64,000 bases of DNA from Chloroflexota bacterium (GTDB lineage: Bacteria; Chloroflexota; Anaerolineae; Anaerolineales; Villigracilaceae): NCBI GenBank assembly GCA_024434165.1, contig QMIW01000004.1:1-64000 (forward strand), written 5' to 3'. Made by a program: the position numbers and the translations under genes. Position 1 is the first letter of the stretch, and every line of letters starts with the position of its first letter. Of the stretch, positions 1 to 64,000 are shown in pieces. The notes under the pieces are model-generated. The model did not search any database, was not told the origin of the DNA, and saw only the letters and a program-made list of their open reading frames with translations.

Positions 1-853
1 GAGCGGCGTTTTCGTCTGCCTTGCCCTTCAACTTCGCCAGTGTGGCTTCGCCGAGCAGGGCGTCGTCGCCCATTTCTTCGTCGGTTTCAGCAACCGCCTG
101 GCGGGCAGGGCGCGATTTCGGCTTGGCTTCCGGCTTGACTTCCTCCGCCTGTTCGGGCTCCTCTTCCTTGCGCATTGCCTTGCCTTCGAGCACGGCGTCC
201 GCCATTTTGGAGACCAGCAGTTTGATGGCGCGGATGGCGTCATCGTTGGAGGGGATCACGTAGTCAATATCCTGCGGGTTGCAGTTGGTATCCACCAGCG
301 CCACAATCGGGATGTTGAGCAGGTTGGCTTCGCGCACCGCCGACTCTTCGCGTCCCACATCCACGATGAAAAGCAGGTCGGGCAGGCGTTTCATGGTGCG
401 GACGCCGCTGAGGCGGGTTTGGAGGCGGGCAATTTCGCGTTCGATCAACAGACCTTCCTTCTTGGTGAGGCGGTTGATGTCGCCGGAATCGCGCAGTTTT
501 TCGAGGCGTTCCAGTTCCTGGATGCGCTGATACATGGTGGTCCAGTTGGTGAGCATGCCGCCCATCCAGCGCTCGGTGACGTAGGGCATGCCGCAGCGGA
601 CCGCCTCCTCCATTACGGTTTCCTGCGCCTGGCGTTTGGTGCCCACGAACAGCACCGTACCGCCGTTGGTGACTGTATCGCGGATGACGGTGTAGGCTTG
701 ATTCGCCAGTTTGACGGTCTGCTGGAGGTCGAGAATATGAATGCCGTTGCGTTCCGTGAAGATGTACGGCTTCATACGGGGGTCCCACTTGTTGGTACGG
801 TGACCGAAATGGACGCCGCTCTCAAGCAGGGCTTTCATGGAAATAGTAGCCAT
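1..853 (-). CDS. rpsB: 30S ribosomal protein S2 (C-terminus cut by window edge)
   Basis: Component of the small ribosomal subunit. About 284 codons are visible before the frame leaves the window at base 1. Family motifs follow in order: LLESGVHFGH near the N-terminus, GTKRQAQETV around residue 70, RWMGGMLTNW around 95, and DTNCNPQDIDYVIP around 190. After about residue 225 there is a Glu/Lys/Pro/Ala-rich charged tail, so the protein is longer than the roughly 240-residue E. coli S2. The ATG at 853 was chosen because AGGAG lies about five bases upstream. The usual partner tsf would lie beyond the left edge. Identity is very secure; the C-terminal end is not seen. Confidence 0.97.
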   Translation of the reverse strand, partial: MATISMKALLESGVHFGHRTNKWDPRMKPYIFTERNGIHILDLQQTVKLANQAYTVIRDTVTNGGTVLFVGTKRQAQETVMEEAVRCGMPYVTERWMGGMLTNWTTMYQRIQELERLEKLRDSGDINRLTKKEGLLIEREIARLQTRLSGVRTMKRLPDLLFIVDVGREESAVREANLLNIPIVALVDTNCNPQDIDYVIPSNDDAIRAIKLLVSKMADAVLEGKAMRKEEEPEQAEEVKPEAKPKSRPARQAVAETDEEMGDDALLGEATLAKLKGKADENAA

Positions 854-1005
854 TTTTCTCCTATTGCATCCGTTCTCCTGCACGCGGCGCAAGGGCGCCG
901 GTGTGGAACGGGGTGGGTTTAGCGGGGCTGCTGACCCGCTCAGGGACGCTTGTTGCCCGTCCCAGGCAAGATGTCGTTCCCAGTTGGGGGATGGGAAGCG
1001 GCGGG

Positions 1006-1011
1006 ATTATA
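1006..1011 (-). promoter_or_regulatory. Candidate extended -10 promoter for rpsB
   Basis: On the minus strand a TATAAT hexamer preceded by TG (TGATATAAT) lies about 150 bases upstream of rpsB. No good -35 is visible. It would give a 5' leader of about 140 bases that is GC-rich and looks foldable, which would fit feedback control of S2, but no specific S2-binding fold was identified. Confidence 0.45.
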
Positions 1012-1022
1012 TCACAGGAATC

Positions 1023-1094
1023 AGACGATGGACGACAGACCACGGACCGCTGAATTCCGCCGCCATCGTCCACCGTCAATGATCCAATCGTCTA
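1023..1094. repeat. Spacer repeat, GTCCATCGTC family, copy 1
   Basis: Degenerate, partly palindromic units of the type ATGGACGATAGACGATTG / GTCCATCGTC fill the spacer between ilvE and the rpsB leader. Related copies lie at 2042-2103, 14166-14233 and 50108-50158, always outside genes. Confidence 0.6.
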
Positions 1095-1098
1095 TTCC

Positions 1099-2019
1099 CT
1101 ACCCCACGTAATCGCACCACGTTTCGTATTTCGCCACTTTACCGCGAATCGCCTCGTGATATACGTTTTGGATTTCGCGCGTGACCCTGCCGGACTTGCC
1201 ATCCCCGATTCTGCGGAAGTCAATTTCGCTCAAGCCGATTACCTCCGCCGCCGTGCCGCATACGAAGACTTCATCCGCGTTATACAACTGGTCGCGCGAG
1301 ATGGGCTGTTCCAGCACCTCATATCCCAGATCCTTTGCAATGGTAAAAATCGTATGGCGGGTGATCCCCTCCAACACCGGCGCAGTGGAGGGCGTGATGA
1401 TTTTTCCGCGCCGCACCACAAACAGGTTTTCACCCGTACATTCCGCAACGTATCCCTGCGGGTCGAGCATGATCGCTTCTTCAAACCCAAGCCGCACCGA
1501 CTCGGTCTTGGCAAGGATGCTGTTGACGTAATTCCCCGCAATCTTCGCCTTGGTCATCGTCACGTTGGGATGGTGGCGGGTGAAGGAGGAAATGTTCGCG
1601 CGGATGCCCTTCGCCAGCGCCTCTTCGCCAAGATAATTCACCCATTCCCAGACCGCAATCATCAGGGCGGGCTTGCCCGAGTCAATATTCAGGTTCCATG
1701 CACCAGCCGTCAGGTACAGCAGCGGGCGGATGTAACACTCCTCGAACCCGTTTGCCTTCACGGTTTCCTTGACCGCTTTCGAGACATCCTCCGCGGTGTA
1801 GGGCAGGTCGCGGAAACCAAAAATCTCCGCCGACTCCAGCAGGCGCTCGGCATGTTCGCGCAGGCGAAAGACGGCGGGACCTTTGTCCGTCTTGTAAGCG
1901 CGGATGCCCTCAAAGACCGCCGCGCCGTAATGCAATGCCGCCGTCAGCATGTGCACAGTGGCTTTCTCGTACTCCACCAGTTTTCCATCAAACCAGATAA
2001 ATTTGGACTCCATGCCCAT
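1099..2019 (-). CDS. ilvE: Branched-chain amino acid aminotransferase
   Basis: PLP enzyme (fold type IV) that makes Leu, Ile and Val from the 2-oxo acids, the last step for the whole operon. It has 306 residues, the usual length. Seen: FIWFDGKLV at the start, HYGAAVFEGIRAY around residue 35, the PLP-lysine region TKAKIAGNYVNS around 160, and the GYVAECTGENLF motif around 190. The ATG at 2019 has AGGAG eight bases upstream; a longer frame to 2094 is only translated spacer repeat. Last gene of the ilv-leu operon. Confidence 0.95.
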   Translation of the reverse strand: MGMESKFIWFDGKLVEYEKATVHMLTAALHYGAAVFEGIRAYKTDKGPAVFRLREHAERLLESAEIFGFRDLPYTAEDVSKAVKETVKANGFEECYIRPLLYLTAGAWNLNIDSGKPALMIAVWEWVNYLGEEALAKGIRANISSFTRHHPNVTMTKAKIAGNYVNSILAKTESVRLGFEEAIMLDPQGYVAECTGENLFVVRRGKIITPSTAPVLEGITRHTIFTIAKDLGYEVLEQPISRDQLYNADEVFVCGTAAEVIGLSEIDFRRIGDGKSGRVTREIQNVYHEAIRGKVAKYETWCDYVG

Positions 2020-2041
2020 AAGTTCTTCTCCTTTTGTTTCT

Positions 2042-2103
2042 TGACCACAGACCGCAGGCGATGGACCGTCAGACATCCATCGTCCACGGTCCATCGTCTA
2101 TAG
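2042..2103. repeat. Spacer repeat, GTCCATCGTC family, copy 2
   Basis: Units reading GATGGACCGTC, CATCGTCCACGG and TCCATCGTCTATAG lie between leuB and ilvE, reaching into the last bases of leuB. Confidence 0.6.
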
Positions 2104-3180
2104 TCTTTTGATGATTTCATCCGTCATCTGACGGGTCGTCAACCTGCCGCCAAGGTCTGCCGTCCGCGCGCCCTCGGCAATCGCCTGCTCGACCGCCGCT
2201 TCGATGGCGCAGGCTTCGGATTCTAACTCAAATGAAAAACGCAGCATCAGCGCCGCTGAAAGGATGGTACCGACCGGATTTGCAATTCCGCTGCCTGCGA
2301 TATCCGGCGCGGAACCGTGAATTGGCTCGTAAAGCCCCATGCGCGCTTCGCCGCCGGACCTCGAGCCTGATTCGCCCAAACTGGCAGACGGCAGCAATCC
2401 CATCGAGCCTGCCAGCACAGACGCCTCGTCCGTGAGGATGTCGCCGAACATGTTCTCGGTGACGACCACATCCATCGAAGCGGGAGCAGCCACCAGTTTC
2501 ATCGAAGCGGTGTCCACGAGGACATGAGTCAACTCAACGTCGGGATGCTCCTTTCCGATCCGGGTCGCAACCTGCCGCCACAAGCGGGAGGATTCGAGCA
2601 CATTCGCTTTATCCACCGAGGTGACTTTCTTCCGGCGTCCCTTCGCCAGTTCAAAAGCGAGACTTACGATGCGCCTGATTTCGTAATCGTAATATTCGAG
2701 CGTATCCACCGCGCGTTCGTGACCATCCTTGACCTCGCGCAGTTTGGGTTGACCGAAATACAAGCCGCCCGTCAATTCGCGCAGGACGAGAATATCCACG
2801 CCGGTCAACCGTTCCGGCTTGAGCGGAGAGCGGTCAACCAGCGCCGGATGAACTTTGACGGGCCGCAGGTTGGCAAAGACGCCAAGCCCTTTGCGCAGGG
2901 CAAGCAAGCCGCGCTCGGGTCGGTCCTTGGCATTCGGGTCGTCCCATTTCGGTCCGCCCACCGCGCCGAACAGCACCGCATCGGACGCCTGGCAGTCTGC
3001 GAGCGTTTCATCGGTAATGGATTTCCCGTATTTATCAATCGAACAGCCGCCCATCAGGCGTTCTTGAAAATTGAACGTGTGATTGTATTTGCCGGCGATC
3101 ACGTCCAGCACGCGCACGGCTTCGTTTACGACTTCGGGTCCAATGCCGTCGCCAGGGAGGAGGGTGATGGTGAAGTTCAT
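2098..3180 (-). CDS. leuB: 3-isopropylmalate dehydrogenase
   Basis: NAD-dependent oxidative decarboxylase of leucine synthesis; with CimA present it probably also handles 3-methylmalate for isoleucine. It has 360 residues, the normal family length. Seen: [11 protein letters not shown] near the start, [11 protein letters not shown] around residue 75, [11 protein letters not shown] around 133, the DKANVLE substrate motif around 190, [15 protein letters not shown] around 240, and [12 protein letters not shown] around 285. AAGGAA lies upstream of the ATG at 3180. Sits between cimA and ilvE in the operon. Confidence 0.97.
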
Positions 3181-3196
3181 AAGTTTCCTTGTTTAT

Positions 3197-3290
3197 GTCG
3201 TTGCGGGGAGGGTGTTCTTTCCGACGAAGCAATCTCCCACATTATAAGGAGATTGCTTCGGGCAAAGAGCAAGAGCGCCCTCGCAATGAC
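3197..3290. repeat. Palindromic element, GTCATTGCGAGG family, copy a
   Basis: Terminal arms GTCGTTGCGGGG and CCTCGCAATGAC, inner arms CGAAGCAATCTCC and GGAGATTGCTTCG, short loop. Lies between cimA and leuB within the operon. Confidence 0.85.
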
Positions 3291-3298
3291 GTATTTCC

Positions 3299-4855
3299 TC
3301 AATGCGCCACCATCAAGCCGTATTCCACCGAATCCGCAAGGGCGCGCCAGGAGGCTTCGATGATGTTGGTGCTCGCGCCGACGGTGCTCCAGCGGCTGGT
3401 GGAGTTGCGCGTGTCAATCAACACACGGGTGACGGCTTCGGTGCCGTGATCCGAATCCAGGATGCGGACTTTGTAATCGGACAAATGAAAGTCTGCGATT
3501 TGCGGATAATAACTCAATAATGCTTTCCGCAGGGCAAGGTCCAGCGCGTTGACGGGACCGTTGCCTTCCGCGGCGGTGTGCAAGACCTCGCCCTGCACAC
3601 GCACCTTGACCATTGCCTCCGCAAAGATTCCGCGCCCATCCCGATGTTCGACGTTGACGAAGAAATCAATCAATTCAAACGGCGGCTTGTAACCGTATTC
3701 CTGCCGCTTCAACATCATCGCCACCGAGGCTTCGGCGGCTTCGAAGGAAAAGCCGCGCGCCTCAAGTTCTTTGATTTCGTTGAGCACCGGCACGACCTCG
3801 TTCCCTTCCACTTCCACGCCGTGCTCCTCGGCTTTGCTCAAGAGATTACCGCGCCCCGATAAATCGGAAACGACCACGCGCATCTTGTTGCCAACCCGTT
3901 CGGGTTCGACATGCTGGTAGGACTGCGCGCTTCGTCTCATCGCCGCTACGTGGACTCCACCTTTATGCGCGAACGCGGATTTCCCCACGAACGGCAAATG
4001 TTCATCCGGCGTGACGTTCGCCACTTCCGCGACAAAATGGGATAGATCATATAAATTCTGAAGACTGCCTTCGGGCAGGCAGCGGTAGCCCATTTTAAGT
4101 TCGAGGTTCGCCATGATGGAGCACAGGTTGGCATTGCCGCAGCGTTCGCCAACGCCGTTGATGGTGCCCTGCACCTGGATCGCGCCTTCACGCACCGCCA
4201 CCAGCGAGTTCACCACCGCGCACTCTGAGTCGTTATGTGTATGAATCCCCAGCGGATGCTTGAGCGCGGTCTTCAATTCGCCGAAGATGCGTTTGACCTC
4301 CCACGGAAAGGTCCCGCCGTTGGTGTCGCACAGGACGACCGTCTCTGCGCCGCCGCGAATTGCCGCCTGCAGTGTTTCGAGCGCGTAGGCTGAGTCCGCT
4401 TTGTAGCCGTCGACGAAGTGCTCGGCGTCGTAAATGACGCGCTTGCCGTTGGCTTTGAGATACGCCACCGACTGTTCGATGATGCGCAGGTTATCTTCGA
4501 GCGTGGTCAGCAAAACTTCTTTGACGTGCAGCGTCCACGTCTTGCCGAAGATGGTGCAGACGGGTGTATGCGAATCAATCAGCGCTTTGATATTGGCGTC
4601 GTCCTCGGGTCCGCCTTTGATGCGGCACGTGGAGCCGAACGCGGCGATGAGCGCGTTCTTCCATTGCATGTCGCGTGCGCGCTCGAAGAATTCCACATCC
4701 TTGGGGTTCGAGCCGGGCCAGCCGCCTTCGATGAACGCGACGCCGAGTTCGTCCAGTTTTTGTGCAATGCGGACCTTGTCGTTGCCCGAAAGCGTGAAGC
4801 CTTCAGATTGGGTTCCGTCGCGCAATGTCGTATCGTAGATTTGAATGAAGGTCAT
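3299..4855 (-). CDS. cimA: (R)-citramalate synthase
   Basis: Condenses pyruvate and acetyl-CoA to citramalate, opening a threonine-independent route to 2-oxobutyrate and isoleucine. It has 518 residues, typical of the long CimA family. The DRE-TIM barrel signature is IYDTTLRDGTQSEGF (CimA-type TQSEG rather than LeuA-type EQSPG). Metal and catalytic motifs are GIHTHNDSECAVVN around residue 207 and NGVGERCGNANL around 235; the C-terminal half is the allosteric LeuA-type regulatory domain. It lies between leuD and leuB, whose products run the next steps. No threonine deaminase gene is in the window. Confidence 0.93.
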   Translation of the reverse strand: MTFIQIYDTTLRDGTQSEGFTLSGNDKVRIAQKLDELGVAFIEGGWPGSNPKDVEFFERARDMQWKNALIAAFGSTCRIKGGPEDDANIKALIDSHTPVCTIFGKTWTLHVKEVLLTTLEDNLRIIEQSVAYLKANGKRVIYDAEHFVDGYKADSAYALETLQAAIRGGAETVVLCDTNGGTFPWEVKRIFGELKTALKHPLGIHTHNDSECAVVNSLVAVREGAIQVQGTINGVGERCGNANLCSIMANLELKMGYRCLPEGSLQNLYDLSHFVAEVANVTPDEHLPFVGKSAFAHKGGVHVAAMRRSAQSYQHVEPERVGNKMRVVVSDLSGRGNLLSKAEEHGVEVEGNEVVPVLNEIKELEARGFSFEAAEASVAMMLKRQEYGYKPPFELIDFFVNVEHRDGRGIFAEAMVKVRVQGEVLHTAAEGNGPVNALDLALRKALLSYYPQIADFHLSDYKVRILDSDHGTEAVTRVLIDTRNSTSRWSTVGASTNIIEASWRALADSVEYGLMVAH

Positions 4856-4880
4856 GGTTATTCCGTGTTGCGTGAGCAGG

Positions 4881-4943
4881 CGATTGGAGAATTAGAGAAT
4901 TGGAGACTGGAGACTAGTCTCCAATCTTCAGTCTCTAATCTCT
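4881..4943. repeat. Spacer repeat of GGAGACTGGAGACTAGTCTCC type
   Basis: GATTGGAGAATTAGAG and its mirror CTCTAATCTCTG surround a core palindrome GGAGACTAGTCTCC. The left arm enters leuD and supplies its last codons and stop. Similar text occurs at 7074-7120 and 45860-45890. Confidence 0.6.
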
Positions 4944-5516
4944 GCTTTCGTACGCCGCAATCTCTTTCTCAAAACCCATAATGTAACCGAGTTCGTCCAC
5001 GCCGTTGAGCAGGCAGGTCTTGTTGAACGGATCAATGGGGAAGGTGAACGAGCCTCCAGGGTAGGTAACGGTCTGGGTTGCCAGATCAACCGTCAGTTCG
5101 GTGCGAGGCGCTTCTTCCGCCAGATCGAAGAGCATATTGTGAGTCGCCTCGTCCACGATGATGGGAATCAATCCATTCTTCAAAGAGTTGTTGCGGAAGA
5201 TGTCCGCAAACGAGGTGGAGATGACGGCGCGGAAGCCGAATGCGGTGAGCGCCCAGGGAGCATGTTCACGGCTCGAGCCGCAGCCGAAGTTGTCTCCGGC
5301 TAATAGAATTTGCGCGCCCCTTGACTCAGGCTGGTTGAGGATGAAATCTTCCTTTGGCGATTGGTCGTCGTTGTAACGCCAGTTGTAAAAGAGCGCATCG
5401 GCAAGACCGTTCTTGTCGGTGACTTTGAGGAACTGCGCCGGGATGATCTGGTCGGTGTCAATATCGTTGACCGGCAGGGGAATCATGCGGGAGGTGAGGG
5501 TTGTGAATTGAGCCAT
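4935..5516 (-). CDS. leuD: 3-isopropylmalate dehydratase small subunit
   Basis: Swivelling-domain subunit of the LeuCD isomerase; it also serves citramalate in the CimA route. It has 193 residues from the ATG at 5516, chosen for AAGGA upstream and the usual LeuD start (LTSRMIPLPVNDIDTDQIIP). GDNFGCGSSREHAPWAL around residue 75 is the family hallmark. A longer frame to 5603 is translated palindromic repeat. The last four codons and the stop are written by a spacer repeat, so the very C-terminus may be a recent replacement. Eight-gene neighbours are all branched-chain genes. Confidence 0.95.
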   Translation of the reverse strand: MAQFTTLTSRMIPLPVNDIDTDQIIPAQFLKVTDKNGLADALFYNWRYNDDQSPKEDFILNQPESRGAQILLAGDNFGCGSSREHAPWALTAFGFRAVISTSFADIFRNNSLKNGLIPIIVDEATHNMLFDLAEEAPRTELTVDLATQTVTYPGGSFTFPIDPFNKTCLLNGVDELGYIMGFEKEIAAYESRD

Positions 5517-5528
5517 AAGTATCCTTCT

Positions 5529-5644
5529 GTCATTGCGAGCCATCCTGAGCGGAGCCGCTGATTGTCGCGGCGTAGTCGAAGGAGGGCGAAGCAATCTCCT
5601 CACTGTGATTGGGGATTGCTTCGCCCTATCGGGCTCGCAATGAC
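5529..5644. repeat. Palindromic element, GTCATTGCGAGG family, copy b
   Basis: Starts GTCATTGCGAG, ends CTCGCAATGAC, inner arms GCGAAGCAATCTCC and GGGGATTGCTTCGC. The left half carries an extra segment with CCTGAGCGG ... AGTCGAAGGA. Lies between leuC and leuD. Confidence 0.85.
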
Positions 5645-5647
5645 GGG

Positions 5648-7057
5648 TTAAAGCATCGTCCTGACGTCCGTGACTTTGCCATGAATGGCGGTTGCCGCGG
5701 CAGTGAGTGGTGAAGCGAGGAACGTGCGCCCGCCTTTGCCTTGCCTGCCTTCAAAATTTCTATTGCTGGTCGAAACCGCATATTGACCGGGCTGCAACTG
5801 ATCTCCATTCATTGCGATACACATCGAGCAGCCAGCCTCGCGCCATTCAGCGCCCGATTCCTTGAAGACTTTATCAAGCCCTTCCTGTTCAGCCTGTTTC
5901 TTCACATCCTGCGAACCGGGGACAACCATCACACGCACACCGTCCGCCACCTTGCGACCCTTTAGCAACGACGCGGCGAGACGCAAATCCGAGATGCGCG
6001 AGTTGGTGCAGGAGCCAATGAAGACCACATCCACTTTTTGACCGAGCAGAGATTGACCGGGCTGGAGTCCCATGTAGTTCATGGCTTTTTCAAAGGCGGC
6101 TTTTTGGGAGGCGTCAGTGAACGCGTCCGCGGTGGGGATGCGATCCGTGATGCGCATGCCCATGCCGGGATTCGTCCCGTAGGTGATCATTGGTTCGATT
6201 TCATTTGCATCGAGCGTGATGGATTTGTCGTAGACCGCGCCTTCGTCGGTGGGCAGGGCGCGCCACCTGGATACGGCTTTGTCCCATTCTTCACCTTTGG
6301 GCGCGAACTCGCGTCCGTGCAGGTATTCGAAAGTGGCGTCGTCGGGAGCGATCATGCCGGCGCGCGCGCCGCCCTCGATGGACATGTTACAGATGGTCAT
6401 GCGCTGTTCCATCGTGAGCGAGCGGATGGCTGAACCAGTGTATTCGAAGACGTGACCCGTCCCGCCGCCGACGCCGATTTTGGCGATGAGCGCGAGGATG
6501 ATGTCCTTGGCGGAGACGCCTTTTCCCAGCGCGCCGTCAACTCTTACTTCGTAGGTCTTCGGCTTTTTCTGAAGCAGGCATTGGGTCGCCAGCACGTGTT
6601 CCACTTCACTGGTGCCGATGCCGAATGCCAGCGCGCCGAACGCGCCGTGCGTGGCGGTGTGACTGTCGCCGCAGACGATGGTCATACCGGGCTGCGTGCG
6701 TCCGAGTTCGGGACCGATGACGTGCACAATGCCGCGGTGCGGACTCGCCATGCCGTGCAGTTCGATGCCGAATTCGGCGGCGTTCTGTTCCATGATTTTG
6801 ATTTGTGCGGCTGCCATCGCATCTGCAATCGGAACATCGAGCGGCGTCGTGGGAATGGAATGATCCATCGTAGCGAGGGTCTTATCCGGGCGGCGGACTT
6901 TGAGCCCGCGCTGGCGGAGACCGGTGAAGGCTTGGGGCGAGGTCACTTCATGGACGAGGTGCAGGTCAATGTAGAGGACGGCGGGCGCGCCGGGTTGTTC
7001 GGTGACGACGTGCGCGTCCCAGATTTTGTCGAAGAGGGTTTTTGGTGTGATTGGCAT
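5648..7057 (-). CDS. leuC: 3-isopropylmalate dehydratase large subunit
   Basis: Aconitase-family [4Fe-4S] subunit, 469 residues, normal length. Seen: [13 protein letters not shown] start, [20 protein letters not shown] around residue 132, the first cluster cysteine in [15 protein letters not shown] around 350, and the pair CSMC around 410 followed by IAMNGDQL. It works with LeuD on 2-isopropylmalate and, in this operon, on citramalate. The ATG at 7057 has AAGAG upstream. Secure. Confidence 0.97.
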
Positions 7058-7073
7058 AATGTTCTCTTTGAAA

Positions 7074-7120
7074 ATGGAGACGAGAGACTTGAGACTAATC
7101 TCTAATCTCCAGTCTCTGAT
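7074..7120. repeat. Spacer repeat of ATCTCTAATCTCCAGTCTCT type
   Basis: GGAGACGAGAGACTTGAGAC followed by its mirror ATCTCTAATCTCCAG fills the leuA-leuC spacer; related to 4881-4943. Confidence 0.5.
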
Positions 7121-7129
7121 TATCCTGAG

Positions 7130-8764
7130 TCATCCCAACATCACTCCAAAATCATTCATCGCACGTTCATGCGTCTCCGTCTGCGCAACGATGAGCTTAT
7201 TCAACGCATTGATGTACGCTTTCGCGCTGGCAACGATGATGTCGGTATCCGCACCGTGACCGCCGTAGACGCGCGGGTGCTCCATTTCGCTTTGCGCATC
7301 CATCATCGTGTGACCATTTTTCCCCTGAATACGAACCGTCACTTCACCGAGCGCATCTATCCCTTCGGTAATGGCATGGACGTTGAACTCGAGCAGTTCG
7401 CACGCGGCGTTGACGATGCCGTTGATGGCTTTATACGTGGCATCCACCGGACCTGTGCCGATGGCGGCTTGCGTGTGGACGACTCCGTCTGGTCCGCGCA
7501 AACGGACGGTGGCGGTGGGCATGCCCATCGTCCCGCAGGTGACTTGCATATCGTTGAGCAGGTACACATCGCGCGGGCGGTAAAACTCGTCGGCGATGAG
7601 CGCTTCGAGGTCTGCATCCACGATCACCTTCTTGCGGTCAGCCAGTTCCTTGAAGCGCGCAAAAGCCTGGTCGAGTTCCACTTCATCCAGCGAGTGACCC
7701 AGTTCCGCCAGCCGCGTGCGAAGCGCATGACGTCCCGAGTGTTTGCCCAACACCAGTCTGGTCTGGTTCACGCCCACATCCTCAGGGCGCATGATTTCAT
7801 AAGTGGTCTGGTGTTTCAACATGCCGTCCTGATGAATGCCGGCTTCGTGGGCGAACGCGTTTGCGCCGACAATCGCCTTGTTCGGCTGCACAGGAATTCC
7901 TGTGTAGTTGCTCACCAGCCTGCTCACGCGCGCCAACTGCCGGGTCTGAATCCCCGTTTCCAAACCGAAGACGGGATGACGGGTCTTCAACGCCATCACC
8001 ACTTCTTCAAGCGAAGTATTCCCCGCGCGTTCGCCGATGCCGTTGATGGTCACTTCCGCCTGCCGCGCGCCCGCGCGGATTCCCGCCAGCGTGTTCGCAG
8101 TCGCCATGCCCAGATCATCGTGGCAATGCACCGAGATCGTAATTCCATCGTGCATGCCTGGCGTGTTTTTGATGATGCCGTCAATCAGTCTGTAAAATTC
8201 GTCGGGCGTGGTGTAACCCACCGTGTCGGGGATGTTCAGCGTCGTCGCGCCGGACTTGATGGCTTCGCCCAGCACCACGTACAAAAACTCCGGGTCCGAG
8301 CGCCCCGCATCCTCCGGCGAGAACTCCACATCCGCGCACAGCGAACGCGCATACGCCACCATTTCCGCAACGCGCTGAACCACCTCTTCCGGGTCCATCT
8401 TCAACTTGTGTTTCATGTGGATGGGCGACGTGGCAAGGAACGTATGGATGCGCGGTTTCGCTGCCCCCTGCACCGCCTCCCACGCCTTGTCAATGTCGGA
8501 TTTATTTGCCCGCGCCAGCCCCGCAATGACGGGGACTCTCGCATCAGACTCGCCGGCGGCTGGGTTGCCCACTTCGAGCGCAATCCGGCGGACGGCTTCC
8601 AGGTCGTCCGGTGAGGCGGCTGGAAATCCCGCTTCGATCACATCCACGCCGAGCCGCGCGAGGTGATGCGCCACTTCCAGTTTCTCTGCCGAAGTCATCG
8701 TCGCGCCGGGCGATTGTTCGCCGTCGCGCAGGGTGGTGTCGAAAATTTTGACGTAGTTGTTCAT
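7130..8764 (-). CDS. leuA: 2-isopropylmalate synthase
   Basis: First committed step of leucine synthesis. It has 544 residues: DRE-TIM barrel with [16 protein letters not shown] at the start, [15 protein letters not shown] around residue 200, [15 protein letters not shown] around 230, [14 protein letters not shown] around 285, and a C-terminal regulatory domain that usually binds leucine. The ATG at 8764 has AAGGAG six bases upstream; an upstream frame to 8815 is repeat text. Distinguished from the neighbouring cimA by EQSPG and by overall layout. Confidence 0.97.
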
Positions 8765-8779
8765 GTAGTCTCCTTGTCC

Positions 8780-8857
8780 GATAGTCTCATAGTCTGATAG
8801 TCCGCTGCCACACAAACCGACTATGAGACTAATGAACTATGCGACTATCCGACTATT
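8780..8857. repeat. Spacer repeat of ATAGTC / GACTAT units
   Basis: Several heptamer-spaced ATAGTC units are followed by their mirror GACTAT units, giving an imperfect hairpin between ilvC and leuA. The same kind of unit forms the inserted P3 arm of the SAM riboswitch at 21066-21156. Confidence 0.65.
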
Positions 8858-9905
8858 TCTTCCAATTCTCCGGTCGCAGCGCCCGCACCGCCGCGCCTGC
8901 CTGCCACATTTCCGAGTTGCGGATGGCGGCGAGTTCCTTATCCAATTGCTCGCGGTAATCGGAACGGCTGTTGGCTTCGAGCGTGATGCGCGCTTCATTG
9001 CCCGAAACGACGCTTTGATACAAATCGTCGAACACAGGCGCGACCGCATCGCGGAATTTATCCTTCCAGTCCAGCGCGCCGCGTTGGGCGGTGGTGGAGC
9101 AGTTGGCATACATCCAATCCATGCCGTTTTGCCCGACCAGGCGAATCAGCGACTGGGTCAATTCCTCCACCGTTTCATTGAACGCTTCGCTGGGCGAATG
9201 TCCGTTTCTGCGCAGGACGTTATATTGCGCCTCCATCACGCCCGCCAGCGCGCCCATCAACACACCGCGCTCGCCTGTCAGGTCGGAATACACTTCCTTT
9301 TCAAACGTGGTCGGGAAGAGATACCCCGCGCCAATCGCAATGCCCAACGCAATCGCGCGTTCCCTTGCGCGTCCTGTCGCATCCTGGTGGACGGCGAAAC
9401 TGGCGTTGATGCCCGATCCTTCGAGGAAGTTCTCACGCACACTGCGCCCCGATCCCTTCGGCGCGACCAGCGCCACGTCCACGTGCGGCGGGGGGATCAC
9501 GCCGGTATCATCTTTGAATGTGACCGAGAAGCCGTGCGAGAAGTACAGCATGTCGCCTTCGTTCAGGCATTCCACGATCTTCGACCATTCCGAGCGCTGA
9601 CCGGCATCGGACAGCAGATATTGGACGACCGTCCCGCGCTCCGCGGCTTCTTCCACAGAGAACAGCGTCTCACCGGGAACCCAGCCGTCTGCCACCGCCT
9701 TGTCCCAATTCTTCGTCCCCTCGCGCTGACCGATGATGACCTTAATGCCGTTGTCGCGCATGTTCATCGCCTGCGCCGGTCCCTGCACGCCGTAGCCCAG
9801 CACCGCCACGACTTCATCCTTCAACACTTCCCGCGCCTTCTCCAACGGGAATTCCTCCCGCGTCACGACTTCCTCTTCCACACCGCCAAAGTTGATTTTT
9901 GCCAT
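8853..9905 (-). CDS. ilvC: Ketol-acid reductoisomerase, eukaryote-like class I
   Basis: NADPH-dependent isomeroreductase that converts acetolactate and acetohydroxybutyrate. It has 350 residues. N-terminal Rossmann motif GYGVQGPAQAMNMRDNG around residue 37, then YFSHGFSVTF, LVAPKGSGRSVR, and the C-terminal knotted domain with NGHSPSEAFNETVEE, CSTTAQRGALDW and a closing LRPENW. These motifs resemble fungal mitochondrial Ilv5 more than E. coli IlvC or the common short bacterial enzyme. Normal operon position after ilvN. Start at ATG 9905 with GGAG upstream. Confidence 0.95.
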   Translation of the reverse strand: MAKINFGGVEEEVVTREEFPLEKAREVLKDEVVAVLGYGVQGPAQAMNMRDNGIKVIIGQREGTKNWDKAVADGWVPGETLFSVEEAAERGTVVQYLLSDAGQRSEWSKIVECLNEGDMLYFSHGFSVTFKDDTGVIPPPHVDVALVAPKGSGRSVRENFLEGSGINASFAVHQDATGRARERAIALGIAIGAGYLFPTTFEKEVYSDLTGERGVLMGALAGVMEAQYNVLRRNGHSPSEAFNETVEELTQSLIRLVGQNGMDWMYANCSTTAQRGALDWKDKFRDAVAPVFDDLYQSVVSGNEARITLEANSRSDYREQLDKELAAIRNSEMWQAGAAVRALRPENWKK

Positions 9906-9925
9906 AATAAATTCTCCTTTTTTAT

Positions 9926-10013
9926 GTCATTGCGAGGAGCCCGAAGGGCGACGAAGCAATCTCCTCGTCAGTTGGGGATTGCTTCGTGACGCCGAGGCGC
10001 CACTCGCAATGAC
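9926..10013. repeat. Palindromic element, GTCATTGCGAGG family, copy c
   Basis: Starts GTCATTGCGAGGAG, inner arms CGAAGCAATCTCC and GGGGATTGCTTCG, ends CTCGCAATGAC. Lies between ilvN and ilvC. Confidence 0.85.
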
Positions 10014-10023
10014 GATGTTGTTG

Positions 10024-10584
10024 TTACGGCGCCATCTCCGCCAGTTCCAGCACGTCTTCGTAACGGTTGCCGTTCGTCCCCGCCACGCGGCGCACGCCGT
10101 CGGTGACGCCGCGCGTCATCGAGACCTGACCCGTCCGCACCATTTCCACGATGCCGATCGGGCGCAGGAGTTCGATCATGCCTTCGATCTTGTCCTCCGT
10201 GCCCGTGACCTCGACGATGACCGAATCCGCCGCCACGTCCACGATGTGGGCGCGGAAGATCTCGGCGAGACCGTTGACCTCGGCGCGGCGTTCGGGTCCA
10301 ACCTGCACTTTGATCAGAGCCAGGTCGCGGGTCACCGAAGGTTGATGCGTGACGTCCTGCACGTCAATCACGTTGACCAGCTTGTACAGGTTCGCCTCGA
10401 TGCGGTGCGCGTCCACGTTACCGTTCGGGCAATCCACCACGATGGTCATGCGCGAGACGTCCGGGTTATCCGTCCGCCCGACGGCGAGGGACTCGATATT
10501 GAAATTGCGGCGGCGGAACAGCGATGCCACGCGGTTCAACACGCCGGGTTTGTTTTCTACAAGTGCGATGAAGGTGTAATTCAT
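10024..10584 (-). CDS. ilvN: Acetolactate synthase small (regulatory) subunit
   Basis: Regulatory subunit that activates IlvB and confers feedback inhibition. It has 186 residues: N-terminal ACT domain (FIALVENKPGVLNRVASLF, then NIESLAVGRTDN), and the conserved second half with SVTRDLALIKV and VEVTGTEDKIEGMIELL. The ATG at 10584 follows GGAG by eight bases; an in-frame ATG seven codons upstream overlaps that site and is less likely. Directly downstream of ilvB. Confidence 0.95.
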   Translation of the reverse strand: MNYTFIALVENKPGVLNRVASLFRRRNFNIESLAVGRTDNPDVSRMTIVVDCPNGNVDAHRIEANLYKLVNVIDVQDVTHQPSVTRDLALIKVQVGPERRAEVNGLAEIFRAHIVDVAADSVIVEVTGTEDKIEGMIELLRPIGIVEMVRTGQVSMTRGVTDGVRRVAGTNGNRYEDVLELAEMAP

Positions 10585-10608
10585 AATCAATTCTCCAATT
10601 CTCATTAT

Positions 10609-10696
10609 GTCGTTGTGAGGAGCGAACGGAGTGAGCGACGAAGTAATCTCCCATTTGAAAGAGGAGATTGCTTCGGGCTATCGCCCTCGCAATGAC
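10609..10696. repeat. Palindromic element, GTCATTGCGAGG family, copy d
   Basis: Starts GTCGTTGTGAGGAG, inner arms CGAAGTAATCTCC and GGAGATTGCTTCG, ends CCTCGCAATGAC. Lies between ilvB and ilvN. Confidence 0.85.
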
Positions 10697-10697
10697 A

Positions 10698-12383
10698 TTA
10701 TGCTTTCACCGGTCTCCGTATCATTTCATGCAGCGCCGCGCCCTGCGGGACCATCGGGTAGACGGCGTCCTCCTGCTCAACTTTGAACTCGAGCACCACG
10801 GGACCTTCGGTCTTGCGCGCCCACTCGATGGCTTCGTCAACTTCTTCGCGCTTAGTCACGCGCCGAGCGGGGACGCCATGTGCTTCGGCAAGTTTCACAA
10901 AATCGGGCGTGAGCATGTTCACGGCGGAATAACGCTTCTCGAAGAAGAACTCCTGCCACTGGCGCACCATGCCGAGGAAGTTGTTGTTCATGATGGCGAC
11001 CTTCACGTTCGCGCCCTCCTGCACGGCGGTGGTCAACTCGGCAGCGGTCATCTGGAATCCGCCATCGCCTGCGATCGCCCAAATCTCCTGGTCTTTCGCC
11101 GCGAACCACGCGCCGATGGCGGAGGGGAGACCAAAGCCCATCGTCCCCGCGCCGCCCGAAGTGATCCAGCGATTCGGCTTTTCCAGTTGATAGTATTGCG
11201 CCGCCCACATCTGGTGTTGACCCACGTCCGTGGTCACAATCGCGTTGCCGCCGGTCGCCTTCCAAATATCGGCGACGAGATGCGCCACGTACAACTTGCC
11301 GTCGTCCTCCCAGTTCATGATCGAGCGTGAGTCGGATTCGTCCTTCCAGCCCTGAATCTCCGCCAGCCACTCGTCGTGCTCGTACTCATCCACCAGCGGA
11401 ATCAGATCGGTCAGGACGGTTTTCAGATCGCCGACCAGCGGCACATCCACGAAGACATTTTTGTGAATCTCGGAGGGATCAATCTCGATGTGAATTTTCC
11501 TGGCGCGCGGCGCGTAGGTCTTCAACGTGCCGGTCACGCGGTCATCGAAGCGCATGCCGAAGGCGAGGATCAGGTCGGAGTTCTGGATCGCCATGTTCGT
11601 GTACGCTTCGCCGTGCATGCCCATCATGCCGAGGCTCAACGGATGCGATGCCGGGAACGCGCCCAGTCCCAGCAGTGTGCTCGCCACCGGGGTCTGTGTC
11701 TTGACCGCGAACTGCATCAACTCTTCTTCAGCCTTGGACATGATCACGCCGTGTCCGCACAGGATGATCGGCTTCTTCGCCCGCTCGATCAACCCGACCG
11801 CCTGATCCAGCAGGCTGCGCGGCGAGCGCGTCACCGGCTGGTAGCCGGGCAGTTTGACATCCTCGGGGTACACAAACTCACACGACTCCACCTGCGCGTT
11901 CTTGCAGATGTCAATCAACACGGGACCTGGTCGCCCGCTGCGCGCAATGTAGAACGCTTCGCGGATGGTGTCGGCGATCTGATCAGCACGGGTAACGAGG
12001 TAGTTGTGCTTGGTGATCGGGAGCGTGATACCCGTCACGTCGGTCTCCTGAAACGCGTCGCCGCCGATCAAGTGCGCCGCGACCTGCCCGGTGATGAACA
12101 CGACCGGAACCGAGTCCATCATGGCGGTCGCGATGCCCGTCACAAGATTCGTCGCGCCGGGACCCGAGGTCGCCATCGCCACCCCGACCTTTCCCGACGC
12201 GCGCGCGTACCCATCCGCCATGTGCGCGCCGCCCTGCTCATGCCGCACCAGCACGTGATGCACCGGGTAATTCAACATCGCGTCGTAGATCGGCATGTTC
12301 GCGCCGCCGGGGTACCCGAACACGACTTCCACGCCCTCCCGCACCAGACACTCCCAAACGATTTCTGCACCTTTTTTCTTCAT
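10698..12383 (-). CDS. ilvB: Acetolactate synthase large (catalytic) subunit
   Basis: TPP- and FAD-dependent enzyme joining pyruvate to pyruvate or 2-oxobutyrate. It has 561 residues, the normal length. Seen: GYPGGANMPIYDAM near the start, HEQGGAHMADGYARASG with the TPP-activating Glu around residue 48, GPGATNLVTGIATAMMDS around 70, and the C-terminal TPP/Mg motif GDGGFQMTAAEL ... NNNFLGMVRQWQ around 430-470. Start at ATG 12383 with AGGAG about seven bases upstream; the frame above it to 12548 is palindromic repeat text plus the ilvD end. Confidence 0.97.
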   Translation of the reverse strand: MKKKGAEIVWECLVREGVEVVFGYPGGANMPIYDAMLNYPVHHVLVRHEQGGAHMADGYARASGKVGVAMATSGPGATNLVTGIATAMMDSVPVVFITGQVAAHLIGGDAFQETDVTGITLPITKHNYLVTRADQIADTIREAFYIARSGRPGPVLIDICKNAQVESCEFVYPEDVKLPGYQPVTRSPRSLLDQAVGLIERAKKPIILCGHGVIMSKAEEELMQFAVKTQTPVASTLLGLGAFPASHPLSLGMMGMHGEAYTNMAIQNSDLILAFGMRFDDRVTGTLKTYAPRARKIHIEIDPSEIHKNVFVDVPLVGDLKTVLTDLIPLVDEYEHDEWLAEIQGWKDESDSRSIMNWEDDGKLYVAHLVADIWKATGGNAIVTTDVGQHQMWAAQYYQLEKPNRWITSGGAGTMGFGLPSAIGAWFAAKDQEIWAIAGDGGFQMTAAELTTAVQEGANVKVAIMNNNFLGMVRQWQEFFFEKRYSAVNMLTPDFVKLAEAHGVPARRVTKREEVDEAIEWARKTEGPVVLEFKVEQEDAVYPMVPQGAALHEMIRRPVKA

Positions 12384-12402
12384 TCTTGCTCCTATTCCTT
12401 CC

Positions 12403-12483
12403 GTCATTGCGAGGGCACTAGCCCGAAGCAATCCCCAACTGTGTGAGGAGATTGCTTCGCCGCCTCCGGCGTCTCGCAATGAC
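12403..12483. repeat. Palindromic element, GTCATTGCGAGG family, copy e
   Basis: Starts GTCATTGCGAGG, inner arms CGAAGCAATCCCC and GGAGATTGCTTCG, ends CTCGCAATGAC, immediately next to the ilvD stop. Confidence 0.85.
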
Positions 12484-12484
12484 A

Positions 12485-14152
12485 TTAGATTTGCAACACC
12501 GCGCCCGTATCCGCGCTGGTGACAAAATACGAATAGCGCTTCAACCACTTGGATGTGACTTTGGACTCAAACGGAGGCAGCGCCTCGAGCCGACTCTGAA
12601 TCTCCGCCTCGCTCAACCTGACGTTGAGGCTGCGCGCCGCCAAATCAATCTCGATCACATCCCCAGCCTGGAGCGCCGCAATCGGACCGCGCGCAGCGGC
12701 TTCCGGCGAGACGTGACCGATGCACGCGCCGCGCGTCCCGCCGCTGAAGCGACCGTCCGTGATCAACGCCACCTTGTCGCCCAGCCCCATCCCCATGATC
12801 GCGGACGTGGGCGAGAGCATCTCCTGCATCCCCGGTCCCCCCTTGGGACCTTCGTACCGCACGACGACACAATCTCCCGCCTTGACCTTGCCGCCCAAGA
12901 TTCCCGCCATTGCCTCTTCCTGCGATTCGAAGATCACCGCCGGACCTTCGAACTTCATCATTGCTTCACTGACTCCGCCCACCTTCACCACCGCGCCCTT
13001 CGGAGCGAGATTGCCGAACAGAATCGCCAGCCCGCCGCGCCTGGAATGGGCATTGTCATACCGTCGAATGACTTCTTCGTCTTTGATGTCACAGCCTTGA
13101 ATGGATTCGCCCAGCGTCTTGCCAGTGACCGTGAGGCGGTCAAAGTGCAGCATGCCCGTCCCCCATTGGATCTCGTTCAATATCGCCGGGATTCCGCCCG
13201 CGCGATGCACATCTTCCATGTGCCATTTGCCCGCCGGGCTGACCTTGCAGATGTGCGGAACCTTATCAGCGACAGAATTAATTCTTTCAAGCGGATAATC
13301 CACGCCCGCTTCGTTCGCCAACGCCAAGGTATGAAGCACGGTGTTCGTCGAGCCGCCCATCGCCATGTCCAGCGCGAAGGCGTCGTCAATGGCTTCGGGG
13401 GTGACGATGTCGCGCGGCTTGAGGTCGCGTTCGATCAGGGTCATGATCTGCGCCGCGGCGGTCCGAGCCAGATCTTCACGCTCCTTCGTCTTCGCCAGCG
13501 CCGAACCGTTGAAGGGGAGGGCGAGCCCGATCGCTTCCATGAGACAGTTCATCGAGTTCGCGGTAAACATCCCTGAGCAGGAACCGCAGGAGGGACAGGC
13601 AAATTTTTCGAGAGTCGTGAGTCGTCTATCGTCAATCTTTCCGGCTGAATAAGCCCCCACGCCTTCGAACACGGAGATCAGGTCAATCGTCTCGCCTTCG
13701 GGCGTCATCCCGGCTTTCATCGCCCCGCCGGAGACAAAGATGGTCGGGATGTTGACCCGCATCGCGCCGAGCAGCATACCCGGCACGATCTTGTCGCAGT
13801 TTGGGATGCAGACCATGGCGTCGAAGCGATGCGCCTCGATCATGGTCTCGACGCAGTCCGCGATCAGTTCCCGCGACGGAAGCGAGTACTTCATCCCCAT
13901 GTGACCCATCGCAATGCCGTCGTCCACGCCGATGGTGTTGAACTCGAACGGCACACATCCCGCTGCACGGACCGCGTCCTTCACCAGTTTGCCGAACTCC
14001 TGTAAATGCACGTGACCCGGCACCACATCCACATACGAGTTGACAATGGCAACGAACGGCTTATTGAAATCCTCGTCCTGCAAACCGGTCGCGCGCAGCA
14101 AGGCGCGATGCGGCGCTTTCTCGTACCCTTTCTTGACTGTATCTGAACGCAT
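12485..14152 (-). CDS. ilvD: Dihydroxy-acid dehydratase
   Basis: Iron-sulfur dehydratase, third enzyme of Ile/Val synthesis and first structural gene of the operon. It has 555 residues. Seen: [12 protein letters not shown] around residue 116, [19 protein letters not shown] around 185 (the cysteine-rich form seen in E. coli IlvD, rather than the CPGAGACGG form of [2Fe-2S] enzymes), and [19 protein letters not shown] near the C-terminus. The ATG at 14152 has AAAGGAG five bases upstream. The frame extending to 14245 is translated spacer repeat. Expression is probably set by the attenuator at 14244-14451. Confidence 0.96.
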
Positions 14153-14165
14153 ACGACTCCTTTGA

Positions 14166-14233
14166 CGGTTGACCATGGACGATAGACGATTGACAATGTT
14201 TGATGGTCCACGGTCTATGGTCCATCGTCCAAT
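14166..14233. repeat. Spacer repeat, GTCCATCGTC family, copy 3
   Basis: ATGGACGATAGACGATTG is followed by its mirror GGTCCACGGTCTATGGTCC, between the attenuator terminator and ilvD. Confidence 0.6.
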
Positions 14234-14243
14234 GAGTGATAAC

Positions 14244-14271
14244 AAAAAAGCCGCCCGTGGTTAGGGCGGCT
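14244..14271 (-). terminator. Attenuator terminator of the ilv-leu operon
   Basis: On the minus strand AGCCGCCC pairs with GGGCGGCT around a seven-base loop (TAACCAC), followed by six T. It lies 26 bases after the leader-peptide stop and 92 bases before ilvD. Its 5' arm plus loop (14259-14270) can pair instead with leader bases 14319-14330 over 12 positions, with one mismatch and one G-U, giving an antiterminator. Confidence 0.88.
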
Positions 14272-14296
14272 CGCTGCACTTACAAAAAGGTGTGAT

Positions 14297-14401
14297 TTAC
14301 TTCCTCACTCTCACTGCTGCCATCCTAACCGAAAACAGGTCCTTGATAATAAGGACCGCAATAAGGATGACAATAAGGGAGAGGGAGAAAATGCTGTTCA
14401 T
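14297..14401 (-). CDS. ilv operon leader peptide (34 aa)
   Basis: Short regulatory peptide whose translation senses charged Leu, Ile and Val tRNA. It begins MNSIFS, runs into LSLIVILIAVLII (11 of 13 residues are Leu, Ile or Val), and ends SVRMAAVRVRK. It starts about 16 bases after the predicted transcription start and is followed by the terminator hairpin at 14244-14271. The codons after the Leu/Ile/Val run (14319-14330) are the antiterminator strand. The ribosome-binding site is weak. The same frame is open upstream to 14542, but that part carries the promoter and reads as non-coding. Functional analogue of E. coli ilvL; homology is not claimed. Confidence 0.85.
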   Translation of the reverse strand: MNSIFSLSLIVILIAVLIIKDLFSVRMAAVRVRK

Positions 14402-14423
14402 CTGGCTTTGGATATTTCGCCCG

Positions 14424-14451
14424 ATTATAGGCAGAAACGGAAATTCGTCAA
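14424..14451 (-). promoter_or_regulatory. ilv-leu operon promoter
   Basis: TTGACG (14446-14451), a 16-base spacer, and TATAAT (14424-14429) on the minus strand. Predicted start of transcription near 14417. Located just downstream of the natB stop. Confidence 0.88.
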
Positions 14452-14528
14452 GGGCGGCTTTTTCCGATTCGGTCATGAAAGCCGGTTCCGCTTTATCCTT
14501 CTGGAATTCGGCATCGCAGCCCGAAAAA

Positions 14529-15707
14529 TCACCTTCCGACAATCATCCGTTCTCCTTCGTAGAATTTGATGGCAACATAAGTGATGACCGCCGAAAGAAG
14601 AATCGTCGTCGCAGCCGAGATGACGACGTTCATCCCCGAAATCGGCTCGGAACGCAGGAACTGGTTGATCAAAATCTGCTGGCCAAATGTCGGGATGAGC
14701 ATCGTCCAGAGGTCCGGTTTGACCGGCAGGAACGCCAGAGCAAGCCCGGGCAGCGATGGAATCAAACCGATGAACGGCAGGTATGTCCCGGCTTCCTTGG
14801 TGGTCCTGGTGAAGGATGCAATCAGGGTTTGAATGGCGCACGCCAAAAAGACGATTGGAAGGCATGTCAGAAACACCGCCGTCAGCGCGCCGACCCCCAA
14901 GCCGATTTGCACGCCGAGCAGCTCTTCGACAGGCAGGAAGTGGAAGATCGCCGCAAACCCCGCCAGCGTAATGAGCAGGTTTGTGACGGCAAACGGCATG
15001 GCGGAAAGCATCTTGCCGATGGCAACCCAGCCGCGCGGCAGGGGATTGATCAACAGCGGTTCGAGCGAGCCGCGTTCCCGCTCCCCTGCAGTGGCATCTG
15101 TGATGACCGGCGATGCGCCGTTGAAAATCGCAAAGATGATGAAATACGGCAGCATCGAAAGGAAGATCAACGCCTGACTCTGCGGCGTGGCAGTATCCAC
15201 CTCCTCCACCTGTATTGCGCGGATCACCTCCGGGCTGACCCCGCGCAGGCTCAACCGCAGCAAACCGATGTAACTGCTGTAATTCTCCAGCAGGTTTTGC
15301 GCGCGCGCAATATCCGCTATCGCAGACTGGCGGGTGCTGTCAAAGACCAATATCACACGGGCGGTCTCCCCGGCGGAGAAATCCCCGCCATATTCCGCCG
15401 GAATGATCAACGCCACGTTGATGTCGCCGGCGATGACCGCCGCTTCGGGGTCGGCGGGCGCAGGCACGATGCGGACATCCTGCTGTTCCAGAAAAGCGAT
15501 CAGGTTGGGGGCGTTTTCCGCGCCGGAAACGGGCAGGACCAGGGCTTCCTCCGCTTTCTCACGAAAGGTGCTGCCGAGCAGCATAATCATCCCGCCGAGA
15601 ATCAAAGGTCCGAAAAGCGCCCAAAACACGCCGGTCGTCCAGCTGCGCGTATCGCGCAGGTTATCGAGCATTTCTTTTTGAAAAATCACAAGAATCTTCT
15701 TCATCAT
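14529..15707 (-). CDS. natB: ABC-2 type exporter permease, NatB-like
   Basis: Integral-membrane half of an ABC exporter, 392 residues. One N-terminal membrane helix (around residues 24-45) is followed by an extracytoplasmic domain of about 140 residues, then five or six membrane helices from about residue 180. FQKEMLDNLRDTRS at the start and GERERGSLEPLLINPLPRG around 222 are typical of the NatB/YhaP family (proposed Na+ or drug export). Its ATG overlaps the natA stop by four bases, so the two are translationally coupled. The substrate cannot be read from sequence. Confidence 0.85.
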   Translation of the reverse strand: MMKKILVIFQKEMLDNLRDTRSWTTGVFWALFGPLILGGMIMLLGSTFREKAEEALVLPVSGAENAPNLIAFLEQQDVRIVPAPADPEAAVIAGDINVALIIPAEYGGDFSAGETARVILVFDSTRQSAIADIARAQNLLENYSSYIGLLRLSLRGVSPEVIRAIQVEEVDTATPQSQALIFLSMLPYFIIFAIFNGASPVITDATAGERERGSLEPLLINPLPRGWVAIGKMLSAMPFAVTNLLITLAGFAAIFHFLPVEELLGVQIGLGVGALTAVFLTCLPIVFLACAIQTLIASFTRTTKEAGTYLPFIGLIPSLPGLALAFLPVKPDLWTMLIPTFGQQILINQFLRSEPISGMNVVISAATTILLSAVITYVAIKFYEGERMIVGR

Positions 15708-16435
15708 TCCAATCCCTCTGCCGAACCGATGGCGGCTACGAAAGCGTCTTCGAGGTTTTCCATGCCGGTCTGCCTCCGCAGGTCATCGGGGCTGCCGGTT
15801 GCGGAGACTTCCCCGCGCGCGATGATGACAACCTGATCGCACAACGCAGCGACCTCCTGCATGATGTGGCTGGTGAACAGCACGCATTTGCCTTCATCCC
15901 GCAGCCGCAGGATGAACTGCCGCATCGCGCGCGTGCTCATTACATCCAGCCCGTTCGTCGGCTCGTCGAGCAGGACATTCTTCGGGTTATGCACCAGCGT
16001 GCGGGCAATGGCAACTTTGAGCTTTTCGCCGGTGGAGAAGCCTTCCGTTCTGCGGTCGGCAATGGATTGCATGTCGAGCAGCGCCAGCAGCGAGTCAATT
16101 TGCCTTTCGAGCGCCTCCCCTGCCAGACCGTGCAAACGCCCATAGTAGCGGATATTTTCCCGGCTCGTTAGGCGGGGATACAACCCCCGCGCATCCGCCA
16201 GGACGCCGATCCGGCGCTGGACCTCGAGCGGGTTCTGGCGGATATCGAATCCGTCCACCTGGGCTGTGCCGCTTTCGGGTTTTAGCAGGGTGTAGAGCAT
16301 GCGCAGGGTGGTGCTTTTTCCCGCACCGTTCGGACCCAGCAGCCCGGTGATTTGTCCATCCGGCGCGGAGAAGGATACGTTTTGAACGGCTTTGACCTTG
16401 CCGAAGGATTTTGAAAGACCTTGTACTTGGATCAT
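15704..16435 (-). CDS. natA: ABC exporter ATP-binding protein, NatA-like
   Basis: Cytoplasmic ATPase of the exporter, 243 residues. Walker A GPNGAGKST around residue 34, Q-loop region, signature FSTGEKLKVAIAR around 133 (a variant of LSGGQ typical for this subfamily), Walker B VLLDEPTNGLD around 153, and H-loop TSHIMQEV around 187. Overlaps natB by four bases. The ribosome-binding site is weak. A separate peptidase gene lies 77 bases upstream and may be co-transcribed. Confidence 0.9.
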   Translation of the reverse strand: MIQVQGLSKSFGKVKAVQNVSFSAPDGQITGLLGPNGAGKSTTLRMLYTLLKPESGTAQVDGFDIRQNPLEVQRRIGVLADARGLYPRLTSRENIRYYGRLHGLAGEALERQIDSLLALLDMQSIADRRTEGFSTGEKLKVAIARTLVHNPKNVLLDEPTNGLDVMSTRAMRQFILRLRDEGKCVLFTSHIMQEVAALCDQVVIIARGEVSATGSPDDLRRQTGMENLEDAFVAAIGSAEGLE

Positions 16436-16512
16436 CGTTGTTCCCTTGTCATGTCATGGAGTTTGGAGCTTGCTCCCGAATTACACCAGCACGCCGGCTG
16501 ACTCCATAAGAA

Positions 16513-17964
16513 TTACGGACGCGGTCCGCTGAAATCAACAAAAAACGGCGGCGGCTGGATTCCCTCCACACAGGCGGTATCCAACCCTTCGGTCGAGGCG
16601 CTCTCGATAAAGTCCTTGAACAGGTTGATGCTGCATCGGCTGGAAAGGTTGCCGTGCCCCATGCCGGAAAACACAAGATGGAGTTCATTGGTGAGGCTTT
16701 CGGCGACCTTCCCGGCATGCCAGGGCGGTGTGATGGGATCCGCCTCACCGGAAAGAAGCAGCGCTGGAACGTCCGAAACGACCGGTTCGCGGAACTCAGG
16801 CGAGACCACGCCCTTCTCCCATTCCGCGCAAACCGCTGCAAAATCCACCGTGCGGTCCACAAAAACGCTTTGCTCGGCGCGTTTTGCGGCTTCAGAAGCG
16901 GAAATCAGCGGCGCATCTTCCGTGCAGGTGACGGCATAAAACATGCCGTCGTACAGCCCCGCATTCACCAAAAACGCCTGTGAGATCAACGGGACATAAT
17001 TTTCATCCGCGTATGCTTCATGGATGGAAAGCGGCAGTGTGGCGACAAGGTCCGGCACGTAAAGCGTGTTGAAAACCATGTTGGTAATCATCCGGCGTGT
17101 GACGGTCAATTCGAGCGGTTTGTTCGTCAACGGGTGCGGGATGGTGATCTCCACCGTGGATTCCTCCACGCGCGCGAGAAGCTGTTCGAACTCGCTTCTC
17201 AACCGGGGGAAGGTCGTCTTGCAGGCTTCATCCGCTTCACAGCGCGCAAAGAACTGCTCGAGCGCAGCCTGCCCATCCCCCGCCGCATCCATGAACATGA
17301 CAAATCCCGGGTCTACGACCGCATCGAGCGTCACCGTGCGGACGCGCTCCGGGAACATGCGCAGGTAGACAAGCGCGGCGCGCGTCCCATAGGATGCGCC
17401 GTAAAGATTGACGGTCTCGTATCCCAGGGCGGCGCGCACCTCATCCAAATCCATCATGGCGATTTCGGTGGTGTAAAAACGAAGATCGGCATCGAGCGTT
17501 TTGGGGCAGGTTTTGAGTTTGGCAAGCGCCTGTTCTTCGGTCAGCGATTCGTCTTCGGGACCGAGGCAGCGCAGCGGATTCGATTTGCCCGTCCCGCGCT
17601 GATCCACCAGCACAATGTCGCGGTCTTCATGGATTCGAGTCATCAGCGGAATCATGGCGGGGAACGTCTCGATCGCAGATTGACCGGGACCGCCAGCCAG
17701 CAAAAAGAGCGGGTCCGGTTCGGGGTCACGTTTGATGGCGGGAATGACCGCCACCCGCAACTCGATTTGCCGCCCGGCGGGGTTGGAACGATCTTCCGGC
17801 ACGGTCAATGTGCCGCAGCGCGCATCCACCTGGTTGCCGGCGGGCGAAGTCAGGGCGCAATCTTCCAGTGTAAGGGAACTCTCGGGAACAGCAGTCAGGT
17901 TTCGGGTCGAGCACGAAGCGGAAACCGTCAGGAGGAAAAGAAAAACGCAGCAGTATCGTCTCAT
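16513..17964 (-). CDS. Secreted alpha/beta-hydrolase, S33/TAP-like peptidase lipoprotein
   Basis: Probable exported peptidase acting on short peptides. It has 483 residues from the ATG at 17964: signal peptide YCCVFLFLLTVSASC with a lipobox-like SASC around residue 18. Alpha/beta-hydrolase motifs: oxyanion region LLAGGPGQSA around 87, nucleophile elbow GASYGTRAAL around 190, acid in SGEADPITPPW around 405, and His in SGMGHGNLSSRC around 435, with the TAP-like C-terminal domain. A TATAAT at 18007-18012 (minus) would start transcription downstream of the longer alternative ATG at 18006, which supports the chosen start. Confidence 0.85.
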   Translation of the reverse strand: MRRYCCVFLFLLTVSASCSTRNLTAVPESSLTLEDCALTSPAGNQVDARCGTLTVPEDRSNPAGRQIELRVAVIPAIKRDPEPDPLFLLAGGPGQSAIETFPAMIPLMTRIHEDRDIVLVDQRGTGKSNPLRCLGPEDESLTEEQALAKLKTCPKTLDADLRFYTTEIAMMDLDEVRAALGYETVNLYGASYGTRAALVYLRMFPERVRTVTLDAVVDPGFVMFMDAAGDGQAALEQFFARCEADEACKTTFPRLRSEFEQLLARVEESTVEITIPHPLTNKPLELTVTRRMITNMVFNTLYVPDLVATLPLSIHEAYADENYVPLISQAFLVNAGLYDGMFYAVTCTEDAPLISASEAAKRAEQSVFVDRTVDFAAVCAEWEKGVVSPEFREPVVSDVPALLLSGEADPITPPWHAGKVAESLTNELHLVFSGMGHGNLSSRCSINLFKDFIESASTEGLDTACVEGIQPPPFFVDFSGPRP

Positions 17965-18066
17965 GGCTTTTATCGTAAAGAATGGTGTCGAATCACCCAC
18001 CGGCATATTATATTCGCAATATCATTCGTCGTCTTGTCCATAACAAAAATCCGGCATGCGTTTCCC

Positions 18067-18095
18067 TTGACACATCCGCAGCCCTGCCATAGAAT
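18067..18095 (+). promoter_or_regulatory. lysC promoter
   Basis: TTGACA (18067-18072), a 17-base spacer, and TAGAAT (18090-18095). Predicted transcription start near 18102, about 32 bases before the leader peptide. Confidence 0.85.
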
Positions 18096-18133
18096 ACCGC
18101 CCAATTATGTACAGCCAAGCGGCTCACTTCACC

Positions 18134-18193
18134 ATGACCATGACCACCACCTCCGGTACACACCGCGAGGCATTTGTGCATGGGATGAAGTAA
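18134..18193 (+). CDS. lysC leader peptide (19 aa, Thr-rich)
   Basis: Short regulatory peptide beginning MTMTTTSGT and ending VHGMK, with five Thr and three Met including the start. Thr codons occupy positions 2, 4, 5, 6 and 9. Codons 10-13 (bases 18163-18171, CCGCGAGGC) can pair with GCCTCACGG (18223-18231) in the terminator 5' arm, with eight of nine pairs. A ribosome stalled on the Thr codons would leave this strand free, so an antiterminator forms. Threonine and methionine are both end products of the aspartokinase pathway. Upstream ribosome-binding sequence is weak. Confidence 0.8.
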   Translation: MTMTTTSGTHREAFVHGMK

Positions 18194-18220
18194 CCGAAAC
18201 AGGGTTAATCAAAACACACA

Positions 18221-18248
18221 ACGCCTCACGGAAACGTGGGGCGTTTTT
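18221..18248 (+). terminator. Attenuator terminator upstream of lysC
   Basis: ACGCCTCACG pairs with CGTGGGGCGT (ten pairs including one G-U) around a GAAA tetraloop, followed by TTTTT. It lies 27 bases after the leader-peptide stop and 63 bases before lysC. Confidence 0.88.
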
Positions 18249-18310
18249 GTTACCCCACCCCCGACCCCTCCCCATCACGAAGTAATGGGAGGGGAGCGAA
18301 GGAGAAGACT

Positions 18311-19732
18311 ATGTCAAAAACACTTGTCATGAAATTTGGAGGCACGTCCGTCGGGTCGGCGGAGGCGCTGGTTGGCGCGCGGCAGATCATTCGGGATGCG
18401 AAAGCGGGTTGGGATCGCGTCGTGGTAGTGACCTCCGCCATGTCTGGCGTGACGAATCTGCTATTGGACTCTGCCGCCTCTGCTTCGCACGGGAGAGTTG
18501 ATTCGTTACCCCAAGCCGAATCCACGCTGAGAGCCAAACACTTCGCCGCCGCGGACGCGTTGCTCAAGGATGAAAGCCTGCGTGAGGCAACGAAATCTGA
18601 AATCAATTCTCTAATTCTCGCCCTCGTGAATCTTTGCAATGCGATTGCCGTGCTCGGCGAAGCCAGCCCACGCGCGCTCGACGCGGTTGCGTCACTGGGC
18701 GAACGGATGAGCGTCCGCTTGCTGGCGGCGGTGCTCAATGATGCGGGAGTCAAAGCCCAGGCGATAGAAGCCAGTGAATTCGTCGTCACGAACGCGCATT
18801 TTCAGAATGCGCATCCTGATTTCAAAGTCACGACCGAAAAGACGCGGGCGGCATTGAATCCCTTGCTGGATGCAGGTATTATTCCCATCACCACCGGTTT
18901 TATCGGCGCGACGCCTGAAGGCGTCATTACCACGCTGGGACGCGGTGGCAGTGACTATTCCGCGGCGATCATCGGCTCCGTGCTCCCCGCCGATGAGGTC
19001 TGGATCTGGACCGACGTGGACGGCGTGATGACGACCGATCCGCGCATCGTGAAGGACGCGCAAACACTGCCTGAGATCAGTTACAGCGAAATCGCCGAAC
19101 TCGCCTATTACGGCGCAAAAGTCTTGCATCCGAAGACCATTCGTCCTGTGGTGGAGGCGGGCATCGGGCTGAGGATTTGCAACACGTTCAACCCCTCCCA
19201 CCCCGGCACGCGCCTCACCGCTAATGGCAAATCCAACGGCAAACCGGTTAACGGGCAGGTCGTCAAAGCCGTGACCGCCATCCGCAGGCAGAGATTGGTG
19301 ACCATCGAAGGGCGCGGTATGCTCGGTGTCCCCGGCGTGGCGGCGCGGGCGTTCGGCGCGGTTGCTTCCACAGGTACGAGCGTTCCGTTGATTACGCAAG
19401 CCTCGTCGGAGCAGTCCATTTGCTTCGCTGTGCCGTCTGAAACCGCTCCGTCCGTGCTGGAGGCGCTGGAAAGCGCCTTTGTCCATGAAATCGAAGACGA
19501 CGACATTGACCGCGTCTGGTCCACGGACGATATTTCGATCATCACGGTCGTCGGCGCAGGGATGCGTCACACGCCCGGTGTGGCGGGGAAAGTCTTCAGT
19601 CAACTCGGGAACAACGGCGTCAACGTGCTCGCCATCGCGCAGGGATCATCGGAGGTATCCATCAGTCTCGTCGTGGACGCGGCGGATACGGAGAACGCGG
19701 TCAAGACGCTGCATCAGTTAATTGTGAACTAA
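18311..19732 (+). CDS. lysC: Aspartokinase
   Basis: Phosphorylates aspartate, first step to Lys, Thr, Met and Ile. It has 473 residues, monofunctional. N-terminal kinase domain with VMKFGGTSVGSAEA at the start, TTLGRGGSDYSAA around residue 210, and EISYSEIAELAYYGAKVLHP around 255; two ACT domains follow from about 320 (LVTIEGRGMLGVPGVAARAF, then ISIITVVGAGMRHTPGVAGK), which usually bind Lys or Thr. The ATG at 18311 has AAGGAG six bases upstream. No fused homoserine dehydrogenase. Control by the attenuator just upstream is likely. Confidence 0.95.
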   Translation: MSKTLVMKFGGTSVGSAEALVGARQIIRDAKAGWDRVVVVTSAMSGVTNLLLDSAASASHGRVDSLPQAESTLRAKHFAAADALLKDESLREATKSEINSLILALVNLCNAIAVLGEASPRALDAVASLGERMSVRLLAAVLNDAGVKAQAIEASEFVVTNAHFQNAHPDFKVTTEKTRAALNPLLDAGIIPITTGFIGATPEGVITTLGRGGSDYSAAIIGSVLPADEVWIWTDVDGVMTTDPRIVKDAQTLPEISYSEIAELAYYGAKVLHPKTIRPVVEAGIGLRICNTFNPSHPGTRLTANGKSNGKPVNGQVVKAVTAIRRQRLVTIEGRGMLGVPGVAARAFGAVASTGTSVPLITQASSEQSICFAVPSETAPSVLEALESAFVHEIEDDDIDRVWSTDDISIITVVGAGMRHTPGVAGKVFSQLGNNGVNVLAIAQGSSEVSISLVVDAADTENAVKTLHQLIVN

Positions 19733-19735
19733 CCC

Positions 19736-19826
19736 GTCATTGCGAGGAGGACGTAGTCCGACGAAGCAATCCCCAATATGGTGGTGGAGATTGCTTCGGG
19801 CGGAAGAGCACCGCCCTCGCAATGAC
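19736..19826. repeat. Palindromic element, GTCATTGCGAGG family, copy f
   Basis: Starts GTCATTGCGAGGAG, inner arms CGAAGCAATCCCC and GGAGATTGCTTCG, ends CCTCGCAATGAC. Lies between lysC and asd. Confidence 0.85.
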
Positions 19827-19853
19827 GGAAAAAATCCAAAAGGAGAAATCATC

Positions 19854-20957
19854 ATGCCCTCATCCCCCATCCCCGTAGCCGTGCTCGGCGCGACCGGTTC
19901 CGTCGGTCAACGATTTATTTCGTTGCTGGATAACCATCCCTGGTTCAAGGTCGTGGCGCTGGCCGCCTCCGATCGCTCGGTGGGACAAAAATATTCATCC
20001 GCCGCGCGCTGGGTGCTGGATGTGCCTATGCCTGACTATGCCAAAGATATGATCGTCGTCCCCGCCACCACCGAGGCCGTGCAAGCGCAGATCGTTTTCT
20101 CGGCGTTGCACACGGAGGTGGCTAACGAACTCGAACCACAATTCGCCAAAGCCGGTGCGGCGGTCTGCTCGAACGCCTCCTCGTATCGGCGCGCGGAGGA
20201 TGTCCCGCTGCTGCTCCCTGAGATCAACGCCGATCACATCCATCTCGTCAAACAACAGCGCAAGAACCGAGGCTGGAGCGGGTGCATCGTCACGAATCCG
20301 AACTGCACGAGCACAGGTCTTACGATTGCGCTCAAGGCGCTCGATGAGGCGTTCGGCGTGAAGAAGGTGTTCGCGGTCTCGCTGCAAGCGCTTTCGGGCG
20401 CGGGCTATCCCGGCGTCCCTTCGCTGGACATCATGGACAACATCATCCCCAACGTCGCCAACGGCGGCGAAGAGGAAAAAGTGGAATGGGAGCCGCGCAA
20501 GATGCTGGGCAAATATATAGAAATGCTCGAGCCGCCGTCCTCGGCAGCGGGGACGCCGCCGGGAGCATATATAGAATTGGCGGATATCAAATTCAGCGTG
20601 CACACGAATCGCGTGGCGGTGATTGACGGACATACCGTCTGCGCGAGCGTGGAGTTGGCGCGTCCCACCGACCCGGCAACTGCGGAGGCGGTTCTACGTG
20701 CCTTTGCTACCCCGCCGTCAGCCAGGGAACTGCCCTCGTCACCGCGACCCGTCATCTCGGTCAGGGAAGAAGCGGATCGTCCTCAGCCGCGCCTCGACCG
20801 CTTGACCGGAAATGGCATGACGACAGTCGTAGGCAGATTAAGACGCGATCCAATTCTTGATCTTAAGTTTGTCGTTTTGTCGCACAACACGATTCGCGGC
20901 GCGGCAGGCGCGTCCATTTACAACGCGGAGTTGTTGGTGAATGAAAATTTGTTGTAA
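19854..20957 (+). CDS. asd: Aspartate-semialdehyde dehydrogenase, carrying an in-frame repeat insertion
   Basis: NADP-dependent reduction of aspartyl phosphate, the step after LysC. It has 367 residues. [14 protein letters not shown] at the start, catalytic Cys in [12 protein letters not shown] around residue 148, and [14 protein letters not shown] around 182; the layout matches the archaeal/fungal-type class. The ATG at 19854 has AAGGAG upstream; the frame above it is repeat text. Residues about 220-238 ([17 protein letters not shown]) come from a 54-base in-frame insertion bounded by ATATATAGAA direct repeats, at a surface loop position just after [14 protein letters not shown]. Confidence 0.93.
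20513..20576 (+). repeat. Palindromic element inside asd with 10-bp direct repeats
   Basis: Core 20523-20566 (44 bases) opens with ATGCTC and ends with GGAGC, with GC-rich complementary arms CCGCCGTCC and GGGGACGCCGCC. Identical ATATATAGAA lies on both sides (20513-20522 and 20567-20576), as expected for a target-site duplication. The period is 54 bases, so the frame is kept. A close copy of the core lies at 60359-60401. Confidence 0.85.
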
Positions 20958-20963
20958 GCCGGG

Positions 20964-20992
20964 TTGACAACCTGACCCACCGGTGATATAAC
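20964..20992 (+). promoter_or_regulatory. metY-metA promoter
   Basis: TTGACA (20964-20969), a 17-base spacer, and TATAAC (20987-20992). Predicted start near 21000, about 16 bases before the riboswitch P1 stem. Confidence 0.85.
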
Positions 20993-21015
20993 CCGCCGCT
21001 AACAATCAAATACTC

Positions 21016-21214
21016 GCTCTTATCCAGAGAGGCGGAGGGACCGACCCTGTGAAGCCTCGGCAACCGGTGTTAGTCACATAGTCGAATAGTCAGTTGGTCA
21101 GATAGTCAAAAGCGACTAAAGACCATGCGACCAAATGACTATCAGACTAAACATACGGTGCCAATTTCGGCAAATAAGAATGGCAATGCCATTCATTATC
21201 TGGAAGATGAGAGG
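21016..21214 (+). promoter_or_regulatory. SAM-I (S-box) riboswitch with enlarged P3 arm
   Basis: Conserved blocks appear in the right order: CTCTTATCCAGAGAGGCGGA, GGGACCGACCCTGTGAAGCC, CGGCAACC, GGTGCCAATTTCGGCA, a P4-like hairpin AATGGCAATGCCATT, then TTATCTGGAAGATGAGAG closing P1. Between GGCAACC and GGTGCC there are 91 bases (21066-21156), far longer than usual; they consist of mirrored ATAGTC / GACTAT repeat units that extend P3 as a hairpin. A terminator follows, so high SAM should stop transcription of metY-metA. Confidence 0.93.
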
Positions 21215-21233
21215 ATGGTATGTATCTTTCATT

Positions 21234-21266
21234 ACCTCTTCTTGTACTTTCAGAAGAGGTTTTTTA
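21234..21266 (+). terminator. Riboswitch expression-platform terminator
   Basis: ACCTCTTCT pairs with AGAAGAGGT, nine-base loop, then TTTTTT. It lies 20 bases after the P1 3' strand. Confidence 0.9.
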
Positions 21267-21268
21267 TT

Positions 21269-21303
21269 CCCCCTCTCCCTTCGGGAGAGGGCTGGGGTGA
21301 GGG
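21269..21303. repeat. Spacer repeat of CCCTCTCCC...GGGAGAGGG type, short copy
   Basis: CCCCCTCTCCC, TTC, GGGAGAGGGCTGGGGTGAGGG. Longer relatives lie at 29554-29625, 42530-42601 and 54424-54495. Confidence 0.6.
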
Positions 21304-21346
21304 ATCTCTTCTGACGGGCGGGTACATCACACTCAAGGAGAGTCTC

Positions 21347-22633
21347 ATGCTCAAAACAACAGAACGTCAATTTGGTTTCACCACCCGGCAGCTGCACGCG
21401 GGCTACGAGCCCGACGCGGTGACCGGCAGCCGCGCCGCGCCGATCTACCTGACCACCGCCTACGACCTGCAAAGCACGGACCGCGCCGCGCGTTTGTTCG
21501 CGTTGCAGGAGGCGGGCAACATCTACACGCGCATCGGCAACCCCACCTCGAATATTGTTGAAAAGAGAATCGCCGATCTGGAGGGCGGCATCGCCGCGCT
21601 GGAGGTGAGTTCGGGTCACGCCGCGCAGACCACCGCCATCTTTGCCATCTGCGAAGCGGGCGACCACATCGTTTCGTCGTCCAAGTTATACGGCGGAACG
21701 GTGAGCCAGTTCAAATACACCTTCCCGCGCCTGGGCATTGACGTGACCCTGGTGGACCCCTCCGACCCGGAGAATTTTCGCCGGGCGATCCAGCCGAACA
21801 CCAAATTGATCTTCGGCGAGACGGTCAGCAACCCGTTCGCAAATATCTTCCCGTTTGAAGAAGTAGCGCAGATCGCGGAGGAGTTCCGCCTCCCGCTGGT
21901 GATAGACAACACCGCCGCCACGCCGTACCTGTGCCGTCCGTTCGAGTGGGGTGCACACATCGTCACACATTCCACGTCCAAGTACATCGGCGGGCACGGC
22001 GCGACCATCGGCGGGGTGATCGTGGACAGCGGCAAGTTCAAGTGGGCGGGCAGCGAACGCCACAGGAATTTCAACACGCCCGACCCCTCGTATCACGATG
22101 TGGTGTACGCGGAGGATTTCGGTCCGCTGGCGTTCATCTCGAAGGCGCGCGCCGGCATTTTGCGCGACATTGGCGCCTGCCAGTCGCCGTTCAACTCGTG
22201 GGTCTTCATCCAGGGACTCGAAACCCTCTCCCTGCGCATGGACCGTCACGTGCGGAACGCGCAAGCCGTGGCGGAGTTTTTGGACGACCATCCCAAGGTC
22301 AACTGGGTGACGTATTCGGGTCTGCCCAGCCATCCCGATTACGCCCGCGCCAAAAAATATCTGCCCAAGGGACCGAGCGCGGTGCTGGGCTTCGGCGTCC
22401 AAGGCGGGCGTGAAGCGGGCGCGCGCTTCATTGACAACCTCAAACTGTTCACGCACGTCGCCAACTTCGGCGACGCCAAGTCGCTTGCGATTCATCCCGC
22501 CAGCACCACGCACTCGCAACTCTCCGATGAAGAACAAAAAGCCGCCGGCGTCAGCCCCGATTTCATCCGCTTGAGCATCGGTCTCGAAGATATCGAAGAT
22601 ATTCTCTGGGATCTGGATCAGGCGCTTTCGTAA
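21347..22633 (+). CDS. metY: O-acetylhomoserine sulfhydrylase
   Basis: PLP enzyme making homocysteine from O-acetylhomoserine and sulfide. It has 428 residues, typical length. Seen: FTTRQLHAGYEPD at the start, SGHAAQTTAIFAI around residue 90, VIDNTAATPYLCRPFEWGAHIV around 185, the PLP-lysine region TSKYIGGHGATIGG around 210, and ASTTHSQLSDEEQ near the end. The ATG at 21347 has AAGGAG upstream. First gene after the SAM riboswitch and followed 45 bases later by metA, so the pair makes direct-sulfhydrylation methionine synthesis. Confidence 0.95.
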   Translation: MLKTTERQFGFTTRQLHAGYEPDAVTGSRAAPIYLTTAYDLQSTDRAARLFALQEAGNIYTRIGNPTSNIVEKRIADLEGGIAALEVSSGHAAQTTAIFAICEAGDHIVSSSKLYGGTVSQFKYTFPRLGIDVTLVDPSDPENFRRAIQPNTKLIFGETVSNPFANIFPFEEVAQIAEEFRLPLVIDNTAATPYLCRPFEWGAHIVTHSTSKYIGGHGATIGGVIVDSGKFKWAGSERHRNFNTPDPSYHDVVYAEDFGPLAFISKARAGILRDIGACQSPFNSWVFIQGLETLSLRMDRHVRNAQAVAEFLDDHPKVNWVTYSGLPSHPDYARAKKYLPKGPSAVLGFGVQGGREAGARFIDNLKLFTHVANFGDAKSLAIHPASTTHSQLSDEEQKAAGVSPDFIRLSIGLEDIEDILWDLDQALS

Positions 22634-22639
22634 CATCAA

Positions 22640-22666
22640 GTAGGGGCGGGGTTACCCCGCTCCTAC
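22640..22666. repeat. Small palindrome GTAGGGGCGGGG...CCCCGCTCCTAC
   Basis: A 12-base imperfect inverted repeat around TTA, between metY and metA. A relative, GGGCGGGGAGACCCCGCCC, lies at 36188-36211 downstream of the aminotransferase gene. Confidence 0.6.
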
Positions 22667-22678
22667 AGGAATCATAAA

Positions 22679-23614
22679 ATGCCCGTAAAAATTCCCAACA
22701 CCCTCCCCGCCCGCGTCACGCTCGAACGCGAGAACATCTTTGTCATGGACGAAGAGCGCGCCATCCATCAGGATATCCGCGCCCTGCGCGTGGCGATTCT
22801 GAATCTCATGCCGACCAAGATCGCCACCGAGACGCAGCTTCTGCGCCTGCTCTCCAACTCCGCGCTTCAGGTGGAAGTCACGCTCCTCCATACCGCCACC
22901 TACGAATCCAAAAACACCGACGCCGATCATCTGCTCAATCACTACGCCACCTTCAACGAGGTGCGCGGCGAAAAGTTCGACGGTCTCATCGTCACCGGCG
23001 CGCCGGTGGAGCAGATGCCCTTCGAAGAAGTGGATTACTGGACGGAACTCACCCAAATCTTTGATTGGGCGGAGACCAACGTCGAATCAACTTTCTACAT
23101 TTGCTGGGGCGCGCAGGCGGGACTCTACCATCGCTATGGGATTCCGAAATATGACCTGCCCCGCAAGATGTTCGGAGTCTTCGAGCACCGCCTCTTAAAC
23201 CGGACCTCAAGCCTGCTGCGCGGCTTCGACGACATTTTCCTCGCCCCGCACTCCCGTCACACCGAGATCCGCCGCGCCGATGTGGAGAAGGTGAACGATC
23301 TGGATATCCTCGCCGAATCAGACGAAGCCGGACTCTACATCCTCGGCTCGAAGGACGGGCGTCACCTCTTCATCACCGGTCACTCGGAGTACGATCCGCT
23401 CACGCTCAAAGCCGAATACGACCGCGATGTCAACAAGGGATTACCGATTCACGTCCCCAAAAATTATTACCCCAACGATGACCCCAGTCAGCCTCCCACC
23501 GTCCGCTGGCGCGGGCATGCAAATCTGCTGTATTCAAACTGGCTGAATTATCACGTCTACCAGGTCACGCCATATGATGTGAATCAGATTCCTCGAACAA
23601 ATAGGGCGGGATAA
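22679..23614 (+). CDS. metA: Homoserine O-acyltransferase, MetA family, predicted acetyl-CoA type
   Basis: Activates homoserine for MetY. It has 311 residues. Seen: [20 protein letters not shown] at the start, [18 protein letters not shown] around 40, catalytic Cys in [16 protein letters not shown] around residue 142, FGVFEHRLL, and ITGHSEYDP around 236 with catalytic His and Glu. In the specificity loop the sequence is [16 protein letters not shown], with Glu where E. coli MetA has Gly; that Glu is the mark of acetyl-CoA users. This agrees with the O-acetylhomoserine enzyme next door. The stop lies in a small GGGCGGGAT palindrome. Confidence 0.93.
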
Positions 23615-23740
23615 TATCCCGCCCTGCGAAACAATCGTTTATTTTCGAACCGGCTCATAGTCGCGCCGGATGGAAGGAGCCTGGATTCGGCCCATCGAAG
23701 CGGAAACAGCCATCCCGTCAAGGAAGAGGCGTTTGTCTTT

Positions 23741-24310
23741 TCAGGCAGGCTGATAGCGCTGATATACAACACCGGTCGGAAGCGCAGAGGATTCGATCAG
23801 TCTCAAATTGAGGCGCTTCCCCTCCGGGAACAATCGCTTGCCGCCGCCGAGCGCCAGCGGATAGACATGCAAAACGATTTCATCCACCAGGTCGTGTTCG
23901 ATCAATGCCTGAACCAGAACGCTGCTCCCATCCATGATGATGTTTTTGCCGGGCTGGCTTTTCAACTTGCGGACTTCCTCGATGACATTCCCGCGAATGA
24001 TGGACGAATCGCGCCAGGCATCTGCGGACTTCAACGTGGACGAAACGACATACTTCTTGAAGCCGTTGAACGGGTCTTCCGCAGGATTGGGATTGAACGC
24101 TTCACCATGACCCTGCCAGGTCTTTCGTCCCAGCAGCAGGGTATCGGCATCCGCAAAGATCTGACCGAAGTGGGCGCCAATCTCGTCATGCCAGTAAGGA
24201 AGTGTCCAACCGCCGTGCGCAAAACCGCCGTCGGTATCCTCCGTAGGGCTGCCCGGCGCCTGAATGACGCCATCCAACGTAATGAACTCGTGAACGATAA
24301 TTTTTCTCAT
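23741..24310 (-). CDS. Dihydrofolate reductase-like (RibD C-terminal domain) protein
   Basis: Small NADPH-type reductase fold, 189 residues: RKIIVHEFITLDGVIQAPG at the start, ADTLLLGRKTWQG around residue 55, then IIMDGSSVLVQAL around 126 and PLALGGGKRLFPEG around 152. This YyaP/YwjB-like family is common and mostly uncharacterised; true DHFR or riboflavin reductase activity should not be assumed. Start at ATG 24310 with AAGGAG upstream. First gene of the accessory block; an AraC-type regulator lies immediately upstream on the same strand. Confidence 0.85.
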   Translation of the reverse strand: MRKIIVHEFITLDGVIQAPGSPTEDTDGGFAHGGWTLPYWHDEIGAHFGQIFADADTLLLGRKTWQGHGEAFNPNPAEDPFNGFKKYVVSSTLKSADAWRDSSIIRGNVIEEVRKLKSQPGKNIIMDGSSVLVQALIEHDLVDEIVLHVYPLALGGGKRLFPEGKRLNLRLIESSALPTGVVYQRYQPA

Positions 24311-24385
24311 GGTTTCTCCTTTTGGTCATTAAAGTTGAACCCATCTTACCGGTTCAAGGAGATTACGTCTTGGAAAAAAACGACA

Positions 24386-25063
24386 TTATGTTGAACTGCC
24401 AGATTGGAGGATTTGGACCGGCGTCCGACCGTAATACCGCCTCAGCGAATTCGTGAGATGCGCCTGATCGAAGTATCCGGCTTGATGGGTCGCATCGAGA
24501 ATGGGAACTCCGCTTTGCAGCAACTCAACCGCCTTGCGCGCCCGTTCCACCTGTTGAATGGCTTTATAGGTCAGCCCGGTGACATGCAAAAAACGGCGCT
24601 GAATGGAACGCAGAGAAAGGTCATAAGATTTTCCGCGCAGTACATCGGCTACGAGTTGGTCGTGCGCAACCAACTCTTTGCGCATCAATCTCCCTATAAA
24701 CGTATCCATGTTATCAAAGGTCGGGAATTGCCATGTTTCCCCAAAAAACTGAAATGTATTTTTACCCGTCCCAGATAAATGGACCTCTTCGTCAACCAGT
24801 TTATATCCCGGCAGGTTCGGCATGAACGTGCCGTGTTTGAAAATGATCCCCAAAAATTCAGCATCTTCGGGAATGGGCGCTGGTGAGGCTTGCGTCTCCG
24901 GTCCGCGCAGGCTCAGGGTGATCTTTTCGCGTTGCTTGGTGACGACCATTTCCCATTGTGTGGTGGCATTCGAAATGAACGAACCGCCGCCCACACTGCG
25001 CGCCTGATAAATGGCATCCACAAAAGGAAGGTCAGAAGGTCGCGTATCGAGGTCTACTATCAT
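24386..25063 (-). CDS. AraC-family transcriptional regulator
   Basis: DNA-binding regulator, 225 residues. The N-terminal part (to about 130) is a ligand or oligomerisation domain with no recognised motif. The C-terminal 95 residues are a double helix-turn-helix: SLRSIQRRFLHVTGLTYKAIQQVERARKAVELL is followed by ILDATHQAGYFDQAHLTNSLRRYYGRTP, the AraC signature. It probably controls the reductase gene 75 bases downstream; no operator was identified. Confidence 0.85.
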   Translation of the reverse strand: MIVDLDTRPSDLPFVDAIYQARSVGGGSFISNATTQWEMVVTKQREKITLSLRGPETQASPAPIPEDAEFLGIIFKHGTFMPNLPGYKLVDEEVHLSGTGKNTFQFFGETWQFPTFDNMDTFIGRLMRKELVAHDQLVADVLRGKSYDLSLRSIQRRFLHVTGLTYKAIQQVERARKAVELLQSGVPILDATHQAGYFDQAHLTNSLRRYYGRTPVQILQSGSST

Positions 25064-25115
25064 CTAAAGATTTTCCTGCATACCGATAAGTGGCTTTTTA
25101 CTTCCAGCAAGAAGT

Positions 25116-25727
25116 TTACTTCTTTTTTTGGTGCATATATGATTCGACCAATTTGATCAAGTCTTTCAAGGCTTTTTCCAGCAAAGGCTTCTTCGATTTT
25201 ATCTCCTGCATATTCCCAAAATATGCCATGCGCCTGTCCTTGTAATCGCCTTCAAGCAATTCGTTTTTGACCTTTGAGATCAATGGATTATGGAACACAA
25301 GGTGAATTCGTTTGATCTCCCGCAAATTGAACGTCACCAAATACTCGCCTTTGTAATTAAACGATGGTGCATTCCATTTAATTTCTTCGTGGATGTCTTT
25401 ATTGACGCCCTTGATAATGGACCGAAGCGCCTCGATCTCCGCCGTGAGCGGGTGATTCAGTTCCCGAAGGAATTCCTCCACCTTATCCGTTCGGCTGACG
25501 GGCGAGCCTTTCTTCCTCAGCGTCTTCCCTGCCCGCCCTTGTTTAAAGGACAGTCCTTCCGCTTTCAACGCTTCACGCAAAATTTCCAACGCCTTTGGTC
25601 CCATTCCATGCAGTTGTGCAATCTCCGCTTCAGTGACCCTGGTCAACTGTTTGAGGTTTGTATATCCTGCTGCTTCGAGGGCACGAGTGGCGGGAGCGCC
25701 GATCTTTGGGAAATTAGAATTTGCCAT
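25116..25727 (-). CDS. DUF1801 protein with N-terminal helix-hairpin-helix domain
   Basis: It has 203 residues in two parts. Residues 1-60 (IGAPATRALEAAGYTNLKQL ... LHGMGPKALEILREAL) look like the helix-hairpin-helix domain also seen in the RNA polymerase alpha C-terminus, suggesting nucleic-acid contact. Residues about 80-200 match DUF1801/YdhG-like proteins (KVEEFLREL ... IKWNAPSFNYKGEYLVTF). Function unknown. It ends nine bases after the MFS gene's end region begins, on the same strand, so likely one transcript. Confidence 0.75.
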   Translation of the reverse strand: MANSNFPKIGAPATRALEAAGYTNLKQLTRVTEAEIAQLHGMGPKALEILREALKAEGLSFKQGRAGKTLRKKGSPVSRTDKVEEFLRELNHPLTAEIEALRSIIKGVNKDIHEEIKWNAPSFNYKGEYLVTFNLREIKRIHLVFHNPLISKVKNELLEGDYKDRRMAYFGNMQEIKSKKPLLEKALKDLIKLVESYMHQKKK

Positions 25728-25736
25728 GTCATCTCC

Positions 25737-27059
25737 TTATGCCAACTCGCCATCAGGCAAAGCCTCGGGTACATGATTCATGTATCGTTCGGAAAGCAAG
25801 CGATAATATTTTGTATTCATGGCAAACAGGGTCAGGATCAACCCGATAATGCCGGTCACTGTGAACACCAAAGCGATGCCTCTATCGGCTCCGGTGCCGA
25901 ACCAACCGCCGATGAGACCAACGCCTGCGCCCGTGGTCATGAACGGGATGAAGAAAGTCTCGGCAATGGGACCAATCAAAAACGTCGTTAGAGGCGAAGC
26001 AGATTGTTCCACGCTATGGGCGAAACCAAATACCCGTCCCTGTCTCTCATGCGGAACCACTTTTTGAAGAATCGTCTGCTCGGCGGCTTCGATAAACGGC
26101 ACAACACTGATGTAAATGAACATGCCCACTGAAAGCAAGATGATGGACGGCTGGATGGTAAAGACCGCTGAGATGACCCAGATGATGATATTTGCGGCAA
26201 ACATCGCCACCAGCGGATTTTTGCCCAAACCATATTTTGATATGAACAAACCGCCCACGATGAATCCGCAACTGATCACGGCAAAGAGAAAGCCCCATGT
26301 TTCGACGGAAACCAGGGAGAGCCCATAGGCATCCATGAGCCCCATGAATGCGCCGCCTAAAAAGTTATTGATGGTGGTGAAAAGGATCAACGCCAGCAGC
26401 CCGGGTATCGCCTTGACCACCGCATAGGTGCCGCGCAGATCCACCTTGGGTTGATGATCGAGATGCACGATCTCTTTTTCGGGAATTTGTAAAAACCACA
26501 TGTGCAGAATCGAAAGTATCATCATGACGATTCCAAGCATCAGCACATAGAACATGCCGCCCAGCCCGACCAGCACACCGCTGATGGCGGAACAGATCAG
26601 GAAGGCAATGCCAAAGGCGGTGCCCACCAGCCCGTTGGCTTTGGCGCGGTCATCTTCGGGAATCAAAATGGTGACGAGGGTTGGCACCGCAATCGAACGG
26701 ATGTTGCCGGCAATGACACCCACCAGCAACAGCGGAGCGAAAACCCACAGCACAAGGCTGGTGGGACTCTTCCATGTTTCGGCAGGGTAGATCAGGTAAA
26801 CGATGAAGCCGATGATGTAAATGCTCAACGAGATCGCACCCGAAAGGATCATCACTGTCTTTTTCTTGTTGTGATCCACCAGGCTGCCGAACCAAATTCC
26901 CAGGGCGGCGGTCAGCACCAGATAAATGCCCGAAATGATCGAGGTGGCTGTGACGGACTTTGTTTCGAGATACACGAAAAAGATCAACGCAAACCAAACC
27001 GTCATATTCGTCACATTGGACAGAACCGTATTTACTAAAATTTGATAAAAGGTTTTCAC
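25737..27059 (-). CDS. MFS transporter
   Basis: Polytopic exporter, 440 residues from a GTG at 27059, chosen for AAGGA upstream; a TTG 11 codons earlier is possible. About 12 hydrophobic segments. SGIYLVLTAALGIWFGSLVDHNKKKTVM around residue 45 contains the loop 2-3 motif GSLVDHNKKK. Similar to MDR-type MFS efflux proteins; the substrate is unknown. Neighbouring reductase, VOC and UvrA-like genes suggest a detoxification setting, but that is inference. Confidence 0.82.
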   Translation of the reverse strand: MKTFYQILVNTVLSNVTNMTVWFALIFFVYLETKSVTATSIISGIYLVLTAALGIWFGSLVDHNKKKTVMILSGAISLSIYIIGFIVYLIYPAETWKSPTSLVLWVFAPLLLVGVIAGNIRSIAVPTLVTILIPEDDRAKANGLVGTAFGIAFLICSAISGVLVGLGGMFYVLMLGIVMMILSILHMWFLQIPEKEIVHLDHQPKVDLRGTYAVVKAIPGLLALILFTTINNFLGGAFMGLMDAYGLSLVSVETWGFLFAVISCGFIVGGLFISKYGLGKNPLVAMFAANIIIWVISAVFTIQPSIILLSVGMFIYISVVPFIEAAEQTILQKVVPHERQGRVFGFAHSVEQSASPLTTFLIGPIAETFFIPFMTTGAGVGLIGGWFGTGADRGIALVFTVTGIIGLILTLFAMNTKYYRLLSERYMNHVPEALPDGELA

Positions 27060-27098
27060 AGCATATCCTTGTCTATTTCTAAAACATTCCAATTCTCT

Positions 27099-27659
27099 TT
27101 ATCGAACAAAACGAAAACGCAGGTGAGTCCTTCCGCCAGGAAGTTCCATCACTTTGATGCGTTCAAGACGAATCTGAGTTTCGCCAAGATGCTCGAACAA
27201 TCGCATCCCGCCGCCAAGCAGAACAGGCATGATATCCACTTGAAGCTCGTCCGCGAGACCGACTCTCAGGCATTGCTGCGCCGTGTTTGCCGCGCCGATG
27301 ATATTGACATCCCTTTCACCTGCCGCCTCCTTTGCCTGACGAATGGCGCTTTCCAAACCATCCGTCACGAAGGTAAAGGTCAACTGCCCGGTCTCTTTCG
27401 GCTTTTTCTTGGGGACATGATGGGTCAAAACGAAGATCGGCACTTGATACTCATAATTCCCGGCAAACCAATCCGGGTCTTCTGACATATTGAATGTGTT
27501 CCGTCCCATCACCACGGCGCCGGTATTTTGAATGGATTCCTTACCCAGTTCGCTCTCACGCCAATTTGCAAGGTCGGTGTAAAGCGCTTCGACACTGCCA
27601 TTGCGGTCATTGATGAATCCATCCAAGGATAGGGTCGTACCCAAAATCACTTTTCCCAT
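27099..27659 (-). CDS. Dihydrofolate reductase-like (RibD C-terminal domain) protein
   Basis: Second RibD/DHFR-like reductase of the block, 186 residues from the ATG at 27659 (KVILGTTLSLDGFINDRNG; NTGAVVMGRNTFNM around 50; DVNIIGAANTAQQCLRVGL around 124; MPVLLGGGMRLFEHLG around 147). Only distantly similar to the one at 23741-24310. AGAGG upstream. Function unknown beyond the fold. Confidence 0.83.
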   Translation of the reverse strand: MGKVILGTTLSLDGFINDRNGSVEALYTDLANWRESELGKESIQNTGAVVMGRNTFNMSEDPDWFAGNYEYQVPIFVLTHHVPKKKPKETGQLTFTFVTDGLESAIRQAKEAAGERDVNIIGAANTAQQCLRVGLADELQVDIMPVLLGGGMRLFEHLGETQIRLERIKVMELPGGRTHLRFRFVR

Positions 27660-27674
27660 GGCTGCCTCTTTCAA

Positions 27675-28037
27675 TTACGGCATTGGAGTTACCAGTTGAA
27701 AGTAGTTACCATCCGGGTCAGCCAGTGTGGCAATCCATCCGCCTCCCATTTCATAAGGCGCCCGGATCACGGTGGCGCCCAACGCCTTAATTCGCTCGAA
27801 CTCCTCCTTGACCTGGGTCGTCTCGAAATTCAACATCACACGCCCGGGATCCCTGGTTTTACCTCCCATTTCGGAATGTTCCAGAATGGAAAAGTAGTAT
27901 CCGCTTCCCACCTGCCAGCCAAAAAATCCATTTCCATCATCAACCATATCCGCCGGTTTACCGAGGATTTTTTCGTAAAAATCCGCCAGCGCCTTGAGTT
28001 GTTTCGTTCCGATCATGATGGAATTCAGGTTTAACAT
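27675..28037 (-). CDS. VOC-family (glyoxalase/bleomycin-resistance fold) protein
   Basis: It has 120 residues with the beta-alpha-beta-beta-beta repeat: MIGTKQLKALADFYEKILGKPA at the start and GGWIATLADPDGNYFQLVTP at the end. Such proteins are metal-dependent lyases, dioxygenases or drug-binding resistance proteins; the exact role cannot be read. The ATG at 28037 has AAGGA nine bases upstream. Fifteen bases before the next reductase gene, so co-transcribed with it. Confidence 0.82.
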   Translation of the reverse strand: MLNLNSIMIGTKQLKALADFYEKILGKPADMVDDGNGFFGWQVGSGYYFSILEHSEMGGKTRDPGRVMLNFETTQVKEEFERIKALGATVIRAPYEMGGGWIATLADPDGNYFQLVTPMP

Positions 28038-28094
28038 CTCACACATCCTTTCTATATAAAACATTAGTGAAGCACGAATTTGAATCAATCACCT

Positions 28095-28121
28095 GTCATT
28101 GCGAGGTTCATTGCTACGGGT
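28095..28121. repeat. Fragment of the GTCATTGCGAGG element
   Basis: Only one outer arm, GTCATTGCGAGGTTCATTGC, is present, next to the flavoprotein stop; the mirror arm is missing. Confidence 0.5.
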
Positions 28122-28126
28122 ATCGC

Positions 28127-29512
28127 TTATCCGCCAGCAGGCGGAATATTCTGATTGAGCCGGAAGAGATTGGTCGGGTCATATTTCTTTTTGACTTCGA
28201 CAAGCCGCTTCCACACGGACCCGGGATATGCCGCGCGGACCTGAGCCTGATCCACCGCCCCGAGGAAGTTGACATACGCGCCCTTGTCGCTTTGGCGTAA
28301 TTTCTTTTCGAATTTGGAAACCCAGGCTTCATGTTGCTCTTTTTCTTCCGGGTTGGCGTACAACGCCGCAAGGTTTGCCATAATTTTGGATTTGCGATGG
28401 GCGAATGCCGTCGCTTCCACAGGCACGCGCGCCATTGCGCCGCCGAGTATGCGCAGTTGCGTCACTGCCATCATCGCCGTGGATTTGGCTAAGGTGTCGA
28501 GTATGAATTGGGCGACAGAACTGTCCACGTAATCGAGGAACATGGTGGCGGAGGCAGCCATGGGACGATAGTCACCGCTTTCTTCGGGCGGGAACATTTC
28601 GGAATATGCCATCGGGCGCAGCATGTCTGCATGGGGTGCGGCGATGGCGCGGAATTTGGACATGACCTGCTCTCCTGTTGTCACATCCCCTGCGTAGAAC
28701 ATCATCGCCATCAGAATCATCTTGCCATGAACTTCTTCAGCAAGGAAAGGCATGGGGGGCGCGGGCATAATGTTCAGGATGGTGGACAATTCATCGGGAG
28801 CAGAATCCGCTTCGGCTAAGAAAGAGGCGATGGCGTCCGCTGTGGCTGGCAGGATCAACATCCCGCCGTAGCCCTGATCCAATTTATGAAGTTTGAACTT
28901 GAAGCGCGTCGCCACACCGAAGTTGCCGCCTCCACCGCGAATCGCCCAGAAGAGATCGGCGTGAGATTTTTCATCCACATGAAGTAATTGACCATCGGCG
29001 GTGACCACTTCCGCCGCGAGCAGGTTATCAATGGTCAGCCCATATTTGCGGACAAGATACCCAACGCCGCCGCCAAGCGTGATGCCGCCAAGACCCACCG
29101 AACCCGTGTCACCAAAGCCGGTGACGAATCCATGCGCGCCAACGGCGGCTGTGTATTCGCCTGCGGTCATTCCAGTTTCAACCCAGGCGGTTTGATTCTC
29201 GTGATCGATCTCCAATTTTTTCATCGCGGAAAGATCGAGCACAATGCCGCCTTCACTCGTGCTGTGACCGGCTCCGCTGTGTCCGCCGCTGCGAACGGCG
29301 AGTTCGAAGCCATGCTCGCGCGCCAACGAAACCAGACGTGAAACGTCGCCCGCATCTGCTACACGGACAATGGCTGCGGGATGTTTATCCACGCCGCCAT
29401 AGAAGACGGTACGCGCTTCTTCATAACGCGGGTCATCAGGCGCGATGACTCTGCCGTTGAATAAGGCTCTCAATTCTGAAATTGTAGGGGGAGGTAATTT
29501 TTGTGTCGTCAT
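28127..29512 (-). CDS. FAD-linked oxidase with berberine-bridge (BBE) domain
   Basis: Flavoprotein oxidase, 461 residues. PCMH-type FAD domain: AVRSGGHSGAGHS around residue 75, whose His is the usual covalent 8-alpha attachment site, then GLGGITLGGGVGYLVRKYGL around 130. The Cys that gives a second flavin bond in BBE enzymes is replaced (GDTGSVG), so single attachment is expected. The C-terminal BBE segment KKKYDPTNLFRLNQNI is present. The substrate is probably a sugar, alcohol or secondary metabolite. No signal peptide seen. Start at ATG 29512 with GGAG upstream. Confidence 0.87.
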   Translation of the reverse strand: MTTQKLPPPTISELRALFNGRVIAPDDPRYEEARTVFYGGVDKHPAAIVRVADAGDVSRLVSLAREHGFELAVRSGGHSGAGHSTSEGGIVLDLSAMKKLEIDHENQTAWVETGMTAGEYTAAVGAHGFVTGFGDTGSVGLGGITLGGGVGYLVRKYGLTIDNLLAAEVVTADGQLLHVDEKSHADLFWAIRGGGGNFGVATRFKFKLHKLDQGYGGMLILPATADAIASFLAEADSAPDELSTILNIMPAPPMPFLAEEVHGKMILMAMMFYAGDVTTGEQVMSKFRAIAAPHADMLRPMAYSEMFPPEESGDYRPMAASATMFLDYVDSSVAQFILDTLAKSTAMMAVTQLRILGGAMARVPVEATAFAHRKSKIMANLAALYANPEEKEQHEAWVSKFEKKLRQSDKGAYVNFLGAVDQAQVRAAYPGSVWKRLVEVKKKYDPTNLFRLNQNIPPAGG

Positions 29513-29553
29513 GTTAAAGTCTCCAAATTCTCTAAAGGTCGAACAGTTATTTT

Positions 29554-29625
29554 CCCTCATCCCCAACCCTTCCCCCGAAGGGGAAGGGAGTCCCCTCTCC
29601 CTGCGGGAGAGGGTTAGGGTGAGGG
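29554..29625. repeat. Spacer repeat of CCCTCATCCCC...GGTTAGGGTGAGGG type
   Basis: CCCTCATCCCCAACCC, CCCGAAGGGGAAGGG and CCCCTCTCCCTGCGGGAGAGG form two hairpins, ending GGTTAGGGTGAGGG. Near-identical layout at 42530-42601. Confidence 0.75.
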
Positions 29626-29637
29626 AGTATACGTCAT

Positions 29638-31887
29638 TTAATTTTTCAAATATTCACTGGTAAGCGATTGCTTCGCTTTCAACAACTCCTTGGGCGTGCC
29701 TTCGAACATGACCTGCCCGCCTTTGCTGCCGCCTTCGGGACCCATGTCAATGATCCAATCCGCATTTTTGATGACATGCAGATTATGTTCGATGACCACA
29801 ACGGTATTGCCCGTGTCCACGAGGCGATTGATGACTTCCATCAAGTGACCAATATCAGACATGTGCAAGCCCGTGGTCGGTTCGTCCATGATGTAGATGC
29901 TGCCCTGCTTGTGCAGTTCGCTAGCGAGTTTGATGCGTTGACATTCGCCGCCCGAGAGCGTGCTCAAGGGTTGACCGAGTCCGAGATAATCCAAACCTAC
30001 ATCACTCATGGCTTGTAATTTTTTGACCACTTCTTTGATCTCGAAATATTCGAGCGCCTGCCCCACGTTCATCGCCAGCACATCGCTGATGGACTTGCCG
30101 TTGAGTTTGTACGCCAGCACTTCATCTTTGAAGCGTTTTCCGCCGCAGACTTCGCAGGGAGTCTTCGCTTCATTAAGAAATGCCAAATCGGTGTAGATCA
30201 CGCCGAGTCCCTGACAATTTTCGCACGCGCCCTTCGAGTTGAAACTGAACAGCGCGGGCTGCACTTTGTTCGCCGTCGCAAACGTCTTGCGGATGTCGTC
30301 CATAATGCCGGTGTACGTGGCGGGGTTCGAGCGGCTGTTCACCCCCACTGCGGACTGGTCAATCACAATCGCGTCGGGATGTTGATGCTGGAACACTTCG
30401 TTGATGAGCGAACTTTTGCCGGAGCCCGCCACGCCGGTGACCACGGTCAACACGCCAGCCGGAATATTCACGCTGACATTCTTCAGATTGTTGACCTTCG
30501 CATTCTTGATCGGCAACTTGCCCGTCGGCGTGCGGAACGAATCCTTGATCGGGACGGATTGCTGCATGTGTCTGCCTGTCAACGTATTGGATTTGAGCAA
30601 ATTGGCGTAACTGCCTTCGTAGACGATCTCGCCTCCCTTCGGACCCGCATGCGGACCCACGTCCACGATATGGTCTGCCACTTTGATGACATCCGGGTCA
30701 TGTTCCACAACGATGACCGTGTTGCCCTTGTCGCGCAGTTTTTGCAGCAACTCGTTCATGCGATGCACGTCGCGCGGATGCAGACCCACGCTCGGCTCGT
30801 CAAAGATATAGATCACATCGGTAAGGCTGCTGCCAAGATGTTTGACTACCTTCACACGCTGAGACTCGCCGCCTGATAACGTGTCCGTTTCGCGGCTGAG
30901 GCTGAGATATTCCAAACCGATATCCACAAGGTTCTGCAATCGTTCAAGGATCGCTTTGACCAATGGCTCGGCGGCAGGTTCTTTGAATTTTTTCAACGTC
31001 TCGATCAAGACAGGGATTTCCATGCTTGTCAAGTCGGCGATGTTGTAGCCGTTGATCTTGCATTTCAAGACTTCCTGACTCAAACGTGCGCCATGACACA
31101 TCGAACACGGACCCATCGTCATGTACGGCTCCACAGACTTTTGCGTCCGTTCAGACATGGTTTTCAGGTCACGCTTGATGTATTTGTTCGTGAAGCGGTC
31201 AACGATGCCTTCGAAAGTCATGTTGAAATCTTTTGCACCGACCTTGGTCTTAATCTTCGTTGGCGGACTGTGCAACAGATCATCCATTTCCTTTTTGGTG
31301 TATTTGGACAACTTCTTATCAGGGTCGAACAAGCCAGTGTCAATGAGCTGGCTCCAATACCAACTGTTCACGGCGTATTCAGGGAACAGGATCGCTCCTT
31401 CGTTCAGGGATTTGGATGTGTCCAGGAATTTTTCCAGATCCACGTCCAGTTTGCGTCCCAAGCCGTTGCAGTTCGGGCACATCCCTTTCGGGTCGTTGAA
31501 GCCGAAGACGTTGGAGGGTCCGATATGGGGTTGACCGATGCGGGAAAACATCAGGCGCAGGATCGTGTTGATGTCGGTGACCGTGCCCACGGTCGAGTGT
31601 GAGCCGCCGCCCATCCGCTTCTGATCCACCACAATGGACATGCTCAGGTTCTCGATGGAGTCCGCTTCGGGTTGGGAATATTTCGGCAGGAAGTTCCGCA
31701 CGAACATGCTGAAGTTTTCGTTGAGCAGGCGCTGCGACTCGGTGGCTATCGTATCGAATACGATGGAAGATTTGCCCGAGCCGGACACGCCTGTGAAAAT
31801 GGTGATCTTGCGTTTGGGGATGCGCAGCGAGACGTTCTTTAAATTGTTCTCACGCGCGCCGTGAATCTCAATGTATTCCTGCGGCAT
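29638..31887 (-). CDS. UvrA-like ABC ATPase, short stand-alone type
   Basis: Tandem ABC ATPase of the UvrA superfamily, 749 residues against about 940 for true UvrA. Two Walker A motifs (GVSGSGKSS around residue 34, GVAGSGKSS around 485), two signatures (LSGGESQRVKV around 350, LSGGECQRIKL around 640), and zinc-binding CPNCNGLG, CSMCHGA and CENCQGLG ... CEVCGG are retained. The N-terminal UvrB-binding insertion seems reduced. Such paralogues often protect against DNA-binding drugs (for example the DrrC type). No uvrB or uvrC nearby; the gene sits in the accessory block. Confidence 0.87.
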   Translation of the reverse strand: MPQEYIEIHGARENNLKNVSLRIPKRKITIFTGVSGSGKSSIVFDTIATESQRLLNENFSMFVRNFLPKYSQPEADSIENLSMSIVVDQKRMGGGSHSTVGTVTDINTILRLMFSRIGQPHIGPSNVFGFNDPKGMCPNCNGLGRKLDVDLEKFLDTSKSLNEGAILFPEYAVNSWYWSQLIDTGLFDPDKKLSKYTKKEMDDLLHSPPTKIKTKVGAKDFNMTFEGIVDRFTNKYIKRDLKTMSERTQKSVEPYMTMGPCSMCHGARLSQEVLKCKINGYNIADLTSMEIPVLIETLKKFKEPAAEPLVKAILERLQNLVDIGLEYLSLSRETDTLSGGESQRVKVVKHLGSSLTDVIYIFDEPSVGLHPRDVHRMNELLQKLRDKGNTVIVVEHDPDVIKVADHIVDVGPHAGPKGGEIVYEGSYANLLKSNTLTGRHMQQSVPIKDSFRTPTGKLPIKNAKVNNLKNVSVNIPAGVLTVVTGVAGSGKSSLINEVFQHQHPDAIVIDQSAVGVNSRSNPATYTGIMDDIRKTFATANKVQPALFSFNSKGACENCQGLGVIYTDLAFLNEAKTPCEVCGGKRFKDEVLAYKLNGKSISDVLAMNVGQALEYFEIKEVVKKLQAMSDVGLDYLGLGQPLSTLSGGECQRIKLASELHKQGSIYIMDEPTTGLHMSDIGHLMEVINRLVDTGNTVVVIEHNLHVIKNADWIIDMGPEGGSKGGQVMFEGTPKELLKAKQSLTSEYLKN

Positions 31888-31915
31888 GGTCTCTCCTCTA
31901 AACTCTTTATCCTAT

Positions 31916-31961
31916 GAAAACAAAATGGGTGGGTAAAAGCAAAGTTGCTTCTGCCCACCCA
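31916..31961 (-). terminator. Rho-independent terminator after the 32020-32487 gene
   Basis: On the minus strand TGGGTGGG pairs with CCCACCCA, reinforced by inner arms AAGCAA / TTGCTT, followed by ATTTTGTTTTC. It ends the short transcript that starts at the MarR-controlled intergenic promoter. Confidence 0.85.
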
Positions 31962-32019
31962 AGACAAAGGAACCGATATTTTAGAACATATTTTCTAAAA
32001 AGTCAAGATGGAAATCATC

Positions 32020-32487
32020 TCAACTCACGGCTTTTTTCACGAGCGCGGCGATTCTTGCCTCTTCGGCGGCGGTCAACTTGATCAGGGCAAAACTGGCAGC
32101 CCACATATTGCCTTCGTCCAGTTTCGCATCAGGCTGGAAGCCGAGGGTTGCATATCGCACGTTGAACTTGCCTGCCGCCTGAAAAAAGCAAATGACCTTG
32201 CCGTCCTTATCCGCATAGGCGGGCATTCCATACCAGGTCTTTGGCATAAGTTCCGGCGCAGTGGCTTTGACGATCTCATGGATTCGCTTCGCCATGGAAC
32301 GGTCTGGCTCTTTCATCTTTGCAATCGCCTCGAGCGCGGCTTTTTCCGCTTCTTCCTTGTTTGCAGCTTGTTTTCTCTCCTTGAGAGTTTCCTTCATCGC
32401 CGCTATTTCTTCCTTCGATAATCCCTTATACGTATTGCCGCTGGCGGCGCGTTTCGCAGGCTTTTTTGTTTCTTTCTTTGTGCTCAT
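32020..32487 (-). CDS. YdhG/DUF1801-like protein with Lys-rich N-terminus
   Basis: It has 155 residues. A strongly charged first 60 residues ([29 protein letters not shown]) precede a DUF1801-like domain: [24 protein letters not shown] and [22 protein letters not shown]. Function unknown. The ATG at 32487 has AAGGAG upstream. Divergent from marR with a shared operator, so it is the likely MarR target; ends in a strong terminator. Confidence 0.78.
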
Positions 32488-32516
32488 AAAAATCTCCTTA
32501 TCAAAATCGGACCGGC

Positions 32517-32575
32517 TTGACACCAAACATGTTTAGTTATATAATAAAGATACTTTATTATAAAGATAATGTCAA
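32517..32575. promoter_or_regulatory. Divergent promoters sharing one MarR-type operator
   Basis: Plus strand: TTGACA (32517-32522), 17 bases, TATAAT (32540-32545). Minus strand: TTGACA (32570-32575), 17 bases, TATCTT (32547-32552). Between them ATAATAAAG (32541-32549) and CTTTATTAT (32553-32561) form a perfect 9-bp inverted repeat with a 3-base gap that overlaps both -10 boxes. A protein bound there would block both directions. Confidence 0.85.
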
Positions 32576-32587
32576 GGGTAAATTTCT

Positions 32588-33055
32588 ATGATGAACTCCA
32601 CAAAGACAGAACTGAAAAAACGAGCTTTGGCAGCTGTGAGAGACTATGGGGTGAATTTGACGCTATTCCGCAACGCCATGAGCGAATGGGCGGGACTCAA
32701 CGTAACCGATATGGAATGTCTGCGGCTCCTGTTCCAAAAAGGCGTTGCCACGCCTTCTGAACTTTCCAGGTCTACGGGTCTCACCTCAGGCGCGACCACC
32801 GCCATGTTAGATCGGCTCGAAAAGGCTGGCTTGATCGAACGCCGACCCAACCCCAATGACCGCCGGGGAACTCTGATCGCGCCTGTAGAATCGAGTTCCG
32901 AAAAAGTCGCAGCATGGTTTGAGTCGGCGCGAAACGCACAGGACAAATTGATCGCAAGCTATTCTGAAAGTGAACTGGAAATCATTGCCGATGCCTTCGA
33001 ACGCTTTGCAAAACTATGGGACGATGAACGCAAGAAGGTTCAAAAGAACGCCTAA
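32588..33055 (+). CDS. MarR-family transcriptional regulator
   Basis: Winged-helix repressor, 155 residues: GLNVTDMECLRLLFQKGVATPSELSRSTGLTSGATTAMLDRLEKAG is the recognition region, followed by the wing RRPNPNDRRGTLI. It probably binds the inverted repeat over its own promoter. The ATG is at 32588; a second ATG follows directly. Its stop abuts, tail to tail, the stop of the VOC gene on the other strand. The only plus-strand gene in the 23.7-35.3 kb block. Confidence 0.9.
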   Translation: MMNSTKTELKKRALAAVRDYGVNLTLFRNAMSEWAGLNVTDMECLRLLFQKGVATPSELSRSTGLTSGATTAMLDRLEKAGLIERRPNPNDRRGTLIAPVESSSEKVAAWFESARNAQDKLIASYSESELEIIADAFERFAKLWDDERKKVQKNA

Positions 33056-33565
33056 TCACTCTTCGTCATACGCCTTTTGCAAATCGGCAACGATGATCTT
33101 TTTCATCTTAAGCATGGCATTGATCACACGAGTGGATTTGACCGGGTCCGGGTCGCCCATCAACTCGCCCAATCGCTTCGGCACGATTTGCCAGGACAGA
33201 CCGAATCTATCCTTGCACCAGCCGCATTGCTCGGCTTCCGGCACGGCGGATAACTTGTTCCAGAAATAATCCACTTCCTGCTGGTCTTCACATTCCACAT
33301 AGAACGAAATCGCTTCCGTGAAGTTAAAGGCTGGTCCCCCATCGAGCGCCATGAAACGCTGACCCGCCAGCTCGAAAATACCGGTGATGACCTTGCCTTC
33401 CATCTGCTCCGCGCCGGGCGCTTCCATGCCCTTTTCATAGCGCGTAATGGAAACAATCTTTGACTCCTGCTTTTTGTGAGGCGCGCCGTTGAACGTATCC
33501 ACGTAATAGTTCATCGCCTCCTCACATTGCATGTCGAACCATAAACTTGGGGCAATCTTATTCAT
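33056..33565 (-). CDS. PhnB-like VOC-family protein
   Basis: It has 169 residues, with the 3-demethylubiquinone methyltransferase-like VOC domain: KIAPSLWFDMQCEEAMNYYV at the start, RFMALDGGPAFNFTEAISFYVEC around 75, and CGWCKDRFGLSWQIVP around 115. Typical length for the PhnB/YjdN group; biochemical role unknown. The DUF1801 gene overlaps its ATG by four bases, so translation is coupled. Confidence 0.85.
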   Translation of the reverse strand: MNKIAPSLWFDMQCEEAMNYYVDTFNGAPHKKQESKIVSITRYEKGMEAPGAEQMEGKVITGIFELAGQRFMALDGGPAFNFTEAISFYVECEDQQEVDYFWNKLSAVPEAEQCGWCKDRFGLSWQIVPKRLGELMGDPDPVKSTRVINAMLKMKKIIVADLQKAYDEE

Positions 33566-33939
33566 TTCAATCTCCTTTGGGTTTCTTTTTTATTTGCCTC
33601 TAAATGCAATTTAACGACTCTTTCAATTAATTTGATGGGCAGCGGCTCATCGAGCGGAAATTTCACCGTCCCTTTATCACTGACATAAGGCTTGATCTGA
33701 CGTTCGAACGCCTCACTCCCCGCCGGAACCGGGTACAGCGACACATGCTTTTTCCACCCCGCAAAATGGATGATGTTCCTGCCGTTCCGTTCAAACGCCG
33801 CGATCTGATAACTGATTCTCTCTTTCGCATCCGGCGCCAATCTACGGATCAGTTTACGGATCTCCTGCAAATAGGCTTGCGACTCGGGTGGACACGCTGC
33901 AATATATTCGTCAATGGATTGGAAATTTGTCTTAGCCAT
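33562..33939 (-). CDS. DUF1801 (YdhG-like) protein
   Basis: It has 125 residues, the whole family domain: FQSIDEYIAACPPESQAYLQEIRKLI at the start, ERISYQIAAFERNGRNIIHFAGWKKHVSLYP in the middle and KFPLDEPLPIKLIERVV at the end. Related to proteins annotated as iron chaperone frataxin-like or YdhG; function unproven. Overlaps its neighbours on both sides by a few bases, so it belongs to a five-gene run from arsR downwards. Confidence 0.82.
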   Translation of the reverse strand: MAKTNFQSIDEYIAACPPESQAYLQEIRKLIRRLAPDAKERISYQIAAFERNGRNIIHFAGWKKHVSLYPVPAGSEAFERQIKPYVSDKGTVKFPLDEPLPIKLIERVVKLHLEANKKETQRRLK

Positions 33940-34483
33940 TTCGTCCTTCCATGAGCGTCAATAACTTAGTGCTCGTATTCCAGTTCCGAATGGTCATATT
34001 CTGGTACACCGGCATACCAATGATCTTTGTGAGATAACTTTGTGAAGCACGGCTAATGAGACGTGAAAAATAAAGCGCCTGTTTGCCTGCATGAGCAGTA
34101 TCCACACCGTCGCGGACTCGCACGCTTTTCATTGCCTCTTTCGATGTGAGCGGCTCCTTCAAAAAGATGACGTCATACCTGAACTTCTTCTCATCCTTGC
34201 CAAACCCATCCGGCGCATCGCGGACGATGGCAGCAAGTTCCTTTTGAGAGACTACAACAACCTTGGCGTCAAAATTGAAGCGTTCGGAAAGTCCCTTTTC
34301 GATTTGGGTCGTCAACGCCGCCTTGTCCTTTTCCTCAGATTGAAATAAGACATTTCCGCTTTGAATGTAGGTGACCACATTCGAAAAGCCCATCTCCTCG
34401 AAGCTGGCTTTCAAATCCGCCATTTTGATGATGTTCTTTCCGCCGACGTTGATTCCACGCAACAAGACAAGGTATTGATTCAT
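33932..34483 (-). CDS. DUF1697 family protein
   Basis: It has 183 residues with the DUF1697 hallmark start YLVLLRGINVGGKNIIKMADLK, then YIQSGNVLFQS around 40 and a C-terminal TKIIGMPVYQNMTIRNWNTSTKLL. Function unknown in the family; common in soil bacteria in mobile neighbourhoods. Overlaps the following DUF1801 gene by eight bases. Confidence 0.88.
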   Translation of the reverse strand: MNQYLVLLRGINVGGKNIIKMADLKASFEEMGFSNVVTYIQSGNVLFQSEEKDKAALTTQIEKGLSERFNFDAKVVVVSQKELAAIVRDAPDGFGKDEKKFRYDVIFLKEPLTSKEAMKSVRVRDGVDTAHAGKQALYFSRLISRASQSYLTKIIGMPVYQNMTIRNWNTSTKLLTLMEGRNG

Positions 34484-34488
34484 TTAAT

Positions 34489-34965
34489 TCATTCCCACAA
34501 AATATCATCCAATCGCTCATACCCTTCGCGGACACCCTTTTCCATTCCGCTTTGCACCATGCCGTCGCGGTCTGCAACGGACTGATAGACAGAATGAATC
34601 GTCACGCGGGTGCGGTTACCCGGCAACTCCTCCAGGGTCGCCGTCTCCAGCGAGACATGCCCGGGATAGCCTTCGAATTCAAAGGTCTGCACCATCCGAT
34701 CAATGGACACCTCATGAAACGTGCCGTGAAAACCAAACTCATTGCCCTGCGGGTCTTTGTGAATGAAACTCCACTTCCCGCCGCTGACCGGCTCGAATTC
34801 ACGGAGGATCATCTCATATCCATGCGGACCCACCCACTGGACATATAATGCCGGGTCAATGTGCGCTTTGTACACCAACTCACGCGGCGCATCGAACTCA
34901 CGAACGATAAAAAGTTCCTGCCTGCCGGGTTCGGCAGTGACGGTTACTTTATTTTTCGAGGGCAT
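34489..34965 (-). CDS. SRPBCC (AHSA1-like) domain protein
   Basis: It has 158 residues with the START/Bet v1-like fold: FIVREFDAPRELVYKAHIDP at the start, VQWVGPHGYEMILREFEPVSGGKW around 45, and GMVQSGMEKGVREGYERLDDIL at the C-terminus. Binds an unknown hydrophobic ligand. It follows the ArsR gene by one base, a pairing seen in many bacteria. Confidence 0.88.
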   Translation of the reverse strand: MPSKNKVTVTAEPGRQELFIVREFDAPRELVYKAHIDPALYVQWVGPHGYEMILREFEPVSGGKWSFIHKDPQGNEFGFHGTFHEVSIDRMVQTFEFEGYPGHVSLETATLEELPGNRTRVTIHSVYQSVADRDGMVQSGMEKGVREGYERLDDILWE

Positions 34966-34966
34966 G

Positions 34967-35284
34967 TCATTTCTCCTTTTTCATCTTCTCTAAAAGGTCA
35001 TCCAAGCGATTGAACCGCGCTTCCCATAATTGACGATATTGCTCGATCCAATCGCTCACCTCGCCCAACTTGTCAAATCGCGCTTCCACAAAACGCTCGC
35101 GTCCCTGCGGGATGACGACCACCAAGCCGCACTCTTTCAAAATCCTGATATGACGTGAGACCGCCGGACGGCTGATGCGAAAATTCTCGGCAACGCCGTT
35201 CAAAGTCAATCTCTGCTGCGAAAGCAACGCCAGAATGGCGCGGCGGTTGGGGTCTGCGATGGCTTGAAATACGTCTCGTCTCAT
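34967..35284 (-). CDS. ArsR-family transcriptional regulator
   Basis: Winged-helix repressor, 105 residues: FQAIADPNRRAILALLSQQRLTLNGVAENF, the recognition helix ISRPAVSRHIRILKECGLV, and the wing IPQGRERFVEARFD. No metal-binding Cys pair is present, so it is of the AHSA1-paired type rather than a metal sensor. First gene of the five-gene run; the promoter carries a GTAAC...GTTAC repeat. Confidence 0.9.
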   Translation of the reverse strand: MRRDVFQAIADPNRRAILALLSQQRLTLNGVAENFRISRPAVSRHIRILKECGLVVVIPQGRERFVEARFDKLGEVSDWIEQYRQLWEARFNRLDDLLEKMKKEK

Positions 35285-35295
35285 GGTTCCTTTGC

Positions 35296-35353
35296 GTAAC
35301 CATTTAGTTACATATTATGGCAAGATTTTAGAACAGATTTTCTTGTTTGTCAA
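35296..35353 (-). promoter_or_regulatory. arsR promoter with candidate operator
   Basis: Minus strand TTGACA (35348-35353), 17 bases, TAAAAT (35325-35330). Just downstream GTAAC (35296-35300) and GTTAC (35307-35311) form an inverted repeat between the start of transcription and the ATG, a plausible autoregulatory site. Confidence 0.75.
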
Positions 35354-35361
35354 GTACGAAT

Positions 35362-36177
35362 TTACCCTTTAAATCTTGGGTAAGACCCCAGCACCCGCAG
35401 CATCACTGCGTATTCCCCCAAATGGTCGAGCGCGCGCCGCACTGTTTCATCCTGAGTCGAGCCGATGAAATCAATGTAAAACAGATATTCCCACGGCTTG
35501 CCTTGCAGCGGACGCGACTCGATCTTGGTCAGGTCAATATCACGCAGGGCAAAAACAGACATCGCCTTGAACAACGAACCGGGGACATTTTTGAGCGTGA
35601 ACACGATGGACGTCTTCGCCTCTGACTCAGGGACAACTGATTCTCGTCCGACAGCGAGAAAACGCGTATAGTTTTCCGCGTTATCTTCGATGCCCTCCTC
35701 CAGAATTTGCATCCCATACAATTCCGCCGCCCGCCTGGAGGCAATCGCCGCCACATCGCGCGCGCCAGACTCTTTGAGCATCTTCACACTCCCCGCCGTA
35801 TCGTAGACTTGCTCGGCTTTGATGCCGTGACTCCGCAAATACGCCGCGCATTGTCCCAACGCCTGCGGATGGCTGATCGCCTTCTTGATATCTTCCTTCT
35901 TCACACCGGGGTTGGTAATCAGGCAGTGTTGCACGCGCAAGAAGTATTCCCCCACAATGTGCAAGTTATGCCGAAGCAACAAATCATAATTCTGGTGAAT
36001 GCTCCCCGCCAGCGAATTTTCGATGGGCGCTAATGCCAAATCGCTATTTCCAGAGACGACCGAATCAAACATCACGTCAAACGACTCGCATGGGAGCGTT
36101 TCCACATCATTTCCAAAATAATTGAAGACCGCCTGCTCGCTGTACGCGCCGGGTTCACCCTGGAAGGATACTTTCAT
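35362..36177 (-). CDS. pheA: Prephenate dehydratase
   Basis: Makes phenylpyruvate from prephenate. It has 271 residues, stand-alone without chorismate mutase. Seen: VSFQGEPGAYSEQA at the start, LALAPIENSLAGSIHQNYDLL around 46, SHPQALGQC around 103, the catalytic DNAENYTRFL around 165, and a C-terminal ACT domain (IVFTLKNVPGSLFKAMSVFALRDIDLTKIESRP) that usually binds Phe. Sixty bases after the aminotransferase gene, which could complete phenylalanine synthesis. Confidence 0.95.
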   Translation of the reverse strand: MKVSFQGEPGAYSEQAVFNYFGNDVETLPCESFDVMFDSVVSGNSDLALAPIENSLAGSIHQNYDLLLRHNLHIVGEYFLRVQHCLITNPGVKKEDIKKAISHPQALGQCAAYLRSHGIKAEQVYDTAGSVKMLKESGARDVAAIASRRAAELYGMQILEEGIEDNAENYTRFLAVGRESVVPESEAKTSIVFTLKNVPGSLFKAMSVFALRDIDLTKIESRPLQGKPWEYLFYIDFIGSTQDETVRRALDHLGEYAVMLRVLGSYPRFKG

Positions 36178-36237
36178 AATGACTCCATCGGGCGGGGAGA
36201 CCCCGCCCCTACTGATAACTGATTACTGACAACTGGA

Positions 36238-37419
36238 TTACTGTCTCTCCGCCCACTCCACGATCTTCCGAAATCCCGCTTCGACATCTTCATCCGAAGC
36301 CGCTATCGTCATGCGGATGAAGCCTTCGCCCTGCCTCCCAAACGCCAAGCCAGGCACGAGTCCCACGCCTTCCTCTTCCAAAATCCTTTCGCACATTTCC
36401 ACCGAAGACATGTTCAAGGCGCGCAAGTCCAGGAAGAAGTAGAACGCCCCTTGGGGTGAAATCACCCTCAACCGTTCACCCTTCAATTCAGTGGCTATAC
36501 GCAGAACCAAATCACGGCGGCGGGAGTAGGCGGCGCGCATCCCGGCGGTGACTTCCTGAATTGCAGGGTCGGTCAGCGCAAAGGCGGCGGCTTTTTGGAT
36601 GAAGGGAGCCACGCAAGTGATGGAGTTCTGCCCCGCTTTCAACGCTTGTTGAATCACGGGCGCAGGCGCGGCAAGGAAGCCCACGCGCCAGCCGGTCATC
36701 GCATACGATTTGGACAGGCTGTTTACCAAAATCGTGCGTTCCTTTGCGCCTTCAAAATCTGCCACACAAGTGGGTTTACCCTCATAATACAAACTTCCAT
36801 AGACTTCATCGCTGACGATCCACAAGTTGTGTTCTTTGGCGAAGTCTTGTAGTTTTTGCAGGTATTCACGTGATGGGAATGCGCCGGTCGGGTTGGAGGG
36901 ATAGTTCAGGACGATGACTTTCGTGTGAGGAGTCAACGCTTTCAGCCAGGAGTCAAAATGAGGGACGAACCCATTCTCGGCGGGGGCGGGGATGCGGATG
37001 ACGTTCCCGCGCAGCATGACTGCCATGTTGGAATGAGTCGCCCACGAAGGATCCGGCACCAGCACGTCATCGCCGGGATTCAAGATGGATTGCATCGCCG
37101 TGTAATAAGCATGGATGCCGCCGTGCGTGACAAGGATTTCGGAGGCGGGATCGTACGTCACACCTTCGTCGCGCTGGAGTTTGGCGGCAATGGCATTGCG
37201 AAGTTCAAGCATCCCAACGGATGGACCATAATGGGTGTGCCCTTCCTGCATGGCTTTGAAGGCGGCTTCAGCGATGGCGGGATGCGTGCCAAAATCCGGG
37301 TCGCCGACCTGCAAGCCGATAATTTTGTGCCCGCCGGCTTTGAGCGCGAGGATGCGGTCTGCCATGGCGACGGTGGCGGATTGGCGGATAAGGTCCATTT
37401 GTGTATTGAGATTGCGCAT
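36238..37419 (-). CDS. Class I/II aminotransferase (AspAT family)
   Basis: PLP fold-type I enzyme, 393 residues: GLQVGDPDFGTHPAI around 35, HYGPSVGMLELRNAIA around 63, NYPSNPTGAFPSREYL around 170, PLP-lysine region NSLSKSYAMTGWRVGFL around 233, and FIRMTIAASDEDV at the C-terminus. Could act on aspartate, aromatic or other oxo acids; its place before pheA suggests an aromatic role but does not prove it. Confidence 0.87.
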   Translation of the reverse strand: MRNLNTQMDLIRQSATVAMADRILALKAGGHKIIGLQVGDPDFGTHPAIAEAAFKAMQEGHTHYGPSVGMLELRNAIAAKLQRDEGVTYDPASEILVTHGGIHAYYTAMQSILNPGDDVLVPDPSWATHSNMAVMLRGNVIRIPAPAENGFVPHFDSWLKALTPHTKVIVLNYPSNPTGAFPSREYLQKLQDFAKEHNLWIVSDEVYGSLYYEGKPTCVADFEGAKERTILVNSLSKSYAMTGWRVGFLAAPAPVIQQALKAGQNSITCVAPFIQKAAAFALTDPAIQEVTAGMRAAYSRRRDLVLRIATELKGERLRVISPQGAFYFFLDLRALNMSSVEMCERILEEEGVGLVPGLAFGRQGEGFIRMTIAASDEDVEAGFRKIVEWAERQ

Positions 37420-37442
37420 GATGCGAGTGTATCAAAGAAAGG

Positions 37443-37472
37443 AAAATCCCGTCAACGAATGGACGGGATTTT
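37443..37472 (-). terminator. Terminator after the FGGY kinase gene
   Basis: AAAATCCCGTC and GACGGGATTTT form an 11-bp stem with T-rich ends on both strands, 20 bases after the kinase stop. It ends the lipid/glycerol cluster. Confidence 0.85.
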
Positions 37473-37491
37473 CGCAGTCGCCCCTTCTTCG

Positions 37492-39027
37492 TTATTGATT
37501 TCGCATTTTTTCGTAGAGCGGCTTGAGGCGGGTGTACATTTTTTTATAGACACCGTAATACATCTCATTGTATCGGGCGTGGGTTTTGGAATCTGGCTCG
37601 AAGGTGTCGCGGACGCGCGTCATCTCGCGGATGGCGGCGGGAAAATCCTTGTGGATGCCGGCGCCAACCGCCGCGTCCATCGCCGCGCCGAGACCGGAGG
37701 CTTCGTAGACGTGCGGACGCGAAGCGGGCAAGCCGAAGACATCCGCCGTGAGTTGCAGCGCCGCATCCGATTGACTGCCGCCGCCAGCGACGCGCAATTC
37801 GGTGACTTGAACGCCGCTGCGTTTGGCGGTTCTCTCCGCGCCTTCGCGCAGGGCATAGGCGAGTCCTTCAAGGATGGCGCGGTACAAATGCGCCCGCGTG
37901 TGCACATCGCTGAAGCCGATCACTGCACCGCGCGCTTCGGGTCCGGGGAAGACCAAGCCGGGAGACCAATACGGCTGCAGGATCAAGCCGTCGGAGCCGG
38001 GCGGGACGGAGCGCACGAGTTCATCGAACAAGGCTTCGGGTTCGATGCCGCGTTCGTCGGCGATGCCTTGTTCACGCAGACCGAATTGCTGTTTGAACCA
38101 CGTCACCATCCAATAGCCGCGATTGACGCCGATCTCGAAATTGTACGCGGCAGGCACGGCGGCGGGATACGGCGGCAGGAGCGGGATGACTTCGATGTAT
38201 TTTTTGTGAGTCGTGTTGATTGTGGCGGTCGTGCCGTAACTCAGACAGGCGACATGCGGCTCGAGACAGCCCGCGCCGAGAACTTCGGTCGCTTTGTCGG
38301 CGGCGGCGGCGATGAGCGGGAGTCTCTGCGGGATGCCGGTGGCAGAGGCGGCTTCAGCGGAGATCGAACCCAGTGGCGACGCGGCAGGTACGAGGTCCGG
38401 TAAGAGGCGTTTATCCATCGGGACCGCCTGCCATTTCCAATCCCACCACTTCGCCCACGTCTGCGCTTTGTAATCGAAGGGGACGTATCCGACCTGACTG
38501 GAGACGGAGTCCACAAATTGACCGGTGAGGCGGAAGGTGAGGTATCCTGATAAAAAGAGATATTTGTGCGTTTCATTCCACACCTGAGGCTGCCTGGTGC
38601 GAATCCAATTTGCCTCCGCCTCCGCCTGGAGATACGCCACCGTGGCAGACGCGCCCGCGACCGCGAACGCTGCGCCCCATAGACCGCCGACCGGTTTTAG
38701 CCCTTCGGTGCGGCGCTGGTCGAGCCAGATGATGGCGTGACGGAGCGGTTTGCCGTTCTTGTCCACGTTGATGACGGTGCCGCGCTGTGTGGTGAGCGCG
38801 ACCGCGGCGATGGAGGATTTATCCACACCCTGCGCCCACAATCCCTGGCAGGCTTCGCACACCGCGCGCCAGAAGACTTCGGGGTCCTGCTCGGCGAGAC
38901 CCGGCGCGGTGGAATAATACGGCTCGATGGGGACGCGCTGTTTGGCGAGGAGATTCCCGCGCGGGTCGAAGAGAAGCGCACGGACGGATTGGGTGCCGTT
39001 ATCTATGGCGAGAAGGTTTTCGGGCAT
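37492..39027 (-). CDS. FGGY-family carbohydrate kinase
   Basis: Sugar or polyol kinase, 511 residues. N-terminal ATPase-fold motif [47 protein letters not shown] around 75, FGGY motif region [15 protein letters not shown] around 395 and the [19 protein letters not shown] signature around 425. Glycerol, xylulose or a glycerol derivative are all possible substrates. Its place after glpD and an AGPS-like gene favours glycerol or a glycerol ether; this is inference. Confidence 0.87.
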
Positions 39028-39036
39028 GGATGCTCC

Positions 39037-39112
39037 AATCTTGAACCGCTAAGAGCGCGAAGATCGCAAAGAAAGAGATTAAGAATCTTTGCGGCTTTAG
39101 CGTGCCTGGCGG
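39037..39112. repeat. Spacer repeat of CGCAAAG...CTTTGCGG type
   Basis: ACCGCTAAGAGCGCGAAG ... CGCAAAG is mirrored by CTTTGCGGCTTTAGCG; an imperfect inverted repeat between glpD and the kinase gene. Confidence 0.6.
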
Positions 39113-39141
39113 TAAATTTTTTCTCGATTCAGCCGCTGGAT

Positions 39142-40749
39142 TTAGTTTAACCCGTAAGCGCGTTTCCACAATTCAGTATATTCGCGGGCTTCTCTTTCCC
39201 AGCGCGCATCATCCCAACCGAGTTCGGGTTGGACGATGGCGCGGATGCGGGGGAGCAAATCCATGCCGCCGTTTGGCGCGAGCAAACCGAGTCTAACACG
39301 GCGCAGGAGCAAGTCATCGAGATGGACAACGCCTTCGGCACGTGCGGCTTGACAGAGTTCCGCCCAAAGATAAGGTGTGTTGGGGATTGTTTCGCGGCAA
39401 GAATCATCAAGGAATAATTGCGTAGTGCGCCTGCCCTGAGCAGTGTCGAAGGGTACTCCGTAACGTGCCAGTAATCGAAGTTGCTGCGCGGGCGGGAGTC
39501 CCGATTCTGCAAACGCGGATTCCGCTTCGGGCGGGAAGGCATCCAGCACAGGCGTGTTGACATCGAACGCGACGTGACCGAGATATTTCCGCGCCGCCTT
39601 GAGCGCATCGCGCGCCATGATGCGGAAGGTGGTCAACTTGCCGCCGCTGACGGTGAGCAGACCGTTCTCGTCCCAAATGGCGTGTTCGCGCGATTCCTTC
39701 GACGGGTCTGCCTTGCCCGTGTCCACCACGGGACGCAAGCCTGAAAACGTGGAGATGACATCCTTGAAATCAAATTCCTGAGCGGGGAAGACGGATTGCA
39801 GTCCTTCCATCAAATATTCCGCTTCGGAGGAACTGATGGACGGGTCGGTTTGGATGTTCGCCTTGTGGTCAACGTCCGTTGTGCCGAAGAGGATCGCGCC
39901 TTCCCAGGGAATCGCCATCACGGGTCGCCCATCGCGTGGATGCAGGAACGAGACGGCGCGCGTGATTGGCAGTCGGTCAAATGGCAGGATGAGATGGCTT
40001 CCGCGCAGAGGACGCATTCTCGGCTTCTGCTGAATGTTTGCGCGTAATTCATCTGCCCATGCGCCGGTGGCGTTGATAACCACCTTCGCGCGGACTTCGG
40101 CTTGCAGTTCGGATTCACAGGATGTATCGCGCAGAACCACGCCGCAGACTTGTCCGCTTTGGGTCTTCAACAGCGAATCCACGCGGGCATAGTTCAACGC
40201 GTATCCGCTATCTGCCACTGATTCACGGATCAAACGCAACACAAGCCGCGCATCGTCCGTATTCGCGTCGAAGTAGCGATAACCGCCGCGCAGTGCGGGC
40301 GTGGTCAACAGCGGGCAAAGTTCGCGTGTGTCGTCCAGGTCATACGAACAGTGCGTCCATTGTCCCGCCATGATGTCGTAGAGCGTCAGCCCCGCGCCAA
40401 AGACCCAGCCCGGGATCTTGTCGCCTTGCTGGCAGGCATACAAAAAGCCGAGCCGGTTGACGAGTCCGCGCCCCTGTTTCAAAAGATATTCACGTTCGCG
40501 CACTGATTCCAGCGTAACCCCGAACTGGGCGTTTTTCAAGTAGCGCAATCCGCCGTGCACCAGTTTCGATGAACGGCTGGACGTGCCGGACGCGAAATCG
40601 TCCGCTTCGACGAGCAGGGCGCGCAGTTTGGCGTGCGCCGCCTGACGCAAAATCCCCGCGCCGGTGATGCCCCCGCCGATGATGACCAGATCCCAGGGCT
40701 GGTCCAGTTCAGCCCAAACGTTATCGCGCCAACCTGTTGTCCACTGCAT
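39142..40749 (-). CDS. glpD: Glycerol-3-phosphate dehydrogenase (FAD)
   Basis: Membrane-associated flavoenzyme oxidising sn-glycerol 3-phosphate to dihydroxyacetone phosphate. It has 535 residues from the ATG at 40749, chosen because GGAG lies just upstream (an ATG at 40761 overlaps that site). Seen: LVIIGGGITGAGILRQAA near the start, RSSKLVHGGLRYLKN around 60, NATGAWADELR around 215, GTTDVDHK around 290 and the C-terminal DAO-C domain. Residues around 435 read GVPFDTAQGRRTTQ, encoded by a spacer-repeat-like segment (CCTGCCCTGAGCAGTGTCGAAGG on the plus strand at 39431-39453, where it is not a spacer). Confidence 0.93.
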   Translation of the reverse strand: MQWTTGWRDNVWAELDQPWDLVIIGGGITGAGILRQAAHAKLRALLVEADDFASGTSSRSSKLVHGGLRYLKNAQFGVTLESVREREYLLKQGRGLVNRLGFLYACQQGDKIPGWVFGAGLTLYDIMAGQWTHCSYDLDDTRELCPLLTTPALRGGYRYFDANTDDARLVLRLIRESVADSGYALNYARVDSLLKTQSGQVCGVVLRDTSCESELQAEVRAKVVINATGAWADELRANIQQKPRMRPLRGSHLILPFDRLPITRAVSFLHPRDGRPVMAIPWEGAILFGTTDVDHKANIQTDPSISSSEAEYLMEGLQSVFPAQEFDFKDVISTFSGLRPVVDTGKADPSKESREHAIWDENGLLTVSGGKLTTFRIMARDALKAARKYLGHVAFDVNTPVLDAFPPEAESAFAESGLPPAQQLRLLARYGVPFDTAQGRRTTQLFLDDSCRETIPNTPYLWAELCQAARAEGVVHLDDLLLRRVRLGLLAPNGGMDLLPRIRAIVQPELGWDDARWEREAREYTELWKRAYGLN

Positions 40750-40768
40750 AAAACTCTCCATTTGCTAT

Positions 40769-40922
40769 GTCGTTGCGAGGAGGGCGGTGGTCGAGCAGCG
40801 TTCTTTGCATATCGAGGTCACCAGCCCGACGAAGCAATCTCCACGTAATTAGGGGATTGCTTCGCTCAGGTCTCGATACGTGGCGCAAAGCGCGCCACTA
40901 CTCGACCATCGCTCGCAATGAC
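40769..40922. repeat. Palindromic element, GTCATTGCGAGG family, copy g (long)
   Basis: Outer arms GTCGTTGCGAGG and GCTCGCAATGAC, inner arms CGAAGCAATCTCC and GGGGATTGCTTCG, plus an extra pair of arms GGTCGAG...TATCGAG / CTCGATA...CTCGACC. At 154 bases it is the longest copy. Lies between the AGPS-like gene and glpD. Confidence 0.85.
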
Positions 40923-40926
40923 ATAC

Positions 40927-42513
40927 TCAAACCAACTTTCCCGGATTCATCATCCCATCAGGATCAAAGGACTTGATGACTGCTCGGATCGCATCCATTC
41001 CAAGCGCGCCTTTTTCAGCGGGGAGATATGGCGCGTGGTCCACGCCGACGCCGTGCTGATGAGAGATCGTCCCGCCGTGATTTTGAATCACCAGACTCGC
41101 CGCGTGTTTCATGTCATGCCAGCGCATCAATAATTCATCGGGATCAGCCGTTCGCCGGAAAAGATAGGTGGTGTAAATGCTCGCGCCGTCGCGATACACG
41201 TGTGAAAGATGCGAGAACGCCATCACATTCTCGTTGTGCTTCAACATCGCATCTATGATGGACTGTGGAATGGTGCGCGACGCCTCCTGCACCTGCGACC
41301 ACGGCAACGCGGTTTCGAGCGTGTCAATCGCCACGCCTTTTTCCCATAATGTATTTCGCAGATACGGCGACAGGAAGCGGCTCTTCTCCCACGTGTGCCC
41401 GACAATCGTCCCAATCACAAGTCCGCCATGTTTGCGGCAGACCGCCGCCACGTCGCGCCGCGTCCGCCCGAACATTTTGCGCGAACCCGTCACGCCGAAG
41501 ATCAGCAGACAGCGCGTATCGCCGTAACCGATCATCCGCAAGCCGCGATCTGCAATGCCCACCCAACTCTTGCCTGAAAGGATGAGCGTCGTTTCGGTTT
41601 CCAAAGGATTACTCAACCTCAACATCGAAACCGGCAATTCACTTTGGACGATTTCCCGCACCGCGTCCGATCCCTGCTCCCAAGAGGGGAAGAAGACCCC
41701 GAAGAACGATTCCGCCTCAGGCACACGCCTCACGCGGACTTTAGCCTGCGTCACCACCCCGAGCCTTCCCTCCGACCCGAGCACCATCTCGCGGATGTCC
41801 ATCCCTGCCGCGGAGGCAGGGACGGGCTTGATCTCCAACTGTCCACGCGGCGTTTCGAGCAGACCACCCGCAAAGAGATTTTCGATCTTTCCATACCGAT
41901 ACGATTGCTGTCCGCTGGAGCGGGTGACGATCCAACCGCCGAGCGTGGAATATTCAAACGATTGTGGGAAATGCCCGAGCGTGTATCCGCGTGTTTTGAG
42001 TTGTTCTTCGAGATGAGGTCCCGCCACGCCTGCTTGAAAAGTCGCCAGCCGACTCGTTTCATCGAGGTCGAGCAATTTTGTCATTCTTTCAAGTGAGAGA
42101 CTCAACACAGGTTTATCGTTCGGGCAGGGCGTGATGTGACCGACCACACTCGTCCCGCCGCCGTAGGGGATGACTCGCGCGCCTGTCTCTTTTGCATATT
42201 TCAGCAAATCGCACACATCTTCATCCGTTTCGGGGAATGCCACGCCATCCGGGAAGGAGTCCACGCGACCGTAACGCAGGTCCACCCAATCGCGCATGGA
42301 CTGTCCGCGCGCGTGCATGAGCCGCTCCTCGGCAGAGGCGTCCACCAGCGGGTGGGCGGGGAGGCGGGATTCGCTCACAGCGGAGAGGACGCTCTCTTTT
42401 GGCGCATCCGGTATCGGGTCCAATGAACCGAGGCGTTTTGTCAAATAATCAAGTGCAGAGGACGGCACGGGATAATCCGTGTTCACGTTCCCCCACCCAT
42501 TCCAGCGTTTCAT
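40927..42513 (-). CDS. FAD-binding oxidase, alkyl-DHAP synthase (AGPS)-like
   Basis: Flavoprotein of the vanillyl-alcohol-oxidase superfamily, 528 residues. The start RWNGWGNVNTDYPVP and the FAD motif VIPYGGGTSVVGH around 117 and GSEGRLGVVTQAKV around 250 match AGPS-type proteins, which swap a fatty acyl for a fatty alcohol on dihydroxyacetone phosphate. The active-site stretch reads GGTISHQHGVGVDHAPYL, where eukaryotic AGPS has three His in a row (SHHHGVG), so the chemistry may differ. Neighbours: FadR-like regulator upstream, GlpD (makes DHAP) downstream. Confidence 0.82.
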   Translation of the reverse strand: MKRWNGWGNVNTDYPVPSSALDYLTKRLGSLDPIPDAPKESVLSAVSESRLPAHPLVDASAEERLMHARGQSMRDWVDLRYGRVDSFPDGVAFPETDEDVCDLLKYAKETGARVIPYGGGTSVVGHITPCPNDKPVLSLSLERMTKLLDLDETSRLATFQAGVAGPHLEEQLKTRGYTLGHFPQSFEYSTLGGWIVTRSSGQQSYRYGKIENLFAGGLLETPRGQLEIKPVPASAAGMDIREMVLGSEGRLGVVTQAKVRVRRVPEAESFFGVFFPSWEQGSDAVREIVQSELPVSMLRLSNPLETETTLILSGKSWVGIADRGLRMIGYGDTRCLLIFGVTGSRKMFGRTRRDVAAVCRKHGGLVIGTIVGHTWEKSRFLSPYLRNTLWEKGVAIDTLETALPWSQVQEASRTIPQSIIDAMLKHNENVMAFSHLSHVYRDGASIYTTYLFRRTADPDELLMRWHDMKHAASLVIQNHGGTISHQHGVGVDHAPYLPAEKGALGMDAIRAVIKSFDPDGMMNPGKLV

Positions 42514-42529
42514 GGTTACTCCAATTTCT

Positions 42530-42601
42530 CCCTCATCCCCGACCCTTCCCCCACAGTGGGAAGGGAATCCCCTCTCCCCTTGGAGAGGGTTAGGGTGAGG
42601 G
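42530..42601. repeat. Spacer repeat of CCCTCATCCCC...GGTTAGGGTGAGGG type
   Basis: Same two-hairpin layout as 29554-29625 (CCCTCATCCCCGACCC; CCCACAGTGGGAAGGG; CCCCTCTCC...GGAGAGGGTTAGGGTGAGGG). Between fadR and the AGPS-like gene. Confidence 0.75.
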
Positions 42602-42606
42602 CGTTA

Positions 42607-43293
42607 CTATGTCTTCTTCCACAGCGCGAGGCTTTCGTTCATCACGTCGCGCGTCAGGGACTCGGCTTTGAGATGGGCGCGTCTCTTCGCGCAATCCAAC
42701 AATTCGGCGTAGTAGGCGCGCGAGCGGTTACGGTTTTCAGCGGAGGCAAAATAATGCTCCGCCATGACGTGATATAAACTTTGAAAACTGTTGAGCAGCA
42801 AACGAAAGATGGGATTCACCGCGCGCAAGGTGAGTAAATGATGCAATTCCCAATCTGCATGGGCAAACACGGCAGGCGCATCTTCGATGTTCTCGAATTT
42901 CGTGAGAAGCGCGGCGATCTCAGCGGAAGCCGCTTCCATTGCCTGACGGGTATACGCGGGCGCAAGCAGAACGCGAATCTCGAGCAGGTGCGCCACAAAA
43001 TCGGGAGTCTGCTGCGAGGGCATTTGCGCCAGGGCTGAGAGCACGCCCATCGTCCCCTCCTGCCAGTAATCGCGGACGCGCGTCGGCTTGCCGTGCTGGA
43101 TGTCGAGCCAGCCGTCGCGGGCGAGGCGCTGCAAGGCTTCGCGCAGGGTGGGGCGGGTGACGCCGATCTGCGCGGCGAGGTCGCGTTCGCCGGGCAGGCA
43201 GCCATTGACAGCAAAACGCCCGCTCAGGATCGCATCGAGCAATCTCTGCTCGGCGACCCCGGCGGGCTTTGGGACGGGCTTCCATTTGTTCAT
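42607..43293 (-). CDS. fadR: FadR-like fatty-acid regulator (GntR family)
   Basis: Acyl-CoA-responsive regulator, 228 residues. The GntR winged helix LPGERDLAAQIGVTRPTLREALQRLARDGWLDIQHGKPTRV is close to E. coli FadR, and the all-helical C-terminal part (LDYNIFRG-like DWELHHLL, NPIFRLLLNSFQSLY, HYFASAENR) fits the FadR_C domain. Heads the cluster with the AGPS-like gene, glpD and kinase. Its own promoter holds a FadR-like operator, so autoregulation is likely. Confidence 0.87.
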   Translation of the reverse strand: MNKWKPVPKPAGVAEQRLLDAILSGRFAVNGCLPGERDLAAQIGVTRPTLREALQRLARDGWLDIQHGKPTRVRDYWQEGTMGVLSALAQMPSQQTPDFVAHLLEIRVLLAPAYTRQAMEAASAEIAALLTKFENIEDAPAVFAHADWELHHLLTLRAVNPIFRLLLNSFQSLYHVMAEHYFASAENRNRSRAYYAELLDCAKRRAHLKAESLTRDVMNESLALWKKT

Positions 43294-43300
43294 GGCGCTC

Positions 43301-43357
43301 CTAACTGGTCAGACCACTTACCAGTTAGAGTATACGCTTTTCCCCTGTGAAAGTCAA
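43301..43357 (-). promoter_or_regulatory. fadR promoter with FadR-like operator
   Basis: Minus strand TTGACT (43352-43357), 17 bases, TATACT (43329-43334). Immediately downstream CTAACTGGT (43301-43309) and ACCAGTTAG (43320-43328) form a perfect 9-bp inverted repeat. Within it plus-strand AACTGGTCAGACCACTT (43303-43319) closely resembles the E. coli FadR site (core TGGTCNGACCA). Confidence 0.85.
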
Positions 43358-43412
43358 CCGTTTTGATGAAAACTCCCGCCGGAACCGGCGGGAGAACGTT
43401 TGAATCGCTGTG

Positions 43413-44669
43413 TTACTCGGTAAACGGCGAGACGGGCGGCGGAGGTTCGGGAAGGCGCACCGGCAGCAGAAACGAGAAGGTACTGCCCTTCCCTTCCCTG
43501 CTTTCCGCCCAGATGCGCCCGCCGTGCATTTCCACCATCACCTTCGCCACCGAGAGCCCCAGTCCCATACCGCCGTGCCTGCGGGTCAGGTGGGATTCGA
43601 CCTGGTAGAAGCGGTCGAACACGCGCGGCAGGTCGGATGCCGGGATGCCAATGCCGTTATCCGTTACGCTGACCTTGACGTAATCCGGGTGCTGTTCGCC
43701 GCGCACGAGCACTTCGCCGCCGCTGTTGGTGAACGTCAGCGCGTTCTTCAACAAATTACTCAGCACAATGGCGATCTTGCCGCCGTCAATATCCACCCAC
43801 AATTCCTGCTCCGGTTCGGTCTCATTTTTGAGCGCGATGCCCCTCTTCTGCGCCATCTCGCCGAACGATGCAGAAACATCCTCGATGATGCGCGCGATGG
43901 ACACCTTGTGCGGGCGGACAAGCGCGCCGCCCGACTGGTAATTATCCACACTGGTCAGGTTCTCGATGATCTCCTTGAGCCGCGAAGCGTTTCGGATGAT
44001 CGCATCCACCTGTTCGTTGTATTCGCCATTGAGCAGTTCCTTCAAAAAGGTGGCATGACCGAGAATCAAACCCAGCGGCGTGCGGAGTTCGTGCGAAGTG
44101 ATGGCGATGAACTCGTTCTTCAGGCGGTCGAGCTCGCGCGCCTCGTTCTGCGACTCCTGGACGCTTTTTTCCAGCAGGTCGTTTTGCAGGGCGGCGGCGG
44201 CAATCGCCGCGAGGGTCTCAAGGATAAGGACATCTTCCCCGCTGTAATTACCCTTCTTATTAAAAACCTCGAAGGCGCCCACAGGTTTTCCGTGAACGAG
44301 GAGCGGCACCGCCAGGATGGAACGGGTGGTGAACCCGGTGATCTCGTCAATCTTCTTATAATGACGCTCGTCCACGGCGACGTTGTCAATTGCCAATGGC
44401 TGGACCTTCAGGAAAACCCAGCCGGCAACACTGCCCTCCAACGGCACGCGGGCGGATTGGATCGCATCCCGATGAAACCAGGGCACGGATTTGAAATTAA
44501 ATTCCCGCGCTGTTTCGTCGTATTCCAAAATGGAGGCGCTTTCGCTCTCCGTCAACTCGGCGGCGGCGGAGAGAAGCGCTTGAAGGTAGGTCTCTGTATC
44601 CACCTGGGAACCGAGAGCGCGGGTCACTTCGAGGAAACGAGCGAGGAGTTTTGCCTGATCTGCAGCCAT
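43413..44669 (-). CDS. GAF-domain sensor histidine kinase
   Basis: Cytoplasmic two-component sensor, 418 residues. A GAF domain (about 20-165: [43 protein letters not shown]) precedes a coiled segment, the phospho-acceptor H box [17 protein letters not shown] around 192, N box [16 protein letters not shown] around 303, and G boxes VTDNGIGIP and [13 protein letters not shown]. No membrane helix. No response regulator gene is adjacent. Divergent from ino1. Confidence 0.92.
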
Positions 44670-44767
44670 TTTTATCTACAGTAAGATTATACTTCACGGG
44701 TCTATCTGATATGCTGACCGGCACAGAGACGACAAGGAAACTGCAATCAAACTCAAGGAGAAATTTC

Positions 44768-45856
44768 ATGGCAAACAAGAAAAAAGTGCGAGTTGCAATT
44801 ATCGGCGTGGGAAACTGCGCCTCCTCCCTCGTACAGGGGGTCCAGTTTTACAAAAATGCAAAGAACGACGACGTCATCCCCGGCATCATGCACCCCCAAC
44901 TGGGCGAGTATCACATCCGCGATATTGAATTCACGCTGGGGATTGACATCAACGCCACGAAGGTCGGCAAGGACCTTTCCGAAGCCATCTTCGCCGAACC
45001 CAACAACACCTACAAGTTTGCCGATGTCCCGCGCCTTAACGCGCCCGTCGTGCGCGGCATGACCCATGACGGTTTGGGCAAATACCTGGGGCAGGTCATC
45101 CAAAAAGCGCCCGGCTCCACCGCCGACATCGTCCGCCTCCTGCGCGAAACCAGGACCGATGTGGTCATCAGTTTCCTGCCTGTCGGTTCGGAGATGGCGA
45201 CCAAATGGTATGTGGAGCAGATCATCGAAGCGGGCTGCGCCTTCGTCAACGGCATCCCGGTATTCATCGCCTCTTCCGAATACTGGGGCAAGCGTTTTGC
45301 GGATGCCGGTCTGCCCATCCTCGGCGACGACATCAAAAGCCAGGTCGGGGCAACCATCGTCCACCGCGTGCTGACCAGCCTGTTCGTGGACCGCGGCGTC
45401 AAAATTGACCGCACCTATCAGCTCAACTTTGGCGGCAACACCGACTTCCTCAACATGCTCGAGCGTGAACGTCTCGAAAGCAAAAAAATCTCCAAGACCA
45501 ACGCCGTCACCAGCATGATCCCCTACGAGCTCGATCCCGACAACGTCCATGTCGGTCCGAGCGACCATGTGCCGTGGTTGACCGACCGCAAGTGGTGCTA
45601 CATCCGCATGGAAGGCACCACCTTCGGCGAAGTGCCGCTCAACCTCGAACTCAAACTCGAAGTGTGGGACAGCCCCAACTCCGCCGGCGTGATGATTGAC
45701 GCCATCCGCTGCGCCAAGATCGCCCTCGACCGCGAACTCGCCGGTCCCATCATCGGTCCGTCGTCCTACTTCTTCAAGACCCCGCCCAAACAATTCCGCG
45801 ACGACATTGCGCGGCAAAAAGTGGAGGATTTTGTTTCGGGAAAGAGCGACGAATAA
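44768..45856 (+). CDS. ino1: Inositol-3-phosphate synthase
   Basis: Converts glucose 6-phosphate to inositol 3-phosphate using NAD. It has 362 residues, the short prokaryotic form. [19 protein letters not shown] at the start is the Rossmann motif; [10 protein letters not shown]-like [13 protein letters not shown] around 160, [12 protein letters not shown] around 185, [13 protein letters not shown] around 220 and the catalytic Lys-rich [11 protein letters not shown] around 240 follow. The ATG at 44768 has CAAGGAG upstream. Inositol could feed phosphatidylinositol-type lipids; followed by a strong terminator. Confidence 0.94.
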
Positions 45857-45892
45857 TAAAGAGATTAGAGAATTGGTGAATTGACGACAGGA

Positions 45893-45925
45893 GAGATGCT
45901 TGCTTCCGCGGGCGTCTCTTTTTTT
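45893..45925 (+). terminator. Terminator after ino1
   Basis: GAGATGC pairs with GCGTCTC (one G-U) around a 12-base loop, followed by eight T. Confidence 0.85.
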
Positions 45926-45942
45926 CGGGTAGAATTCTGCGC

Positions 45943-47130
45943 ATGAAATTCAATTATCAATTACGAATTACCAATTACGGATCGCAACGAACGAACCGCC
46001 TCATCCTTACCCTGAGCCTGCTTGCCCTGGTGTTATCTTCGTGCCAGCCCGCAGCGACTCCCGATCCCAGCCTTGCCGTGACCGCCGCCATCGAGACCGC
46101 CTTCGCGCAGATCAACGCGCCCACGCAGACTCCCGCCCCGATGGATACGCCCATTCCCACGGCAACGATTCCGCGCACGCCGCCCGCCCTGCCCGGCATC
46201 TTCCAAACCCCGTTATTGAAACCCGAAGACCTGCCGCGCGCGTATGTGGCAGACTCCTGCCAGTACCTGAAAAACAAATGGGACCCGAACAAATCCGCGC
46301 CGGGGACGGTGGTCATGGTCATCATGTATCACGGCATCAACAAAGGCGAAGCCAGCGGCAACGATGTGACCGTGGCGGAGCACAAGAAAATCATGGACAG
46401 CCTGTACGAGGCGGGCTTCCAAGCCATTACCATGCAGCAAATGGCAGACTTCATGTACGATAACGCAAAGATTCCGCCGCGCTCCGTGCTGTTGATCGTG
46501 GACGACCGTCACTTTGCGGAATATTTCAACGACCACTTCCGCCCCTATCATGAACAATGGGGCTGGCCCGTCATCAACGGCTACATCGGCGTGGATGAAC
46601 GCACCGACCTGTGGGCGGAAAACGCCGCCCTCTCCGCCGAAGGCTGGGTGGACTACCAATCGCATGGGTACATTCATAACGTCCCCATCAGCGAAGGCTC
46701 CACCGATGAATTCATCATCAGCGAGATGGGCGGCGCGATCACATCCATCCAGAAATATATGAACAAGACGCCCATCGCCTATATCTGGCCCGGCGGCGGG
46801 TTCTCCAAACGCGCTGTGGAGATTGGTCCCACACTCGGTTACAAACTCGGTTTCACCGTCAACCCGCGCGGACCGGTGATGTACAACTGGGTCCCGCAGG
46901 CAGATGCGGTCAGCGCCTCGAATCCGTATGCCATTCCCGAAACCCCGGCGGGGAATCCGCTCATGACCCTGCCCCGCTACTGGAGCCCGGACGCGCGCGC
47001 GAACATTGACACTGTCCGCGCCATTGGTGAGGAAGCCGCGCAATACGCCCAGCAGAACAAAGCCGTCGAACTCGAATACTACGACATCGTCTGCGCGCCC
47101 GCCTACGGACCGCTGCCGGTCAATCCATAA
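45943..47130 (+). CDS. Polysaccharide deacetylase lipoprotein, catalytic motifs intact
   Basis: Exported NodB-fold (CE4-type) enzyme, 395 residues. Lipoprotein signal with lipobox LVLSSC around residue 34, a Pro/Thr-rich linker to about 85, then the domain: VVMVIMYHGIN around 125, LLIVDDRHF around 186 (catalytic and metal Asp), SHGYIHN around 240 (metal His pair), and YIWPGGGF around 280. The first codons (residues 6-11, QLRITNY region) are encoded by an AATTACGAATTACC repeat. Has a decayed paralogue at 48602-49699. Confidence 0.87.
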   Translation: MKFNYQLRITNYGSQRTNRLILTLSLLALVLSSCQPAATPDPSLAVTAAIETAFAQINAPTQTPAPMDTPIPTATIPRTPPALPGIFQTPLLKPEDLPRAYVADSCQYLKNKWDPNKSAPGTVVMVIMYHGINKGEASGNDVTVAEHKKIMDSLYEAGFQAITMQQMADFMYDNAKIPPRSVLLIVDDRHFAEYFNDHFRPYHEQWGWPVINGYIGVDERTDLWAENAALSAEGWVDYQSHGYIHNVPISEGSTDEFIISEMGGAITSIQKYMNKTPIAYIWPGGGFSKRAVEIGPTLGYKLGFTVNPRGPVMYNWVPQADAVSASNPYAIPETPAGNPLMTLPRYWSPDARANIDTVRAIGEEAAQYAQQNKAVELEYYDIVCAPAYGPLPVNP

Positions 47131-47140
47131 AACCTGGGAC

Positions 47141-48550
47141 ATGGCGTTGAGGCAAATTTTGTTCACGCAAAAAACGTTTTTTCTGTCGAATTTTCTGCCA
47201 GCCATCCTCTTCGTTATTGCGGCTTTTTTCATCGGCTTTCGCAACCCGGATACCTTCGACGCGCCGGCGCTTGCAGGGAGTTCGCCAATTCCAGCGGCGC
47301 TGTTTTTTCTCGCCAGCGGGGCGATTGCAGGTTTTTCCCGAAAACATCCCGTTTTGAAGGAAAACCTCCCCGGTTTGGTCCTGTTTTTCCTCTTCACACT
47401 GGGATATTTTCTCATCGCCAGCGTGCTGAACAAACCGGAAATCAACACGAACAACGTTTTTTTTGCGGCAGATAACGCGTCCTGGTATCAACGCATGGCG
47501 GCGGAGGACGGGTGGAACACCGGCACGCGCGGCGTCCACCCTTTGGCGCATATTATCTTCCGCCCGTTGACCGCAGCGCTGTCTCTTCTCACCGGCGGCG
47601 ACAGGTTCCATGCAAACATAATCCTGCTTTCTCTCGCAGGCGGCGGATGCGTTCTCTTGATGTGGAAGATCGTCTCGATCCTGACCGAAAACAGCGGTTA
47701 CGCCGTTTTATCCGCATCCCTCTTGGGGCTATCCGCCTCTCATTTGACCTTTGCCAGCGTCATCGAAACCTATATTTTTTCCGCGTTCTGCCTGCTCTTC
47801 TTCATCTGGCTGGCATTGAGGAACGGATCTGCGTGGCTCCTGGCGGCAGCGGGCGTTGTCACGCTTGGCATAACGATCACCAACATTGCCCAGCAATTGC
47901 TGACCTTCCTATTCCTCCGAAGGGACATAAAGCAATTGACCGGGATATTCAGCCTGGTCCTGGCAATAAGCATTGGCTTGAATCTGCTGTCCAAAGTTTT
48001 CTACCCGGTGACCGAATATTTTTTTCTCCCGCAAAACCTGGCTGGCGAACAAAGATTCTCCCAGCAAATTGATATTCAACGCATCGGACTGGCGGCGGAG
48101 AACCTGTTCATCTACAACATGGCTGCGCCCCAGCCTTATCTCAGTATGCGAAACGAAATGCCGAGATTCAATTTCCTGCCCGGTTCGATCCAAAACTACA
48201 TCTGGTTCGGCTTGCCCGCCTTCGTTTCATGGGCGGTCGTACTGGCGCTTGGGCTTGCCTCGGTTTTTTTCATTCGCAGGGACAACCTGGAGCACGGCAG
48301 GCTTGCCGCTGCCATGCTCGCCTGCCTGCTCTTCAACTTCGCGCTCCATTTGGGTTATGGAATCGAGCCTTTTCTCTATTCCGCCGACTGGACATACGCG
48401 CTCGTGCTGACGATAACAATCGGACTGCAAAACGCCGCCCGGCGGACCTGGTTCATGGCTGCATGGCTGCTGCTTACCATGCTTATTGCGATCAACAACC
48501 TATGGCTTGTCTACCTCATTGCCAGGCAGGTAAGTGAGTTCATTTCCTGA
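47141..48550 (+). CDS. Polytopic membrane protein, possible GT-C glycosyltransferase
   Basis: It has 469 residues with about 11 hydrophobic segments. After the first two or three helices a loop carries NNVFFAADNASWYQRMAAEDGWN and GVHPLAHIIFRPL, then alternating helices, a layout like lipid-linked-sugar (GT-C) glycosyltransferases, though no defining motif can be claimed. Start at ATG 47141, ten bases after the deacetylase stop, with only a weak ribosome-binding site. Flanked by an active-looking and an inactive-looking deacetylase, which points to surface glycan work. Confidence 0.7.
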   Translation: MALRQILFTQKTFFLSNFLPAILFVIAAFFIGFRNPDTFDAPALAGSSPIPAALFFLASGAIAGFSRKHPVLKENLPGLVLFFLFTLGYFLIASVLNKPEINTNNVFFAADNASWYQRMAAEDGWNTGTRGVHPLAHIIFRPLTAALSLLTGGDRFHANIILLSLAGGGCVLLMWKIVSILTENSGYAVLSASLLGLSASHLTFASVIETYIFSAFCLLFFIWLALRNGSAWLLAAAGVVTLGITITNIAQQLLTFLFLRRDIKQLTGIFSLVLAISIGLNLLSKVFYPVTEYFFLPQNLAGEQRFSQQIDIQRIGLAAENLFIYNMAAPQPYLSMRNEMPRFNFLPGSIQNYIWFGLPAFVSWAVVLALGLASVFFIRRDNLEHGRLAAAMLACLLFNFALHLGYGIEPFLYSADWTYALVLTITIGLQNAARRTWFMAAWLLLTMLIAINNLWLVYLIARQVSEFIS

Positions 48551-48601
48551 CGAGCGTATCGGAAATCCGCACCTTTGTTTGGGCGTTATAATGAATCCCG
48601 T

Positions 48602-49699
48602 ATGAAAAAGAATAAGTCCCTGTATAAAAGGCTGCCATCCCGGTTGGCTGTGATTCTCGTGGGTGTTTCCCTGCTCATCGCCTGTGCGCCCATCAACCCA
48701 AACAACGCTCCCGAAAACCCGAACCTCGATTTTCCGCAAACGCCGCTTCCCCCGCTTCCGGGAACATTCCAAACGGCATTGCTAAACCCGCTCGATACGC
48801 CGCGCACCTATATAGAAGAGACGTGCCGCTACCTCCGCAGCAAATGGAACCCTGCCAACGCCCGCCCCGGTACTGTGGTCATGATCATCCTGATAAAAAA
48901 CATCAACCGCGGCACAGCAGAATTGCCGGAAAGCATCAGCCTGGTGGAGTTTGGAACGTTGATGGAACAACTCAAGGCGCAGGGATATGAGGCGATTGAC
49001 ACCAGGCAGTTCCAGGCGTTCATGGAACGCAACATCGAGATTCCACCGCGCTCCGTCCTGCTGATTCAGGACGGCAACCAGAGCGCGGAATACTTCGACA
49101 GGAACTTCCGCGATTATTTCGACCGCTGGGGCTGGCCCATCGTCAACGGCTGGGTCAGCGAGCCGGAAATTTCGGAAACCCTTTTGCGGGAAAACATCAC
49201 CCTCGAATATGAAGGATTCATAGACCATCAGGCGCGTGGAATCTCCCCAGGCACGACCCTTTCCGACGAATCGGGAAAGACGGTCATTGCGCGCGAACTG
49301 CAAGGCTCGCTTGCCGGTTTTGCGGAGCAATTCGGCAAGACGCCCACCGCCATCGTCTGGCCCAACGGCGGCTTCGGCATCCGCCCGGTGGAAGCGGCGC
49401 GGCAATTGCGCTTCAAACTGGGATTCACCGGCAACCCGCGCGGACCGGTCATGTACAATTGGGTGCCGCTCGCAGACCTGCCAGACCCGGATCGCCCGGC
49501 GCTGATTCCTGAAGGTCCGGTCAACGACCCATTGATGACCCTGCCCACCTATTCGCCAAACGAAGCGTTCGCCGCGATAGACCTCGTCCGCGCAATCGGC
49601 AAGGAAGCGGCGGCGTATGCCGAAGCCAGCAAAGCCGCCGAACACAAATACTATGAGATCGTGTGCGAAGAGACCTATGGTCCAATGCCGACCCCATAA
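48602..49699 (+). CDS. Deacetylase-like lipoprotein with lost catalytic residues
   Basis: Paralogue of 45943-47130, 365 residues, aligned along its length (shared APGTVVM / [32 protein letters not shown]). Lipobox SLLIAC around residue 28. Active-site positions are changed: VDDRH becomes QDGNQ (around 156), SHGYIHN becomes ARGISPG (around 210), and MYHGIN becomes LIKNIN. It should bind no catalytic metal and may be a glycan-binding pseudo-enzyme. Start at ATG 48602. Confidence 0.83.
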
Positions 49700-49719
49700 C
49701 CACCCAGAGGAGGTACCCC

Positions 49720-50061
49720 ATGTCCGACTGTATTTTCTGCAAGATCATCAAAGGCGAAATCCCCAGCACGAACGTTTACAAGGACGAACAAATGACTGCC
49801 TTCCGCGACATCAATCCCGCCGCGCCCACGCACATTTTGATTGTGCCAAACAGACACATTGATTCGGTGAACATGCTGATTCCCGAAGACGAACCGCTCC
49901 TCGGTCGTTTATTCAGCGTGGCAAGACAGCTCGCCGAAAAAGAGGGCATCGCCGAAGACGGATACCGCCTCGTGGTCAATACCAACGCCGGCGCAGGGCA
50001 GACCGTATTCCATCTCCACATGCACCTGCTGGGCGGCAGGCAAATGAAAGCCCTCGGCTAA
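49720..50061 (+). CDS. Histidine-triad (HIT) nucleotide hydrolase
   Basis: HINT-type purine nucleoside phosphoramidase, 113 residues: [14 protein letters not shown] at the start, [14 protein letters not shown] around 40, [23 protein letters not shown] at the end with the HxHxH triad. The ATG at 49720 has GAGGAGG upstream, the strongest such site in the region. Followed by a terminator. Confidence 0.95.
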
Positions 50062-50068
50062 TCATCAC

Positions 50069-50101
50069 AGCGATCAGCGCAGAACGGGCTGGTCGCTTTT
50101 T
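50069..50101 (+). terminator. Terminator after the HIT gene
   Basis: AGCGATCAGC pairs with GCTGGTCGCT (one G-U) around a nine-base loop, followed by TTTTT. Confidence 0.87.
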
Positions 50102-50107
50102 CGTGGG

Positions 50108-50158
50108 CGGTGGACAACAGACGATTGACCATCGTCCATCATCCACTATCCACCGTCC
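50108..50158. repeat. Spacer repeat, GTCCATCGTC family, copy 4
   Basis: GGTGGACAACAGACGATTG is followed by ACCATCGTCCATCATCC and TATCCACC just upstream of thyX. Confidence 0.6.
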
Positions 50159-50171
50159 TTTCAGGAGAACC

Positions 50172-51587
50172 ATGCCCAAACGAGAAATCTATCTTTTATC
50201 CCCGCGCTCGCTCAGTCCCGAAACCATCGCTGTCGCCTTTGCCAAAACCTCACGCTCGCCCGAATCCTTCCGCGAGATCGCCGCAGAATTGAGCGACGAA
50301 AAATCCGCGCAGTTTCACGAAAAATGGGTGGTCGGTTATGGGCACGCCTCGGTGGCGGAACACGCCATTTTGCACATTGCCTTCGAGAACGTTTCGCGCG
50401 TCGCCATCGAAGCCATCGAAGGCAACCGCCTCGCCTCCTACACCGAAAAATCCACCCGCTACCAGAAATGGGGACCCGACGACTTCACCATCCCGCCCGA
50501 ACTGAACGAAGCGGGACATCCCCTGCGCGATGAATTCATCCAAACCGTCCGCCTCCTTTTCTCGACCTATGCTGAGTCGCTGGACCCGGTCAAGAATCTC
50601 GTCGTGAAGCGGGTCCCGCGCCGCGACAACGAATCGGACGAAGCATACGACCGCCGCATCCGCTCGCAATACGTGGATCGCTGCCGCTTCCTCCTGCCCG
50701 CCGCCGCCAACGCCAACGTCGGCATGACCGCCAATGCGCGCGTCATCGAAAACACCATCCGCAAGATGCTCTCCCATTCGCTGGCGGAAGTGCGGCAGGT
50801 CGGCGAAAAGATGAAGGAAGTTTCCAAAGCCGAAACGCCAACGCTGGTGAAATATGCAGATGCGAATGTGTATATGGTGGACACAATGAGAGAGCTTGCA
50901 AGCCGGGCATCAAAAATCGAAAGTCGAAAGTCGGATTGGTGTGAACTCATTGATTACGACAAAGACGGCGAAGACAAAATTCTCGCCGCGGCGCTCTATC
51001 GCTTCGATGAAATTCCCTTTGCCGAGGCGCTGGCTTATGTCAAAGCATTGAAAGACGACGAACGCGAAAAACTCGGCGAAACCCTGCTCGGCAGGCTTGG
51101 ACGATACGATGTCCCCCTGCGCGAACTGGAGTACGCTTCCTACACCTTCGACCTCGTCATGGATCAGGGCGCGTATGCCGAATTCAAACGTCACCGCATG
51201 ATGACGCAAACGCCGCAAAGGCTGACAACGCGGCTCGGGTTCACGACTCCGCTCCTTATCACGGAAGCAGGCTTCGGGTCCAGATATGAGGCGGCGATGG
51301 AAGCCGCACTCCAAATGTACGAGAAACTCCACGCTTTCAATCCCGATGTGGCGCAATACATTGTCCCCAACGGTTTCAACCGCCGTGTGCTGGCGCAGTT
51401 CAATTTGCGCGAGGCGTTTGCGTTCTGTCAGTTGCGCAGCGCCGCGAACGCGCATTTCTCCATCCGCCGCGTGGCGCAAAAAATTCACGAAGACATTTCG
51501 CGCGTTCACCCGCTGCTGTCCAAATACATGAAACTGCCCGAAGAAACCTGGCAAAGCGTGGAGAAAAATCATTTTACAAGGGTGTAA
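50172..51587 (+). CDS. thyX: FAD-dependent thymidylate synthase, tandem ThyX form
   Basis: Makes dTMP using methylene-folate and NADPH. It has 471 residues, about twice a normal ThyX. First half: YGHASVAEHAILHIAFE around 55 and NRLASYTEKSTRY around 85, which keeps the S..E.S.RY part but lacks the RHR. Second half: FKRHRMMTQTPQRL around 340, which keeps RHR, then NGFNRRVLAQFNLREAFAFCQLRSAANAHFSIR. The motif seems shared between halves. Residues around 245 (SKIESRKSDW) are encoded by tandem GAAAGTC units. The ATG at 50172 has AGGAG upstream. Confidence 0.85.
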   Translation: MPKREIYLLSPRSLSPETIAVAFAKTSRSPESFREIAAELSDEKSAQFHEKWVVGYGHASVAEHAILHIAFENVSRVAIEAIEGNRLASYTEKSTRYQKWGPDDFTIPPELNEAGHPLRDEFIQTVRLLFSTYAESLDPVKNLVVKRVPRRDNESDEAYDRRIRSQYVDRCRFLLPAAANANVGMTANARVIENTIRKMLSHSLAEVRQVGEKMKEVSKAETPTLVKYADANVYMVDTMRELASRASKIESRKSDWCELIDYDKDGEDKILAAALYRFDEIPFAEALAYVKALKDDEREKLGETLLGRLGRYDVPLRELEYASYTFDLVMDQGAYAEFKRHRMMTQTPQRLTTRLGFTTPLLITEAGFGSRYEAAMEAALQMYEKLHAFNPDVAQYIVPNGFNRRVLAQFNLREAFAFCQLRSAANAHFSIRRVAQKIHEDISRVHPLLSKYMKLPEETWQSVEKNHFTRV

Positions 51588-51596
51588 AATAGAGAT

Positions 51597-51878
51597 ATGG
51601 GTGAACGGGAATTCCTAATCTATCTTGATCCTGAAACGCGCTTGTGCCGCTATCGCCATTATCATGTATGGCAGGGATCACGAATTGTGGAGTTCCGCAT
51701 CCAACTTGAAATCATGATCGCAGGAATTTGGTATCCGGTTGTCCGGTACGACACCGCACATGGAAAACCCCACCGCGATATTTTGCACCCCAATGGCAGG
51801 CAAACCAAGGAATGGCTTGAAGGATTCACAACCGCTGAGGCTCTCACGTTTGGACAAAAGGATATTATGGAAAATTGA
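51597..51878 (+). CDS. Small protein of unknown function (first of a pair)
   Basis: It has 93 residues, compact and beta-rich looking: FLIYLDPETRLCRYRHYHVWQG, IQLEIMIAGIWYPVVRYDTAHGKPHRDILHPNG. The block YDTAHG...HRDxLHP recalls a small uncharacterised family that occurs next to the type of protein encoded 38 bases downstream. It starts nine bases after thyX. No ribosome-binding site stronger than AGAGA. Function not claimed. Confidence 0.7.
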   Translation: MGEREFLIYLDPETRLCRYRHYHVWQGSRIVEFRIQLEIMIAGIWYPVVRYDTAHGKPHRDILHPNGRQTKEWLEGFTTAEALTFGQKDIMEN

Positions 51879-51916
51879 ACTTTGTACCGCGACCGGTTTT
51901 TGAAGGAGATGAATCT

Positions 51917-52210
51917 ATGAGCGATATCTACCGCCTGAAACACAATGATTTGTTCATTGAGTTTACGCGTTATATTACGAACCATCCGAAATTCAGCGAA
52001 CAGATTCCCGAAGGTGCGGAGGTCATTCTTTTGGATTCCCGCGACGCAGGGTATACGCGCTTCATGCTCAAATCCGTCCCCAGCGGAAGGAAAAATGTCG
52101 TGTTTGTAGATGTAGGCGAACTTGCACCGATTCGATCCCGTTTGAAAAAGCCAAGGATCGTTTCACAAGATATGGCAAAAAAGCTCTCGCTTTCAAAGTC
52201 ACGAAATTGA
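51917..52210 (+). CDS. Small protein of unknown function (DUF5647-like, second of a pair)
   Basis: It has 97 residues: YRLKHNDLFIEFTRYITNHPKFSEQIPEGAEVILLDSRDAGYT, then a basic C-terminus (KKPRIVSQDMAKKLSLSKSR). Resembles the uncharacterised DUF5647 family from memory; not verified. The ATG at 51917 has AAGGAG eight bases upstream. With the preceding gene it forms a two-gene unit closed by the terminator at 52217-52246, a layout also seen in toxin-antitoxin loci. Confidence 0.68.
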   Translation: MSDIYRLKHNDLFIEFTRYITNHPKFSEQIPEGAEVILLDSRDAGYTRFMLKSVPSGRKNVVFVDVGELAPIRSRLKKPRIVSQDMAKKLSLSKSRN

Positions 52211-52216
52211 ACAAAA

Positions 52217-52246
52217 GACCTCCGAGGTTCCCAAACCCCGGAGGTC
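52217..52246. terminator. Bidirectional terminator between convergent genes
   Basis: GACCTCCG and CGGAGGTC form an 8-bp stem; T-rich tails on both sides (TTTTG on minus, TCCTTCCTT on plus). Serves the small gene pair and the aldo/keto reductase gene. Confidence 0.82.
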
Positions 52247-52251
52247 CTTCC

Positions 52252-53229
52252 TTAATCTTCCTCTTCTTCCCTTTTCACCCCAAAGATTGCATCAATCCTT
52301 TCCATGATTTCGGGCGTGATGTGTTCCGCGACCTCGCCCGCTTTCATATTTTCATGTACCTGGCTCACGCGGCTTGCGCCTGTGATCACCGAACTGACAA
52401 ACGGATTCTTCAAACACCATGCAATCGCCAGCTGCGACATGGTGGCGTTGAGTTCCTTCGCAATCGGCTCCAGCGCGGCGACCTTGGCGAGTTTTTCTCT
52501 GTCTTCCATGCGCGGCTTGAGCCAGTCGTTGGTCGCCGCGCGGCTGTCTTTGGGAATGCCTTTGTTGTATTTGCCCGAAAGCAAGCCTGAAGCCAGCGGG
52601 CTCCACGTAGTTGTGCCGTACCCGTATTCCTTATAGAAACGGACGTACTCGCCTTCGAGCCGTCCGCGTTCGAACAGGTTGTACTGCGGCTGTTCAACGA
52701 CGGGCTTGTGCAGGTGATGCCGCTCCGCGATTTGAATCGCCTCCACGATCTCCGCCGCCGCCCACTCCGACGTGCCCCAGTACAGCGCCTTGCCCCACTC
52801 GATGATGTTGTGCATCGCCCAGACGGTCTCCTCGACGGGCGTCGTGGGGTCGGGACGATGGCAGTAAAGCAGGTCCACGTAATCCAACTGAAGGCGTTGG
52901 AGCGAACCGTTGATGCCTTCGATCAGACGCTTGCGGTTGAGCGTACTCTTCTCATTGACGTTGTCGAACAGACCCCAGTAGATCTTGGTGGAGACCAGGT
53001 AACTGCCGCGCCGCCAGCCCAGTTTTTTTAACGCCGCGCCCATCACCTCTTCCGATTTCCCTTTTGCATAGGCTTCCGCATTGTCGAAGAAATTCACGCC
53101 CAGGTCGTACGCCGCCGACATCATTTCCGCCGCGGCATTTGCATCCGCCTGGTTATGGAATGTGATCCAGGAACCCAGGGATAATTCACTGACCCGAATT
53201 CCCGTCCTGCCAAGATGACGATATTTCAT
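52252..53229 (-). CDS. Aldo/keto reductase (YghZ / K+-channel beta-subunit type)
   Basis: NADPH-dependent reductase, 325 residues from the ATG at 53229 (GGAGG upstream). [19 protein letters not shown] at the start, catalytic Asp and Tyr in [18 protein letters not shown] around 55, catalytic Lys in VSTKIYWGL around 88, His in [13 protein letters not shown] around 122, and [15 protein letters not shown] around 215 binding NADPH. A generic carbonyl reductase; the natural substrate is not evident. The C-terminus is acidic (KREEEED). Confidence 0.92.
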
Positions 53230-53249
53230 GCTGCCTCCATATAATTTTG

Positions 53250-53356
53250 TACCGTACCGCAAGATTCATCTTGCGCTGCACGCCATTGCGCGAAATGAAT
53301 TTCGCAGTACCGCAAGATTCATCTTGCGATGAAGATGCAAAATGAATTTCGCGGTA
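53250..53356. repeat. Inverted repeats GTACCGCAAGATTCATCTTGCG / CGAAATGAATTTCGC
   Basis: Two copies of CCGCAAGATTCATCTTGCG (each self-complementary around ATTCAT) alternate with two copies of GAAATGAATTTCGC-like text ending in a GTAC. Fills the spacer between the aldo/keto reductase and the LysM gene. Not seen elsewhere in the window. Confidence 0.75.
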
Positions 53357-53380
53357 CTTTCCCCACATTATAATCACCCC

Positions 53381-54292
53381 ATGCGAAAACTCCTGTTCTT
53401 CAGCATGATCCTTGCTGCGTGCACTGCCGCGCCCACCGAAAACGCAGATATTCCCCTCCAGCCCTACGCCACCCGCACTCCCATTGCAACCAATACGCCG
53501 AACGTTCTGGTCATCGTGGAAACGCCAATGCCCACCCGCACCATGCAGGTTTACGTGGTCGAATCGGGCGACACCATCAGCGGGATCGCCGAAAAATTCA
53601 ACATCCCGCAATCGGATTTGATCGCGGCGAACCCCGGCGTGGACCCGAACACGCTCGCCATCGGGCAGACTCTTTTCATCCCAGACCCTTCCGCCCAACT
53701 CGCCGCCGCCTCGACCCCCACGCCCGTGCCTGCTCCCGTGACCCAGGCTGTGTGCCACCCGTCAGCGGATGCGGGTCTGTGGTGCTTCGCGCTCATCCAG
53801 AATAATACTTCGGAACATCTCGAAAACGTCTCGGCGCAAATCACGCTCGTGGACGATACCAACAACGCGCTTGCCAGCCAGACCGCCTTTCCAATCCTGG
53901 AGGCGATCCCGCCGAGTTCATCGCTGCCGGTTTATGTCTATTTCCCAAACGCCCCCGCAAACGCGGCTCCCCGGATTCAATTGCTGAGCGCCATGCAGGG
54001 AAGCGCCTCCCGTCACCTCCCCGTGATGCTGAACAACACCGTCGCGCAAATTGACTGGGACGGCAGATCCGCGCTGGCGAGCGGGTGGGTGATTCTGCCC
54101 GCCGAATCGAACGCCGCGAGCCAAATCTGGGTCGCGGCGGTGGCGTACGATGAAAACGGAACGGTGGTCGGCGTGAGGCGTTGGGAGGGCGGCGCGCTCC
54201 AGCCTGGGGGTTCGATCCGCTTCGAGTTTGTGGTGGCAAGCCTGGGCGGAGTCATCGAGGCGGTGGAGTTTTTTGCGCAAGCCAGACCGTAA
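53381..54292 (+). CDS. LysM-domain lipoprotein
   Basis: Exported protein, 303 residues. Lipobox MILAAC around residue 14, Thr/Pro-rich linker, one LysM domain (about 55-100: YVVESGDTISGIAEKFNIPQSDLIAANPGVD, IGQTLFIP) for peptidoglycan or glycan binding, a second Pro/Thr linker, and a C-terminal beta-rich domain (SEHLENVSAQITLVDDTNNALAS ... GGSIRFEFVVASLGGVI) of the kind that carries extracytoplasmic interactions. Start at ATG 53381 so that the signal peptide stands first. Confidence 0.87.
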   Translation: MRKLLFFSMILAACTAAPTENADIPLQPYATRTPIATNTPNVLVIVETPMPTRTMQVYVVESGDTISGIAEKFNIPQSDLIAANPGVDPNTLAIGQTLFIPDPSAQLAAASTPTPVPAPVTQAVCHPSADAGLWCFALIQNNTSEHLENVSAQITLVDDTNNALASQTAFPILEAIPPSSSLPVYVYFPNAPANAAPRIQLLSAMQGSASRHLPVMLNNTVAQIDWDGRSALASGWVILPAESNAASQIWVAAVAYDENGTVVGVRRWEGGALQPGGSIRFEFVVASLGGVIEAVEFFAQARP

Positions 54293-54293
54293 T

Positions 54294-54370
54294 GTCATTG
54301 CAAGGAGGAGTGAAACGAAGACGAAGCAATCTTCCCTCATGGAGGAGACTGCTTCGCTCGCAGCGGCATT
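54294..54370. repeat. Palindromic element, GTCATTGCGAGG family, copy h (diverged)
   Basis: Starts GTCATTGCAAGGAG, inner arms CGAAGCAATCTTCC and GGAGGAGACTGCTTCG, but the closing arm is reduced to GCGGCATT. Convergent spacer after the LysM gene. Confidence 0.7.
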
Positions 54371-54423
54371 AACTTACTCAAGTTGCCGCCTTCCAATAGA
54401 TTTTCTAGGTTCCCCGTCCAAAG

Positions 54424-54495
54424 CCCTCACCCTGCCCTCTCCCATCGGAAGAGGGGGAAATCATCCCAGAATATATAACCTTGTTTGGGGTGAGG
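54424..54495. repeat. Spacer repeat of CCCTCACCC...GGGGTGAGGG type
   Basis: CCCTCACCCTGCCCTCTCCC, ATCGGAAGAGGGGG and TTGGGGTGAGGG; a variant with an AT-rich interruption (GAATATATAAC). Lies between convergent genes. Confidence 0.65.
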
Positions 54496-54532
54496 GAAGC
54501 CTCTTGAAACCAAGGCAGCAACTCGGGTTAAC

Positions 54533-56137
54533 TTATTTGCCCTCCAGCCACATATATCTTTCAATCGGAATCGAAATCGGCGTGAAGGCAAAGCCCTTCA
54601 CATACGGCTGAACGAGTTGGAACGTAAGCGAATGGGTGGTGAAAAGCACGGGGGCATCGGCTACGATCATCCGCTCCGCCTGCTGGTACATTTCGATGCG
54701 CCGGGTCACATCCTGCTCGACGCGCGCGGTTTCGAGCAGCGCATCCAATTCGGGGTTGGAGTACCCGCCGTGATTCTGCGCCGAGCCGCTGTGAAAGAGC
54801 ACATCCGCAAAGTTTTCGGGGTCGGGGTAATCGGCGCACCAGCCGCCGTCGAAAATCTGACCGTGATTGCCGGAGAAAATCTGCTCGTAGTAGAAGTTGT
54901 AATCGAGGTTCTCGACCTTGATGGTCACGCCGAGGTATTGCTCCCACATCTCTGCCAGCGCAGAGACCGTGCCGCCGACATAACTGCCGATGCCCGCGTT
55001 GGTGTAAACGATCTCAGGCAAGCCTTCGGGTCCGCCATATTTGGACTGCCTGAGGAGCTCGCGTGCCTGTTCGGGATCGAACGGCAAGCCTTCGAGCTCG
55101 TAACTGAAACCGGGCAAGCCGGGCGGATACGGTCCGGCGGCGGGCAGGGCAAGCCCGCGATACAGCACATCAATGTAACGCTGACGGTCGAACGCCATGC
55201 TGAACGCCTTGCGCACGTTGACATCGTCGAACGGCGGGCGGGCGGCGTCAAAGACCACGTAACTCGTGCAGAGGTCCACGCCGGTAACGAGGTTGGCATT
55301 CAACGGTTCTGCGGGGTCGAGTATGCGTTCGACCGAGTACAAGCCCACGCCGGCAACATCCACCTCGCCGGTCTCGAAGAGGCGCACATCATCGCCGGCA
55401 TAAATCTTGACCACCACATACGGGATGGACGGCGCACCGAGATAAAAATCCCGGTTGGCTTCGTAGAGAATGTATTCGTAGGATTTCCACTCGGTCAGTT
55501 TGTACGGACCCGTGCCGTTCGGTTGAAGCACCCATTCTTCGCCCATCGAGACGTTATCCCTGTCAACGACGAAAGCGGTGGGGAACGTGAGTTTCATGAT
55601 GAAGTAGGGCTTGGGCGCATCAATCGTGACTTGAAGTGTTTTCTCGTCAATGACCTTCAACCCGCTGATGGCTGCTGCCGACCCCTCGACCATCTCACGC
55701 ACGCCGACAATATCGCCCAGATATGTCAGCACCGTATCTGAAGCGAGGTCGGGGCTGGCGGCGCGCTCCCATGAAAAGACCACGTCCTGCGCGGTGACAT
55801 CGCGTCCGTTGTGGAATTTTGCATTCTCGCGGATGTGGAAGGTGTACACTGTGCCATCCGCGCTGACTTCCCACGTCTCGGCGAGGTCGGGGGTGATATT
55901 GAGGCGCGGGTCGAGCGAGACCAGCCCGCTGAAGACGAGTTTGTCGCCGGAACTATAGGTGGTGGCGGGGTCATAATCGCGCAGGTTGGCGGATTCGCCG
56001 CCGTTGTACACCAATGCCTGATCGAGCGGGATGCCGATTTGCAGCGCAAGCGCATCCGGTACGCTGGCGGTCAGAAAGAGGGAACACAGGACGGTAAACG
56101 CGAGAAAAATCAGGAAGGGTTTCTTCAATTTATCCAT
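54533..56137 (-). CDS. Oligopeptide-type ABC substrate-binding protein
   Basis: Exported binding protein (SBP family 5), 534 residues. Signal peptide FLIFLAFTVLCSLFLTASVPDALA (no lipobox Cys at the end of it), then ANLRDYDPATTYSSGD and LAETWEVSADGTVYTFHIRENAKFHNGRDVTAQDVVFSWERA around 110, the family hallmark. Binds a peptide or similar ligand; no permease or ATPase genes are adjacent, so the partner is elsewhere. Its ATG overlaps the end of the metallopeptidase gene by eight bases, so they are translationally coupled. Confidence 0.9.
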   Translation of the reverse strand: MDKLKKPFLIFLAFTVLCSLFLTASVPDALALQIGIPLDQALVYNGGESANLRDYDPATTYSSGDKLVFSGLVSLDPRLNITPDLAETWEVSADGTVYTFHIRENAKFHNGRDVTAQDVVFSWERAASPDLASDTVLTYLGDIVGVREMVEGSAAAISGLKVIDEKTLQVTIDAPKPYFIMKLTFPTAFVVDRDNVSMGEEWVLQPNGTGPYKLTEWKSYEYILYEANRDFYLGAPSIPYVVVKIYAGDDVRLFETGEVDVAGVGLYSVERILDPAEPLNANLVTGVDLCTSYVVFDAARPPFDDVNVRKAFSMAFDRQRYIDVLYRGLALPAAGPYPPGLPGFSYELEGLPFDPEQARELLRQSKYGGPEGLPEIVYTNAGIGSYVGGTVSALAEMWEQYLGVTIKVENLDYNFYYEQIFSGNHGQIFDGGWCADYPDPENFADVLFHSGSAQNHGGYSNPELDALLETARVEQDVTRRIEMYQQAERMIVADAPVLFTTHSLTFQLVQPYVKGFAFTPISIPIERYMWLEGK

Positions 56138-57509
56138 TGCTGCCTCCTTGGGCGTTTCCCCTGCGGACGACAAACCCAAGCACGATGACGCCAATGATCA
56201 GCAGGAATACCAGACAGAAGCAAACCAACGCAATCGTCATCGCCAGCGGCGGGCCGGAGCGGGTCGGAGAATCGGTCTGGCTGTCGTTCTGGTTAAAAGA
56301 GGAGGTTGGAATCACGTAGGGCGTCGGCGTAACTGCCAGTGGAATGCCGGAGATTGGCACGTAGGTTGGCACGAACGTTGGAGTGGGCAGGGCGGTCGCC
56401 TGGGCAACCACAAGCGGAGCCGCGCCCACCGATTCGCGCCAGGCGGCGTCCAAGCCATCGGTATCGAAGCCGTACACTTCGAGCAGGGCGTCGTCAATCG
56501 GCTTGGCGTCGCGCAGGGCGGTCAACAGGTCTGCCATTTCCTCCCTGCCGTAGGTTTCAATCAGAAATTTGACCACGCTGTATGACTGGCTGTAGGAGAG
56601 ATTGGCTTTATCGGGCAGTTCCGAGAAGCCGCCGTTCAGCGAACGCAGGGTGATGAGGGTGTTCGAGCGGATGGCGGCATCCAGCATGGACTGCATGGAC
56701 GGGTCGAGTTCGCCCTCGCTGTACATGGCGAGACCCTCCTCCAGCCAGCCGGGGCGCGTGCCAATGCAGGAGAAGGCACTGCGCCCGACCAGGATGTGAG
56801 TCAGTTCGTGGATGACGGTGTTCTTATCCCATGCCGCATCCGAACCGGAAACGCCCATGATGACGATGTTGAAATCGGAATACGCCTGCCCGCCCGTCCA
56901 CGCCGGTTCGTAAAGGACGGCGTCGCGCATGTCGTCGTAGTTGGGATAAACGAAAATATCAATGGGCGCATCGGGAGTCATGCCCGATTGTTCCTCGTTG
57001 CGGCGCAGACCTTCCACCCCGGCTTCGAGCATGGTCCGGGCGAAATCTTCGCTTTTGCCGTAGTAGTGCAGGCGGATGTCTTCGTTGGAAATCGTCTTCC
57101 AGTCGTGAATGTCGTCGAGCCAGGTGACGGTTCGCATCTCGCTGACGAATTCGCTGCCGGCTTCATCGGCGTAGCGCCAGCGCCACCAGATGCTCGCGCC
57201 GGGAGGGAGTGAACCGCTTTGGCGCATATCCCACGTCCAGGAGACGTCCACCGAGTTACCCGGCGAGAATTCCGGGAAGGCTTTGGCGATCACCTCACCG
57301 CAGGTCAACTGCTCGTTGCCGTATTCCAGCGTGACCGATGTGATGGCAGCGCTCGATTCGAGGGTGGCGGAAAAGGTTGCAGCGTTGGGAAAATCCAGGG
57401 TCACAGAATCATTTGAAACGTCAGCATGAGGCGCGGCAGCTGCATGAGCAGGGGTGAGCAGGGAACCAATCAGAAAGAGCAGGAAAAGGGTCAATCGAAG
57501 TCGCGGCAT
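56130..57509 (-). CDS. Exported MA-clan metallopeptidase with C-terminal membrane anchor
   Basis: It has 459 residues. Signal peptide LTLFLLFLIGSLLTPAHA, an N-terminal domain to about 135, then the peptidase domain: zinc motif VIHELTHILVG around 245 (HELTH) and the downstream Glu in WLEEGLAMYSEGELD around 268. A Thr/Pro stalk is followed by one membrane helix (MTIALVCFCLVFLLIIGVIVLGFV, around 430) and a short basic tail. Anchored outside the membrane. The coupled peptide-binding gene suggests peptide capture after cleavage; that is inference. Confidence 0.87.
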   Translation of the reverse strand: MPRLRLTLFLLFLIGSLLTPAHAAAAPHADVSNDSVTLDFPNAATFSATLESSAAITSVTLEYGNEQLTCGEVIAKAFPEFSPGNSVDVSWTWDMRQSGSLPPGASIWWRWRYADEAGSEFVSEMRTVTWLDDIHDWKTISNEDIRLHYYGKSEDFARTMLEAGVEGLRRNEEQSGMTPDAPIDIFVYPNYDDMRDAVLYEPAWTGGQAYSDFNIVIMGVSGSDAAWDKNTVIHELTHILVGRSAFSCIGTRPGWLEEGLAMYSEGELDPSMQSMLDAAIRSNTLITLRSLNGGFSELPDKANLSYSQSYSVVKFLIETYGREEMADLLTALRDAKPIDDALLEVYGFDTDGLDAAWRESVGAAPLVVAQATALPTPTFVPTYVPISGIPLAVTPTPYVIPTSSFNQNDSQTDSPTRSGPPLAMTIALVCFCLVFLLIIGVIVLGFVVRRGNAQGGSNG

Positions 57510-57688
57510 GAACTCCTCCAAAAATTTTGCCAACTATACCATCAAACGACGAGGGTCACATCGAAATAGGACAATGTCAGGCGGATTTTATGACATCCAT
57601 CAGACCCAAAACTCAGACATATTTAATCTCAATATGTAAAATGGACTTAAATTGTTACATTTGGCACTTATACGACTTTGGAGGCTCC

Positions 57689-58171
57689 ATGCAACGAACA
57701 AAATTCATCCTCGGCGGTTTGCTGATTTTGGCGGCGGTCGTTTATCTCATTGCTTCATCCACACAGGCAAGCGCGGAATATTTCATGACCGTGGACGAGT
57801 TGAAAGCGGAAGGCGCGGCGGCGATCAACAAGAGCATCCGTCTTTCGGGCGCGGTCATCGGCGATACGATTCAGTACGACCCGCAGACGCTGACCCTCAC
57901 CTTCGAGATCGCCCACGTGACCGGCGATAACAAGGAAATCGAAGCGCAGGGCGGGCTGGCGGAAGTGCTGTATCAGGCGGTGAACGATCCCAGCCGCCAG
58001 CGCATCACGATTGTCTATGTGGGTCCCAAACCGGACCTGCTCCGCAGTGAAGCGCAGGCGATCGTGACCGGCAAACTTGGCGAGGACGGCATCTTTTATG
58101 CCGAGGAGCTTCTGCTCAAATGCCCCACTCGTTATGAAGAGGCGGTACCTGAGCAAGCCTCCAGCAACTAA
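57689..58171 (+). CDS. ccmE: Cytochrome c maturation haem chaperone, CXXXY type
   Basis: Periplasmic-type haem chaperone that passes haem to CcmF. It has 160 residues: an N-terminal membrane anchor (FILGGLLILAAVVYLIASS), an OB-fold (RLSGAVIGDTIQYDP; VVYVGPKPDLLRSEAQAIVTGKL) and the haem site LLLKCPTRYEE with Cys145 and Tyr149. Classic CcmE has HXXXY; the CXXXY form is known from archaea and some sulfate reducers. The ATG at 57689 has GGAGG upstream. Confidence 0.93.
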   Translation: MQRTKFILGGLLILAAVVYLIASSTQASAEYFMTVDELKAEGAAAINKSIRLSGAVIGDTIQYDPQTLTLTFEIAHVTGDNKEIEAQGGLAEVLYQAVNDPSRQRITIVYVGPKPDLLRSEAQAIVTGKLGEDGIFYAEELLLKCPTRYEEAVPEQASSN

Positions 58172-58175
58172 CCAA

Positions 58176-58208
58176 AAAACCTGATGGGTGTTGTATCCGT
58201 CAGGTTTT
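58176..58208 (+). terminator. Hairpin terminator between ccmE and ccmF
   Basis: AAAACCTGA pairs with TCAGGTTTT, with a 15-base loop; T-rich end TTTTGTTTC. Probably reduces transcription into ccmF rather than ending the operon. Confidence 0.75.
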
Positions 58209-58274
58209 GTTTCTCACCCCTGCGCCCCTTTCCTTCCGGGGGGGATGGGGATGAGGGAAAATAAAGGAATTACC

Positions 58275-60344
58275 ATGCTTCCAGAATTTGGATACGGCGT
58301 TTTACTGGTCAGTTTCATCGTGACGGTTTACAGCGGGATTGCCGCGGTGTATGGCGTGACGAACAGGTCTGCCTCACTGGTGGAAAGCGCGCGGCGCGCC
58401 CAGCTGCTCTCCTTCCCGCTTATTACCCTTTCCTCCCTTACATTGATCTATCTGCTGGTCAACAATCACTTCGAGGTTTCGTTCGTCTACGAGGTGACCA
58501 GCCGCAGCATGCCCACCTATCTCAAGGTGACCGCCTGGTGGGGCGGGCAGGCTGGCTCGCTGGTATTCTGGTCGTGGCTGTTGGCGGCATTCACCTCCGC
58601 TGTGACGCTGCGCAAATGGGACCGCGATGCGGAATTCCTGCCGTGGGTGATCGTGATTTCCGCAATCACGCTGGCGTTCTTCCTCGGCATGGTGGTCTTC
58701 TACGAGAATCCGTTCACGCGCTTTTGGCTGGTGAACGGCGGTGTGGAACCAGCCATGTTCCCGCCTTCCTCCACAGCGACGGTGTTCACGCCGGATGACG
58801 GTCAGGGATTGAACCCGCTTCTGCGCCACCCGGGCATGATCATTCATCCGCCCATGCTTTATCTCGGCTTTGTGTCTTTCGTCATCCCTTACGCCTTTGC
58901 GATGGCGGCGCTCATCACCGGGCGCACCGACGACCGCTGGATCCGCATCACCCGCCGCTGGGCGCTGTGGGCATGGCTGTTCCTCTCTCTCGGTCTTGTG
59001 CTCGGCGGGCGCTGGGCATACGATGTGCTGGGCTGGGGCGGCTACTGGGGCTGGGACCCGGTCGAAATCGCCGCCTTCATGCCCTGGCTGACCGGCACCG
59101 CCTTTTTGCATTCGGTCATGATTCAGGAAAAGCGCGGCCTGCTCAAGCATTGGAACATGATCCTCGTCATTCTGACGTACGCACTCGTCATCTTTGGAAC
59201 GTTCCTCACCCGCTCCGGCGTGCTCTCCTCGGTGCATGCGTTTGCAAACAGCCCGATTGGTCCGTTCTTCATGGGGTTTGTCAGTCTCTCGCTGATTGCA
59301 TCTGTGGCTCTGCTCATCAAACGCTGGCCCGAACTCAAAAGCGAAACCGAGATGAAGTCCATGCTTTCGCGCGAGGCGCTGTTCCTGCTCAACAACCTGC
59401 TGTTCATGAGCATCCTGGTGGTGTGTTTCTGGGGTGTGATCTACCCGCTCATTTCGGAACTGGCGACAGGGCAAAAAGTGACCGTGGGTCCGCCGTATTA
59501 CGAACGCGCCACGGGTCCGCTCTTCGCCGGTTTGCTCTTCCTGATGGCGGTCGCTCCGCTTTCGGCGTGGGGACACTCGACGGTTCAGACCCTTGGGCGC
59601 GCGCTTTGGAAGTCGTTCGCCGCGGCGCTGGTCGTGACCGGCATCCTGTTTGCCACTTACACACAGAACGTCTACGCCCTGGTGGGTTTCTTCCTGATCA
59701 TGCTGGTGTTGTCTGCCACCCTGCATGAGTTCTGGCGCGGCGCGCGCGCCAGGCAGAAGGCGCAGGATGAAAACTTTTTCACCGCGCTCAGCCGCCTGAT
59801 GGGGCGCAACCGCCGCCGCTACGGCGGATACATCATCCACATCAGCATGGCGTTGATGGCAATCGGCATCCTCGGCATCGAACTCTTTCAGACCGAAACG
59901 CAGGGCACGGTGGCGCAGGGCGAACAGATCGCCATTGGCGATTATGTCGTGGAATACCGCGAGCTCGCCTCCTGGGCGAACCAGGGCGAGGGCGTCAACT
60001 ACACCCGCGCGGTGGTGGATATTTACGAGAACGGCATCTACCTCGGTCAGTTGTACCCGCGCATTGACTATTACTTCGACTCCCAGCAAAACATGACCAT
60101 CCCCGGTCAGCGTTCCACCTTCCGCGACGATCTCTACATCCTGCTCGTGGACTGGCAGCCCGTTTCCACCATTGGTGCGACGTTCAAAATCTACGTCAAC
60201 CCGCTGGTCAACTGGTTGTGGATCGGCAGCATCACCTTCCTGTTGGGATTGATCTTCGCCGCCTGGCCCGACCGCGACCCGGCGGATGAACCTGTGCGCC
60301 GCAAAGTGACGCGGGATGTGCGCCAGACCAGCGCGGCGGATTAG
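58275..60344 (+). CDS. ccmF: Cytochrome c haem lyase subunit
   Basis: Membrane haem lyase subunit, 689 residues, about 15 hydrophobic segments. Seen: the tryptophan-rich haem-handling loop WGGYWGWDPVEIAAFMPWL around 260, HPPMLYLGFVSF around 195, LTRSGVLSSVHAFA around 310, and a C-terminal soluble domain (FRDDLYILLVDWQ) before the last helix. The ATG at 58275 has AAGGAAT upstream. Works with CcmE, CcmH and CcmG here; ccmABCD are not in the window. Confidence 0.95.
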   Translation: MLPEFGYGVLLVSFIVTVYSGIAAVYGVTNRSASLVESARRAQLLSFPLITLSSLTLIYLLVNNHFEVSFVYEVTSRSMPTYLKVTAWWGGQAGSLVFWSWLLAAFTSAVTLRKWDRDAEFLPWVIVISAITLAFFLGMVVFYENPFTRFWLVNGGVEPAMFPPSSTATVFTPDDGQGLNPLLRHPGMIIHPPMLYLGFVSFVIPYAFAMAALITGRTDDRWIRITRRWALWAWLFLSLGLVLGGRWAYDVLGWGGYWGWDPVEIAAFMPWLTGTAFLHSVMIQEKRGLLKHWNMILVILTYALVIFGTFLTRSGVLSSVHAFANSPIGPFFMGFVSLSLIASVALLIKRWPELKSETEMKSMLSREALFLLNNLLFMSILVVCFWGVIYPLISELATGQKVTVGPPYYERATGPLFAGLLFLMAVAPLSAWGHSTVQTLGRALWKSFAAALVVTGILFATYTQNVYALVGFFLIMLVLSATLHEFWRGARARQKAQDENFFTALSRLMGRNRRRYGGYIIHISMALMAIGILGIELFQTETQGTVAQGEQIAIGDYVVEYRELASWANQGEGVNYTRAVVDIYENGIYLGQLYPRIDYYFDSQQNMTIPGQRSTFRDDLYILLVDWQPVSTIGATFKIYVNPLVNWLWIGSITFLLGLIFAAWPDRDPADEPVRRKVTRDVRQTSAAD

Positions 60345-60358
60345 ACCTCTTGTATAAG

Positions 60359-60401
60359 TGCTCCCGCCGCAGTCCTCGCGGCGGGGACGCCGCCTTGAGC
60401 A
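60359..60401. repeat. Sister copy of the asd palindromic element
   Basis: TGCTCCCGCCGCAGTCCTCG ... GCGGGGACGCCGCC ... TTGAGCA, 43 bases, differs from the asd core at only a few positions plus one gap. Intergenic, 15 bases after the ccmF stop. Flank TATAAG resembles the TATATAGAA flank in asd. Confidence 0.8.
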
Positions 60402-60429
60402 AGGTAAAAAAGTGACTTTTGCAAGAAGT

Positions 60430-60503
60430 CTATTGAATTAATGAGTAATTTGGTAATTGGAGATATGGAATGGATCGAACAAAATTACGAATTACAAATT
60501 ACG
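60430..60503. repeat. ATTACGAATTAC repeat running into ccmH
   Basis: GAGTAATTTGGTAATTGGAG and AATTACGAATTACAAATTACG; the second part forms codons 5-11 of ccmH. Related text lies at 45950-45979 and 62150-62195. Confidence 0.65.
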
Positions 60504-60985
60504 CTTTGCTTGCGCTCGCGCTCCTGCTTGTCCTGATGGGCATGTTTTACGAGACCGCCTTTGCCCAGGACCCCACCCCCACCGACGACGAGGTCAACAG
60601 GATCGCCAAGCAGTTGTATTGCCCGGTCTGCGAAAACACGCCGCTGGATGTATGCCCGACGGAAGCGTGCCGTCAGTGGCGCGAGTTGATCCGCTTGCAG
60701 CTCTCGCAGGGCAAGAGCGAAGAGGAAATCAAACAGTATTTTGTGGATAACTACGGCGCGCGTGTGCTTTCCGAACCTCCGCGCACGGGCTTGAACTGGC
60801 TGGTGTACATCCTGCCGCCGGTGTTGATTCTGGCGGGAGCGTTTATCCTCTTCCGCTCGTTCCGGGAGTGGACAAAGCCCCGGGCTGTTGAAGCAGGTTC
60901 AGGTCCAGAAAAAGAGGCGGGCAAAGCGTCTCCCAGGGATGAATACATCGCACGTCTCGAAGAAGAATTGAAGAATAGAAAATAA
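60470..60985 (+). CDS. ccmH: Cytochrome c maturation apocytochrome thiol reductase
   Basis: Keeps the haem-binding cysteines reduced. It has 171 residues: signal peptide to about residue 32, then KQLYCPVCENTPLDVC with Cys51 and Cys54, extra Cys62 and Cys67, the CcmH core (RELIRLQLSQGKSEEEIKQYFVDNYG), and a C-terminal membrane helix (WLVYILPPVLILAGAFILF). The usual motif is LRCLVCQN; the longer Cys-rich form seen here is common outside proteobacteria. The N-terminus MDRTKLRITNYA is built from a spacer repeat. Confidence 0.92.
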   Translation: MDRTKLRITNYALLALALLLVLMGMFYETAFAQDPTPTDDEVNRIAKQLYCPVCENTPLDVCPTEACRQWRELIRLQLSQGKSEEEIKQYFVDNYGARVLSEPPRTGLNWLVYILPPVLILAGAFILFRSFREWTKPRAVEAGSGPEKEAGKASPRDEYIARLEEELKNRK

Positions 60986-61058
60986 AGAACCCCATCCCCT
61001 GCCCTTCCCCCCAAAGAGAGGGGAAGGAAGATAAGGGTAAGGGTCATCGGAGAATGTC

Positions 61059-61625
61059 ATGACTGAAACAACGACCCCCAAACGCGGCGTGCCTCTGTGG
61101 GCGCAGATCGTGATTTGGGCATTCATTGCGGGTTTGCTCGTACTGGTGGGAGTCATCCTCAGCAAACGCCAGCAGGGGACCGTGCAGCCGGGGGACAAGA
61201 TCCCCGATTTCACCCTGCCGCTGTTCAGCGGATACGAATACGAAGGCAAAAGCGAAGTGAGGCTCTCGGACTTTAGCGGCAAGGTGGTGGTGTTGAACTT
61301 CTGGGCTTCGTGGTGCAAACCCTGCGAACAGGAAGCCGCAGAACTCGAAGAAGCCTGGCAGTTTTACAAAGACGGCGGCAAGGTCGTCTTCCTCGGCGCC
61401 GATTACGTGGATACCGAGCCGGAGGCGCGCGCCTACTTGAAGAAGTTCGGCATCACGTATTACAACGGTCCAGATATGGGCACGCGGATTTCGCAGTTAT
61501 TCCGCATCCGCGGCGTGCCTGAGACGTATTTCATAGACCCCGAGGGCGTGCTTTATTTCGTCAAGGTGGGTCCCTTCCTCTCCGTTGATGAGATCAAGTC
61601 CATCATTGAGCAGAAACTCCAATAA
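61059..61625 (+). CDS. Membrane-anchored thioredoxin-like protein (CcmG/TlpA/ResA type)
   Basis: Thiol-disulfide reductase for cytochrome c maturation. It has 188 residues: one N-terminal membrane helix (IVIWAFIAGLLVLVGVIL), then the redoxin domain (PGDKIPDFTLPLFSG), active site NFWASWCKPCEQEAAEL with Cys86 and Cys89, and cis-Pro motif GVPETYFIDPEG around 155. It reduces CcmH or apocytochrome. Start at ATG 61059, nine bases after GGTCATCGGAG. Confidence 0.92.
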   Translation: MTETTTPKRGVPLWAQIVIWAFIAGLLVLVGVILSKRQQGTVQPGDKIPDFTLPLFSGYEYEGKSEVRLSDFSGKVVVLNFWASWCKPCEQEAAELEEAWQFYKDGGKVVFLGADYVDTEPEARAYLKKFGITYYNGPDMGTRISQLFRIRGVPETYFIDPEGVLYFVKVGPFLSVDEIKSIIEQKLQ

Positions 61626-61634
61626 GGCGGAAAC

Positions 61635-62144
61635 ATGGAATTAGGTTCGATCTTTCTCATTCTGGCTGTGCTGGTGGGAGTCGGCGTCTATCTGTATGCG
61701 CCGCTCACCCGGCGCGCGCGCGGTATGACCACGGACTCCGCGCACGAAGTCTCGGCGCTGAAAGCCGAGCGCGACCGCGTCATCAACGCCTTGCAGGAAC
61801 TGGATTTCGATTTCAACCTCGGCAAGATCCCCGCCGAGGATTACCCCGAACAACGCGCCGCGCTCCTGCAAAAGGGCGCGGATATTCTCCGCAAACTCGA
61901 TGAACTCGCGCCCGTTTCCACCTCTGGCACGAATGCCGAGGCGCGCATCGAAAAAGCCGCCGCCGCCAAGCGCGCGGACTCCGCCAAACAGGCTGTGGAA
62001 CTCAGCGACGACGACATCGAAGCCATGATCGCCTCCCGCCGCAAACAACACAAGAGCAGGTCGGCGGGGTTCTGCCCCAAGTGCGGAAAGCCCGTGCTGG
62101 TCACAGACAAGTTTTGCCCTTCGTGCGGGAAGGCGTTGACGTAA
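61635..62144 (+). CDS. CcmI-like membrane protein with C-terminal zinc ribbon
   Basis: It has 169 residues: N-terminal helix FLILAVLVGVGVYLYAPL, a coiled segment ERDRVINALQELDFDFNLGKIPAEDYPEQRAALL that matches the CcmI/CycH type, an Ala/Glu-rich linker, and a zinc ribbon FCPKCGKPVLVTDKFCPSCGKAL. The zinc ribbon is not part of proteobacterial CcmI. Ten bases after the thioredoxin gene; probably an apocytochrome-handling protein, by context. Confidence 0.83.
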   Translation: MELGSIFLILAVLVGVGVYLYAPLTRRARGMTTDSAHEVSALKAERDRVINALQELDFDFNLGKIPAEDYPEQRAALLQKGADILRKLDELAPVSTSGTNAEARIEKAAAAKRADSAKQAVELSDDDIEAMIASRRKQHKSRSAGFCPKCGKPVLVTDKFCPSCGKALT

Positions 62145-62149
62145 TTACC

Positions 62150-62195
62150 CAATTACCTAATTACGTAATTGAGTAATTGAGTGATTGAGTAATTG
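62150..62195. repeat. AATTACCTAATTACGTAATTGAG repeat
   Basis: Eight-base units of AATTACxx followed by GTAATTGA units; an imperfect inverted repeat just before the cytochrome c gene. Confidence 0.65.
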
Positions 62196-62214
62196 CGACT
62201 CTCTGAGGAACTTC

Positions 62215-64000
62215 ATGAAACTTCGCACCCTGATTCTTTTAGCAACTGGAACCATTTTTCTCTCCGCCTGCAACATAACACTTGCAGCGGATGTTACTCC
62301 CCCGCCGGGATACGTCCCCCCAACGCCCGTGCCTACGCTGGGTCCGCTCTATCCTTCCGCCGCGCCGGATATCGAAAACGGCAAAGCCATTTACATCGAA
62401 AACTGCGCGCCCTGCCATGGCGAGACCGGACTGGGCGACGGCGAGCAAGGTAAGCAGCTGCCCGTTACCGTGATTCCCATCGGCTTGCCCGAATACGCAA
62501 ACAAAGCCGCTCCCGAAAAATGGTATGCCACCGTTACACAGGGGAATATTGACCGCTTCATGCCGCCCTTCCTCAGCCTGAGCGACCAGGAACGCTGGGA
62601 CGTGGTCCACTATGCCTTTACCCTGCACGTCACGAACGAACAACTCGAAACCGGCAAAGCACTCTTTGAAGAAAACTGCGCCGGCTGCGGCGAACTCTTC
62701 ACCGACCTGGAGATGATGTCTGCGCTTTCGGCGGATGACCTTGTGCGCATGATGCGCGAGGGCGGGGAGAACATCCCCGCTTTTGGAGCGGACTTCAGCG
62801 AAGAAGAAGCCTACGCCGTGGCGGCGTACATCCGCACGTTGACGTTTGCGCCTCCTGCCGCGCCGGCAGCGGCTTCTGTGACCGAGACTCCCGCCGCCGC
62901 TGAAAGCGCATCCGCGACCGCGGAAGCGGGAACGCCGTCCGCTGAATCTACGCCTGCCGAAGGCACGCCCCAGGCTGAGGTCACGCCTGAAGCGACCGAA
63001 GAGTCAGCCGCCAGCGCCGGCAGAGTCACCGGTCTGATCGAGAACCGCAGCAGCAAATCTCTTCCCGCCGACACCAAAGTCATCCTGCACGGTTACGACC
63101 ATGGAGCCGATCCCAGCGCGGGTCCGCAGGAATTCCTCACGCTCGAAGGGACGGTCAACCCCGACGGTACCTACGCATTCGAGACCCCGCTCGGCGAAAG
63201 TGAAATCTATCTCGTCGAAGTGGAGATTGACGGTCTGACATATCAATCCGAATTTGCAGTCGTGGAAGCGGGCGTCACCGAACTCGAACTGCCCGCCATT
63301 GTGGTGTACGAAACCACTGACGATTACAGCACGCTGCAGGTGAACGCTCTGCAAATCTTCTTTGATCTTGCCAGCGAAGGCACGGCGCAGATCTTCGCGG
63401 TGTACAGCATCACGAACCCCAGCGACAAGACCATCGTCGTCAACATGGGCGACAGCCAGACCATCCCGTTCATCGCCTTCCCCGAAGGCGCCGCCGGTTT
63501 GGGGTACGAAGCGGCGCAGGACAGCGCGGCATTCGTCCCCACCGCCGACGGGTTTGCCATGCCGCCCAGCGAAACGCCCTACGGCTTGATCGCCTTCGCG
63601 TCCATCCCGAAATCGAAGCAGATTCTCATTTCACAGCCCGCCCTGCTCACCATCGGCGAAGTGACCCTCTTCCTGCCCGAAGGCGTGGAAGCAAAAGGGG
63701 ATGCGCTGGTGGACGGCGGCATCCAGCCGATTCAAAACACCAACTTCCACGTGTATACCGCCAGCGGAATTGACAAGGACTCCAGGCTTGAATTCACGCT
63801 CAGCGGCGAACCGAAAGGCGCCGCCGAAACCGCCGACCTGACACAAAACCAAAACCTGCTGATCGGTGTGGGCGCGTTGGGCGTGGCGTTGATCGCCGCC
63901 GGAGTGTGGATGTACATGCGCGATAAAAAGAAGGAGAAGGAATTCGGCGGGGAGGATGAAGAAGAGGACGAATATGAGGATGCCGAATCCGTAGTGGACG
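62215..64000 (+). CDS. Cytochrome c lipoprotein with one intact and one degenerate haem domain (3' end cut)
   Basis: Exported; 595 codons visible before the window ends. Lipobox FLSAC at residue 19. First cytochrome domain: NCAPCHGE with Cys64, Cys67 and His68, and ligand Met116 in RFMPPF. Second: NCAGCGEL (Cys155, Cys158) has Gly159 where His should be, and IPAFGADF has Ile where Met is usual. A Pro/Ala/Thr linker (about 220-265), a beta-rich domain from 270 and one C-terminal membrane helix (LLIGVGALGVALIAAGVWMYM, around 545) follow, with an acidic cytoplasmic tail. Follows the ccm genes by 70 bases. Confidence 0.87.
   Translation, partial: MKLRTLILLATGTIFLSACNITLAADVTPPPGYVPPTPVPTLGPLYPSAAPDIENGKAIYIENCAPCHGETGLGDGEQGKQLPVTVIPIGLPEYANKAAPEKWYATVTQGNIDRFMPPFLSLSDQERWDVVHYAFTLHVTNEQLETGKALFEENCAGCGELFTDLEMMSALSADDLVRMMREGGENIPAFGADFSEEEAYAVAAYIRTLTFAPPAAPAAASVTETPAAAESASATAEAGTPSAESTPAEGTPQAEVTPEATEESAASAGRVTGLIENRSSKSLPADTKVILHGYDHGADPSAGPQEFLTLEGTVNPDGTYAFETPLGESEIYLVEVEIDGLTYQSEFAVVEAGVTELELPAIVVYETTDDYSTLQVNALQIFFDLASEGTAQIFAVYSITNPSDKTIVVNMGDSQTIPFIAFPEGAAGLGYEAAQDSAAFVPTADGFAMPPSETPYGLIAFASIPKSKQILISQPALLTIGEVTLFLPEGVEAKGDALVDGGIQPIQNTNFHVYTASGIDKDSRLEFTLSGEPKGAAETADLTQNQNLLIGVGALGVALIAAGVWMYMRDKKKEKEFGGEDEEEDEYEDAESVVD

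Follow-up and report, generated by a model that had tools for sequence, protein, structure and literature searches.

The thr operon of gammaproteobacteria is controlled by an attenuator in which a Thr/Ile leader is combined with competing hairpins and a terminator. In Shewanella, a Thr attenuator is described before thrA, which encodes a fused aspartokinase-homoserine dehydrogenase (PMC2659441), and in Streptomyces lividans the attenuator peptides thrL (before thrS), trpL, leuL and ilvL are described as leaderless (PMC8079986). The attenuator RNA of Sinorhizobium meliloti trpL has its 5' end at the ATG of the leader ORF (PMC7298713). A 2005 survey gives no conserved RNA element for actinobacterial threonine operons (PMC1262725), and by the account of a 2010 survey leader-peptide systems were known only in Proteobacteria and Actinobacteria before that survey added the Firmicutes (PMC2965389).

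The window, by which we mean the whole stretch of 64,000 nucleotides that was analysed, carries the aspartokinase gene lysC behind a leader built on a similar plan (Table 1). Our comparisons suggest that this leader is very probably a ribosome-mediated transcription attenuator that senses charged tRNA-Thr and controls lysC, probably together with asd. The initial annotation had placed here a promoter, a Thr-rich ORF, a terminator with a GAAA loop and a competing pairing at eight of nine positions, and we recovered all of them. The promoter matches the consensus at 11 of 12 positions, with one such site observed against 0.4 expected from shuffles, and the terminator hairpin (18220-18245) has 11 pairs, a 4-nt loop and a following stretch of T's, with two terminator-like sites observed against 0.7 expected. 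In the competing pairing, CCGCGAGGC (18163-18171) faces GCCTCACGG (18223-18231) with a single mismatch, C18166.A18228. The 154-nt leader RNA folds with z = -3.87 relative to shuffles, and the segment 18160-18235, from which arm 1 and arm 4 are excluded, forms the helix of arms 2 and 3 (2:3) with z = -4.25. The window's own match between arm 2 and arm 3 is not above that of leader shuffles (p = 0.119), so the case for the 2:3 helix is a comparative one.

At E up to 0.001, the assembly, which is 98% complete, has no aspartokinase match other than lysC. This gene had been called stand-alone, which is not quite right, since asd begins at 19854 after a gap of 121 nt, a spacing that suggests co-transcription of the two. 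Further downstream of asd lie metY and metA, and the SAM riboswitch ahead of this pair means that the Met branch and lysC seem to be under different RNA devices within one locus. Palindromic repeat-like stretches lie between the terminator and lysC (18252-18297) and between lysC and asd (19733-19830); they are of two types, CACCCCCGACCCCTCCCC...GGGGAGGGG and CATTGCGAGGAGG...GCAATGACGG, and by eye similar stretches occur close to lysC in several relatives.

Table 1. Features of the lysC leader and its surroundings, in positions of the window
Feature	Position	Strand	Description	Basis
Promoter	18067..18095	+	Sigma-70 type: TTGACA (18067-18072), 17-nt spacer, TAGAAT (18090-18095)	
Transcription start site (TSS)	18103	+	A, 8 nt past the -10 hexamer	Predicted only, from where the promoter lies and from the conserved CGCCCA motif
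Leader peptide ORF	18107..18193	+	28 codons and TAA, MYSQAAHFTMTMTTTSGTHREAFVHGMK; near-leaderless ATG about 4 nt past the predicted TSS	
ORF of the initial annotation	18134..18193	+	19 codons, MTMTTTSGTHREAFVHGMK; its ATG is probably an internal Met and not the start	
Regulatory Thr codons	18143..18151	+	ACC ACC ACC, at -20, -17 and -14 relative to arm 2	
Arm 1	18150..18157	+	CCTCCGGT, partner of arm 2	Leader fold; 85.6% of cells paired
Arm 2	18162..18171	+	ACCGCGAGGC, partner of arm 1 or arm 3	Fold without arm 1 and arm 4; 93.4% of cells paired, 27 loci
Arm 3	18220..18231	+	5' strand of the terminator, competitor for arm 2	
Intrinsic terminator	18220..18251	+	Arm 3, GAAA, arm 4, U run	99.7% of cells paired, 27 loci
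Shine-Dalgarno of lysC	18300..18304	+	AGGAG	SD-like motif at 70 of 71 lysC starts
lysC	18311..19732	+	Aspartokinase, 473 aa, ACT domains	
asd	19854..20957	+	Aspartate-semialdehyde dehydrogenase; starts 121 nt past lysC	
SAM riboswitch	21017-21213		RF00162, between asd and metY, before metY-metA	72.3 bits

The existence of a Thr-rich leader ORF held up, while its start at 18134, which gave a peptide of 19 codons, did not; the in-frame ATG at 18107 serves better and is most likely the start, as judged from the relatives. In 25 of the 26 genus loci that were parsed (L011, L017, L026 and L030 were left out) the first ATG lies 1-6 nt past the predicted TSS and in frame with the Thr run, the exception being L005, and the ORFs opened by these 25 ATGs run through the Thr codons for 25-33 codons. 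The leader thus contains a short, translated-looking ORF in which the frame of a codon run for the pathway product is kept. Among 79 lysC loci (78 from named records and the window), 71 have a Thr-rich ORF whose ATG is 0-7 nt past the predicted TSS, a count that required at least two Thr in seven codons, sought no ATG beyond 7 nt and took the TSS from the promoter; the distance is 3 or 4 nt in 61 loci. Translation from the internal ATG at 18134 instead of 18107 is quite improbable. Such an ATG is found in 65 of 71 leaders, and at L117/L005 it is the only one; it is, on the other hand, missing from five of the 71 (a sixth one listed, L173, has its start placed at the internal ATG) and also from the genus loci L018 and L020, and the first ATG after the predicted TSS is in frame with the Thr run in nearly all genus loci. 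In a 15-nt search span used throughout, an SD-like motif precedes none of 65 internal ATGs, which is under the 11% of random spans (159 of 1420), as against 70 of 71 lysC ATGs. At L117/L005 (G034) we observed by eye about 95 nt beyond the usual between promoter and leader, with the TSS-proximal ATG lost.

The position and kind of the Thr codons were compared in the 62 leaders that remain when nine without a recognisable arm 2 are taken from the 71. Thr is encoded at -20, -17 and -14 from arm 2 in 52, 54 and 59 of them, and the codon after the run is Ser in 54. At -20 and -17 the codons ACC, ACT and ACA interchange, and at -14, which overlaps arm 1, the codon is ACC in 58 of 59 cases. The ATG frame holds 5.2 Thr per leader versus 1.9 and 0.5 in the other frames; three leaders (L176, L179, L189) have two Thr codons only. 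Arm 2 takes one of two frames with respect to the ATG (53 and 9 of 62 leaders) while the Thr run stays in the ATG frame, so that the peptide past the run differs (SGT.REAF or SRLSVRN) and the RNA motif CCGYGAGG persists. For this reason the Thr run is, as far as these comparisons reach, conserved as code and arm 2 as RNA. The leading edge of a ribosome is about 12-15 nt from its A-site codon. The last Thr codon of the window begins at 18149, 14 nt ahead of arm 2 (18163), and the start of arm 1 falls inside that codon; in 59 of the 62 leaders the last Thr codon is 14 (or 13) nt ahead of arm 2, which bears out the earlier observation that arm 2 begins about one footprint after the Thr run. With a footprint of that general size, a ribosome paused at the last Thr codon would cover arm 1 and end about at arm 2.

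The mechanism that we propose would work as follows. A ribosome would load where the nascent RNA begins, at its 5' end. With ample charged tRNA-Thr, it would reach the stop codon at 18191, and arm 1 would pair with arm 2 behind it; with arm 2 held by arm 1, arm 3 would be free for arm 4, and transcription would stop near 18250. With charged tRNA-Thr scarce, the ribosome would wait at the Thr codons and cover arm 1, arm 2 would capture arm 3, the terminator would not form and lysC-asd would be transcribed.

The helices were assessed in an alignment of 27 of the 30 genus lysC loci (L011, L026 and L030 were left out). The proportion of cells paired is 93.4% for 2:3, at most 57% in slid controls of that helix, 99.7% for the terminator helix (3:4) and 85.6% for the helix of arms 1 and 2 (1:2), and the mean energies are -16.4, -19.0 and -9.7 kcal/mol, respectively. 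With arm 1 and arm 4 removed, a 2:3 helix of at least 6 pairs forms in all 27 loci, and with arm 1 present and arm 4 absent, at least 6 pairs of 1:2 form in 11 of 27; the protecting 1:2 pairing appears to be looser than the other helices. The antiterminator (2:3) and intrinsic terminator (3:4) predicted for the genus are mutually exclusive. One base changes in concert in arms 2, 3 and 4, from U-A-U to C-G-C: the 2:3 pair 18-91 is UA in 18 loci, CG in five, UG in three and broken in one, and the 3:4 pair 91-107 is AU in 18, GC in eight and broken in one. The window itself is the sole locus of the 27 with a mismatch at this covarying 2:3 pair. Two-sided change occurs in only one of nine 2:3 pairs, which 467 of 500 shuffles reach, so that there is no excess by this measure; the number of cells changed on both sides lies above most shuffles (reached by 4 of 500), as does the covariation score (2 of 500), and kinship among the loci inflates such scores. 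When loci were taken singly, after 10 of 86 without leader or terminator had been excluded, the match of arm 2 and arm 3 had p <= 0.05 in 39 of 76 loci, many of them related, and did not in 37; 20 reach 0.01. Two loci with short upstream sequence (L125, L160) were left out of this single-locus test, as they were from the promoter-pattern, 79-locus ATG and codon-composition counts.

These data bear on a simpler explanation, namely that the hairpin terminates transcription constitutively and so caps a short RNA, with an incidental Thr-rich ORF and with lysC read either at a low, constant level or from a different promoter. The poor 2:3 statistics of the window taken by itself (p = 0.119) would agree with this, and the palindromic stretch between terminator and lysC could bear other signals. 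We nevertheless consider it very improbable, given that Thr is kept at -20 and -17 while the third bases vary, that three arms covary, that the Thr run keeps the ATG frame while arm 2 occurs in two frames, and that other codons are used before hisG and an aminotransferase gene (see below). The initial annotation's proposal was exposed to the sequence-based tests that could overturn it and stood within the genus, where close relatives keep both the Thr codons and the competing pairing.

A metabolite-binding riboswitch, for lysine, threonine or another ligand, could act through the same terminator. A lysine riboswitch is described before lysC in Shewanella (PMC2659441), and the SAM riboswitch between asd and metY places a device of that class in the same locus. 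Against it, no Rfam family reaches its cut-off in the lysC leader, and the conserved part consists of a codon run and simple complementary arms with no aptamer-like core apparent in the alignment, which makes a riboswitch extremely unlikely. The aptamer model of the lysine riboswitch (RF00168) had no match before the window's lysC, the Thr_leader model (RF00506) had none in the leader even at E up to 10, and at a relaxed cut-off Rfam gave only matches far under the cut-offs, the best leader family being Phe_leader with 19.2 bits against a cut-off of 55.

Methionine codons are also found in the leaders. Internal Met makes up 7.2% of lysC leader codons versus 1.9% in hisG leaders and 0% in aminotransferase leaders, which would favour an attenuator that senses Met, or both Met and Thr to the same degree, instead of chiefly Thr, and Met stands among the Thr codons in the leaders of other families as well. 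Among the 62 leaders, Met is found at -23 to -32 in 23 to 29, at -20 in seven and at -17 and -14 in none, and Thr is near-fixed at -20, -17 and -14; moreover, there is a separate SAM riboswitch for the Met branch (Table 1). We therefore regard Met as the main or equal signal as unlikely. A ribosome stalled at Met -23 to -32 would cover arm 1 only partly. Met is plausibly a weaker co-signal beside Thr, in which case Met shortage may push the attenuator in the same direction, more weakly.

The lysC upstream regions of the genus can be aligned from promoter through terminator. The named relatives are mostly labelled Anaerolineales, Anaerolineae or Chloroflexi, for example 'Candidatus Villigracilaceae bacterium AMX68' and 'Chloroflexi bacterium OLB14'. 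A strict pattern of promoter, ATG and Thr codons was found at 52 of 78 lysC loci, with a 17-nt spacer in 48, TTGAC[ACGT] at -35 in 52 and TAGAAT at -10 in 39, counts from a pattern that itself admits only promoters of this form. A covariance model built from the 27 genus loci gave strong matches, with a best E of at most 9.2e-10, in 47 of the 57 genomes of the genus. Seven of the ten misses are without an intact lysC: none was found in G011, G014, G017, G024 and G036, G002 has a weak, unrelated-looking match and G025 a C-terminal piece only. At another (L026/L147, G008 contig 363) no element was found in the 276 nt between contig end and lysC, and the remaining two (G066, G069) are 53 and 66% complete. 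By eye, the DNA before lysC at L026/L147 resembles the end of a transposase-type gene.

Among 301 genomes of the order, every match of the model with E < 1e-7 falls in the same family. All 42 matches returned as loci precede a lysC start motif, 34 of them in the genus and eight in other genera of the family (34 placed by a terminator-plus-lysC pattern and eight by the position of the lysC motif). Twenty weaker matches were inspected, of which 12 lie before lysC, one before hisG in another family (L085) and seven look unrelated. Of 20 weak matches elsewhere, two are aminotransferase leaders (L097, L101), one is a lysC leader truncated where its contig stops (L109) and one is L108; of the 16 that are left, 13 lie at the ends of open frames of at least 100 codons and look like gene-end terminators, and three do not belong to that group (L104, L106, L113). 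L108 (G035:C202:7478-7579, E 1.5e-12) is apparently a decayed second copy of the attenuator, with no lysC in the stretch inspected. In other families of the order, a Thr-rich ORF shortly downstream of a promoter-like site occurs at seven of 15 lysC loci (L348, L350-L353, L358, L361), for example MFFNVTTTTMTLTTVCNAPLFCHG, with less regular spacing to the -10-like site. Six of these (L348, L351-L353, L358, L361) have terminators, with no arm 2 found that exceeds shuffles (p 0.06-0.64), and at L350 a terminator was sought and not found; at L355, two matches with three Thr were discounted as they have no Thr run. Outside the order, a search with one pattern over about 500 nt found a leader at none of 25 lysC loci, two of which belong to the same class and 23 to others, and the exact terminator sequence had no match in viral contigs. 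Six named records (L177, L178, L185, L191-L193) show the same plan with quite different arms; the match of arm 2 and arm 3 has p = 0.025 in L185 and 0.010 in L191 and is not at or below 0.05 in the other four.

Leaders of like build were found before other genes. Those of hisG (L194-L217, L085) contain His runs, for example MFARAHHHHHSDLPADRLG, and are present both within the genus and across several families of the order. Those of an aminotransferase-like gene (L219-L243) contain Asn and Thr, in the window's genome MSNRLNTNTNINLTNDDLVRHWWFSGEQEKVQPG; at this locus (L222, G000:C63, upstream of 34499) an Asn/Thr-rich ORF with its ATG at the predicted TSS and a terminator precede the aspartate-aminotransferase-like gene, which has the Pfam domain Aminotran_1_2 and whose best NCBIfam scores are far under cut-off. 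By eye, the arms of the aminotransferase leaders, for example GGGGCGTTGG / CCAAACGCCCC, vary together with GGGGCATTGG / CCAATGCCCC. A leader caller that has no amino-acid criterion gave 19.4% Thr and 3.7% His codons before lysC (62 of 78 loci called), 6.0% Thr and 21.7% His before hisG (14 of 24) and 14.3% Thr and 11.3% Asn before the aminotransferase gene (21 of 22); these counts left out L240-L242, where the start motif was not found, and L218, a partial hisG. This difference from gene to gene is what speaks most strongly for the codons being the signal. A hisG gene was sought in the window's own assembly and not found. A scan for promoter, ATG, codons and terminator before trpE, hom and ilvB (18, 30 and 26 loci) gave nothing convincing, and two chance-looking matches (L272, L322) were set aside. 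Leaders of this kind are within reach of the scan, which recovered 20 of 25 hisG loci, but other layouts would escape it.

A wider reading, to which we would give somewhat less than an even chance, is that the Anaerolineales possess a set of leaderless attenuators (lysC with Thr, hisG with His, the aspartate-aminotransferase-like gene with Asn and Thr), in which loading of the ribosome at the 5' end, on the emerging AUG and with no Shine-Dalgarno step, would itself synchronise translation with transcription, and the Asn-rich leader would be an asparagine-sensing attenuator. We know of no description of an attenuator with that specificity.

The initial annotation held that an attenuator of this type seems undescribed in the lineage, and our full-text literature searches agree in so far as they returned no report of such an element in Chloroflexota, with the reservation that the Lopatovskaya 2010 survey could contain one. 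In two papers, Chloroflexi appear in the reference list only (PMC9413887) or only as a group with noisy data (PMC4833913). The mechanism is classical, and the phylum, the near-leaderless start and the gene setting look undescribed as far as the literature was searched. Classical ribosome-mediated attenuation, which the literature found places in Proteobacteria, Actinobacteria and some Firmicutes, would be extended to the Chloroflexota, where the gene under control apparently encodes the sole aspartokinase, which is the gate enzyme for the aspartate family. Testable predictions on regulation follow for uncultured bacteria that are known here from assembled genomes alone, and the joining of attenuation to an apparently leaderless start offers a natural setting in which to ask how a ribosome that has no Shine-Dalgarno sequence keeps pace with RNA polymerase.

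The element resembles the gammaproteobacterial thr attenuator (RF00506), as it is described, in combining a run of Thr codons with competing hairpins and a terminator ahead of an aspartokinase gene, and differs from it in that a monofunctional lysC followed by asd would be controlled, in another phylum, by an element that has a near-leaderless ORF and no Rfam match. The lysine riboswitch (RF00168) is likewise described as an RNA element before lysC (PMC2659441), but it binds a ligand, is without a leader peptide and has no match in the window. The His attenuators reported for the his operon of Firmicutes were also recognised by comparative genomics as leader and hairpins outside the Proteobacteria, although for another amino acid and in another phylum (PMC9413887). 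Similar in the start of the leader are the peptides of Streptomyces lividans, whose leaderless ORFs with regulatory codons are matched by the leaderless ORF predicted here, while phylum and genes differ and its thrL is described with two Thr codons and no clear terminator (PMC8079986). Sinorhizobium meliloti trpL shares the leader ATG at or near the 5' end of the RNA, a position that is predicted for our locus; unlike the window's element, it belongs to Trp and to the Alphaproteobacteria, and its released RNA and peptide are described as acting in trans (PMC7298713).
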